Origin: Indolivaga alginatilytica
GTDB lineage: Bacteria; Bacteroidota; Bacteroidia; Bacteroidales; Dysgonomonadaceae
NCBI RefSeq assembly: GCF_003201355.1
Contig: NZ_QICL01000034.1
Coordinates: forward strand, 1-45,593
Direction of reading: 5' to 3'
Length of the DNA: 45,593 nt
Positions 1 through 45,593 of the stretch are shown in pieces. Both the position numbers and the translations under genes were made by a program. The notes under the pieces were generated by a model. The model worked only from the letters and a program-made list of their open reading frames with translations. It searched no databases and was not told where the DNA came from. Within the stretch, counting starts at the first letter, position 1. Each line of letters begins with the position of its first letter.

Positions 1-168
1 TTCAAATATGGACTCGATTATATTTTTGAATACCTTTACAAGGCTTATTACAAGCAGAATATAGACCCGTGTAAATTTTTGTCATGTACTGAGCACTTTT
101 GTTACTTTTGTTACCTTTCTAAACAGGAAAAACTGATATACAATATATTAACAAAAACGAAAAAGTAA
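1..168 (+). CDS. Possible 3' end of an upstream gene (partial)
   Basis: Frame 1 is open from the first base to a TAA at 166-168 (55 codons). The translation is rich in Tyr, Phe, Lys and Cys and I recognise no family in it. In DNA this AT-rich an open run of 55 codons is somewhat unlikely by chance but not compelling. A promoter-like motif and GTTAC repeats lie inside it, which argues that it may be non-coding. Treat it as a candidate C-terminus of a gene that begins before the window. Confidence 0.25.
   Translation, partial: FKYGLDYIFEYLYKAYYKQNIDPCKFLSCTEHFCYFCYLSKQEKLIYNILTKTKK
78..110 (+). promoter_or_regulatory. Bacteroidota-type promoter candidate upstream of dnaK
   Basis: TTTG at 78-81 is followed after 21 bp by TACTTTTG at 103-110, matching the Bacteroidota consensus TTTG-N19-21-TAnnTTTG. 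A second TACTTTTG lies at 201-208 without a well-placed TTTG. If used, the first would give dnaK a leader of about 320 nt. It overlaps the possible upstream reading frame, so it could be fortuitous. Confidence 0.3.
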
Positions 169-330
169 CATTCAGCAGTCACCTTTGTCACTTTATCGAT
201 TACTTTTGAGAGTTTTTGTAACGAATGTCACCTTATTAAGAATTCATGAGTATGCCCTATTCTATTTTCAGATATTTCTATGCTCTTAAAGGATATAAGG
301 CGATCTAAAATCATTCTGTCACTTTGTCAT
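101..330. repeat. Cluster of short GTYAC/GTAAC repeats
   Basis: Between the window start and dnaK the pentamers GTTAC, GTCAC or GTAAC occur at 101, 110, 165, 178, 187, 218, 227 and 318, often followed by TTTG. Two pairs (101/110 and 178/187) are spaced 9 bp apart. This could be a remnant of repetitive coding sequence or a protein-binding cluster; no function is assigned. Confidence 0.35.
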
Positions 331-377
331 ATTTTATTTTTTTGTGTTTTTTGGCACAAGATTTGTTTATTCTCTAG

Positions 378-396
378 TGTCGCAGCAAAAACGACA
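378..396. promoter_or_regulatory. Inverted repeat with 9-bp spacer 42 bp before dnaK
   Basis: TGTCG (378-382) and CGACA (392-396) form a perfect 5-bp inverted repeat with a 9-bp spacer. The geometry is like a CIRCE heat-shock operator (9-bp arms, 9-bp spacer), but the arms do not match CIRCE. It may be a regulatory site or a leader hairpin; the arms are short enough for chance. Confidence 0.25.
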
Positions 397-437
397 AATC
401 AGACTAAAAAATAACAAATAAAATATATAATCAAGAA

Positions 438-2345
438 ATGGGAAAAATAATAGGAATCGACTTAGGTACCACAAACTCTTGTGTTGCCGTATTAGAAGGT
501 AACGAGCCAATCGTTATTGCAAACAACGAAGGAAAAAGAACTACACCTTCTATTGTTGCTTTTATTGAAGGTGGCGAACGCAAAGTGGGTGATCCTGCAA
601 AGCGTCAGGCTATCACAAACCCTGAAAAAACAGTTTCGTCAATTAAAAGATTTATGGGTGAAACCTGGGATCAGGTTGCAAACGAAATCGGACGTGTACC
701 CTATAAAGTAGTAAAAGGTGATAACAATACTCCACGTGTGGATATTGACGGTCGTCTTTACACTCCACAAGAAATATCGGCTATGATACTTCAAAAAATG
801 AAGAAAACGGCTGAAGATTATTTAGGACAGGAAGTAACGGGAGCTGTTATTACAGTGCCTGCTTATTTCAACGACTCACAACGTCAAGCTACTAAAGAAG
901 CAGGAGAAATCGCAGGTCTGAAAGTAGAGCGTATTGTGAATGAACCTACAGCAGCAGCGCTTGCTTATGGTTTGGACAAAAAACATCTGGATATGAAGAT
1001 TGCAGTGTTCGACCTTGGTGGTGGTACATTCGATATTTCAATCCTTGAATTGGGTGACGGTGTTTTCGAAGTAAAATCTACAAATGGTGATACTCACCTG
1101 GGTGGAGATGACTTTGACCAAGTAATCATCGACTGGTTAGCAGAGGAATTCTTAAGAGAAGAAGGTCTGGATTTACGTAAAGACCCTATGGCTCTTCAAC
1201 GTTTGAAAGAAGCTGCTGAGAAAGCTAAAATCGAGCTTTCAAGTGCCACTTCTACAGAGATCAATTTACCCTATATTATGCCTGTTAACGGAATGCCAAA
1301 ACACTTGGTTAAAACATTAACACGTGCTAAATTCGAGCAACTGGCAGATGCATTGATACGTGCTTGTATCGAGCCTTGCCGTAACTCGCTGAGAGACGCA
1401 GGTCTTACTGCCGGAGATATTGATGAAGTTATTCTTGTAGGTGGATCGACTCGTATTCCTGCTATTCAGGCTGAGGTTGAGAAATTCTTTGGAAAGACTC
1501 CTTCCAAGGGTGTAAATCCTGATGAGGTGGTAGCAGTAGGTGCAGCTATTCAAGGTGCTGTATTAACCGGAGATATTAAAGATGTGTTGTTGCTTGATGT
1601 TACTCCACTTTCTTTAGGTATCGAAACTATGGGTGGTGTAATGACTAAACTGATCGAGTCTAACACAACAATACCGACCCGTAAGAGTGAAACATTCTCA
1701 ACAGCGAGCGACAATCAACCATCGGTACAAATCAATGTATTGCAAGGTGAACGCCCAATGGCGAGAGACAATAAACAAATCGGTGTATTCAATTTGGATG
1801 GTCTGCCACCTGCACAACGTGGTGTACCTCAAATCGAAGTAACTTTTGATATTGATGCCAATGGTATTTTGAAAGTATCTGCAAAGGATAAAGCAACCGG
1901 AAAAGAGCAATCTATCCGTATCGAAGCTTCTTCGGGATTGAGCGATGCCGAGATCCAAAGAATGAAAGACGAAGCTGCTGCTAATGCAGAATCGGATCAA
2001 AAGGAAAAAGAAAGAATTGATAAGCTTAATCAAGCGGATTCTTTAATCTTCCAAACAGAAAAACAATTATCTGAACTGGGCGATAAGATTCCTGCTGATA
2101 AGAAAGCTCCGATCGAATCTGCTTTGAATAAAGTAAAAGACGCTCACAAAGCTCAGGACATTCCTGCACTTGATGCAGCAATGGAAGAATTGAATACTTT
2201 GTTCCAAGCATTAAGCCAGGAGATGTACAATGCTACCGGTGGAGCAGCAGATCCAAATCAACAAGCAAATCCAAATCAAGGAGGTTCACAGCAACCAAAT
2301 AACGATGGTGATGTAACTGACGTTGATTTTGAAGAAGTGAAGTAA
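438..2345 (+). CDS. dnaK: Chaperone protein DnaK (Hsp70)
   Basis: This is the cytoplasmic ATP-dependent chaperone that binds unfolded segments and works with DnaJ and GrpE. The 635-residue product has the normal family length. The N-terminal ATPase domain (about 1-385) opens with [17 protein letters not shown] and contains [13 protein letters not shown] and THLGGDDFD. The linker segment [16 protein letters not shown] starts the substrate-binding domain (about 390-505). A helical lid follows, then a Gln/Asn/Gly-rich tail ending in EEVK, close to the EEVD-like end of many DnaK proteins. The start gives the canonical [12 protein letters not shown]. The gene stands alone without grpE or dnaJ nearby and is closed by a hairpin terminator, so it is functionally separate from the glycan locus downstream. 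The identification is secure. Confidence 0.98.
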
Positions 2346-2375
2346 GGACGATTACAAACGATAATCAACATAAGA

Positions 2376-2408
2376 AAACCGCAGTAAGACATTGTTTTAC
2401 TGCGGTTT
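2376..2408. terminator. Intrinsic terminator after dnaK
   Basis: A perfect 12-bp stem (AAACCGCAGTAA at 2376-2387 pairing with 2397-2408) with a 9-nt loop lies 31 bp after the dnaK stop and is followed by GTTATTTT. On the opposite strand it is followed by TTTTCTT, so it may also stop transcription of the convergent GH106 gene. Confidence 0.88.
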
Positions 2409-2505
2409 GTTATTTTAAAATCATTGTATGTATGAATATAAGTTTGTGAATAATGAATATCGAATCAATCAATTATAAATCATCTATCCAAGACATAATA
2501 CTATA

Positions 2506-5445
2506 TTATTCACTTCTATTAAATATCATCACAGGACCTAATAGCCCCGAAGAAATTAACTTATCATCAGCATTCCACTGTTTACGAGCTGAAAAAACTT
2601 TACGCTTCGAAGGACGCTTTTTTCCTTTCAACAGCCATTCAGGCCATTCTTTCATAGTCCCTTCCTTATTATACCCGACATCATCTGCCAACTGCTCATC
2701 ACCAATAAGACGGTTAGGCCACAAATTCACGACTTCTATTTCCAGTCTGTTTTCACCTGCTTTAGCAGCTTCAGTAATATCAAAACTATAGGGCGCACGC
2801 CAAGCAATACCCAGATCTTTTCCATTCAATTTTACACGGGCCATTATTTCGACCTTGCCCAAGTCCAATATTACCGGAAGCCGATCCCTGAGCATTTTAT
2901 CATCAATGGTAATGATTTTTTCATATCGGGCTGTACCACTAAAGTATTTAATTTCTGGATCAGTGTGCTCACTCCACGAAACAAGTCTAGGTAATTCTAC
3001 TTTTAAAGGAGTTCCCGATCCTTTTGGAAAATACAATACCCAATTATTATTTATGGCCGTCTCATTCTGCTGCTCTTGTTTTGGATTAAATAGAGGCAAA
3101 CTCGCATCTGCCGAAGGTCGAAAAATAACAAACCAACTTTTTGCGGCATTAAACGGAATACGTAAGGTGGTTGTACCACCTACATTAGCACTGATATCTA
3201 TTCTATATTTTTCACCTGTTTCCGCATCCCATAATTCCGCTTTTTTTCCATCTACACGAAAGGTACAGGTTGCCGTAAATTCTTTATCACTCGTATTTGC
3301 TAAAAAATAGCACTCTTCATTATCAATTGTTCTGTGTATATATTTTAACCAGTAATCAGCAGTGAAATCACGGGGAATTCCCATACGAAGCAAAGCTTCC
3401 TCAACAGTCATATCACTATAAACAGTTCCTTTTCCCAAGCGATTTTCTTTTGTTATATAATCGCCTGTTCCCCATAGTTCACCCACTAAAATCCCTAGTT
3501 TTTTTTCTTCCTCTCTATAATTAAGAAGCCCCGGTACAGATTTCGGGCGGTTACCCAGCACGACGGCTCCATTGCAAACCAGATTACGGATGTGTGTAAG
3601 CATTGCCACCGTCATTGTTTCCGAATCGGGTAACAGAAGAAGTTTATATGCGGGACGATTAGGAAAATATAATCCATTGTCATTCATTTCTACCTTCTTA
3701 AATGCGTCCTGTCCTATAACATCATAGTCGTATCCATCTAATGCTAATCCGGCAAAACGCTGCCAGGGTTCTTCCGACTGAAGAGCCAATACATCAGCAT
3801 AAAATATACCTTTTTGTAACATATATTGGCAACGCGAAATATAGGTATGCCATGCTGTCGAAAACTCCCACCATGTATTAGTACGTTCGTATTTAGAACC
3901 CCACCTATTCATTTGGATGCCCGGGCCTTCGACATCAAAGTATTGTGAAGAAAAACGATGAAATACCAGACGGTTTACTCCACCACTGAAAGCTTCATCT
4001 ACCAAAGGTTTCATTGTTGCAGGATGCCATTGCCAGCGCTCGCTACCCGAAGAAGTTAAAGCCTCGGCAGCTACAATAGTAGTTCCGTTCAAATGTGCAG
4101 CAGAGGCCATCGATTTGATGGTTGGATCAAAATTTGGGTGCCAGCCTACAGGTATCCAGAATTCGGCCATCGGTATATCTACGTATTGCACCACGTCCAT
4201 ATCATTGGCCGGAGTTGTATAACTTTCATAAGACAACTTTAATCCTTCTTTATGGGCTAATTGCTGAAATTCTTTCACATAGTTTTCCACAAAAAGCTCA
4301 CTGATGGTTTGGCGTAAGTCATACATAAAACGTTCGGTTTCCTGCAGGGAATTGATTACACGCCCTGTTAATACAGGTAACCAAGGCAGGATATCGTATC
4401 CGCGACGTTCCTTAAATATTTGATCAAACCCCGGAGTCCAGTTCTGACCACCACCTTCCCAGCTATCAATATGAACGGTTGTAAAAGCCTCACTAACTGC
4501 ATAGCTCTTCAATTTTTTCACCATTTCGTCGAAATGGAAACGAGTGGCTTCTTTACTTAACTTATCTGTTTCGGGACCAATCACTTTATATGTTACCGGA
4601 CCTATGCTGCTTCCTGTCCACTGATGACCGAAACGAATAATTGTCCATTCGCCTGCGGGTACATCCCAACTCAAAGTTCCATCCTTTTGCATTTTCGCTG
4701 TCAGGTTAATGACCTTGTTTTGTTGAATAATAGCCTCTTTAGGAGCTGTTTCTTTTAAAGAAGCACTTTGAGTGCCTCTATACATCAGATAGCGAGGAAA
4801 ACCGGGCCACTGTAACTCTTTATACGTAAAAGGGGCACAAGAGTAGCGAACGGGTCCCGCATTACCGGGATTCTGACTGCTTTTTAATGGAAAATCAGGG
4901 ATAATATAACGTTTCTCTGCAACTGTATCTATAACCCCCACAGCAATGACAGCTATATCGCGATAGTCATCTCCCAGTCCGGGGCTCTTTAATTTCCCGT
5001 TCCACTGTTTTCCTCCATGGATATATGTTTCGCTGCTTACAACCCATTGCATAGCCAACTCAGGCTTCACCCACGGGCCACCGGTTCCCCAGTACCCCGC
5101 ACCGTTATTACCTCCAATTTCCATACCCAATCGTTGTGCAGTAATGGCTGAGTGATGGAAAATTTCCTGCCAGTTCTTATCATTATATACTACAGGGCCA
5201 TTGGGACTATCCTGATCTACATCAAGAGCAATTGCTCCATTTATACCTGCACGATGCATGGCTTCGAGATCTTTCTGAACCCCTTCCTTACTGATATTTC
5301 CATTCACCCACATCCAGTAAACCCACGGTTGTACCTCCTTTGGCGGATTCAGGAATAAGTCAGAACCCACCTGAGCTATACTTTCAACCGCAGGGCAACT
5401 ACTTACAATTAATGCTAATGCTATATTCAGGGCTGTCCTTTTCAT
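2506..5445 (-). CDS. GH106-family alpha-L-rhamnosidase-like glycoside hydrolase
   Basis: This is a predicted exo-acting hydrolase of alpha-L-rhamnosyl linkages, probably exported. The 979-residue protein has a signal peptide whose VSSC (Cys17) may be a lipobox. The family hallmark is near the mature N-terminus: WVYWMWVNGNISKEG followed by a segment on the DLEAMHRAGINGA pattern, as in the GH106 barrel start. Two conserved acidic sites stand out, Glu330 in DSWEGGGQNW and Glu461 in AAEALTSSG; they are candidates for catalytic or metal-binding roles. The C-terminal part (about 830-979) carries a galactose-binding-like beta sandwich (VKLNGKDLGIAW, ENRLEIEVVNLWPNRL). It is the last gene of the left arm, 193 bp after the GH51 gene and behind a hairpin, so it may be expressed at a lower level. 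Substrate identity is inferred from family only. Confidence 0.85.
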   Translation of the reverse strand: MKRTALNIALALIVSSCPAVESIAQVGSDLFLNPPKEVQPWVYWMWVNGNISKEGVQKDLEAMHRAGINGAIALDVDQDSPNGPVVYNDKNWQEIFHHSAITAQRLGMEIGGNNGAGYWGTGGPWVKPELAMQWVVSSETYIHGGKQWNGKLKSPGLGDDYRDIAVIAVGVIDTVAEKRYIIPDFPLKSSQNPGNAGPVRYSCAPFTYKELQWPGFPRYLMYRGTQSASLKETAPKEAIIQQNKVINLTAKMQKDGTLSWDVPAGEWTIIRFGHQWTGSSIGPVTYKVIGPETDKLSKEATRFHFDEMVKKLKSYAVSEAFTTVHIDSWEGGGQNWTPGFDQIFKERRGYDILPWLPVLTGRVINSLQETERFMYDLRQTISELFVENYVKEFQQLAHKEGLKLSYESYTTPANDMDVVQYVDIPMAEFWIPVGWHPNFDPTIKSMASAAHLNGTTIVAAEALTSSGSERWQWHPATMKPLVDEAFSGGVNRLVFHRFSSQYFDVEGPGIQMNRWGSKYERTNTWWEFSTAWHTYISRCQYMLQKGIFYADVLALQSEEPWQRFAGLALDGYDYDVIGQDAFKKVEMNDNGLYFPNRPAYKLLLLPDSETMTVAMLTHIRNLVCNGAVVLGNRPKSVPGLLNYREEEKKLGILVGELWGTGDYITKENRLGKGTVYSDMTVEEALLRMGIPRDFTADYWLKYIHRTIDNEECYFLANTSDKEFTATCTFRVDGKKAELWDAETGEKYRIDISANVGGTTTLRIPFNAAKSWFVIFRPSADASLPLFNPKQEQQNETAINNNWVLYFPKGSGTPLKVELPRLVSWSEHTDPEIKYFSGTARYEKIITIDDKMLRDRLPVILDLGKVEIMARVKLNGKDLGIAWRAPYSFDITEAAKAGENRLEIEVVNLWPNRLIGDEQLADDVGYNKEGTMKEWPEWLLKGKKRPSKRKVFSARKQWNADDKLISSGLLGPVMIFNRSE

Positions 5446-5602
5446 ATTTGCAGATTTTTGTTAATAATAGGTTAGATAAGTAGCAGAAAAAAATGTTCTC
5501 GTATTTTATTTCAGAATCATAGCTCTCTGTTGCAGTTATGCTCACCTTTTTTTAACCTTATAATAATGTGCCGGGATAGTCGTTAATCAAAAAACATCAA
5601 GA

Positions 5603-5634
5603 TAACCGATCCGACGGAAAGGTCAGATCGGCTA
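5603..5634 (-). terminator. Hairpin terminator or attenuator after the GH51 gene
   Basis: On the minus-strand RNA a 13-bp stem (5634-5622 with 5615-5603) closes a 6-nt loop. The two positions that mismatch on the plus strand become G-U wobbles in this RNA. It begins 5 nt after the GH51 stop and is followed by TTGATGTTTTTTG. The strand asymmetry supports function in leftward transcription, ending or attenuating the message before the GH106 gene. Confidence 0.75.
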
Positions 5635-5638
5635 TAAC

Positions 5639-7183
5639 TTATTCCAATTCGAGCATTACTACCGATTTAGGAGGCAATTTCACAGATAAGTTTTGCTTAT
5701 CCATCTTAACCCCTTTGAAATCGGACGGTTTTACTGTATTAGGTTTATCAAACGTATTATGATCATTTACCTGTGGCGAAGTCAATATTTGCCCCGAGAC
5801 TTTACTAACTCTATGACCTTTAATATCGCATGAAACAATCTGTTCATTACTCAAATCAATATTTACAAGTGTAATATGCATTTTTCCGTCTGCATCTATT
5901 GAAGCCGAAGAGTTTACCGCATCCATTACTTTGCCATTGTTCTCACACTTATTGGAACTTAGTATCATAGGCAACATCGTTGCTTCCTGATGCACTTTGT
6001 AAAGATCAAAAACCCAATAAGTAGGAGTCAATACCATTTTCTCGTTGTCGGTGAGTATCATTGCCTGCAAAACGTTTACCATCTGTGCTATATTAGACAT
6101 TTTCACGCGATCGCAATGCTGGTTGAATATATTCAGTGTAACACCTGCTATGATCGCATCACGCATTGTATTTTGCTGAAAGAGAAATCCCGGATTGGTT
6201 CCCGGTTCTACATTATACCATGCCCCCCATTCGTCAGGCATAAGGGCTATTTTTTTCTGTGGATCGTATTTATCCATAACAGCCGAATGTTTCTCTACCA
6301 ATTCCTGCATAAAATAGGCTTTACCAATAGTTCTGTAATATTCGTTTTCATCAAATTGGGTTGCCGACCCTTTGTCTTTCCAATCATTAGGAACCACATA
6401 GTAATGCAACGATACTCCGTTCATTCTGTTGCCTGCTTTTTGCATCAGAGTCTCTGTCCAATTATAATCGTCAACATTGGGTCCTCCTGCTATTTTGAAT
6501 AACTTATTCTCCCCATAATTACGGCAATAGGTTGAAAATCTGAGGTACAGGTCAGCATAATAATCAGCCTTCATATTTCCGCCACAACCCCAGTTTTCGT
6601 TTCCTACTCCCCAGAATTTTACTTTCCACGGTTTTTCCCTTCCATTTTGTTGACGTAATTTAGCCATAGGACTTTCACCGTCAAAAGTGATGTATTCTAC
6701 CCATTTTGACATTTCTTCGACTGTTCCACTACCTACGTTTCCGCAGATATAGGGTTCACAATTCAATTGCTCGCATAAATCAAGAAACTCATGAGTACCG
6801 AAGCTGTTATCTTCAACAACACTCCCCCAGTGTGTGTTTACCATTTTAGGACGGTTTTCACGAGGGCCTATGCCATCCATCCAGTGGTATTCATCAGCAA
6901 AACAGCCTCCCGGCCAGCGCAAATTGGGAATGTTGATCCGTTTCAATGCTTCAACAACATCGTTGCGGATACCTCGTGTATTAGGGATCGATGAATTTTC
7001 ACCAACCCATATACCACCATAAATACAGTGCCCCAGATGTTCGGAGAATTGTCCGTATATATGTTTACTGATGGTCTGCGTTCCCTGATCCGCATTAATA
7101 ACCATCTTATTTTCCTGAGCCGATGTATTGCTCATAAACAGGCTCCACAGAGCGGCTGTAAATAGAATGTTTGATAATTTCAT
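5639..7183 (-). CDS. GH51 alpha-L-arabinofuranosidase
   Basis: The enzyme removes terminal alpha-L-arabinofuranose from arabinan or arabinose-decorated side chains with retention of configuration. The 514-residue product has an export signal (hydrophobic segment ending near NTSAQ). The GH51 hallmarks are [19 protein letters not shown] near the N-terminus, [14 protein letters not shown], the acid/base motif WGVGNENWG (Glu196) and the nucleophile motif [10 protein letters not shown] (Glu318). The C-terminal part forms the beta sandwich typical of the family and ends in the usual [12 protein letters not shown] pattern. It sits 16 bp after the upstream GH28 gene in the left-arm operon and is followed by a hairpin. 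Both catalytic residues are present, so activity is expected; the parent polymer is inferred. Confidence 0.94.
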
Positions 7184-7199
7184 GATAATATGATTTTGA

Positions 7200-8648
7200 T
7201 TATTTTACAATTCGTTGTTTCTCCTTATTCCTAAAAGCCGCTTCACCTTCAAAATTGAAAACTTTAAGGTTCGTAACTTCATAGCTTTCCAACGCATGAG
7301 AGAAATAATCGGGTTTGTTGTCTCCCCATCTGACAGAGCTATTTCGAATAGTGATGTTTGTAGCCTTGTCGAAATAAAATCCTGAGGTACTTCCTTTTAC
7401 CATACCTTCCACTTCTGATGGGCGACGGTCGTAAATACCTCCATTATGTGATGTTGTTTTATTGACAAAGAGATCGACTTGGTCGAAATAAACATCCGAT
7501 ATCTTGTCGGCAGATTCGGCACTCACATAAATCCCGTTTTCACCCGAACATTTAATGTTACTGAATGTTATGTCCCTCACCTCACCTACACGACCTTCAG
7601 TTGCCCCTTTAGGAAATCTCCAGTTAGCATCTTTGTGGTTTATTTTTGCACGGCGGTAGGCTGTTATATAGATGGGCTCGGCTTTTCCCCACCATACATC
7701 CGAAAATAAAACGGACTGTATAATCATATTCGAAAAGATAACATGAGACACTATACCCTCGTCTCTGTTCTGAATCCCGATTCCACGATTACTTGCATTA
7801 ATTATACAGTTGTTGAAAACCACATTGCGTATGGTATCCATGTTCTCGGAGCCTATCTTGATGGCGCACGATCGGGATGTCATGGTGCAGTTTGTAACCG
7901 TAATGTTTTCGCAACTGCCAAATTCTTCGTATTCGCGTCTGTTTTTTAAACATATGCAGTCATCACCCGATTCTATATAGCAATTGCTGATTCGCACATT
8001 TTTGCTGTGATCTAGATCGATGCCGTCACTGTTTCTTACTTTCAGGCTATTTAATAACGTTATGTCTGAAATACTAACATCATTACAACCGATCAGGTGA
8101 ACAGTCCAATAAGCAGAATTGCGAATAGTAAGGTCTCTTATCCTTAGGTTTTTGCCCCCTACAATAGTTATCATGTGAGGGCGGGGATCGATCACATTAA
8201 AAGGTTTAAGTATATAACTGTCGTCAAGTTCTTCACCCATAAAAGATATACCGTTACCATCTATAATGCCGCCTCCGCAAATAGTCAGATTCTCAATATG
8301 TTCACCGCCGATCCAGATTGTACCTTCACCGGGATTCTCTCTGAACGCACTTTTTTTATATACTTTCTCATCGGGGTTTGCGAGTAATACAGCTCCCGTT
8401 TCGACCTGAAATTCAATATTCGATTTCAGGTCAAAAGGCCCTGCCATAAAGGTGTGCCCTGCGGGTATAATCACTTGCCCTCCTTTTGCAGCATGACAGG
8501 CGTTAATAGCCTTTTGTATAGCTTTTGCATCATCGGATGTACCATTGCCTACTGCACCATAATCTTTGATATTAAAAGTTTTTGATGCACCGTGAGTAAC
8601 CATGGTAAATGATAGTGTAAATAATAAGGTATAAATAAATTTAGTCAT
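7200..8648 (-). CDS. GH28 polygalacturonase-like pectin hydrolase (first copy)
   Basis: This is a predicted exported right-handed beta-helix enzyme acting on galacturonic-acid linkages of pectin. The 482-residue protein has a signal peptide (to about GAS at residue 22) and the opening [20 protein letters not shown] typical of GH28. Catalytic aspartates are visible in NSDGIDL (Asp208) and SGDDC (Asp229, Asp230). The usual Gly-His-Gly after them is replaced by [11 protein letters not shown], so the canonical His is absent, and the RIK site reads [12 protein letters not shown]. These changes point to an exo-acting or rhamnogalacturonan-type subgroup rather than a classic endo-polygalacturonase. 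It lies 10 bp after the second GH28 gene, which suggests coordinated expression and complementary linkage specificity. Confidence 0.9.
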
Positions 8649-8658
8649 TGTATTTCTA

Positions 8659-10119
8659 TTATTTATTGCTGATATATCCTCTGTGTACGAATTCGCCGCT
8701 GATCTGATCGAATGACATTGCTTCGGTCTGATCGGGAGCCGGATTTGCTTTAATCTTATCTAAATACAGATTTTCGATCTTCTCGAAGTTAAAGGCTTTC
8801 TGCCATGTAGGTTCAGGTTTCTGCTCGTCCCATTTTACAGAACATTCATTTAAGGTCAGATTCTTTATATTCATAAAGTGAAAAGCATGTTTCGACCGCT
8901 TGTCAATGGCATTTTCGGGCTCCATGTAGAGGTTGACATTGTTGAATCGTATATCTTCCATAGCACTGTTATATCCTTCGAGCCGGACACCACTTTGGCT
9001 GCGTGCTGAGATATTGTCGAAACTTACATTTTTGATACTTCCTGTTTTCGATTGGGGTGTCCTGTTGGCTACAATCAACCAGATAGGATCGCCATTTCCC
9101 CACCAGAAACATCTTTTTCGCTCGGTCTTTATGATGATGTTCGAAAAATGGACATCGGAAACATTTCCTCCATCGCGTATTATCATATTTAAACCTCTGT
9201 TAGCTCCATTGATTACACAGTTTGATACGGTGATACGGCTAAAATCGGAATGCGATTCAGTACCTATTTTCAGAGCGGCAGATGATGAGCGGAGTATACA
9301 ATTCGTGATTACAATATCTTCACAAGACATACTCTTACCTTCATTCTTGCTTGTTTTTAAACACAAGGCATCATCGCCTGTATCTATTATGCAATCCGAT
9401 ACTAATACCTGACTGCTTCCGTCTATATCCAGGCCATCAGAATTTACACCATTGTCGGAACTGGATGTAATATAAATTCCCCGAATAAATACCCTGCTGC
9501 ACCATTGCACATGAAACGTCCAGAAGCCCGATTCAATCAGTTGAATATCTTCGACAGTCACATCATGGCAATTAGTCAGATTTATCAATCCCGGACTAGG
9601 GGCTACACGTCTGTATTTTGTCCTGTAATCTGCTCCGTATTTGGCTGCATTGGCTATTTCCCTGCCTGTGATAAGCTCGGTCGGATCGAATTCCGCTTCT
9701 CTCGTATATTGCTCTCTGACACCTTGACCGTGTAACCGCCCTTTACCCGATATTTTTATATTTTCGCAATCGAAAGCTGCAATCAGTACATTTACCGATT
9801 GGGCATCGGCTGCTCCGTGCTTCATGCTCTTACCTTCGTAGTCAGCTTTGTTTTGTGATGCATAAATAGTTGCACCTGTTTCCAGATTGAAGTTTACATT
9901 GCTTCTCAAAAACAAGGTTGCCGAAAGGTATTCGCCGGCAGGAACAACAACAGTTCCTCCTCCGTCTTTGGCGCAAGCGTCAATTGTTTGCTGAATGGCA
10001 CTCGTTGAGACTATCGTTTTATTATTTTTCGCTCCATAATCCCTAATATTATAAATTTTCGCCGAAACTCCGCTTATCGATACCAGGATTGCAAATAGTA
10101 TACTTATTCTTTTTTTCAT
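8659..10119 (-). CDS. GH28 polygalacturonase-like pectin hydrolase (second copy)
   Basis: This is an exported beta-helix hydrolase of the GH28 clan. I place the start at 10119 (486 residues), where MKKRISILFAILVSISGVSA forms a clean signal peptide; an in-frame start at 10167 would add 16 residues that spoil it. The mature protein starts with IYNIRDYGAKNNK. The catalytic aspartates are in VNSDGLDIDG (Asp228) and TGDDALCLK (Asp249, Asp250). As in its neighbour, the His-Gly motif is replaced by SSAALKIGTES, and the substrate-binding Arg region reads NRGLNMIIRDGG. The two GH28 proteins are clearly diverged and so probably not a recent duplication. The upstream gap to GH92 contains a dispersed repeat element. 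Confidence 0.9.
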   Translation of the reverse strand: MKKRISILFAILVSISGVSAKIYNIRDYGAKNNKTIVSTSAIQQTIDACAKDGGGTVVVPAGEYLSATLFLRSNVNFNLETGATIYASQNKADYEGKSMKHGAADAQSVNVLIAAFDCENIKISGKGRLHGQGVREQYTREAEFDPTELITGREIANAAKYGADYRTKYRRVAPSPGLINLTNCHDVTVEDIQLIESGFWTFHVQWCSRVFIRGIYITSSSDNGVNSDGLDIDGSSQVLVSDCIIDTGDDALCLKTSKNEGKSMSCEDIVITNCILRSSSAALKIGTESHSDFSRITVSNCVINGANRGLNMIIRDGGNVSDVHFSNIIIKTERKRCFWWGNGDPIWLIVANRTPQSKTGSIKNVSFDNISARSQSGVRLEGYNSAMEDIRFNNVNLYMEPENAIDKRSKHAFHFMNIKNLTLNECSVKWDEQKPEPTWQKAFNFEKIENLYLDKIKANPAPDQTEAMSFDQISGEFVHRGYISNK

Positions 10120-10132
10120 CGTTTTTAAATTT

Positions 10133-10220
10133 AAGGTCACAGACCTTTTTATTACTTTGGCAAACACAACAGCAATAGTTTGTTATAATCAGAAAGGATA
10201 TCATTAAATACTTTCATTTA
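10133..10220 (+). repeat. Dispersed intergenic repeat element, copy 1
   Basis: This 88-bp segment between the GH92 and GH28 genes aligns without gaps (about 70 percent by eye) with 39431-39518. It begins with a short hairpin, AAGGTC-ACA-GACCTT, followed by TTTTATT and CTTTGGCAA. It lies in the opposite orientation to the genes around it, so it is unlikely to be a simple terminator here. Confidence 0.6.
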
Positions 10221-10230
10221 TTTAGAAGTC

Positions 10231-12537
10231 TTAAAGAAGGCAGTCGCTAATCTGATTTCCCCACGCTTTATTGGGGGTTGATCCCATTTCAAATTCTAAT
10301 ATTCCTCCATTGGTAATATCCGAATGTGAGAAATAATTCTTTGTATATTCTTTGCCATTCAGTTTTGCCGATTGGATGTATATGTTTGCCGATGAAGCGT
10401 TATGTGCTACGATCGTAAATTGCTTGCTATTTTCGAGACGGATGGTTGCTTTTTCGAAACTAGGACTGGCTATCATATAATACGGTGTTCCCGGGCAAAC
10501 GGGATAAAAGCCTAAGGAGGCAAATACATACCATGCCGACATTTGACCCGCATCATCATTACCCGATAATCCTCCCGGATCATCTAAATATTCGGTATCC
10601 ATGATATGCCTTACTTCTTCCTGAGTACGCCACGGCTGTCCGCCATAATTAAACATGAAAGGGATCTGATGACAAGGTTCGTTTCCGTGCCAATAAAGCT
10701 TTTCGGTAAACATCGAATCAAGTTTTGCCAGATATCTGTCTTTGCCTTTCATTTTATCAATAAGCCCCTGTACATCGTGTGGAACATACCATGTATAATG
10801 TGCCGGAGTGCCTTCGGTAATAAAAGAAGCAAATTCAAACGGATTAAAATCTTTAATAAATTCGCCCGACATATAACGCCCTCTTGCATATCCGCTAGAA
10901 GAGTCTATTACGTTCCGATAGTTTTTTGACCTTTGTTTCAAAACGGCAGCTTCTTCTTTATTACCTAATGCTTCAGCCCATTGTGAGAGGGCAAAGTCAT
11001 CAAAAGCATATTCGAGTGTACGTGAGACTTGTTCTTTTTTGTGAAATGCATCTGGTACACTGTCTTCTAAAGGTATATATCCATATTTGAGATAAGAAAG
11101 CAGTGCCCTTCTTCCCATTCCATTTCTGTAATCGTCTATATTATCAGGGGTAAGAAATGCGTTCTTGATAGCTCCTTCGTATGCCGATTGAACATCGAAA
11201 TTGCGGATTCCTTTTATATATGCATCCGATAAGGTTGCTACGCAATGATCGCCTATCATTGCCGCAGTATAGCTGTTCCAGCAAGGAAAAATAGGCATCC
11301 AACCCCCTTGCTGATATTTTAATGCCAATGACTGCATCATTTCTCCCGACTTTTGAGGTGCTATAATATTGAGAAGTGGATGCAAAGCACGGTATGTATC
11401 CCACATGCTGAAATCGTCGTAATAATTTCCGTTCTCTATTTTCAGAATGGGCTCGCCTTTCGAAAAAATTGGGTATGAGCCGTCCACATCGTTAAACGTG
11501 CGTGGTAGAAAAGAGGCTCTGTACAGTGCACTGTAAAACTTCCGCTTGTCGGTGATATTTGATGTTTCTACCTGAATGGCGGATAATGTTTCCTCCCATT
11601 TTTTTTCTAATTGGCTTTGTATTGATGCAAAATCCCAATCGGGAATTTCCGTATCGAGGTTTAAGCGTGCATTTTCCATACTTGTAAATGAAGACGCTGC
11701 TTTAACCAAAATCTGCTTATTGGCAGGTAAGCGGAATTTCACAAATGCTCCAATATTTTTTTTATCTGAAATTTGAGTTTGTTTCTCAGATATATTCTGA
11801 TCCTCGAAAATACCGAAAGAAGAAATGGCACCATCGAAACGAACAATAAAATAGCCGTTAAAGCCTGCCTTCTCTCCCCATCCCTGATAGATGCGATGAA
11901 CAGGATTATATCCTCTGATCTCTTTTTTTACAGTGTCTATTTCTATATACCCTTCGCCTCTGTCACTATTGGGATTGACAACTAAATAGGCGTTATCGTC
12001 AGCATAAGTAAATCGGAATATGGCAGACCGTGATGTACCGGTCATTTCAGCCTTGATATTGTATCGGTCGAGATCAACCGAATAGTAGGCTGGAGTGGCT
12101 ATTTCCGAATCGTGGCTAAATTGTGATGCTCTTTCCCGTGGCAAGCAGATAAGCTTTCTTGATACAGGCATCAAAGTCATCGATCCGTAATCTTGTGTAC
12201 ACCCTCCTACGATCCAGTGCGAATTGCGGAATCCTTGCAAAAGCGTGTCTTTGTAATAATAAGGAGCAATACACTTTTGCTCTGTTTCCCTTGTTTGTGG
12301 GGTCCAGAAATTCATGCCGTTCGGCTCTAAAACAGCAGGCAGCGTTTGAGCATATTCTTCCGAACCCTTTCCAAATCGTCCGGCTTGCTTGGTTATAGAT
12401 GCTGCTGTTCCCACACGGGTATCTATGTATTGCAGATATTTTGTGTCCGCTTTTTCACTGTTGTTTTTACAGCCTGTAAAGAAACATAGGCTTGCTGTAA
12501 GCAGTATTCCGATCATTTTGGGTTGTAAATCTATCAT
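10231..12537 (-). CDS. GH92 alpha-mannosidase-family glycoside hydrolase
   Basis: GH92 enzymes are calcium-dependent, inverting exo-alpha-mannosidases. The 768-residue product is a predicted lipoprotein (CFFTGC, Cys23) and so probably periplasmic or membrane-anchored. The N-terminal beta-sandwich domain begins with YIDTRVGTA and includes LPAVLEPNGMNFWTPQT and NSHWIVGGCTQDYGSMTLMP. The (alpha/alpha)6 domain contains HGNEPCHQIPFMFNYGG (general-acid candidate Glu620) and the hallmark SGNDDAGQMSAWY (Asp661, Asp662), then GFYPVCPGTPYY. Key residues are intact. Its place among pectin-type enzymes is unusual, because GH92 is best known from N-glycan and yeast-mannan loci; a non-mannose or rare branch specificity is possible. 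An alternative Met start lies at 12516. Confidence 0.92.
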   Translation of the reverse strand: MIDLQPKMIGILLTASLCFFTGCKNNSEKADTKYLQYIDTRVGTAASITKQAGRFGKGSEEYAQTLPAVLEPNGMNFWTPQTRETEQKCIAPYYYKDTLLQGFRNSHWIVGGCTQDYGSMTLMPVSRKLICLPRERASQFSHDSEIATPAYYSVDLDRYNIKAEMTGTSRSAIFRFTYADDNAYLVVNPNSDRGEGYIEIDTVKKEIRGYNPVHRIYQGWGEKAGFNGYFIVRFDGAISSFGIFEDQNISEKQTQISDKKNIGAFVKFRLPANKQILVKAASSFTSMENARLNLDTEIPDWDFASIQSQLEKKWEETLSAIQVETSNITDKRKFYSALYRASFLPRTFNDVDGSYPIFSKGEPILKIENGNYYDDFSMWDTYRALHPLLNIIAPQKSGEMMQSLALKYQQGGWMPIFPCWNSYTAAMIGDHCVATLSDAYIKGIRNFDVQSAYEGAIKNAFLTPDNIDDYRNGMGRRALLSYLKYGYIPLEDSVPDAFHKKEQVSRTLEYAFDDFALSQWAEALGNKEEAAVLKQRSKNYRNVIDSSSGYARGRYMSGEFIKDFNPFEFASFITEGTPAHYTWYVPHDVQGLIDKMKGKDRYLAKLDSMFTEKLYWHGNEPCHQIPFMFNYGGQPWRTQEEVRHIMDTEYLDDPGGLSGNDDAGQMSAWYVFASLGFYPVCPGTPYYMIASPSFEKATIRLENSKQFTIVAHNASSANIYIQSAKLNGKEYTKNYFSHSDITNGGILEFEMGSTPNKAWGNQISDCLL

Positions 12538-12878
12538 AGTATATGTTTGTTAATTTCGATCTGAAGATTAGGCTTTTCTTCAAAATTCATAAAGGATATC
12601 TTTAATTTGCTTTTCATGTTTTACATAACTTGACTAATATACACTTTATTAAGTGTTCGGCAAACAATTAATAATAGAGTTTATATTCAATAGATTGTTA
12701 TATTTTCGGTTCATACTAATTTAAACACAGAGGTCACAAAGTTTCAGCACTGAGTATATCTATAATACCTTGGTTTTCTTTGTGTTTAGATCGCATTTAT
12801 CCAATGACTATATATGCTTTTATTAAATATAAACTCTAGACTAAACAGTAAGAATGAATTTTTTGAGAACTATTCATA
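12538..12878. other. Gap between the GH3 and GH92 genes
   Basis: This 341-bp AT-rich stretch has no convincing gene and no TAnnTTTG box facing the GH92 gene. The only structure I see is an imperfect inverted repeat, TAAACACAGAG (12722-12732) and CTTTGTGTTTA (12778-12788), matching at 10 of 11 positions across a 45-bp spacer. It may be an mRNA processing or stability region. Confidence 0.4.
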
Positions 12879-15524
12879 TTAATTAGACACTAATTTATTT
12901 TTATTGCCCTCTATCTTGATTGTTTTTATTAAAAACTTATTCGTGCCTTCAAACTTTTTTTCCGGTTGACAGCCTCCGATAGATAGTTGAATATTTCCGG
13001 GAGACACGGTTTGTTCTCCTGAATCATTCCATCTGGAGATATCTTTAGGTGTCAGAACAAACTCTACTGATTGACTTTCACCTTTTTTCAGAGCTATCCT
13101 TTTGAATCCTTTTAAGGATCGGACGAGATTATGGTTGTCTTCTAAAAGGTGGCTTATGTAAAGCTGAATAACTTCTTCTCCGTCTCTCTGACCTGTATTC
13201 GTCACATTAACTTTTACGGAAATAGTGCCGGTGGTGGTTACTTTTTCAGGTACTTGCAGATTATCATAGGCAAAGGTTGTATAACTCAAGCCATGCCCAA
13301 AAGAGTAAAGCGATTCGCCTTTAAAATAGCGGTATGTTCTATCCTTCATCGAGTAATCGGTGAATGGGGGTAAATCTTTGTCATCTTTGTAAAATGTTAC
13401 GGGTAATCGCCCTGAAGGGTTGTAGTCTCCGAATAGAACATCGGCTATAGCTGTACCTGCCGATTGTCCTCCATACCAAGCATTGAGTATGGCAGGCAAA
13501 TTTTTATCCTCCCAATCAATAGCGATTGCACTACCCGTCATCATAACAAAAACAACTGGTTTCCCTGTCTTTTTAAGTTCTTTCAATAACATAGTCTGTA
13601 TCTTGGGTAGTTTTATTGTTGTCCTGTCTCCATCCTGAAAGCCTTCACAATCGACACCATTCTGTTCTCCTTCGAGTTCCGGGGAGATGCCTCCTGCAAA
13701 TATTATAACATCAGCATCTTTTACTCCCATAGCCAGACTATTCAGGGAAGGGTTCTCTATTCTCCCTAAATTAAAAAAGAGTTTTCCATGACGTCCCTTC
13801 ATCACAGCTTCTATGACAATTTTATACTCTTTTCCTTTTTCGAAAGTCGAAGTGTAAAGACCATTGGGTTTAGTTTTACCCTCAAGTGCATCTATCTTTA
13901 CTTCATTATTTATAATCAGTTTAATACGCTTGTCGGTATCGATATTCAGAGTTTGTACCTTGGTTTCTTTTGGTCTGAATAGGGTTGTATACCGAACGGA
14001 AAAAGAGGTCGATTTTATCCCCTTGGCTATTTCGGTTTCACCCATATAAGAAAGGTCTATGTCTTTTTGTAATTCGGAGAGAGCTGTACCACTAAAATCG
14101 AGATTATTATAGTATTCGGCATAATAACCGGTATTGCCATTATAGGTAAACTCATCCCTTCTATCCTCGCTGACAAAGGAGTCTATATCTATATAGTCTA
14201 CCATCTTTTGATAATACACTTCTGTTTGTGGACTTACTTTCCGGCGAATACCCTCCAGCAGATTTACTATTTTACTCGGATATCCATGATAATTCCCCAA
14301 AAGCCCGATTTCAGTCGTAGCATTGGGTCCTACAACAGCTATCTTTCTCAAGTTCTTACGAAGAGGTAAAGTTTGGTTTTCATTTTTTAAGAGTACAATA
14401 GATTGTTGAGCCATTTTCAGTGCATGATCTTTGTGTTCCTGACGGTCTAATGCATCAATGGTGATGTTTGAGTATTTAACTTTATCCTGAGGGTCGAAAA
14501 AACCTAATCTGAAACGAATTGTAAAAAGCCTTTTGACAGCTTCGTCAATTTTTCGTTCTTCGATACGACCTTGTTTTACTGCTTCAACGAGGGTTTTGAA
14601 GGCAATATCACGAATGCAATCCAGATCGGTTCCGTGCATTACTGCGTCTACAGCAGCAGAAATAGTATCGGGATGTGTTTTATGATAGGTGTAAAAATCG
14701 TCTATTGCTCCACAGTCTGATGTTACATAACCCGTAAATTTCCACTTGTTGCGTAAGATGTCTATCATCAGTAAATCATTTCCGCAGCAAGGTCTTCCTG
14801 CATAGGCATTATATGCACACATAATTCCCGTCACTTTGGCATCTACTACAAGATCTTTAAATGAAGTAAGATAAGTATCCCACAGATCGTATGTGCTTAC
14901 TTCCGTATTAAACTCATGGCGTAAAGATTCGGGACCACTGTGTACGGCATAATGCTTGGCACATGCCGAAGCTTTTAAGTAGTCAGGGTCATCGCCTTGC
15001 AATCCCCGAACAAAAGCTTTGCCCAATGTTCCTGTCAGATAAGGATCTTCTCCAAAAGTTTCATGTCCCCGCCCCCATCTGGGATCACGGAAAATATTTA
15101 TATTGGGCGACCAGTATGTGAGTCCGTAATAACTTCCAAACTTTTTCTTGGCGGAAGTATCATTGTAAACAGCCCGTCCTTCTTCTGCTGTATAATCAGC
15201 CATTTTTAGTATCGAATTTTCATCCCATGTTGCCGCCATACCTATGGGCTGAGGATAGACGGTTACTTTATATTCCGCCAGTTTACCAACCCCGTGTAAG
15301 CACTCATTTTGCCAGTCATAGGGAGGTATGCCAAGTCTTTCAATGGCAGGTGTGGTACTTGCCATTTGTAAAACTTTTTCTTCAAGTGTTAACCTGCTTA
15401 CCAAATCTTCGACACGCTGCTCTATGGGTAACGATGTATCCCTAAACAGATATTCTTCTTTTTTCGCACATGCCAGAAAAAAGAAAATAGCAACCAATGC
15501 CGGAATTATTTTATATACATTCAT
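12879..15524 (-). CDS. GH3 beta-glycosidase with PA14 insertion (beta-xylosidase or beta-glucosidase type)
   Basis: This is a predicted exo-beta-glycosidase. The 881-residue protein is a likely lipoprotein (FFFLAC, Cys19). The N-terminal GH3 barrel includes YDWQNECLHGVG, SPNINIFRDPRWGRGHETFGEDPYL and the nucleophile motif YVTSDCGAIDDFY (Asp270). The second GH3 domain is interrupted at about residues 460-590 by a PA14-like carbohydrate-binding insertion (GYYAEYYNNLDFSG to KLFFNLGR). A fibronectin-III-like C-terminal domain contains GEEVIQLYI. The NECLHG and SDCGAIDD context resembles xylan 1,4-beta-xylosidases more than classical glucosidases, which would fit a xylose-bearing pectin, but sequence alone cannot settle this. 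It is the first enzyme gene after susD, behind a hairpin at 15642-15675. Confidence 0.92.
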   Translation of the reverse strand: MNVYKIIPALVAIFFFLACAKKEEYLFRDTSLPIEQRVEDLVSRLTLEEKVLQMASTTPAIERLGIPPYDWQNECLHGVGKLAEYKVTVYPQPIGMAATWDENSILKMADYTAEEGRAVYNDTSAKKKFGSYYGLTYWSPNINIFRDPRWGRGHETFGEDPYLTGTLGKAFVRGLQGDDPDYLKASACAKHYAVHSGPESLRHEFNTEVSTYDLWDTYLTSFKDLVVDAKVTGIMCAYNAYAGRPCCGNDLLMIDILRNKWKFTGYVTSDCGAIDDFYTYHKTHPDTISAAVDAVMHGTDLDCIRDIAFKTLVEAVKQGRIEERKIDEAVKRLFTIRFRLGFFDPQDKVKYSNITIDALDRQEHKDHALKMAQQSIVLLKNENQTLPLRKNLRKIAVVGPNATTEIGLLGNYHGYPSKIVNLLEGIRRKVSPQTEVYYQKMVDYIDIDSFVSEDRRDEFTYNGNTGYYAEYYNNLDFSGTALSELQKDIDLSYMGETEIAKGIKSTSFSVRYTTLFRPKETKVQTLNIDTDKRIKLIINNEVKIDALEGKTKPNGLYTSTFEKGKEYKIVIEAVMKGRHGKLFFNLGRIENPSLNSLAMGVKDADVIIFAGGISPELEGEQNGVDCEGFQDGDRTTIKLPKIQTMLLKELKKTGKPVVFVMMTGSAIAIDWEDKNLPAILNAWYGGQSAGTAIADVLFGDYNPSGRLPVTFYKDDKDLPPFTDYSMKDRTYRYFKGESLYSFGHGLSYTTFAYDNLQVPEKVTTTGTISVKVNVTNTGQRDGEEVIQLYISHLLEDNHNLVRSLKGFKRIALKKGESQSVEFVLTPKDISRWNDSGEQTVSPGNIQLSIGGCQPEKKFEGTNKFLIKTIKIEGNKNKLVSN

Positions 15525-15641
15525 TTCCGTTCTATTGTTTTAGTAGTACAATTTGCTCTTTTTTTAAGGCTTAACTAGTGTTTCCTTCTAAAAAAGATAT
15601 AAAGACATAAACTTTAACCTCGAATATCCAAAACATCAAAA

Positions 15642-15675
15642 ACTCCATCTCACAAGAGCATATATGAGATGGAGT
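15642..15675 (-). terminator. Hairpin attenuator between susD and the GH3 gene
   Basis: A perfect 11-bp stem (15665-15675 with 15642-15652) with a 12-nt loop starts 13 nt after the susD stop. In the minus-strand reading it is followed by TTTTTGATGTTTT. This is a good intrinsic terminator. Partial read-through would give more SusCD than enzymes, a common arrangement in Bacteroidota glycan loci. Confidence 0.8.
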
Positions 15676-15688
15676 AAGTAATTATATA

Positions 15689-17404
15689 TCAATAATCGTA
15701 ACCGGGATTCTGATTAATAATATTTTGCAGATAACGTGTCCAGTTATAAGGTAACGGGCGATTTATATATTCGTCTTTAAAGGCATTATCTCCAAATACC
15801 TCCAGTGCTACTACTGCCCGTTCATTCATCTTTTTTGTTATTACTCTTTCTCTTAATTTACCTGTGCGTTTCAATTCGAGGAAGCGTCTTTCCTCACCAA
15901 TTAATTCACGGGCACGTTCATCTAATATATTATCGATAGTGAGCGTGATAGCGGGGGCCGAACCTCCTGTTGCAGACCGGTTTCTGAGGTCTCGTAAATA
16001 TTTCGATCCATCACCTGTACCTGCTTTCAACGATGCTTCCGCTGCAATCAGGTATACTTCACCTAAACGAAATTCAAAGTGATCCCTTGTTCCACGTTCG
16101 CCTCCATCGTTATATAGTGCTTTGCTGTCAAAGAATTTTTTTATTCCCGGATATGCATACCACATGGAAGAGCCGTTTTCTTTACCTCCTTTTAAGGATA
16201 CATCATAATATTCGTCGAAGTTGACAACAAAATAATTTTTCGTTGCTTTTTCGGCAGCCGACATTGGTTCGTCCGGATAGGTAACGTAAACTAACAGGTC
16301 TCCAATATTAGCAGCTCCAAATACACCTGCACTTTGATCTTTTTTCTCATTCGCATAATATTCCCGCTGAAACGACTTGTCGAAACGACTGTCCCATGTT
16401 CGGTCAAATAAGCGATATACGGCACGTGTGGGTGCATAAGATCCCATAAAGCGTTGAGAATATTCTGCTTTTGCTCCCATTCCGGGTATAGGAAATACGT
16501 GAGGTTGAAACGCCGAATAGTCGGTATTTCCTCCCCAATTGGTAACCAGATCAGTGCTGTACTGTACGGAGAAAATTATCTCATCATTAATCTCGTTGCC
16601 TTCTTTAAATATATCAGCAAAATCGGGTAATAAGCGATATCCTTCATTTTCAATCACATCTACCGATAAATCGTAGGCTTTCTTTGCATCTCCGCTTTCG
16701 GCATATGATTTATAGGCACGGGTCAAATACAGTTTCGACAGTAGCATCTTGGAAGCTCCCCGTGTTACACGCCCAAATTCACTTTGGGAGTTTTTAGGTG
16801 CCAGAGAATTGTAACTATCTTCCAGGTCTTTTATAATGAAACTATAAATATCTTTTTCGGGGGTACGCTCGGCTGTGAGTTCAGGCGAAGTAATTTCGGC
16901 GGTAAGTAAGGGTACATCACTAAATTGTTCAACCAGATAATAATAGCACAATGCACGCAGATATTTAGCCTCTGCTGCCCGTTGGTCACGCAATTCTGTT
17001 GTGATGGCTGCCCTTTTGCCATATGCAATAACCGAATTAGCTCTCTGTATTAGATTGTAGGAGTCGGCAAAGAGAGAATACAGGTCTCCATTTTCAGAAT
17101 TAAACGCAGCTTTGTAATACTCATTAAATCCTGTAAGGAATTTATTATCTTCCTTATATTCCACTCCTCGTCCGGGAGACGTATAAGCATCTGTACCTAA
17201 TATAAACGGCGATTTATTGCGGGTAACGTATCGTACCGGTTCGTACATACCTTTAACCATGTATTCATATCCGTCTTTTGTTGCAAAAAATTTGCGTGCC
17301 TCCATTGTTCCTCCCGGTTTTTCTGTCAGGAAATCACTGCAAGAAGTCATCAGGAGAAAACTTACAACACATAAAGTCAATTGTTTAATATATATTTTTT
17401 TCAT
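15689..17404 (-). CDS. susD-like: SusD/RagB-family glycan-binding lipoprotein (left pair)
   Basis: This surface lipoprotein caps the adjacent SusC transporter and binds glycan. The 571-residue product has a lipoprotein signal (FLLMTSC, Cys22) followed by SDFLTEKPGG, typical of SusD starts. The tetratricopeptide-like helical region includes YLRALCYYYLVEQFSDVPLL and TRGASKMLLSKLYLTRA. The C-terminal region holds FRLGEVYLIAAEASLKAG and ERARELIGEERRFLELKRTG, both standard SusD features. Its start is 12 bp after the susC stop, so the two are co-transcribed. The ligand cannot be read from the sequence; context suggests a branched pectic oligosaccharide. Confidence 0.95.
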   Translation of the reverse strand: MKKIYIKQLTLCVVSFLLMTSCSDFLTEKPGGTMEARKFFATKDGYEYMVKGMYEPVRYVTRNKSPFILGTDAYTSPGRGVEYKEDNKFLTGFNEYYKAAFNSENGDLYSLFADSYNLIQRANSVIAYGKRAAITTELRDQRAAEAKYLRALCYYYLVEQFSDVPLLTAEITSPELTAERTPEKDIYSFIIKDLEDSYNSLAPKNSQSEFGRVTRGASKMLLSKLYLTRAYKSYAESGDAKKAYDLSVDVIENEGYRLLPDFADIFKEGNEINDEIIFSVQYSTDLVTNWGGNTDYSAFQPHVFPIPGMGAKAEYSQRFMGSYAPTRAVYRLFDRTWDSRFDKSFQREYYANEKKDQSAGVFGAANIGDLLVYVTYPDEPMSAAEKATKNYFVVNFDEYYDVSLKGGKENGSSMWYAYPGIKKFFDSKALYNDGGERGTRDHFEFRLGEVYLIAAEASLKAGTGDGSKYLRDLRNRSATGGSAPAITLTIDNILDERARELIGEERRFLELKRTGKLRERVITKKMNERAVVALEVFGDNAFKDEYINRPLPYNWTRYLQNIINQNPGYDY

Positions 17405-17416
17405 GATATTTTATCT

Positions 17417-20400
17417 TTAAAATGCAACATTGACACCTAACATATATGTGGATACCGAAACGCTACCATTATATGTGGATGTATTATCAAATTCGGGATC
17501 CAGTCCTGTGTAATTTGTAAATAGGAAAGGATTGATTGCACTGGCATACACTCTCAATTTCGACATATGGACATTTTTTATCCATTTTAGAGGTACATTA
17601 TATCCTAAGGTAATATTCGATATACGGACAAAAGAACAGTCTCTGTACAATAGCAATTCTTTGTTACCTGCATTAGTTCCGGGACGGTAAAACTCATTGG
17701 ATGGATTTTCGGGAGTCCAATAATTCACTTTTAATTGATTTATTTCGCCCAGATATTCGTTTGAAAGTTCTGCATGAAAACTACTGCGTTTCATTTCGCC
17801 TTGACGTGTGTATGCGAAAATTGCTAAATCTAAATCTTTATAAATGAATGTACTACCCACACTACCTGTCCAATCGGGAAAAGGAGTACCACGTATTATT
17901 TTATCATATTCGGGAGTCATCAGACCATCTCCATTCTGGTCTACTTCCTTTACAGCACCCGGTAAACGAGAGTACTTAGCGGCTTCTTTTTCTTCGCCTA
18001 ATTGCCAGATTCCATTCCAGTCATAATCGTAATGAACCTGCACAGGTTTTCCGATAAATAAATTTTGATCGGGATAATCTTTATGGTTGCCGAATATTTC
18101 TAGAACCTGATTCTTATTTGTTGCGAAATTAAAGACCGTACTCCACGTAAAGTCTTTGGTTTGTATATTAACTGTGTTTAAAGATATTTCGAGTCCCGTA
18201 TTACGGGTTTGTCCGATATTTACAGCCGAAACATCCGTAAAACCATTGGTTTGAGGTATCTTTTGTGCCAATATAAGATCTATGTTGTCCTTACTATAGA
18301 AATCAATAGTACCGCTTATACGAGAAGAGAAAAAGCTGTAATCGATTCCTAAATTGATCTCTTTACTTCTTTCCCAACCTAGCTTGTCGTTCGCAATACG
18401 ATTTAAGTATTGTCCATTTGCGTTGGTGCCGCCAAAATCATACTGAGTATTCGAAACTCCCAGGATAGTAGAGTATGGGTCCACAACATTATTGCCCGAT
18501 TCTCCATAACTGATTCTAATTTTCAGGTCATCAATATTTCTATACTCTTTCAAAAATCCTTCCTCCGAGATACGCCATGCTACGGCTGCGGATGGAAAAA
18601 ATCCCCATTTATTGCCTTCGGCAAGTTTTGAAGAGCCATCGGCACGTCCTGTGAATGTAAATAGATATTTATCGTTGTACGTGTAGTTGACACGAGCCAT
18701 AAATGATAATAACGATTGTTTGTTTTCGGACGATGAACGGCTTTCCACTGCTCCTGCTGAACCGATATTATGCCATTTCGAATTATATGGAAGGTCTTTA
18801 ACAGCAATGAAAGCACTTTCATGCCCCGATTTGTACATACTTGTACCTACCATTGCATTGATGTTGTGTACTTTTTTAAACAGCTTGGTGTAATTAACTG
18901 TATTATCCCATGTAAAAGAATAGCCATTATTATTAGTCAAATTAGCTTTAGGTAATTTAGTTCCTGCACCGGTTTTTGTATAAGTGTCGGCAGAATAACC
19001 AAACCGGTCGCTATATACATTGGGGGCAAAAGCTGTACGAGCGTTTAAGCCATCCAGTATTTTGTAGTCCAGAAAGAAATTGGTAAACAAATTTAATTGG
19101 CGATAATTTGTGTTTTCGTTTCGGGCATCAAACAAAGGGTTCGTAAATCTTTCAGGACGGTATGCCTGAACAAAGAATTGTTCATTACCGTTTTCATCAT
19201 AAGGTGAGGCTGTTGGTCGTAATCTGAAAGCAGATCTTACGGCTTCCGACGAACCTCTGTCTATATCCGCAAAGCGTCCGTAAGCCGATAGGCCAACAGT
19301 TACATTACCTTCTTTAACTTCTACTCCTACTTTGGCATTGTAGCGTCTAAGGCGTTCTCCTTCTACACTTCCTGTCTGATTTACATATCCGATCGAGAAT
19401 ACATGGTTTTCTTTTTCAGTACCTCCTGTACCACTCAGTGTATGCATGGTTTGCATTCCGTTTTGCAACGTGTAATCACGCCAATCGGTAAAATTGCCTT
19501 TTTCGGCATTGTCTTTTTCAAAACCCACCAAAGGATTATGCCACGACCCTCCGGCAATTGCTTCTTTGGCATATGCAACAAATTCTTCTCCATTAAACAT
19601 TCTCGGCAAATTAGTGGGAGTTGTGAAACCAACAGTTCCGTCATAAGTTATTATATTACGACCTACCTTTCCCGATTTGGTTGTGACGATAATAACCCCG
19701 TTTGCTCCACGAGATCCATAAATAGCGGCGGCCGAAACATCTTTCAGGACGTCAATCTTTTCGATATCACTGGGATTAAGAGCATTTAAGTCTCCTCCGA
19801 TAACACCATCCACAATAACAAGGGGATTGGAAGATTTCTGGATAGAGTTTACACCTCTTATTATTATCTTAAAATCGGTACCGAGCTTGCCATCTCCTTG
19901 CGTAACATTTACTCCTGCCATTTGACCTCTCATTGCCCCCAAAGTAGAAGGTTCTCCTGTTGCCTTAATTGTTTGGTTGTCTATTGATTTGACTGATCCT
20001 GTCAAATCGCGTTTTTTCATTGTCCCGTAACCTACTACTACAATTTCATCCAGATTCTGCGAGTCATCCAATAAAACGACTTCCATCGACTTTCTATTGC
20101 CTGCAGGAATTTCTTGTGTAATAGAACCTAGAAAACGGAATACGAGAATACTGTTATCGGAAGCTTCGAGAGAAAATTTCCCGTCTGCATCAGTGAGTGT
20201 ACCTTTGGTTGTTCCTTTTATAAGGACACTTACACCGGGCATGGTCTCTCCTTTAGAATCTTTTACAACGCCTGTTATCATCGGTACCTGTTGACTTGAT
20301 TCAGTATTCCTTGCAGATGTGTCATACTGATCTTCCGACACAAGAGCATTTCCGCTCAACGGAAAAGCGAAGAGTATGAATACAACGTTGCCCAAAACCC

Positions 20401-20443
20401 ATTTTAGGGACAACCTTTTTTTACTTAAATTTTGTTTTTTCAT
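17417..20443 (-). CDS. susC-like: SusC/RagA-family TonB-dependent outer-membrane transporter (left pair)
   Basis: This is the beta-barrel that imports oligosaccharides with energy from TonB. The 1008-residue product has a signal segment (about 1-33), a carboxypeptidase-D-like domain (about 56-125, ITGVVKDSKGETMPGVSV), a TonB-box region DEIVVVGYGTMKKRDLTGS (about 132-150), then the plug (VIVDGVIGGDLNALNPSD, AAIYGSRGANGVIIVTTK) and a barrel ending in the hydrophobic TYMLGVNVAF. No N-terminal sigma/anti-sigma signalling extension is visible, consistent with control by a DNA-binding regulator. It is the first gene of the left arm, with a predicted leader of about 300 nt from the duplicated promoter element at 20747-20813. 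Confidence 0.96.
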   Translation of the reverse strand: MKKQNLSKKRLSLKWVLGNVVFILFAFPLSGNALVSEDQYDTSARNTESSQQVPMITGVVKDSKGETMPGVSVLIKGTTKGTLTDADGKFSLEASDNSILVFRFLGSITQEIPAGNRKSMEVVLLDDSQNLDEIVVVGYGTMKKRDLTGSVKSIDNQTIKATGEPSTLGAMRGQMAGVNVTQGDGKLGTDFKIIIRGVNSIQKSSNPLVIVDGVIGGDLNALNPSDIEKIDVLKDVSAAAIYGSRGANGVIIVTTKSGKVGRNIITYDGTVGFTTPTNLPRMFNGEEFVAYAKEAIAGGSWHNPLVGFEKDNAEKGNFTDWRDYTLQNGMQTMHTLSGTGGTEKENHVFSIGYVNQTGSVEGERLRRYNAKVGVEVKEGNVTVGLSAYGRFADIDRGSSEAVRSAFRLRPTASPYDENGNEQFFVQAYRPERFTNPLFDARNENTNYRQLNLFTNFFLDYKILDGLNARTAFAPNVYSDRFGYSADTYTKTGAGTKLPKANLTNNNGYSFTWDNTVNYTKLFKKVHNINAMVGTSMYKSGHESAFIAVKDLPYNSKWHNIGSAGAVESRSSSENKQSLLSFMARVNYTYNDKYLFTFTGRADGSSKLAEGNKWGFFPSAAVAWRISEEGFLKEYRNIDDLKIRISYGESGNNVVDPYSTILGVSNTQYDFGGTNANGQYLNRIANDKLGWERSKEINLGIDYSFFSSRISGTIDFYSKDNIDLILAQKIPQTNGFTDVSAVNIGQTRNTGLEISLNTVNIQTKDFTWSTVFNFATNKNQVLEIFGNHKDYPDQNLFIGKPVQVHYDYDWNGIWQLGEEKEAAKYSRLPGAVKEVDQNGDGLMTPEYDKIIRGTPFPDWTGSVGSTFIYKDLDLAIFAYTRQGEMKRSSFHAELSNEYLGEINQLKVNYWTPENPSNEFYRPGTNAGNKELLLYRDCSFVRISNITLGYNVPLKWIKNVHMSKLRVYASAINPFLFTNYTGLDPEFDNTSTYNGSVSVSTYMLGVNVAF

Positions 20444-20746
20444 GAAACATAGGTTAACGTGGATTAATATTATAAATAAGGAAAAACGAACGGTGTTTGT
20501 TATGCCACAATGATTTAATTGAGCTGGTTATACTCTTTTCTTTCTTATCTGTGGTCTTTTAAGTAATTCAAATGGTTTTGTGTGTATTTCAAAGCTATAA
20601 CCATCCATAACTGTTATACGTTAGAATCAATAAAATAATTAGTACTGGAAGTTGTTGATAATGTTATTTTTCTAGTAAAATCAATTTTATAAGGATGTTC
20701 TGTTTTTTAAGCTCTTATCTCATATTTTATTTTAAATATATTTTGA
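20444..20746 (-). other. Long leader region of the left-arm susC
   Basis: Between the -7-like box at 20747-20754 and the susC start lie about 300 bp with no gene. A second box, TAGCTTTG in the minus-strand reading (20597-20590), could be an alternative nearer promoter. No strong hairpin or known riboswitch is obvious. The leader could carry translational or small-RNA control, but nothing here proves it. Confidence 0.4.
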
Positions 20747-20813
20747 CAAATATAGAACCGCATATTTCTTTATTATTATCTTTCCTGACTTTAGTATATT
20801 ACTATTTGATATA
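20747..20813 (-). promoter_or_regulatory. Duplicated activator-type promoter element, copy A (drives left arm)
   Basis: Read leftward, this 67-bp element is identical at 61 positions to 26059-26125. It contains two TAAAG motifs exactly 21 bp apart, the spacing of AraC-family half-sites, and ends in TATATTTG (20754-20747), a perfect TAnnTTTG box. There is no TTTG box about 20 bp upstream, as expected for an activator-dependent promoter. The likely binder is the AraC-type protein encoded at 25019-25933; this is inferred. Confidence 0.72.
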
Positions 20814-21203
20814 AGCAGATTATTATACAGTTTTACTGTTTCTATAATTTGGCATAGTTAAAGAGTGAAAGTTCTTATGAACTAAAAATTATCCATTTGT
20901 GGAGATTTGGACTTATAGATATGTGTAAATCTATAGCATATAGAATAAGAAGCATGTAAAACACCTATTCCTGAATGAACAGAATATAGATTGAGGAGTT
21001 GACATTAATACTGTTTTCACATAGAAATTAAAACCAATATTTTATACTGATTTTATATTTTGATACTAATATTATCAAATTAAATAAAATATAATAAAAT
21101 TAAAATAAAATCATCAAATCAAAAAAAAATACCATAATAGGTAACTTGATTGAACAGTGTCAAATTTATATCCTTAGAAAATATCGAGAAGCTATTTTTA
21201 TAA

Positions 21204-21235
21204 AAAAAGTAATGCAAAGCTTTGCATTACTTTTT
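21204..21235. promoter_or_regulatory. 32-bp perfect palindrome, predicted LacI-family operator
   Basis: The arms 21204-21219 and 21220-21235 are exact reverse complements, with core ATGCAAAGCTTTGCAT. The palindrome has no loop, so it suits a protein-binding site better than a terminator. Its TGCAAA-N2-TTTGCA core resembles LacI-family operators and recurs next to the lacI gene at 45363-45392. Its centre is 50.5 bp upstream of the TACTTTTG box at 21270. Confidence 0.72.
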
Positions 21236-21242
21236 ACAGATT

Positions 21243-21277
21243 GAAATTTTCTTGTATCTGATAAATCGATACTTTTG
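21243..21277 (+). promoter_or_regulatory. Promoter candidate of the plus-strand GH106-like gene
   Basis: TACTTTTG at 21270-21277 matches TAnnTTTG. The -33 region is only weakly represented (TTTT at 21247-21250, 19-bp spacer). The predicted operator lies just upstream. The leader to the ATG at 21387 would be about 100 nt. Confidence 0.5.
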
Positions 21278-21295
21278 ATCTTAAATAAAGCCCTG

Positions 21296-21325
21296 ATCCA
21301 ATAAAAATAGAAAATATTATTGGAT
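21296..21325. other. Inverted repeat in the leader of the GH106-like gene
   Basis: ATCCAATAA (21296-21304) and TTATTGGAT (21317-21325) form a perfect 9-bp inverted repeat with a 12-nt spacer, downstream of the predicted start of transcription. It could be a leader hairpin or a second operator. It has no T-tract, so termination is unlikely. Confidence 0.45.
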
Positions 21326-21386
21326 AATTAATGTTACTATTACTACATACCCAACTTTGAATTTTTAGGTATTAATCGAAAAAACT

Positions 21387-24300
21387 ATGAAAAACATTTG
21401 CCTTATTATCAGCCTTTTTCTAAGTGTATACATCATTGCCCAAGAACAACGCTTCAAAGGATATCCTTCACTTAATAATAATATGAATCTCGAAGCTGAT
21501 TTTGCTCATCCGCCTAAAGGATATGGAAATGTCCCGTTTTATTGGTGGAATGGCGATTCTCTCAATCGGGAAAGATTAGCTGCTCAGTTAGACATTCTAC
21601 GCAACGCTCCGATTGACGGTTTTGCAGTGAGCTATATTCACTCTAACCCCAAAGTGGATAAAGAATTAAATAAAAATGGATATGGGCGTTTTGGCAGAAC
21701 AGATCCCGGAAGACCCGAAGTTTTTACGGATAAATGGTGGGATATCTGGAATTGGTTTTCGGGGCAATGCGCCAGCTATGGAATAGGATTGGGATTGGAT
21801 GATTATACTCTCGGCTGGGTAGGAAACGGGTATTGGACTGACGAAATAGTAAAGGAAAAATCATTTCAAGATTACCAGGGAAAACTAAAAATCGAGACCA
21901 TCAGTGTAAAAAGAGGTGAGACAATAAGAGTGCTATTAACTGATAATCTATTACAGATCGTAGCATTTCCGGAAGCAAAAACATTGAAGTCGAATGTCCG
22001 AAACAAAGAACTCGTATGGCAAGCTCCGACAGATAAAGATTGTAAAGTATATATAATTCGTACCGGTTCGGCTTATGAATTGCACCCCGATTATGGAAAA
22101 AGGGTAGTAGAAACCTATTTCGAGAACTTTACCCGCCATTTGGATGAGAAGGCTCAAAAAGGAATGAATTATTTTTTTCAGGACGAACTCGATTACCCTC
22201 TTACAATGCTTTCATGGTCTGAAGATTTGCCACAGGAATTTCAAAAAAGAAAAGGGTACGATATACTTCCTTATCTTCCGGCATTGGTCGATGATATTGG
22301 TGATATAACCCCTAAAATACGATTGGATTATGCTGAGGTATTGACTCAACTGGCAGAAGAAAGATATTTTAAACCGATATTTGATTGGCACGAGAAGCGA
22401 GGCTTAATTTATGGATGCGACAATAACGGGAGAGGACTTGAACCCATCGAGTATGTTGATTATTTCAGAATGACGAGCTGGTTTACAGCTCCGGGGAATG
22501 ACGCTCCTGCACGTGGGTCTAGTTTTCCGCAAACTAAAGTATCCAGCTCTATCAGTCATTTATATAAGCGTCCCCGTACTTGGCTCGAAGCATTTCACAG
22601 CATGGGTTGGGATAGTAATGGTGAATGGCTCACCAAACAGCTTGATCATCATCTCTTAGCCGGAGGTAACCTTGTTTGTATGCACGGGCTATATTATTCT
22701 ACTCATGGAGGATGGTGGGAATGGGCTCCACCTTGTTTCCATTTTAGAATGCCTTATTGGCCTCATATGAAAAAATGGTTGGAATATTCCGAGCGGCTTA
22801 GCTTTCTGTTAAGTCAGGGAACTCATGTGTGCGATATTGCCGTAATGTATCCGACCGAAACCTTACAGGCTTATCCGAATGCAGATACCAAAGGAATGTG
22901 GGATTTAGTAGATAGTCTTAGTATCAGAGGACTCGATTATGACTTTATAGATTATCAATCATTACAAAAAGCAGATATTCAAGACAGTCAATTATCAGTA
23001 TCAGGCGAAAAGTATAAGATTCTGATATTAGCCGATATGAAAGCCCTGCATCATAATACATTACTAAAAGTTCTCGATTTTCATCGCAAAGGAGGAATTG
23101 TAGTTGCTACAGGAGCATTACCCGTTGCAACCTCCAAATCAGGAGCTAATGATCCCGAAATTAAAAAGATTCTTGATGAAATATTTAACACATCATCCTT
23201 AGAAAGGAGGCAGAGCTTTTTTGAACCAGATATGAATAAACTCCTTTCTATGATTCCGAAACTGATCGTTCGGGATTTTATCCCTCAAAACGGTAAAGGA
23301 CGGGTGCTTCATCGCAGAATCGGCGAAAAAGATGTTTATATGGTGGCTGATGTAGCTAAAGATTCAGAAATATTTTTCCGTTCCAAGGGAAAAGTTGAAC
23401 GTTGGATTGGCGAAAGCGGTGCAATTGTAGAGCAACCGATTTTGCGTCAGACCGAAGACGGAACTTGGGTACGTTTCGACGGAGAAGAAAATAATTCACG
23501 TTTAATAGTCTTCTCTCCCGGATCACCTGTTTATGAGAATGTTTCAAACAATAAGATTCAGAAAAAAACAGTTCAATCCATAGAAGGGAATTGGGATATT
23601 GATATAATACCTACCATGCAGAACAAATGGGGAGATTATCGTTTGCCTGCATCTGATGCATATATTGGGGCAGAAGCTCGTGACTTCTCCTATAAATTGG
23701 TTTCTTCTCAGTCAATCGGTACGTCAGCACCTCTTTTCGATGCTACTTCTCCGAAGGGAGTTTATGGCTATGCCCCATATATGGAAACTCAAACGCTGCC
23801 TGCAACGTTAAATCTTAATGAATACCTTTCTTCGGAAGATAATCTGATAAAAGGGAATTGGAAACCCTATTGTTTTTCTTGGCAATACGGTGTTTTTGAC
23901 AGTCCCGGCAGTCAGGGTTATCACGGATTGAAAGGAAAAGTAGATAATCGTTTTATCATTCTCGATCAGGGAGGACACCAACTGTTCAGAACTTATGCTT
24001 ATGCTGATAAAAAGGGTTGGTATAAAATAGAACAAGAAGGTACTGCTCCTGATTTTATATCTATTGGCAACAAGCCTGTAAATGATAAACGAATATACTT
24101 AAGTGAGGGTTGGCATCCATTGGTAATTGCCTACGCCAACACACCCAAAGAAGAATATAATCTGGAAGACAAAAAAAGCTATAGTTGGGACGATCGTAAA
24201 CGAAGTGCCTTGGTCTTATATCCCGAAGAATACCCTGCCTTGTCAACAACTTCGCCTTATGATCATATAATTTCCACAAAATGGTATAATACAGGGTATT

Positions 24301-24959
24301 TGCCTTTCGACCCTTACGCAGGGACTAACGGTAATTGGTATTACCAATTTGAGACAGCTCCCGGAACTAAAGAATTAGTGATGACTATAAAAGGCACTCT
24401 CACTCAATTGTGGATTGATGAAAAAGAATCAGATAGAAATCAAATACAAAAAATGGGGCAGGACGGAATTTATCGGATTAAATTGAATAAAAAGAATTCG
24501 GGTATAAGTACTGTTACCCTCTTGGCAAAACCCGATAGAGGATTTATAGGACCTGCATTATTCTCTAAACCTGTTGAGTTGACTTGTGAAAACGGACAAA
24601 TGCCTCTTGGAGACTGGTCTCAGTTTGGTGCTTTAAAATACTATTCGGGAGGAATGCTATACAAGAAAAAAATAGTAATAACAGAGGATCTGTATAGAAA
24701 AAATGCAATCCTTAATTTAGGAGGAGTTGATGCAACATGCGAAGTGAAAATAAACGGAAAAGAAGCCGGAGTATTGATTAGTCCACCTTATCAGCTTGAT
24801 ATAACCAACCTTGTAAAAAAAGGAGAAAACGTTATAGAAGTATTAATTTATAGTACACTATCCAATCATTACCAAGATATACCATCTGCGTATAGAGGAG
24901 TGCCTCGTGCCGGATTACTTGGACCTGTTGCGTTGGAATGGTTATACTTGCCAAAGTAA
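21387..24959 (+). CDS. Large GH106-like (alpha-L-rhamnosidase-related) glycoside hydrolase
   Basis: This is a predicted exported exo-hydrolase. The 1190-residue protein has a signal peptide (to about IIAQ) and, soon after it, GNVPFYWWNGDSLNRERLAA, the barrel-start pattern of GH106 relatives. Acidic candidates are Glu267 in FQDELDYPL and Glu401 in TWLEAFHSMGW; the segment CMHGLYYSTHGGWWEW matches the substrate-site loop region of this clan. The C-terminal sandwich (about 1090-1190) has LNLGGVDATCEVKINGKEAG and ENVIEVLIYSTLSN. It is about 200 residues longer than the left-arm GH106 protein and diverged from it, so a different rhamnoside or another deoxysugar is likely. It is transcribed alone, from a promoter next to the LacI-type operator, and its stop codon lies inside its own terminator stem. 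Confidence 0.8.
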   Translation: MKNICLIISLFLSVYIIAQEQRFKGYPSLNNNMNLEADFAHPPKGYGNVPFYWWNGDSLNRERLAAQLDILRNAPIDGFAVSYIHSNPKVDKELNKNGYGRFGRTDPGRPEVFTDKWWDIWNWFSGQCASYGIGLGLDDYTLGWVGNGYWTDEIVKEKSFQDYQGKLKIETISVKRGETIRVLLTDNLLQIVAFPEAKTLKSNVRNKELVWQAPTDKDCKVYIIRTGSAYELHPDYGKRVVETYFENFTRHLDEKAQKGMNYFFQDELDYPLTMLSWSEDLPQEFQKRKGYDILPYLPALVDDIGDITPKIRLDYAEVLTQLAEERYFKPIFDWHEKRGLIYGCDNNGRGLEPIEYVDYFRMTSWFTAPGNDAPARGSSFPQTKVSSSISHLYKRPRTWLEAFHSMGWDSNGEWLTKQLDHHLLAGGNLVCMHGLYYSTHGGWWEWAPPCFHFRMPYWPHMKKWLEYSERLSFLLSQGTHVCDIAVMYPTETLQAYPNADTKGMWDLVDSLSIRGLDYDFIDYQSLQKADIQDSQLSVSGEKYKILILADMKALHHNTLLKVLDFHRKGGIVVATGALPVATSKSGANDPEIKKILDEIFNTSSLERRQSFFEPDMNKLLSMIPKLIVRDFIPQNGKGRVLHRRIGEKDVYMVADVAKDSEIFFRSKGKVERWIGESGAIVEQPILRQTEDGTWVRFDGEENNSRLIVFSPGSPVYENVSNNKIQKKTVQSIEGNWDIDIIPTMQNKWGDYRLPASDAYIGAEARDFSYKLVSSQSIGTSAPLFDATSPKGVYGYAPYMETQTLPATLNLNEYLSSEDNLIKGNWKPYCFSWQYGVFDSPGSQGYHGLKGKVDNRFIILDQGGHQLFRTYAYADKKGWYKIEQEGTAPDFISIGNKPVNDKRIYLSEGWHPLVIAYANTPKEEYNLEDKKSYSWDDRKRSALVLYPEEYPALSTTSPYDHIISTKWYNTGYLPFDPYAGTNGNWYYQFETAPGTKELVMTIKGTLTQLWIDEKESDRNQIQKMGQDGIYRIKLNKKNSGISTVTLLAKPDRGFIGPALFSKPVELTCENGQMPLGDWSQFGALKYYSGGMLYKKKIVITEDLYRKNAILNLGGVDATCEVKINGKEAGVLISPPYQLDITNLVKKGENVIEVLIYSTLSNHYQDIPSAYRGVPRAGLLGPVALEWLYLPK

Positions 24960-25003
24960 TAAAAAGGTTTTAGACCTTGATGTCAGACCCTTTTATTGCT
25001 TTG
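24952..25003. terminator. Terminator hairpin overlapping the GH106-like stop codon
   Basis: A 19-bp stem (24952-24970 with 24985-25003) has one A-C mismatch and two U-G wobbles in the plus-strand RNA. The last sense codons and TAA of the gene (24957-24959) are in its left arm. Both arms resemble the dispersed repeat at 10133 and 39431, in opposite orientations. It lies between convergent genes and may act in both directions. Confidence 0.7.
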
Positions 25004-25018
25004 AAATGGGGGCGAATA

Positions 25019-25933
25019 TTATGAAACAGACCCTTCGGTTTGCAAAAAACGCCCCTGTGTAACCTCTCTGTATTTAATCGGTGAAACTCCTGTTTTCTTT
25101 TTGAATGTTATACAAAAATAGTAAGGTGTTTCGAATCCGACTTCAAAAGCAATCTCTTGACTAGTCATAGATGAATTGGTCAGTAGCTCTTTACTTTTTT
25201 GTATACGTATTTCTTGTATATAATTTGCAGGAGAAAAACCTGTATATTGTTTAAATAACTTTCGAAACCAAGAATAACTTAAACCCACATTAATGGCTAT
25301 ATCTTCAATATTTATTTTTTCATTATACTGCTCTCCCATTAATATCTTCGCCTTATTGATCTGATTCAGGACTTTAAGGTCTTTAAAAACAAGTTGTTTA
25401 TTTTCGGCATATACATAACCTAACAAGAGATTCACTATACCGGATAACATCTGCTGAAATCCAGCTCCTTGATATTTTGCTACTTTTACTGCCAATTGAT
25501 ACAAATGAATAATGTCATCATTGATACCTACATTTAAAACGGGGTTACTTTTTTTGAAAAAGCCTGAATTTACTTTGTTAGTTATGTCAAGGCCCTCAAA
25601 TCCAATCCAGAACTCATACCAACCGGTAGCTTTAGATGGCTTGTAATTATGCCATTCTCCCGGAAATAACAAAATAAAACTTCCTGCTTCAATAGAAACT
25701 TTTTTTTTGCTTGATGATACAAATTCACCTTTCCCATCAGCAATGTATATTAGTTGGTATTCGTTTAGTATTCGCCCCTTTTCTGTAGAGAATATATATC
25801 TGGTCGGGTGCTTTTTTGATGGATATGGAGTGTTGATTCCAATTCTTTGGTAACCAACAGTATTAATAACAACTCCCCAATCTATATCCTGTTCATTCGA
25901 TAATAAATATTTTACATGTTCTGCACTTTTCAT
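25019..25933 (-). CDS. AraC-family transcriptional regulator
   Basis: This is a sugar-responsive DNA-binding protein. The preferred start (25933, 304 residues) gives MKSAEHVKYLLSNEQDIDWG, typical of this group; an upstream in-frame start at 26005 adds 24 residues. The N-terminal cupin-like sensor domain (about 15-165) contains HPTRYIFSTEKGRILNEYQL, GSFILLFPGEWHNYKP and GWYEFWIGFEG. The C-terminal double helix-turn-helix (about 205-300) has INIEDIAINVGLSYSWFRKL, FKQYTGFSPANYIQ, then SQEIAFEVGFETPYYF and FKKKTGVSPIKYR. The gene is divergent from the isomerase gene and next to one copy of the duplicated promoter element, so it is the best candidate to activate both arms. The effector is unknown; an L-sugar such as arabinose or rhamnose is plausible. 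Confidence 0.93.
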   Translation of the reverse strand: MKSAEHVKYLLSNEQDIDWGVVINTVGYQRIGINTPYPSKKHPTRYIFSTEKGRILNEYQLIYIADGKGEFVSSSKKKVSIEAGSFILLFPGEWHNYKPSKATGWYEFWIGFEGLDITNKVNSGFFKKSNPVLNVGINDDIIHLYQLAVKVAKYQGAGFQQMLSGIVNLLLGYVYAENKQLVFKDLKVLNQINKAKILMGEQYNEKINIEDIAINVGLSYSWFRKLFKQYTGFSPANYIQEIRIQKSKELLTNSSMTSQEIAFEVGFETPYYFCITFKKKTGVSPIKYREVTQGRFLQTEGSVS

Positions 25934-26058
25934 ATTAGTAGGTATATAAAGGTTTATAAGTCCGAATCTACACAAAGAGATGATTTTTTGTGGAAGTGTT
26001 TCCACTCCTTAATCATATACAATTATACAAATAATAATAAAACGATACAATCATTTTT

Positions 26059-26125
26059 TATATCAAATAATAATATGCTAAAGTCAGGAAAGATAATAGT
26101 AAAGAAATATCTGGTTCTATATTTA
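26059..26125 (+). promoter_or_regulatory. Duplicated activator-type promoter element, copy B (drives right arm)
   Basis: This is the rightward twin of 20747-20813. TAAAG motifs at about 26079 and 26100 are 21 bp apart, and the element ends in TATATTTA (26118-26125), one base from the TAnnTTTG consensus, 26 bp before the isomerase ATG. It lies in the gap between the araC and isomerase genes. Confidence 0.72.
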
Positions 26126-26151
26126 CCAAATACTTATTAAATCTAAAAACT

Positions 26152-27576
26152 ATGAAAAATGCGTTTAAGGTAGGGGTATTTGGTTGTGGATTGGAAGCAT
26201 ATTGGCTACAATTTGATGGTCTGCTTAATTCATTAATACAATACCAAAACGATGTCTGTAATAAAATATTATCTAGATCCGGAGTTGAGGTTGTAAATGC
26301 TGGCATGATTGATAATCCTCAGAAAGCAATTGATGCTGCATCAATTTTTCAAAAAGAAGAGATTCAACTCGCTTTTATTTTTATTACAACATATTGTCTT
26401 TCGTCGACTATACTTCCTATTGCTCAGCGAATCAACTGCCCTGTGATAATTTTGAATCTTCAACCGAAAGCAGCTATTGATTATGAATATATAAATAGTC
26501 TTAAAGACAGAGGCGAAATGACCGGTTATTGGTTACAAAATTGTCAGGCTTGTTCGGTTCCTGAAATCGCAAATGTCTTTAACAGAAGTGGTATTCGTTT
26601 CGAATTGGTGACAGGGTATTTTGATGATGATGTTGCATGGACTGAAATTGATGATTGGGTTCTTTCAGCGAAAGTTAGATATGCGATGAAAAATAACCGT
26701 CTTGGAATTTTGGGGCACTATTATAATGGAATGATTGATGTATATACCGATCTGGCTCAACAATCTGCTGTATTTGGCACCCACATAGAGCTTTTAGAAA
26801 TGTGTGAACTTAAAAAGTATAGGGATAAGGTAACCGAACCGGAAGTTAATGCAAAAATAAAAGAATTTTATAATGTGTTTGATGTTTCGGATGATTCCGA
26901 GCCTTATGAAATCAGAAGAGCGGCTCAAACATCGGTCGCTATGGATAAATTGATAAAAGCTCATGATCTGGGATCATTGGCTTATTATTATGAAGGAGAA
27001 AGTGGAAGTGAATATGAAAATATCGTGACATCAATCATTGCCGGAAATACGTTGTTGACGGGCAGAAATATTCCTGTTGCCGGAGAGTGTGAGGTGAAAA
27101 ATGTTCAGGCAATGAAAATCTTATCGGAATTTGGAGCCGGTGGCTCTTTTTCGGAGTTCTATGCAATGGACTTCAATGACGATATTGTAATGCTGGGGCA
27201 TGATGGTCCTGCTCATTTTGCTATTGCTGAGGGACGTGTCGGGTTGGTTCCTGTTCCGGTATATCACGGAAAACCGGGGAAGGGCTTATCTATTCAGATG
27301 TCAGTAAAGCATGGCGATGTAACTCTTTTATCAGTCTGTGAGAATAGAGACGGAGTGTTTTTATTAATTGCAGAAGGGCAGTCGGTTGAAGGTCCGACAT
27401 TAAATATTGGCAATACAAATAGTCGTTATCGTTTCAGTTGCGGTGCTCGTGAGTTTATAAATTCATGGAGCAAGGTAGGTCCTTCGCATCACACTGCAAT
27501 TGGAGTAGGTCATGTAGCTTCAAAAATTCAAAAACTAGCTTATCTATTAAATATTCCTGCTGTAAAGGTGGGTTAA
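26152..27576 (+). CDS. L-arabinose isomerase-like (AraA-related) sugar isomerase
   Basis: This is a predicted cytoplasmic, metal-dependent aldose-ketose isomerase; there is no signal peptide. The 474-residue protein starts KVGVFGCGLEAYWLQFDGL, as in the AraA/FucI fold N-terminus. Glu312 (AGECEV), Glu335 (SFSEFYAMDF), His350 (LGHDGPAH) and His447 (GPSHHTAIG) match in order and spacing the four metal ligands of Escherichia coli AraA (Glu306, Glu333, His350, His450). The protein is somewhat shorter than AraA and looks like a separate Bacteroidota branch, so the substrate could be L-arabinose, L-fucose, L-rhamnose or another released sugar. It is the first gene of the right arm, directly downstream of promoter copy B, which ties intracellular catabolism to glycan uptake. 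Confidence 0.82.
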   Translation: MKNAFKVGVFGCGLEAYWLQFDGLLNSLIQYQNDVCNKILSRSGVEVVNAGMIDNPQKAIDAASIFQKEEIQLAFIFITTYCLSSTILPIAQRINCPVIILNLQPKAAIDYEYINSLKDRGEMTGYWLQNCQACSVPEIANVFNRSGIRFELVTGYFDDDVAWTEIDDWVLSAKVRYAMKNNRLGILGHYYNGMIDVYTDLAQQSAVFGTHIELLEMCELKKYRDKVTEPEVNAKIKEFYNVFDVSDDSEPYEIRRAAQTSVAMDKLIKAHDLGSLAYYYEGESGSEYENIVTSIIAGNTLLTGRNIPVAGECEVKNVQAMKILSEFGAGGSFSEFYAMDFNDDIVMLGHDGPAHFAIAEGRVGLVPVPVYHGKPGKGLSIQMSVKHGDVTLLSVCENRDGVFLLIAEGQSVEGPTLNIGNTNSRYRFSCGAREFINSWSKVGPSHHTAIGVGHVASKIQKLAYLLNIPAVKVG

Positions 27577-27647
27577 ACGGGTAAGTTCTATATATACTTT
27601 TCGAATATCAAAAATTAATATGAGTGGCAACCTTAAAAAATGATATA

Positions 27648-30134
27648 ATGACCAAATCTAATTTATGTTTTTTATTCCTTTCTTGTCTTCTCGCTATTTC
27701 GTGCACATCTCAATTATCAGCACAAGAGAAGACTTTGAAACTGTGGTATGACGAACCTGCACAGGAATGGGTGGAAGCCTTACCTGTTGGAAACGGTCGT
27801 TTAGGAGCTATGGTATTTGGAGGTACCGATAAAGAACTTATACAGTTAAATGAAGAAAGTTTATGGTCGGGAGGCCCTGTCGATCTGAATCCTAACCCGG
27901 AGGCAAAAAAATACCTGCAACCAATAAGAGATGCTCTTTTTGAAGAAGATTATGAGACAGCACAAAAGCTTTCTCATAAGATGCAAGGATATTATACCCA
28001 ATCATATGCTCCATTGGGAGACCTGCATATAAAACAACTTTATGATGGTGCAGTTACCAACTATTACCGTGATCTGGATTTGAATACGGCAATTGCAACA
28101 ACCCGATTTTCTGTTGGAAACGTAGAATACTTACGTGAGGTTTTTAGTTCTGCTCCCGATCAGATTATTGTTGTACGGTTAAGTTCGAATAAAAAAGGTA
28201 TGTTAAACTTCGACGCTGATTTAAGTAGTCAGCTCAGATCGGATTTGAGTACCTATGGCAACAATAAATTAATTTTAGATGGTCGTGCTCCCGCACATGC
28301 AGACCCTTCTTATTTTAAAGAGAATAAGGAACCTGTAATATATAATGACAAAAACGGAATGCGTTTTCGCTTGATATGTCAGGTGAAGACCAAAGATGGT
28401 AAAACAACTGTCGATGAAAAGGGGATTCATATATCGAATGCAACCGAAGCTATTCTTTTTCTTTCTGCTGCAACAAGTTTCAACGGTTTTGACAAGAATC
28501 CTGTCGCAGAGGGAAAGAACGAAAAAGACATAGCCGAAAAATTTATGAACGAAGCATTCCGTAAAAAATATGACGTTATAAAATCAGATCATATAAAAGA
28601 TTACAAATCGTATTTTGATCGGGTAGCATTCAATCTCGAAAAAGGGAAATCAACAGCGATGCAAATGACAACAACTGCTCGTTTAGAGAAATACCTTCAC
28701 GGAGAACAGGATTTGTACCTTGAGGAACTTTATTTTCAGTATAACCGCTACTTACTTATCTCCTGTTCGCGTCCGGGAGGAATAGCGGCTAACCTTCAGG
28801 GAATATGGAACAACGAACTCAGACCGCCTTGGAGTTCTAATTTTACGACCAATATAAATGCCCAAATGAATTATTGGCCTTCCGAAGTAGCCAATCTGGG
28901 AGAAATGCACGAACCGTTTTTGAATCAAATAAAAAATATGTCGGTCAATGGCAGTCAAACAGCCCGTAATTTTTATGATGCAAAAGGCTGGTGCCTTCAT
29001 CATAACTCCGATATATGGGCACAAACCAATCCCGTTGGAAATCTGGGAAAAGGTGCTCCTGTGTGGGCTAATTGGATGATGGGCGGTCAGTGGGTATCAC
29101 AACATCTGTTTGAACATTACAGGTATAGCGGCGATTTGGAATACCTTCGCAATTATGCTTATCCTATCATGAAAGGGGCTGCCGAATTTTCTATCGACTG
29201 GCTGATTGAAAATAAAGATGGCTATCTTATAACCGCACCATCAACCTCTCCTGAAAACACTTTCATCGACAATAAAGGCAAACGCGGTTCGGTAGCAGTG
29301 GCTATGACCTGTGATATGGTTCTTATATGGGATTTATTTACGAATCTGATCGAAGCATCCGAAGTCTTGGGAATCGATTCCGAATTCAGACAAACACTTG
29401 TAGAAAAGCGAGCTAAACTCTATCCTTTACAGATAGGATCTAAAGGGCAACTGCTCGAATGGTACAAAGACTTTGAGGATGCCGAATATAACCACCGGCA
29501 TATTTCACATTTGATAGGTTTATATCCTGGTCGTCAAATCTCACCTTTAACAACACCTAAACTGGCAGATGCCTCTCGCAGATCATTGGAAATAAGAGGT
29601 GACGATGGCACGGGTTGGGCACTGGGTTGGAAAATAAATACATGGGCACGCCTTCTGGATGGAGATCATGCCTATATATTACTTCGTAATTTGTTACGTG
29701 TAACGGGCAATAGGAATACAGAATATAATAAAGGTGGAGGCAGTTACCGTAATCTTTTCTGTGCACATCCACCTTTTCAGATCGACGGTAATTTTGGAGG
29801 ATTAGCCGGTATGTGCGAGATGTTACTTCAAAGCCATTTGGGTGAAATACATTTATTACCTGCTTTGCCTTCGGCTTGGTCGGAGGGAGATATTAAAGGT
29901 TTAAAGGCTAGAAATGGATTTGAGATAGATATGGACTGGGATAATGGTATGCTCAGTAAAGCATACATACAATCTCAACTTGGAAAAGATTGCATCCTGC
30001 GAACAGACGTTCCTATAGAAATTGCTAACACACAATTTTCGACTGAAGGAAAGGTGGTAAACGGTAAAAAATATTTCATCACAACTTTTCCAACGTCAAA
30101 AGGTAAACAATATATGTTAAAAGTAAGGTCATGA
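27648..30134 (+). CDS. GH95 alpha-L-fucosidase or alpha-L-galactosidase
   Basis: This is an inverting exo-hydrolase of terminal alpha-1,2-L-fucose or related L-galactose. I use the ATG at 27648 (828 residues), which gives a lipoprotein signal (CLLAISC, Cys19); an upstream GTG is less natural. The N-terminal domain has [20 protein letters not shown] and [13 protein letters not shown], standard for GH95. The catalytic (alpha/alpha)6 domain contains [11 protein letters not shown] (Asn402, Asn404, base-assisting pair), TSPENTF (Glu536, acid) and QIDGNFGG (Asp713), matching the residues known for bifidobacterial AfcA. It overlaps the next gene by 4 bp, so the two are translationally coupled. All key residues are present. 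Confidence 0.94.
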
Positions 30135-32461
30135 TAAAGTATCGATCCATGATTCTAAGAAATCTAATACTTTCTGTTTTGCTGTTGATATCCATCTTCG
30201 CATTTGCAGAAGAAGAGCCTCAATGGAAAGCTCGTTGGATGAGTATCGACGAATGTCAGAGCGAACCTAATACCTGGCTCAACTTCCGCAAAACGGTGAA
30301 TCTTACGACCGTTCCGCAAAGTGTTAAGGCATACATTGCAGCAGACAGCAAATATTGGTTGTGGATCAATGGAGAACAGGTGGTTTTTGAAGGTAGCCTC
30401 AAAAGAGGTCCGTCGCCAACTGATACTTATTACGATGAGGTCGATTTAGCTTCGTATCTGAAACCCGGTAAGAACCTTATTTCAATTCGGTTATGGTATT
30501 TCGGTAAACAGGGATTTTCTCATAATAGTAGCGGAAAAGCAGGTTTGTTATTCGACTGTCAGGCTCCGGGTATCGAAATTTTGAGTGGCGATAATTGGGA
30601 AGCGTGTATAGATGATGCCTTTGGGACGTGTGACGAACCGAATCCTAATTATCGGTTATCCGAGTCGAATATTTTGTATGATGCACGCAAAGATAAAGGG
30701 CGATGGCAGCTTTCGGATGGTCAGGTAAAAGGGATGCAGGGAACAACCGAGCAGGGAGAAGCGGGAGTTGCTCCTTGGGGAAAGCTAGTGAGGCGACCTA
30801 TCCCTTTGTGGAAAGATTACGGCTTGAAAGAGTATGTTTCGGTAGAACGCAGAGGTGATACACTCATTTGCAAATTACCTTACAATGCACAAATTACGCC
30901 ATACTTTAAGATCAAAGCAAAAGAGGGAGTGAAAATCAATCTGTTTACCGATCATTATCACATCTACAATGGTAATGTACCTAATATCAGAGCCAAATAT
31001 ATTACCCGGGAGGGGGTACAGGAATATGAAAATCCGGGATGGATAAACGGACATAATATGTATTACATTATTCCCAAAGAGGTGGAAGTATTGCAATTAC
31101 AATATCGGGAAACCGGATACGATTGCAATTTTTCAGGAAAATTTGAATGCTCCGATGATTTTTTGAACCAATTATGGATTAAAGCTCAACGAACATTGTA
31201 TGTCACTATACGTGATACTTATATGGATTGCCCTGAAAGAGAACGTTGCCAATGGACAGGTGATGCCGTGAACGAATCGGGAGAAACATTCTATGCTCTT
31301 TCTCCGTCGAGCCATGCCTTAACAAAGAAATGGTTATTGGAATTAGCCGGATGGCAAAAAAAAGACAGTGTACTCTATGCTCCTGTACCGGCAGGAAACT
31401 GGCGAAAAGAATTGCCTAGTCAGGTGCTTGCCTCGGTAGGATACTACGGATTGTGGAATTATTATCTCCATACAAACGATAAGCAGACATTAAAAGATGT
31501 TTATCCGGTGTTTGCTAAATATCTATCCTTATACAGCATGACAAAAGACAACGTTTTAGAACCTCGGTTCGGTGGCTGGTATTGGGGCGATTGGGGCGAT
31601 AACTGCGATATGGACTTACTGACAAATGCGTGGTATTATTTGGCTATCAAAGGAATGTATCTGGTGGCAGAAGAACTTGGTTTTGAATCAGACTCAAATG
31701 ACTACAAGGAAAAAATGCTAAACATCAGAAAATCATTTAATGAATATTTCTGGAATGGCAGTGAATACCGCACACCATCTTATAAAAAGAAAACCGATGA
31801 TCGTGGGCAAGCTTTAGCGGTTGTTGCAGGCTTGGCAGACAAAGAAAAATACCCTGCACTGCTGAAAGTGTTTCAAAACGAACAACACGCAAGCCCGTAT
31901 ATGGAAAAGTATGTTTTCGAAGCAATGATGATAATGGGATATGACAAAGAAGCTCTAGCACGCCATAAATCGAGATTTTCGGAGATGGTATACTGGTCGG
32001 GGTTAACTACTCTTTTCGAACACTTCCATATGGGAAGCGGAGGTTTTAAAGGAGGTTCGGTAAATCACGCATGGAGCGGTGGCGGGCTAACCATTTCATC
32101 GCAATACATAACGGGAATAGAACCTCTTGAAGCCGGATATAAAACATTTAAAGTAATGCCTCGAACTACCGGACTCTCCCATGCAAAGGCGGTTGTACCT
32201 TCGGTAAAAGGTGAGATAACGGCTGAGTTTACAGATGCAATCAAGACTTTCAGCTTACAAACAAATGTACCAAAAGGAACGGCTGCAATTCTTGGTGTAC
32301 CCATTAAAGGCATAAAACAAATAGAGATCAATAAAAAAGTCGTTTGGAAAAATGGAAAGTATATTCCTAATGATCTGGCAAGCGAATGGAAGAATGTATA
32401 CAACGAGCATATTTGTTTTTTAGTTAGAAACGGGAAATATAAAATAATCGCACATAAATAA
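30131..32461 (+). CDS. GH78-like alpha-L-rhamnosidase family hydrolase
   Basis: This is a predicted exported inverting hydrolase of the alpha-L-rhamnosidase superfamily. The 776-residue protein has a signal peptide (to about FAFAE). Early sandwich domains ([31 protein letters not shown]) precede the (alpha/alpha)6 domain with [18 protein letters not shown], where Glu369 or Glu371 is the likely acid, and [13 protein letters not shown], where Glu630 is the likely base partner. It is shorter than classic GH78 and differs in the surrounding motif, so linkage specificity may differ. The start ATG overlaps the GH95 stop (ATGA), implying the two enzymes are made together, perhaps acting one after the other on the same side chain. 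Confidence 0.8.
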
Positions 32462-32508
32462 GCATTGAGTCCTTAAATCTTTTCTATTACTTGAAAATTG
32501 ACAAAGAC

Positions 32509-34662
32509 ATGAAAAATTATAGAATCTGTATATACTATCTATTCGCTATAGCTCTGTTTTTTTCTTGCAATAAAACAGCCGAAAATCAACCAAAGGAGCT
32601 AGAAAAACTAGCCCCCGGAGTATGGATGCTAAAATATGGTACTCCCGAAAAAATCGATTTATTAAGTGAACTGGGCATCAATCCTAAATTCGATGCTATA
32701 AAAGCAATGGGCGAAGCCGAACTGCCCATTGACAGATCAGAAATAAAAATAGAGGTGATAGACGGTAAAACATATCTGAGGTTTCCACTCGATGAGAATG
32801 AGAAAATTTGGGGGCTCGGGCTTAACTTTAAGACTGTTGAACAGAGAGGGCGGGTGATGCAACTTCATGTCGACCATTATGGTGGCAGAGATAATGGGCG
32901 GACACATGCCCCTGTTCCATTTTTTGTTTCGAGCAAAGGATACGGAGCATTAATAAACAGTGCCCGATATATTGATGTATGGGTAGGTACAGGTGTACGT
33001 AAAGACAGTCAAAACCCGCCTGTTGCACGGGATAGAAATACCGACAAAGAATGGAGTTCGCAACCGTATTCCGATAATTTGGAGTTTTTGATTCCGGCAG
33101 AAGGGGTCGAAGTGATACTTTTTTCGGGTTCATCAACACTTGATGTTGTAAGACGTTACAATCTGTACAACGGAGGAGGCTGTCTCCCTCCTAAATGGGG
33201 GCTTGGTTTCTGGCATCGTGTTCCAACTCTTTATACTGACCGGGATATACTGAACGAAGTTGCCGAATTTGAGAAACAAAAATTTCCACTCAGTGTTGTC
33301 GGGCTGGAACCCGGATGGATGACCCGCTCTTACCCTTGCACCTACGAATGGGATAGCACACGATTTCCGAATCCGGCTCAATTGGTAAAGCAATTGGCAG
33401 ATAACCATATAAAAACGAATTTATGGATTAACCCATACATATCGCCTGATGGAGAATTGTATAAAAAATTATTACCCTACTCGGGAAGCCATACCGTGTG
33501 GTGTGGAATAGTACCGGATTATACAATGACCGAAGTTCAGCAGATTCTGAAAGAACATTTCATTAAGCATCAACTGTCGATAGGTGTCAGTGGCTACAAA
33601 ATGGATGAAAACGATGGGTATGATCAATGGTTATGGCCCGATGTTGCAACATTTCCTTCGGGAGTTCCGGCAGAAAGTATGCGTCAGCTATATGGTTCTA
33701 TAATGCAAAAATTCACTACCGATATGTATCGGAAAGAGAATCTTCGTACGTTCGGATTAGTTCGTTCGGCAAATGCAGGAACATCGTCTTTCCCATACGT
33801 TCTTTATAATGATTATTACGAACATCGTGACTTTATTACTGCTCTCATAAACAGTTCTTTTATAGGTGTATTGTGGACACCCGAAGTCCGAGCCTCCAAA
33901 TCATCGGAGGAATGGGTCAGAAGGATGCAAACAGTTTGTTTTTCGCCATTGGCAATGTTAAATGCATGGGCTGATGGGACTAAGCCTTGGTCGTTTCCCG
34001 ATGTAGCCAAAGAGGTAAACGAAATAGCTTTGCTACGCATGCAATTAATACCATATCTCTATACTGCCTTTGCCGATTATACGTTTTTGGGTACGCCTCC
34101 GATACGGGCAATGAATCTCGAAGAGGGCTATACCGCATATGATGCCATTTCGCAAAAAGCATTTGACGGAACAGATAACCCCTACAATACCGCTTTGAAA
34201 AAAGAAGTAAAAGACCAGTTTATGTTCGGTGAATACCTACTTGTGGCTCCGCTGTTTGCCGGAGAAAAAACACGGCAGGTTATATTACCTCAGGGACGAT
34301 GGTACGACTTTTATACAGGAGAATTTGCCGGACAGGGTGAGGTGATAAGTGTATCTCCCGGAATAGGGCGAATACCTGTATATGTAAAAGACGGGGGTAT
34401 TGTGCCTATGTTTCCACCCATTACTAAAATTACCGGAGAGAAATTACCTGTCGAAATAAGGCATTATGGAGTGAAAAATGGCACTTATAATCTCTATGAT
34501 GACGATGGTGAGACCTATAACTATGAAAAAGGGGAATACACCCGAATAAAAATTGATGTCACGATTGACAAGGATCAGAAAAAAACAGGTAAAGTAGATC
34601 TTCCTGAGGGATCGCAGACTTGGTCTTTTTCGGAATTCAGTTTCAAATACATGGCTAAGTAA
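32509..34662 (+). CDS. GH31-family alpha-glycosidase with atypical active-site motifs
   Basis: GH31 enzymes are retaining alpha-glycosidases (alpha-xylosidase, alpha-glucosidase, alpha-galactosidase). I use the ATG at 32509 (717 residues), which gives a lipoprotein signal (LFFSC, Cys20). An N-terminal sandwich includes IWGLGLNFKTVEQRGRVMQL. The barrel has PKWGLGFWHRVPTLYTDRD and the nucleophile region GYKMDENDGYD with Asp366, in place of the common WxDMNE. The acid/base region reads SSFPYVLYNDYYEHRDF, with Asp435 as candidate, in place of the usual WxGD. The C-terminal domains contain GEYLLVAPLFAGEKTRQVILP. The motifs place it in a less typical GH31 branch. It follows the GH78-like gene by 47 bp and likely shares its transcript. 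Confidence 0.88.
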   Translation: MKNYRICIYYLFAIALFFSCNKTAENQPKELEKLAPGVWMLKYGTPEKIDLLSELGINPKFDAIKAMGEAELPIDRSEIKIEVIDGKTYLRFPLDENEKIWGLGLNFKTVEQRGRVMQLHVDHYGGRDNGRTHAPVPFFVSSKGYGALINSARYIDVWVGTGVRKDSQNPPVARDRNTDKEWSSQPYSDNLEFLIPAEGVEVILFSGSSTLDVVRRYNLYNGGGCLPPKWGLGFWHRVPTLYTDRDILNEVAEFEKQKFPLSVVGLEPGWMTRSYPCTYEWDSTRFPNPAQLVKQLADNHIKTNLWINPYISPDGELYKKLLPYSGSHTVWCGIVPDYTMTEVQQILKEHFIKHQLSIGVSGYKMDENDGYDQWLWPDVATFPSGVPAESMRQLYGSIMQKFTTDMYRKENLRTFGLVRSANAGTSSFPYVLYNDYYEHRDFITALINSSFIGVLWTPEVRASKSSEEWVRRMQTVCFSPLAMLNAWADGTKPWSFPDVAKEVNEIALLRMQLIPYLYTAFADYTFLGTPPIRAMNLEEGYTAYDAISQKAFDGTDNPYNTALKKEVKDQFMFGEYLLVAPLFAGEKTRQVILPQGRWYDFYTGEFAGQGEVISVSPGIGRIPVYVKDGGIVPMFPPITKITGEKLPVEIRHYGVKNGTYNLYDDDGETYNYEKGEYTRIKIDVTIDKDQKKTGKVDLPEGSQTWSFSEFSFKYMAK

Positions 34663-34830
34663 TCTACTTAAAATCTAATACTATAAAAGTCCAATACTCT
34701 GTAATTAGGTCGGTTGTGAGTAAAATGGAGGTGGTATTTTGAGAAGCTTTTATAAATCGTTATTTGAGGTGAAATTATATTCGCCTCCGTGTTTGTTTTA
34801 ATCTTTTTATTAACTTTTAAACTAATTTCT

Positions 34831-37800
34831 ATGAAAAAGAATTTCATTAAAAGGTTTAGCACTACTTTGTTAATGTTATTGGCTATACCAATTTGGATGA
34901 TGTCTCAGAATATTTCTATAAGCGGAAATGTTAAGGATTTGAAAGGGGAGGTTTTGCCGGGTGTCAGTGTTCTGGAAGAAGGAACAACAAATGGGATCAT
35001 GACTGATAATCAGGGTAATTTCAGTATAAATGTTTCTTCAAATGCGACTCTTCAATTTTTTTATCTGGGCTATAATACTCAAAGAGTAGCCGTGGCAGGA
35101 AAGCAACAATTGAACATAGTTATGTCGGAAGACACAAAATTACTTGAAGAAGTGGTGGTTGTCAGCTATGGTACTCAGAAGAAGCGGGATGTAACAGGTT
35201 CTATCTCTCAAGTCAATGGATCTAATCTGAAAGACCTTCCTGTAGGACAGATAGGTCAAAAACTGCAAGGACAAGTAGCAGGAGTACAAATAAACCAATA
35301 TACGGGTAAACCGGGCGAAAGCCCTGCGTTCCGTATACGGGGAGCCGCATCCGTAAATGGAGGTAATTCTCCTCTTTTTGTTGTGGATGGAATGGTTTAC
35401 AATTCGGGACTTAATAATATTAATCCCGATGATATCGAATCTTTCTCAGTTTTGAAAGATGCAGCGGCAACCTCACTTTACGGATCGAGAGCTGCTAATG
35501 GCGTTATCCTTATCACTACTAAGAGAGCTAAAGCCGGGCAATTGAAAGTTGATCTCAATGCATTCTATGGTATTCAGTCACTTAACGGTTTAAAAAGGCT
35601 TGACATGATGGATGCACGAGAGTTTGCACAATATCAAAAGGAGACCTACGAAGACAGAGCTATCTATGAGTCTTATAAAGATGGTGTGCCCGAAGTTTAT
35701 CAAAATCCTGAGAAGTATGGAAAAGGAACCGATTGGTATGACCTCCTGACCCGCACGGCTGCAATACAGAGCTACAACCTCTCAGTTGCAGGTGGTAACG
35801 ATAAAATATCGTCAATTGTAATTTTGGGATACCACAAACAAGAAGGCGTTGTTCTGAATACCGAATTTGAGCGTTTCACACTTAGGGCAAATAATGAATT
35901 CAAGGTGAACGATAAAGTCAAACTGGGACTGAATATAGCTCCGACATTCAAAATAAATAAAAATCATGGTACTGACGGAGGATGGAATATTCTCAATTCA
36001 GCCATTTTGATGTCTCCGATTCTTAGCCCATACAATGAGGATGGAGAATTGAATGTGGGCATGAGTGCTCCCAATATGTTCAATCAGCCGAACTGGCTCA
36101 GGGTGATTAAGGAGAGAACAAATGAGCATAAAAGCACAGCCATATTAAGTAATATGTTTGCAGAGATAGATATTTGGAAGGGCATTAAATATAAATTTCA
36201 GGCAGGTATAGATATCGGTAATGCGACTCACCGGACTTTTACCCCTTCGACTTCGGGAGGAGGTATGTTTGTTGCACCGCCTCAAAAAGCTACGGCAGAT
36301 TACAATACCGATAATTATTACGATTGGAACATAGAGAATATGCTTTCTTATAATAATACTTTTGGAGATCATTCTATAGAAGGGCTTTTGGGTTACAGTG
36401 CTCAGAAATATCAAGCGGAATTTGGTCGGTTGAGTGGTACTGATTTCCCCGACGATAAGATTACATGGATACAGGGAGCATCTACCAAGAACGGTAACAG
36501 TTATAAAGAAGCATGGGCTGTAGCCTCGTTTATTTCTCGTTTAAACTATCGGTATAAAGATCGTTATCTCATGCAGGCAACTTTTCGCAGGGATGGTTCT
36601 TCGCGTTTTGGATTTGATAATAGATATGCCAACTTTCCTTCGGTTTCGGGAGGATGGATCGCTTCGGAAGAAGATTTTATGAAACCGCTGCATAAAACAA
36701 TGAATTCATTGAAATTAAGAGCTAGTTACGGGCTTACAGGGAATTACAACATAGGAAATTACACCTATATAGCCGGTATTCAAACTGTCGATTACGTGTT
36801 CAATGAAACTCTTGCATCGGGGAAAGCATTGAGTGGGTTGGGTAATAGCCAATTGACATGGGAAGAGACAAAGCAGTTTAATGTTGGTATAGATTTAGGC
36901 TTTTTCAACGACCGCCTGTTTATGATGTATGACTATTATAGTAAACGCACGGATGGAATGCTTTACCGGATAGACATTCCGGCTGCATCAGGTTTCTGGG
37001 ATATTCAGTCGAATGTAGGCGATTTTAAATCATGGGGACATGAGTTTACTTTACAATCACGCAATATGGTCGGTGATTTTGAGTGGAGCACAAATCTTAA
37101 CTTATCGTTCAACAAAAATGAAGTAATGGCTCTGGGAACTAACAATACTCCAATTAACGGATATAATAACCAAGGAAGTGTAAATAGGCTACAGGTTGGT
37201 CAGCCAATCGGTGTTTTTATGGGGTATGTTTATGATGGGGTTTATATGACTCAGAAAGAGCTGGATTCTCAACCCAAGCATGCTTCGTCAGAGATCGGAA
37301 CGGTAAGAATGAAAGACCTGAATGATGATAAGATCATAGATGAAAAGGACAGAACTATTATTGGAGACCCAAATCCTGATTTCATCTTTGGTATAACAAA
37401 CGATTTCTCGTATAAAAACTTCGATCTGTCAATTCTCCTAACCGGTCAGGTCGGAGGTAATATTATGGATGGAAATCAGGAATATACGGAGAATCTGGAC
37501 GGATGCTTTAATGTACTTCGTAATGTAAAGAACCGTTGGCGATCGCCTGAAAACCCCGGTAATGGAAGTGTACCCAGAACAAAATTAGGAACAACAGCTT
37601 TGTACAGATATACCAATAGCAGTTGGGTGTACGATGCTACTTATTTGTCGGTGAGAAATATCACATTAGGATACAACATTCCTTTAAAAAGTAACGCATA
37701 TTTATCGAAAATCAGATTATACCTCACAGCACAAAACCTTAAAACCTTTTCTAAGTATCCGGGAATGAACCCCGAAGTGAGCGAAAACGGTATGAACTGG

Positions 37801-37875
37801 AACGGACTAGGCATAGATAAAACGACATATCCGATTCCTCGTACATTTAGTCTGGGTTGTAATATTACATTTTAA
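34831..37875 (+). CDS. susC-like: SusC/RagA-family TonB-dependent outer-membrane transporter (right pair)
   Basis: This is a second oligosaccharide importer. The ATG at 34831 (1014 residues) gives a signal peptide ending near WMMSQ; an upstream GTG would add 14 residues. It has a carboxypeptidase-D-like domain (about 29-99, ISGNVKDLKGEVLPGVSV), a TonB-box region EEVVVVSYGTQKKRDVTGS (about 106-124), a plug (LFVVDGMVYNSGLNNINPDD, SLYGSRAANGVILITTK) and a barrel ending in FSLGCNITF. It diverges throughout from the left-arm SusC, so the pair probably takes up a different fragment rather than being a recent duplicate. The 168-bp gap before it has no clear promoter box or terminator. Confidence 0.96.
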   Translation: MKKNFIKRFSTTLLMLLAIPIWMMSQNISISGNVKDLKGEVLPGVSVLEEGTTNGIMTDNQGNFSINVSSNATLQFFYLGYNTQRVAVAGKQQLNIVMSEDTKLLEEVVVVSYGTQKKRDVTGSISQVNGSNLKDLPVGQIGQKLQGQVAGVQINQYTGKPGESPAFRIRGAASVNGGNSPLFVVDGMVYNSGLNNINPDDIESFSVLKDAAATSLYGSRAANGVILITTKRAKAGQLKVDLNAFYGIQSLNGLKRLDMMDAREFAQYQKETYEDRAIYESYKDGVPEVYQNPEKYGKGTDWYDLLTRTAAIQSYNLSVAGGNDKISSIVILGYHKQEGVVLNTEFERFTLRANNEFKVNDKVKLGLNIAPTFKINKNHGTDGGWNILNSAILMSPILSPYNEDGELNVGMSAPNMFNQPNWLRVIKERTNEHKSTAILSNMFAEIDIWKGIKYKFQAGIDIGNATHRTFTPSTSGGGMFVAPPQKATADYNTDNYYDWNIENMLSYNNTFGDHSIEGLLGYSAQKYQAEFGRLSGTDFPDDKITWIQGASTKNGNSYKEAWAVASFISRLNYRYKDRYLMQATFRRDGSSRFGFDNRYANFPSVSGGWIASEEDFMKPLHKTMNSLKLRASYGLTGNYNIGNYTYIAGIQTVDYVFNETLASGKALSGLGNSQLTWEETKQFNVGIDLGFFNDRLFMMYDYYSKRTDGMLYRIDIPAASGFWDIQSNVGDFKSWGHEFTLQSRNMVGDFEWSTNLNLSFNKNEVMALGTNNTPINGYNNQGSVNRLQVGQPIGVFMGYVYDGVYMTQKELDSQPKHASSEIGTVRMKDLNDDKIIDEKDRTIIGDPNPDFIFGITNDFSYKNFDLSILLTGQVGGNIMDGNQEYTENLDGCFNVLRNVKNRWRSPENPGNGSVPRTKLGTTALYRYTNSSWVYDATYLSVRNITLGYNIPLKSNAYLSKIRLYLTAQNLKTFSKYPGMNPEVSENGMNWNGLGIDKTTYPIPRTFSLGCNITF

Positions 37876-37902
37876 TGAACTAGAATTTTAATACGAATTA
37901 TT

Positions 37903-39417
37903 ATGAAAACATATATAAATACGTTACTTGTAGCGGCTACTGTTCTTTTTTTAGGCGGATGTTCAGATGAATTTCTCAATATACCTCCCGAGCACTATCT
38001 AAGTAAATCTACATTTTATAAAACGGAATCGGACTTTACCCAAGCTGTGACCGGAGTTTACGAAAAAACAAGAGGTCTGGTCAGAACCGAGGGATATGTT
38101 TTAGGCGAAATGCGTTCCGACAATACGCATTACATATTGAATACTACAGATCGAGGAAATCAATTTACAGAAAGAGAAGACGTTGCCGATTTTATTAATA
38201 ACAATCAAAATCGTTTCAGCAACGAAATGTACTACGCCTGTTATTCGGGAATTTCGAGGGCTAATACGATCTTAAATCAAATAAAAAATAAAGATTTCTC
38301 CGAAGAATTTACAACCAGTACAATTGGTCAGACTAAATTCCTGAGAGCTTTATTTTATTTTCAATTGGTACGCACATTCGGTGAAATCCCTCTTTATCAG
38401 GACGAAGTTACAGATGCGAATAATGCTTTTGTCCCACTTTCGCCGGTAAATACAATATATAGTTTCATAATCGATGATGTGAAGGATGCTATTGTAAAGT
38501 TAAAAGATCCGACTTTTCCACAAAGTGGTAGAGCAACCAGAGGGAGTGCAAAAATGCTATATGCCAAGATACTGATGACGAAACCTGACAGAGATTATAA
38601 GGAAGCTAAAAAACAACTCGAAGAAATTATGAAGTTAGGTTATAAACTCGAAGATAATTATTCGGATGTATTTGAAACAACAAATAAAAATAATAAAGAG
38701 TCGCTATTTGAAATACAGTTTATGATGGGCGATAATCATGGGCAACAAAGCGATTGGTTATATTCTTTTATACCCAGAACCGTAGAGGCTTCTTTGATAA
38801 CGGGAGTAAGTGGTTCGTCAACATTAAATACCGGAGGGTGGAATACTCCGACTCAGGATTTAATTGAATCATATGATCCGACAGACCGGAGGTTGCAATT
38901 TTCAATTATGGTTGCGGCCGGACATAACAATACAGAAGGTAATTTCGTCATTGATGCAGTATTACCGGTAAACAATCCTGCTATTTCAAACTATCGACTG
39001 TCTTATCCTTTTATAAATAAATACCGCCATGCTCACAGTAAGATATTCAATACTAACGACAACTGGCCTATATTTCGCTATTCCGATGTTTTGCTTTCAT
39101 TAGCTGAGTGCAATCTGGTAGAAGGTGGCGACGCATTGACTTTGGTTAACGATGTAAGAGCAAGAGCCGGACTCAAAGCTTTGCCGAAAGTAGATGCTGA
39201 TATAATAGCTCTGGAGCGTAGGCATGAATTTGCCTTTGAAAATCAGAGATGGTACGATTTGGTAAGAACAGGAAAAGCAATTGAAGTAATGAGTGCTTAT
39301 GGAATAAAAATAAAGTTGTTATATCCTTATCTGCAAGCAAGAACGTATAATATTACTCAAGAGATGCTCACGTTTCCTATTCCTTATCGTGAAACACAGA
39401 TAAACCCAAATCTTTAA
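37903..39417 (+). CDS. susD-like: SusD/RagB-family glycan-binding lipoprotein (right pair)
   Basis: This is the surface glycan-binding partner of the preceding transporter. The 504-residue protein has a lipoprotein signal (LFLGGC, Cys20) followed by SDEFLNIPPEHYLSKSTFYK. Helical-repeat features include TKFLRALFYFQLVRTFGEIP and TRGSAKMLYAKILM; the C-terminal region has FRYSDVLLSLAECNLVEGG and ERRHEFAFENQRWYDLVRTG and ends in the usual IPYRETQINPN pattern. The gene starts 27 bp after the susC stop. Its product is shorter than the left-arm SusD and not obviously similar beyond family motifs, which suggests a different ligand. Confidence 0.95.
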   Translation: MKTYINTLLVAATVLFLGGCSDEFLNIPPEHYLSKSTFYKTESDFTQAVTGVYEKTRGLVRTEGYVLGEMRSDNTHYILNTTDRGNQFTEREDVADFINNNQNRFSNEMYYACYSGISRANTILNQIKNKDFSEEFTTSTIGQTKFLRALFYFQLVRTFGEIPLYQDEVTDANNAFVPLSPVNTIYSFIIDDVKDAIVKLKDPTFPQSGRATRGSAKMLYAKILMTKPDRDYKEAKKQLEEIMKLGYKLEDNYSDVFETTNKNNKESLFEIQFMMGDNHGQQSDWLYSFIPRTVEASLITGVSGSSTLNTGGWNTPTQDLIESYDPTDRRLQFSIMVAAGHNNTEGNFVIDAVLPVNNPAISNYRLSYPFINKYRHAHSKIFNTNDNWPIFRYSDVLLSLAECNLVEGGDALTLVNDVRARAGLKALPKVDADIIALERRHEFAFENQRWYDLVRTGKAIEVMSAYGIKIKLLYPYLQARTYNITQEMLTFPIPYRETQINPNL

Positions 39418-39430
39418 CAATTTAACCACT

Positions 39431-39518
39431 AAGGTCTCAGACCTTTTTATTGCTTTGGCAAGTAAATCAACTATAGTCAGTTATAACTTTAAAATATCGC
39501 ATTAAATATTTTGTATTA
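39431..39518 (+). repeat. Dispersed intergenic repeat element, copy 2
   Basis: This segment aligns over 88 bp with 10133-10220. The hairpin AAGGTC-TCA-GACCTT followed by TTTTATT lies 13 bp after the susD stop and in the direction of transcription, so here it could act as a weak terminator or attenuator before the GH29 gene. Confidence 0.6.
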
Positions 39519-39535
39519 CCTATAAGAAATTAAAC

Positions 39536-41050
39536 ATGAAAAAAACACTCGCAATCGCATTTATTTTAATTGCAGGTATCACCAAACTTTCAGCCCAAAG
39601 TGAAAATTATAAGTTGAATTGGGACGAACTGTCTCAAAAATATAATTATAATGCTGAACCCGATTGGATGAAAGATGCCAAATTTGGTATCTACTTTCAT
39701 TGGGGAGTTTATTCTGTTCCCGCTTTTTCGTACGAATGGTATCCGAGGCATATGTTTATGCCAAGCCGTAAAGAGTATAAGTTTCATAAAGAAAAATACG
39801 GCGACCCTAGAGAATTCGGATATGATAAATTAGTCCCCCTATTTAAGGCTGAGAAATTCGATGCTGTTGATCTTGTAGAAACTTTTCAAAGAGCCGGAGC
39901 CAAATTTGCAGGACATGTGGCGATCCATCATGATGGGTTTGCAATGTGGGACAGTAAAATAACCCCTTGGAATGCCATGTTGATGGGGCCCAAAAGGGAC
40001 ATTCTTGGTGAAATGTCGGCTGAAATAAAAAAACGCAACATGAAGTTGGTAACAACATTTCATCATGAAAGGAGTCTTCAACTTTATCGGGATAATAAAA
40101 ATCAAGACCCCGGTTTCTGGGATATGTACAACAGCCATTTTCCTTGGATTGAAGGTATGCCAACCACATCCGACAATCCAATGTTACGCTTACTTTATGG
40201 GAATGTAACGCCTGAAGAATTTTATGATCCCATCTGGTTTGGAGAATTAAAAGAAGTGATTGATAATTACAGTCCCGATCTTATTTATTTTGATTCGTGG
40301 CTCGAAAACATTCCTGAGAAATATCTTTATAAATATGTAGAATATTATATAAGCGAAGGAAAGAAAAAAGGAAAACAAGTGGTAACCAGCCGTAAACAAA
40401 AAGATTTACCATTGAATGTAAGTATTGAAGACCTTGAAAAATCGAGAAAACAAGTGATTGAGCCTCATATGTGGCTTACTGATGAAACAATTACTACCGA
40501 TAGCTGGAGTTATACTGATGATATGGTTCTGAAAACAGCTCCCACTATAATCAATGTTTTGATTGATGTCGTAAGTAAAAACGGTGTGCTTATGCTTAAT
40601 GTATCACCCCGTGCGGATGGGGTATTGCCTATCGAACAGAAAGAAATATTGTATAAAATCGGAGATTGGTTAGATATAAACGGAGAAGCTATTTATGGAA
40701 CGAGACCATGGTATATCTTCGGTGAAGGTCCTACAACTCAGCCGGAGGGGGATTTTGAAAATCACAAGAAATTTCTGGAAGTCAAATATTCATGGAAAGA
40801 TGTGAGATATACTCAAAAAGCGAATGCTATATATGCCACTCTGTTGGGAACACCGCAGAATGGTACTAATATAACTTTCAAAAGTTTTGCGAAAGCGTCT
40901 ATGCCTAAGAATATAAGCGTTAAAAACGTATCGGTTTTTGGAAGTAATGAGAAAATTTCATGGCAACAAAATTCTGATGGTCTAAGAGTCACAGTACCCA
41001 GAATGAGTAATAGTAATGAAACAGCTATGGTATTTAAAGTAGAATATTAA
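39536..41050 (+). CDS. GH29 alpha-L-fucosidase
   Basis: This is a retaining exo-alpha-L-fucosidase, predicted to be exported (signal peptide ending near KLSAQ). The 504-residue product has the GH29 barrel: PDWMKDAKFGIYFHWGVYSV, YEWYPRHMF, KFAGHVAIHHDGFAMWDS, and the nucleophile motif DLIYFDSWLE (Asp253). A conserved segment near the end of the barrel, VSKNGVLMLNVSPRADGVLP, is also typical. A C-terminal sandwich follows. The acid/base residue cannot be assigned by motif. With GH95 the locus has two enzymes for alpha-linked L-fucose or L-galactose, probably with different linkages or positions. It lies 118 bp after susD behind the repeat element. Confidence 0.94.
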   Translation: MKKTLAIAFILIAGITKLSAQSENYKLNWDELSQKYNYNAEPDWMKDAKFGIYFHWGVYSVPAFSYEWYPRHMFMPSRKEYKFHKEKYGDPREFGYDKLVPLFKAEKFDAVDLVETFQRAGAKFAGHVAIHHDGFAMWDSKITPWNAMLMGPKRDILGEMSAEIKKRNMKLVTTFHHERSLQLYRDNKNQDPGFWDMYNSHFPWIEGMPTTSDNPMLRLLYGNVTPEEFYDPIWFGELKEVIDNYSPDLIYFDSWLENIPEKYLYKYVEYYISEGKKKGKQVVTSRKQKDLPLNVSIEDLEKSRKQVIEPHMWLTDETITTDSWSYTDDMVLKTAPTIINVLIDVVSKNGVLMLNVSPRADGVLPIEQKEILYKIGDWLDINGEAIYGTRPWYIFGEGPTTQPEGDFENHKKFLEVKYSWKDVRYTQKANAIYATLLGTPQNGTNITFKSFAKASMPKNISVKNVSVFGSNEKISWQQNSDGLRVTVPRMSNSNETAMVFKVEY

Positions 41051-41129
41051 GATAAACGTACCACAGGTAGGTAAATCATTTTTAGTATCTTTAAATTAAA
41101 TAATTGAAAATAATTAATGGTGTGACTGT

Positions 41130-41154
41130 ATGGGCAGGGCTCTGCTCTGCCCAT
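41130..41154. repeat. GC-rich hairpin of unknown origin between GH29 and GH78
   Basis: ATGGGCAG (41130-41137) pairs perfectly with CTGCCCAT (41147-41154) across a 9-nt loop. It stands out in AT-rich spacer DNA, along with a C-rich patch near 41190-41205. No T-tract follows, so it is not a standard terminator; a REP-like element or relic is possible. Confidence 0.5.
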
Positions 41155-41274
41155 AAAACAATAAAGCTTAGCAGTGTGGTGGAGTAAACCCCCGCCCCTA
41201 TACAATATGCGGCATAATATAGTTAGTATTACTTAATATTGTACTGTGCTTACAATATCCTAAAATAGATCATC

Positions 41275-44076
41275 ATGAAAATATCAGGTTCTTTATTTTA
41301 TTGCTTCCTATTATTTCTAATTCCTTTCAATAGTTTTGCGGTGGAGGCAATTTCCTTGAAATGTAACAATACCACAAACCCTTTGGGGATTGAGTCTGCC
41401 GATCCTGTCTTTTCGTGGAATATGTCTACCAAAATACATAACAGTAAACAGACTGCTTATCGGATTATAATAGCTGATAATATTGTCGATATTGAAAAGA
41501 ATAAAGGGAATATATGGGATTCGCAAAGAATTTCAGGCGAACAATCTTTAAATATTCCTTATGCGGGAAAGATGAAGTTGTTAGCCGGCAAAAAATATTA
41601 TTGGAAAGTAAAGATATGGGACAACCATGAAAAAACGTCTGTGTGGTCTCCCTCGGCTATATTCAGAATGGGTTTATTCACAAAAGACGACTGGAGCAAT
41701 GCACAATGGATAGCCATGGATAGCCTTCCTCAAAAAGACCGTATAGTTCCCGGATTTCAACTGGCAGGGCATAAAGGAAAGCTGGTTCCCTTGGATGATC
41801 GTTTCAGCCGTATGCCATTTCTACGCAAAACATTTGAAATCAGAAAAAAGATAAGCTCGGCTACTGTATTTATCAGTGGACTCGGGCATTTTGAATTGAG
41901 CGTAAACGGCAAAAAAGCAGGCGATCATTTTCTCGATCCGGGTTGGACTAATTATGATAAAAGCTCTCTTTATATAACTTTCGATGTAACCGATCAGATA
42001 AGGGAAGGCGAAAATGTGTTAGCTGTCAGATTGGGAAATGGTTTTTTGAATATTCCACGTGATTCGACACGCTACCGCAAATTATTAACAACATTTGCAT
42101 TACCCAAGATGATTTGCAAAGCGTTAATTGAGTATACAGACGGTTCATCACAAACCGTCATAAGTGATGGTGACTGGAAAGTAACACAAGGAGCAGTCAC
42201 TTTTTCCAGTATTTATGGTGGAGAAGATTATGATGCGACTTTAGTACAGCTAGGATGGGACTGCCCCGGCTTCGATGACTCATCGTGGAAAAAGCCTGTG
42301 ATAATACCGGCTGTAGGCAAGTTGAAACCGCAACTCTCACCTTCCCTCAAAGTGAATCGGGTATTGCCTTCTGTGAGTATAACCGAATCTACGCCGGGCT
42401 TCTTTATATACGATTTCGGACAAAATGCCTCCGCCATACCCCTGTTAAAAGTCTCGGGCAAAGCCGGATCAAAAGTTATACTACGTCCCGGAGAATATCT
42501 GAGATCGAATAATAATGAAGTTAATCAAGACAATAGCGGTAAGCCATTTTGGTTTTCTTATATTTTATCCGGAGATAGCATTCAGATATGGAGCCCGTCT
42601 TTCACTTATTACGGATTCAGGTATTTACAGGTCGAAGGTGCAGTTCCGTCAGGTTATCCAAACCCTAAAAACCTTCCGGTTATCGAGTCGTTGCAATCTC
42701 TGCATACAAGTAACTCATCATCTGTAGCAGGTACTTTTAATTGTTCGAATACATTATTTAACAACATTTATTCGCTCATCGACTGGTCGATCCGCAGTAA
42801 TATGGCGAGTGTCTTGACCGATTGCCCACACAGGGAAAAACTGGGATGGCTCGAAGTTGCACATCTTATGAGCAGTTCCATTGCATACTGCTATGATATA
42901 AAGCAGATGTATCTTAAAATAATAGAGGACATGAAGGATTCGCAGCGTGATAACGGACTAATACCAAGCACTTCGCCCGAATACGCCGTTTTCGGTGGAG
43001 ATTTCTCCGACTCACCCGAATGGGGAAGTGCAGGAGTGATACTTCCCTGGTTTATTTATAAATGGTATGGCGATATTAGTGTATTAAACGACAGTTATCA
43101 GCTAATGTCCAATTATACCGATTACCTAACGGGTCGTGCCGAAAATCACATCCTTTCTCATGGATTGGGCGATTGGTATGATCTGGGTCCCAATCACCCC
43201 GGATGGAGCCAGCTTACCAGTCGCGGTCTGACTCCTACTGCGGTGTATTATTACGACATTCAGGTTATGGCTCAGGTTTCGGCCCTATTAGGTAAAAATG
43301 ATGATGCACGAGAGTACAAAGAGCTTGCCGCAAAAGTAAAAGAGGCTTTCAATGCTAAGTTCTTTGACAAGGAAAAAGGCTATTACGATACAGGAAGTCA
43401 AACGGCAAACGCAATGCCAATTTATATGGGGCTTTGCGATCCTGAAAATGAAGAAACTGTATCTAAAAGAATTGTAGAAGATATCAGGTCTCATGGTAAC
43501 AGTATTACTTCGGGAGATATCGGCTTTAGTTATTTGTTGCGGGTGTTGGAAAAAGAAAATGCTTCTAATGTTATTTTCGATATGAACAACCAGACTGACA
43601 AACCGGGTTATGGCTATCAATTGAGAAAAGGAGCGACTTCGCTGACCGAATCGTGGGAGGCCATCCAAACAGCTTCGCACAACCATTGTATGTTGGGACA
43701 CCTGATGGAATGGTTCTATAGTGGTTTGGGAGGTATAAAGCCATCCGGCGAAGCAACTGCCTTTAAACATTTTACCTTACGTCCCGAAATAGTAGGCGAT
43801 ATAACGGAAGTGAATTGTACTTTCGAGTCTCCTTACGGACTTATAGGCAGTAAATGGAGAATAATCGGCAATATGTTCGAATACGATGTGATTGTACCGG
43901 CTAATACATCAGCCGAGATTCATATTCCGACACTTAATAATGAAAAGATTAGTGTTAACGGGAAACATATTGGAAAAAAAGAGGAAAGTGTTTCTTTTGT
44001 TGGAACTAAAAATAATCGTACTGTATTATCTGTAAAATCAGGTAAATACCTTATCAAGTGTCCATTTAAACAATAA
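41275..44076 (+). CDS. GH78 alpha-L-rhamnosidase
   Basis: This is an inverting exo-alpha-L-rhamnosidase. The 933-residue multi-domain protein has a signal peptide (to about NSFAV). Domains in order are an N-terminal fibronectin-like part (NPLGIESADPVFSWNMST, KYYWKVKIWD), a beta-sandwich domain (ISGLGHFELSVNGKKAGDHF, then DPGWTNYDK), a linker sandwich (GFFIYDFGQNAS), the (alpha/alpha)6 catalytic domain and a C-terminal sandwich. Catalytic-site motifs are LTDCPHREKLGWLE (Glu521 and Glu527 as acid candidates) and SLTESWEA (Glu792, Glu795). The DCPHREKLGW version differs from the common DCPQRDERLGW form but is a recognised variant. It is the last gene of the right arm, 224 bp after GH29, and ends before a hairpin shared with convergent lacI. 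Confidence 0.93.
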   Translation: MKISGSLFYCFLLFLIPFNSFAVEAISLKCNNTTNPLGIESADPVFSWNMSTKIHNSKQTAYRIIIADNIVDIEKNKGNIWDSQRISGEQSLNIPYAGKMKLLAGKKYYWKVKIWDNHEKTSVWSPSAIFRMGLFTKDDWSNAQWIAMDSLPQKDRIVPGFQLAGHKGKLVPLDDRFSRMPFLRKTFEIRKKISSATVFISGLGHFELSVNGKKAGDHFLDPGWTNYDKSSLYITFDVTDQIREGENVLAVRLGNGFLNIPRDSTRYRKLLTTFALPKMICKALIEYTDGSSQTVISDGDWKVTQGAVTFSSIYGGEDYDATLVQLGWDCPGFDDSSWKKPVIIPAVGKLKPQLSPSLKVNRVLPSVSITESTPGFFIYDFGQNASAIPLLKVSGKAGSKVILRPGEYLRSNNNEVNQDNSGKPFWFSYILSGDSIQIWSPSFTYYGFRYLQVEGAVPSGYPNPKNLPVIESLQSLHTSNSSSVAGTFNCSNTLFNNIYSLIDWSIRSNMASVLTDCPHREKLGWLEVAHLMSSSIAYCYDIKQMYLKIIEDMKDSQRDNGLIPSTSPEYAVFGGDFSDSPEWGSAGVILPWFIYKWYGDISVLNDSYQLMSNYTDYLTGRAENHILSHGLGDWYDLGPNHPGWSQLTSRGLTPTAVYYYDIQVMAQVSALLGKNDDAREYKELAAKVKEAFNAKFFDKEKGYYDTGSQTANAMPIYMGLCDPENEETVSKRIVEDIRSHGNSITSGDIGFSYLLRVLEKENASNVIFDMNNQTDKPGYGYQLRKGATSLTESWEAIQTASHNHCMLGHLMEWFYSGLGGIKPSGEATAFKHFTLRPEIVGDITEVNCTFESPYGLIGSKWRIIGNMFEYDVIVPANTSAEIHIPTLNNEKISVNGKHIGKKEESVSFVGTKNNRTVLSVKSGKYLIKCPFKQ

Positions 44077-44148
44077 TTCGCTACAATGGTACTTTAAATA
44101 TTTGATAATCGATAATTACCCTATTTATTACTTCCTTTTTACTTGCTG

Positions 44149-44197
44149 AGTCTTGGAGATAAATATGTTTATAGTTATTCATATAATCTCCAAGACT
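44149..44197. terminator. Long hairpin between convergent GH78 and lacI genes
   Basis: AGTCTTGGAGAT (44149-44160) and ATCTCCAAGACT (44186-44197) form a perfect 12-bp stem; ATATG and CATAT inside the 25-nt loop extend it imperfectly. T-tracts are weak on both sides. It probably acts as a bidirectional terminator or barrier. Confidence 0.65.
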
Positions 44198-44247
44198 TTA
44201 CCAATAAGAGTAAATCTGCTATATTATCAGAAGCTTATACCTGAAAA

Positions 44248-45297
44248 TCAAATTGTGTTTTTAGTAGGGGGTACTCTCTGATTGTTTTTTACAGATGATT
44301 CCCTTACTGCCAGATATGTTGGTATAATTATTTGCTGCGGCTTTTCTCTTTTTTTTATTTGTTTAAGCAGCAAATGACACACTGTTTGACCCATTTTATG
44401 GGTTTGATGTGTAATTGCAGTCAGTGGAGGGTCTACATAATTGGAATGCATTTCATCTGTATAACCTATTAGAGATATATCGTCAGGAATACGTAATCTA
44501 TGCTCTTTGATTGCTTTCATTGCTCCAAAGGCAATACTATCGGTCATAGCCAGAATAGCATCGGGAGGATTAGATAAGGACAGAAGTTTACATGCTCCTT
44601 CATATCCTTCACTATAGCCCATATATTTACAAAAAACCAAATCCTTATCAATTGGAATTCGGTATTCCCTGAGAGCTTGAAGATAACCGTGCTTTCTTTG
44701 ACGTACTATTTCTATGTGATTGGCTCCTCCAATAAACGCAACACGTTTAGACCCTGTATTTAACAAATGCAATGTTGCTAGTCTTGCAGATTCGATATTG
44801 TCGGCTATTACTGATGAAAATACATCAGGGAGGCATATCCTATCGAAAAAGACCAATGGGATGTTCAAATCTTCAAGAGATGTAAAATGCAAATAATCGG
44901 TAGTCTCTTGAGATAAGCAGGCAATAATACCTTCAACTCTAACATTTACTAAATCTTCTATACACTGAATCTCCGCTTTATACGAATCGTAGGAAGAAGT
45001 TATAATTACAGAATATCCGTTTTGCCGGGCTATATTATCTATTCCGGTAATAATCGATGAGTAAAAATGAGTGACAATATCAGGTATAAGAATACCAATG
45101 ATACGGGGAGTATTTTTAAGTAAACTCATAGCAAAAGGATTGGGGCGGTAGTTCCATTCTTTGGCCAAAGCTTTAACACGCAGCCTTACCTCTCCACTAA
45201 TCTCAGGACTATCTTTCAATGCCCTTGAAACAGTAGAAATAGAAATACCAAGCTCACATGCCAAGTCTTTTAATGATATGTGTTTTCCTTCTTTCAT
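44248..45297 (-). CDS. LacI-family transcriptional regulator
   Basis: This is a sugar-sensing DNA-binding protein of the LacI/GalR type. The ATG at 45297 (349 residues) places the helix-turn-helix directly at the N-terminus: HISLKDLACELGISISTVSR, then ALKDSPEISGEVRLRV and the hinge region with YRPNPFAMSLL. The periplasmic-binding-protein-like effector domain (about 60-335) includes GILIPDIVTHFYSSIITGID, PLVFFDRICLPDVFSSVIAD and DISLIGYTDEMHSNYVDPPL. An upstream in-frame TTG at 45375 is unlikely, because it would start inside the palindrome. The gene is divergent from the reductase and has a palindrome 66 bp before its start. The same palindrome core upstream of the GH106-like gene suggests that both are targets. 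Confidence 0.94.
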   Translation of the reverse strand: MKEGKHISLKDLACELGISISTVSRALKDSPEISGEVRLRVKALAKEWNYRPNPFAMSLLKNTPRIIGILIPDIVTHFYSSIITGIDNIARQNGYSVIITSSYDSYKAEIQCIEDLVNVRVEGIIACLSQETTDYLHFTSLEDLNIPLVFFDRICLPDVFSSVIADNIESARLATLHLLNTGSKRVAFIGGANHIEIVRQRKHGYLQALREYRIPIDKDLVFCKYMGYSEGYEGACKLLSLSNPPDAILAMTDSIAFGAMKAIKEHRLRIPDDISLIGYTDEMHSNYVDPPLTAITHQTHKMGQTVCHLLLKQIKKREKPQQIIIPTYLAVRESSVKNNQRVPPTKNTI

Positions 45298-45319
45298 CAG
45301 GTTATTAATGAGGTTGATA

Positions 45320-45327
45320 CAAATATA
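45320..45327 (-). promoter_or_regulatory. Promoter -7 box of lacI
   Basis: In the minus-strand reading this is TATATTTG, a perfect TAnnTTTG box 22 bp before the ATG. No clear TTTG box lies about 20 bp upstream. It is 50.5 bp from the centre of the palindrome at 45363-45392. Confidence 0.55.
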
Positions 45328-45362
45328 GATGTTTAGCTTAAATATTCGAAGTAGTATATAAG

Positions 45363-45392
45363 AAAAGATATGCAAAGGTTTGCATATCTTTT
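45363..45392. promoter_or_regulatory. 30-bp palindrome, predicted LacI-family operator between lacI and the reductase gene
   Basis: Perfect 14-bp arms (45363-45376 and 45379-45392) flank a central GG, with core ATGCAAAGGTTTGCAT. The core matches the palindrome at 21204-21235 except at the centre. It lies between two divergent TAnnTTTG boxes at almost equal distances (50.5 and 51.5 bp from its centre). Confidence 0.75.
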
Positions 45393-45428
45393 CCTTACAG
45401 GTTTAGCATTATAATTTCAGCTTATCTC

Positions 45429-45436
45429 TATTTTTG
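45429..45436 (+). promoter_or_regulatory. Promoter -7 box of the aldo/keto reductase gene
   Basis: TATTTTTG matches TAnnTTTG and lies 18 bp before the ATG. A TTTA at 45402-45405 is a weak -33 candidate with a 23-bp spacer. The operator centre is 51.5 bp upstream. Confidence 0.5.
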
Positions 45437-45454
45437 ATGAAAATATTGAATACT

Positions 45455-45593
45455 ATGGAATACAGAGAACTTGGAAAAACGGGAATGAAGATATCGAATC
45501 TGAGTTTCGGTGCTTCTTCACTTGGTGGTGTTTTTCATCACATACTGGAGTCGGAAGGGATAGAATCCGTATTTACAGCTATAGAAAACGGCA
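45455..45593 (+). CDS. Aldo/keto reductase, N-terminal part (cut by window end)
   Basis: Only the first 46 codons are present. They begin MEYRELGKTGMKISNLSFG and continue with ASSLGGVF, the beginning of the NADP-dependent aldo/keto reductase barrel. The GASSLGGVF pattern resembles L-galactose or L-fucose dehydrogenase-type members more than general reductases, so oxidation of a deoxy L-sugar released by the locus is a reasonable but unproven role. The gene is divergent from lacI and shares its operator region. The rest of the gene, including the catalytic Tyr, lies outside the window. Confidence 0.8.
   Translation, partial: MEYRELGKTGMKISNLSFGASSLGGVFHHILESEGIESVFTAIENG

Follow-up and report, generated by a model that had tools for sequence, protein, structure and literature searches.

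Inverse copying of a putative AraC-type operator and promoter core probably places both arms of a plant-polysaccharide cluster of Indolivaga alginatilytica under one RhaR-like regulator

The window analysed here, a 45,593-nucleotide stretch of Indolivaga alginatilytica DNA (contig NZ_QICL01000034.1 of assembly GCF_003201355.1), carries a plant-polysaccharide cluster arranged as two divergent arms. The left arm (minus strand, 20443 to 2506) encodes SusC, SusD, GH3, GH92, two GH28 proteins, an arabinofuranosidase and GH106, and its first gene, identified by family scan, is a SusC-like TonB-dependent receptor (17417..20443, minus strand). The right arm (plus strand, from 26152) encodes an isomerase, GH95, a rhamnosidase-like protein, GH31, SusC, SusD, an alpha-L-fucosidase and a rhamnosidase. 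Positioned between the arms are a GH106-like gene, GH106b (21387-24959, plus strand), and an AraC-family gene on the minus strand. The isomerase that heads the right arm (26152..27576, plus strand) is distantly similar to L-arabinose, L-fucose and sulfoquinovose isomerases and scores above the cut-off of no curated NCBIfam model, reaching 54 bits of 700 for sulfoquinovose isomerase and 48 of 622 for L-arabinose isomerase. Relatives of this isomerase are found in 19 of 101 genomes of the family (its own included), many adjoining rhamnosidase-like genes, and relatives of the window araC gene are found, within flanks of up to 1.5 kb, at three of the 19 isomerase loci (the window's own, L086 and L094); the araC genes of L086 and L094 show 44% identity and lie downstream of the isomerase. 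In a sample of 393 genomes of the order, the left-arm SusD was found at E <= 1e-80 in the window's own genome only, among the matches listed, with at most three candidates scored per genome, such that relatives may be missed. Additionally, a LacI-family regulator gene at the right end of the window (44248-45375) is a possible second regulator of the cluster. Perfect inverted repeats are present at 21204-21235, upstream of GH106b, and at 45362-45393, around the called lacI start, with arms of 16 and 15 nt respectively, and both contain TTTGCAT.

The AraC-family gene between the arms (25019..25933, minus strand) encodes an intact RhaR-like regulator, as judged from its relatives, Pfam domains and phylogenetic position. 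Comparison with relatives best sets its start at 25933, which makes the GTG at 26005 given in the open reading frame list about 24 codons too early, and the araC-isomerase intergenic region is accordingly 218 bp long and holds one of the two promoter cores described below. The Pfam domains detected at E <= 0.001 in the 328-residue open reading frame are HTH_18, HTH_AraC and AraC_binding alone, identifying a one-component AraC-family protein. A tree of 60 sequences joins the window regulator first with that of L038 (support 0.96), then with L037, L039 and L040 (0.98), and next with L071, L073, L075 and L076 (0.90), followed by L074 and L072 (0.97), and by this sequence comparison it is a member of the RhaR-like group. 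The genome's own rha operon is located on C5 beside a separate regulator (locus L077), which is 43-44% identical to the window regulator, and no rha catabolic genes were found among the 20 window proteins scanned.

The two promoter cores consist of copy A (20747..20813, minus strand), which faces the left-arm susC, and copy B (26059..26125, plus strand), which faces the isomerase. The reverse complement of copy A is identical to copy B at 61 of 67 positions, exactly as the initial annotation had stated. When the two intergenic regions are compared without gaps, the highest 67-mer match is 62, obtained with a one-base shift, with the next-best diagonal at 40 and a maximum of 41 among 30 Markov-shuffled pairs. 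Each copy is oriented toward its downstream gene, and both end, as had also been proposed, at a -7 box resembling TAnnTTTG (TATATTTG on the left and TATATTTA on the right). A 20-bp stretch of the core, TAAAGTCAGGAAAGATAATA, has two exact matches in the 5.12-Mb genome, both at the core copies, and allowing three mismatches yields four more (L003-L006), compared with two for the reversed control pattern. Searches for further copies with TAAAGTCAGGAAAGATAATA and by BLAST of longer pieces returned no third good copy; a BLAST match on contig C28 (L070; E 7e-4 and 0.003) was set aside because it sits at the start of an unrelated open reading frame. Weak matches on C8 (E 0.03) and C21 (E 0.07) were also set aside. 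The full pattern, which was derived from the window sites and is therefore fitted by them by construction, matches copies A and B alone in this genome with at most one mismatch. Two mismatches add a single match on C13, which adjoins a gene resembling a hybrid two-component system (HTCS) by eye and may be a site of that gene, and three mismatches add eight more, with two matches in total for the reversed control.

Within each core we identify a layout that resembles an AraC-type operator fused to a Bacteroidetes promoter, with half-sites 21 bp apart. The distal half-site of copy A (beginning TCAAATAGTAATAT; 20793..20809, minus strand) starts 55 bp ahead of the -7 box, and the proximal half-site (beginning TCAGGAAAGATAAT; 20772..20788, minus strand) follows at a spacing of 21 bp and starts 34 bp ahead of the box; the box itself, TATATTTG at 20747..20754 (minus strand), is an exact TAnnTTTG. 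The same offsets of 55 and 34 bp apply to the distal (26063..26079, plus strand) and proximal (26084..26100, plus strand) half-sites of copy B, whose -7 box TATATTTA (26118..26125, plus strand) carries one mismatch to TAnnTTTG. The pattern TTTG-N17-23-TAnnTT[TC][GA] is absent from both promoter regions, and this lack of a -33 TTTG at both cores is in keeping with promoters that depend on an activator beside the -7 box. The distance from box to start codon differs between the copies, at 303 bp to the left susC versus 26 bp to the isomerase. The predicted long leader of susC (20444..20746, minus strand; about 300 nt) folds no better than its shuffles (z +1.08), and an Rfam search of 20400-26200 up to E 0.1 gave no match. 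A second candidate -7 box (TAnnTTTG) is positioned at 20597-20590, closer to susC than the box of copy A. A relaxed-pattern scan of the window detected the two cores only, with none ahead of GH106b.

The initial annotation described the 67-bp block as a duplicated promoter element; the match itself is sound, but its full extent was underestimated, as the block forms the core of an inverted duplication of about 340 bp that includes a decayed araC relic. The left copy of this duplication spans 20707..21046 (minus strand), while the right copy (25824..26168, plus strand) is intact and runs from the 5' end of araC across the full intergenic region into the first bases of the isomerase gene. Smith-Waterman alignment of 20707-21046 with 26168-25824 gives a score of 298.5, where 100 shuffles reached no more than 63, and the upstream part beyond the core scores 169 by itself, against a maximum of 62 in 200 shuffles; BLAST reports 75% identity over query bases 33-345 (E 7e-47). 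The duplication thus takes in all of the DNA between araC and the isomerase gene, along with about 37 araC codons. The corresponding araC relic (20938..21046, plus strand, start approximate) contains indels and an internal stop, and its differences are spread over codon positions 1, 2 and 3 as 6, 7 and 8, the even distribution expected of a decayed relic. It aligns best to the window's own araC gene (score 97.5, 77 of 101 positions), with the best of 11 relatives at 63, and this greater closeness to the window gene suggests that the copying took place within this lineage. The resemblance of the left copy to the first bases of the isomerase gene is weak (anchored p 0.04-0.26) and suggestive only, and a search of the left copy for an isomerase remnant beyond those bases found none. 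Spacer positions inside the core match between the copies at 20 of 23, and common descent of the larger duplication would explain much of the core match without co-regulation. A palindrome, GTGGAAGTGTTTCCAC, is present at 25990-26005 in the araC-isomerase intergenic region, and no second exact site of this form occurs in the genome; the left copy has a different palindrome-like stretch, AGTTCTTATGAACT, at the matching place. We considered GTGGAAGTGTTTCCAC as a LacI operator and rejected it, since no regulon could be built from a single exact genomic site.

The inverted copies flank GH106b and araC, as the ends of an invertible, phase-variable DNA segment would, but this explanation is very improbable given that their overall identity is just 75%, that no recombinase family was found in the 20 open reading frames scanned of the 31 listed, and that inversion would keep both outward promoters in place.

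Decay of the duplication has been uneven. The core retains 91% identity, compared with 73% on the leader side (29 of 40), 71% in the remaining intergenic DNA (86 of 121) and 80% in the araC part (83 of 104). Comparing the core (61 of 67) with the other segments (198 of 265 aligned positions) gives a Fisher p of 0.003. As the core had been chosen as the best stretch, we corrected for this choice by permuting the 353 alignment columns 20,000 times; windows of at least 61 of 67 appeared in 89 permutations of single columns, 160 of 5-column blocks and 353 of 10-column blocks, and the best real window (62 of 67) was matched in 23 of 20,000. The corrected p is thus 0.001-0.02. Taken one segment at a time, the core is better kept than the intergenic part (p 0.0015) and the leader side (p 0.015), with the contrast to the araC part marginal (p 0.055). 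The simplest reading of these sequence differences is that selection kept the core in both places, with local gene conversion a possible alternative cause of its preservation.

The operator layout was compared with that at 12 loci of our choosing, 11 from other genomes and L077 from the window's own genome. Half-site offsets were read with a word list that was compiled after the sites had been seen. A related araC gene is divergent to an isomerase relative in L037 (a Tannerellaceae MAG), L038 (Bacteroides cellulosilyticus) and L039 (an Alistipes MAG). In the same-genus genomes of L073 and L071 a related araC gene is divergent to kduI, which encodes 5-dehydro-4-deoxy-D-glucuronate isomerase and was assigned by NCBIfam in L073 and by the same protein start in L071, and in L074 and L076 it lies beside rhamnulokinase-like genes that score just under the TIGR02627 cut-off. 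A gluconate 5-dehydrogenase/kduD-like gene is also close by in L071 and L073. Half-sites 34 and 55 bp ahead of the -7 box are found in both window copies, L037, L038, L039 and L073; the offset is 55 alone in L074 and L076, 56 in L071, where the layout is one base longer, and 35 in L077. A like layout upstream of isomerase, kduI or rhaK genes beside a related araC gene is therefore seen at 7 of the 12 loci scanned. The remaining relatives were scanned with the 20-bp core (66 loci) and the relaxed pattern only. Across 78 loci and the window, the relaxed pattern is found at both window sites and in L037, L073 (also in L011, a shorter twin of L073) and L046, where it is upstream of an araC gene of about 44% identity. 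When spacings were compared in 12 sequences, the proposed pair gave 4 matches and the other 125 spacing pairs 1 match in all.

Two scoring matrices were also applied. A leave-out matrix trained on four sites from other genomes, which had been picked by eye, ranks copy A 1st and copy B 3rd of 91,054 window positions and each of the four other sites 1st in its own locus, with an unrelated window position, 37886 (plus strand), scoring slightly above copy B. The less circular matrix, built from the window copies only, ranks the araC-adjacent site 1st in L037, L038, L039, L073 and L074, 2nd in L071 and 3rd in L076; it places that site outside the best four in L040, L041, L072, L075 and L077 (5 of the 12). 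The rank margins with this matrix are small (12.9 vs 12.4 in L037), and a coding-region position in L075 scores 21.7, higher than all seven counted sites outside the window. A region-shuffle test gave p of 0.003 to 0.08 singly for the seven regions and 7e-8 combined, or 3e-7 with three other tested regions added (10 in all, the set being the 12 loci without L041 and L072). The L077 promoter of the genome's own rha operon shows no match to the window matrix (p 0.87), though the word 35 bp ahead of its -7 box is half-site-like.

We consider it probable, on these sequence comparisons, that the intact RhaR-like regulator activates both arms, the left susC having been recruited through the duplicated divergent promoter. 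The initial annotation had likewise proposed that one regulator switches both arms; this proposal gains from the half-site and -7 box layout shared with sites beside related araC genes and from the lesser decay of the core, and loses in that common descent accounts for much of the match on which it was founded. On this reading the RhaR-like activator encoded at 25019-25933 would use the 67-bp block as its operator and core promoter. The divergent promoter of an ancestral araC-isomerase pair would have been copied, inverted, to a site upstream of the left-arm susC; the araC end of the left copy would later have degenerated, with selection retaining the operator and -7 box. A regulator dimer with its sugar ligand is predicted to occupy the two half-sites 21 bp apart, directly upstream of the -7 box, and to recruit RNA polymerase at promoters that have no -33 TTTG, so that both arms would be turned on together. 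Sequence comparison shows the duplication with its relic, its uneven decay and a layout common to other genomes; binding, activation, co-expression and the direction of copying are what we infer. The regulator's kin and the presence of rhamnosidases in both arms point to L-rhamnose, or a related sugar freed by the cluster's rhamnosidases, as the probable inducer.

The left copy has the appearance of a regulator-plus-promoter piece that was copied and then lost its regulator gene to decay, so that the core survives. It is placed between susC and the araC relic in the manner of a divergent araC-susC promoter, and this position, together with the weak similarity into the isomerase start (anchored p 0.04-0.26), is also what would be expected if two once-separate clusters, each with its own divergent araC gene, had become adjacent, the left araC gene decaying as the right one served both and the left promoter having always belonged to susC. 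We regard this history as unlikely, since the relic is nearer to the window's own araC gene than to the 11 relatives and the core spacer matches at 20 of 23 positions, which together suggest that the copies split late, and since in L037-L039 the araC gene faces the isomerase rather than susC. Less likely still is that the duplication left an inert leftover at this site and that susC is driven from another promoter, such as the TAnnTTTG box at 20597-20590. The long leader, the nearer position of that box and the marginal advantage of the core over the araC part (p 0.055) are in keeping with this possibility, but the core is 91% identical where the adjoining copied DNA is at 71-80%, and copy A has both half-sites intact, an exact -7 box and the top score of all window positions.

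Probable activation of both arms by the RhaR-like regulator can be compared with known Bacteroidetes systems. The Bacteroides AraC-family RhaR motifs are direct repeats with a 21-bp period, according to PMC3870299, and the window regulator resembles that RhaR (BT3768) in being a one-component AraC-family protein with a 21-bp direct-repeat layout in its predicted core; its relatives in L074 and L076 also adjoin rhamnulokinase-like genes. The RhaR regulon as reconstructed in PMC3878776 consists of one catabolic operon, whereas the window regulator is positioned in a polysaccharide cluster and the rha operon has a separate regulator (L077). HTCS motifs are described in PMC3878776 as predicted direct repeats averaging 21 bp, with one motif serving several operons of a cluster, and the window regulator is comparable in its AraC-type DNA-binding domain, its predicted 21-bp repeats and the predicted placement of more than one operon under the same motif. 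Unlike an HTCS, it has AraC-type domains only, with no sensor, histidine kinase or receiver domains. Promoters of sigma-ABfr, the primary sigma factor of Bacteroidetes, have a TAnnTTTG -7 box as given in PMC7366714, and the window cores share this box, exactly in copy A and with one mismatch in copy B, but differ in having no TTTG at the -33 distance. No paper on promoter duplication in such polysaccharide clusters was found in the open-licence literature.

A more complete history, for and against which we find the case evenly balanced, is that the cluster has been caught midway in recruitment, having gained a whole second import-and-degradation arm through inverse copying of a rhamnose-type regulator's divergent promoter to a site before susC; the regulator copy would then have rotted away, leaving just the operator-promoter core, and a cytoplasmic monosaccharide sensor would have assumed control of a type of susC arm that membrane HTCS sensors often govern. 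In our view, DNA sequence rarely reveals how a polysaccharide cluster of several arms was brought under one regulator. In this case a single 6-kb stretch holds the likely source, the copy derived from it, the decayed by-product of copying and the core that was kept better, and the duplication suggests a route by which a second gene set passed under shared control. The predicted operator layout is open to testing and may apply to sugar regulators that adjoin rhamnose (rhaK), uronate (kduI) and polysaccharide genes.
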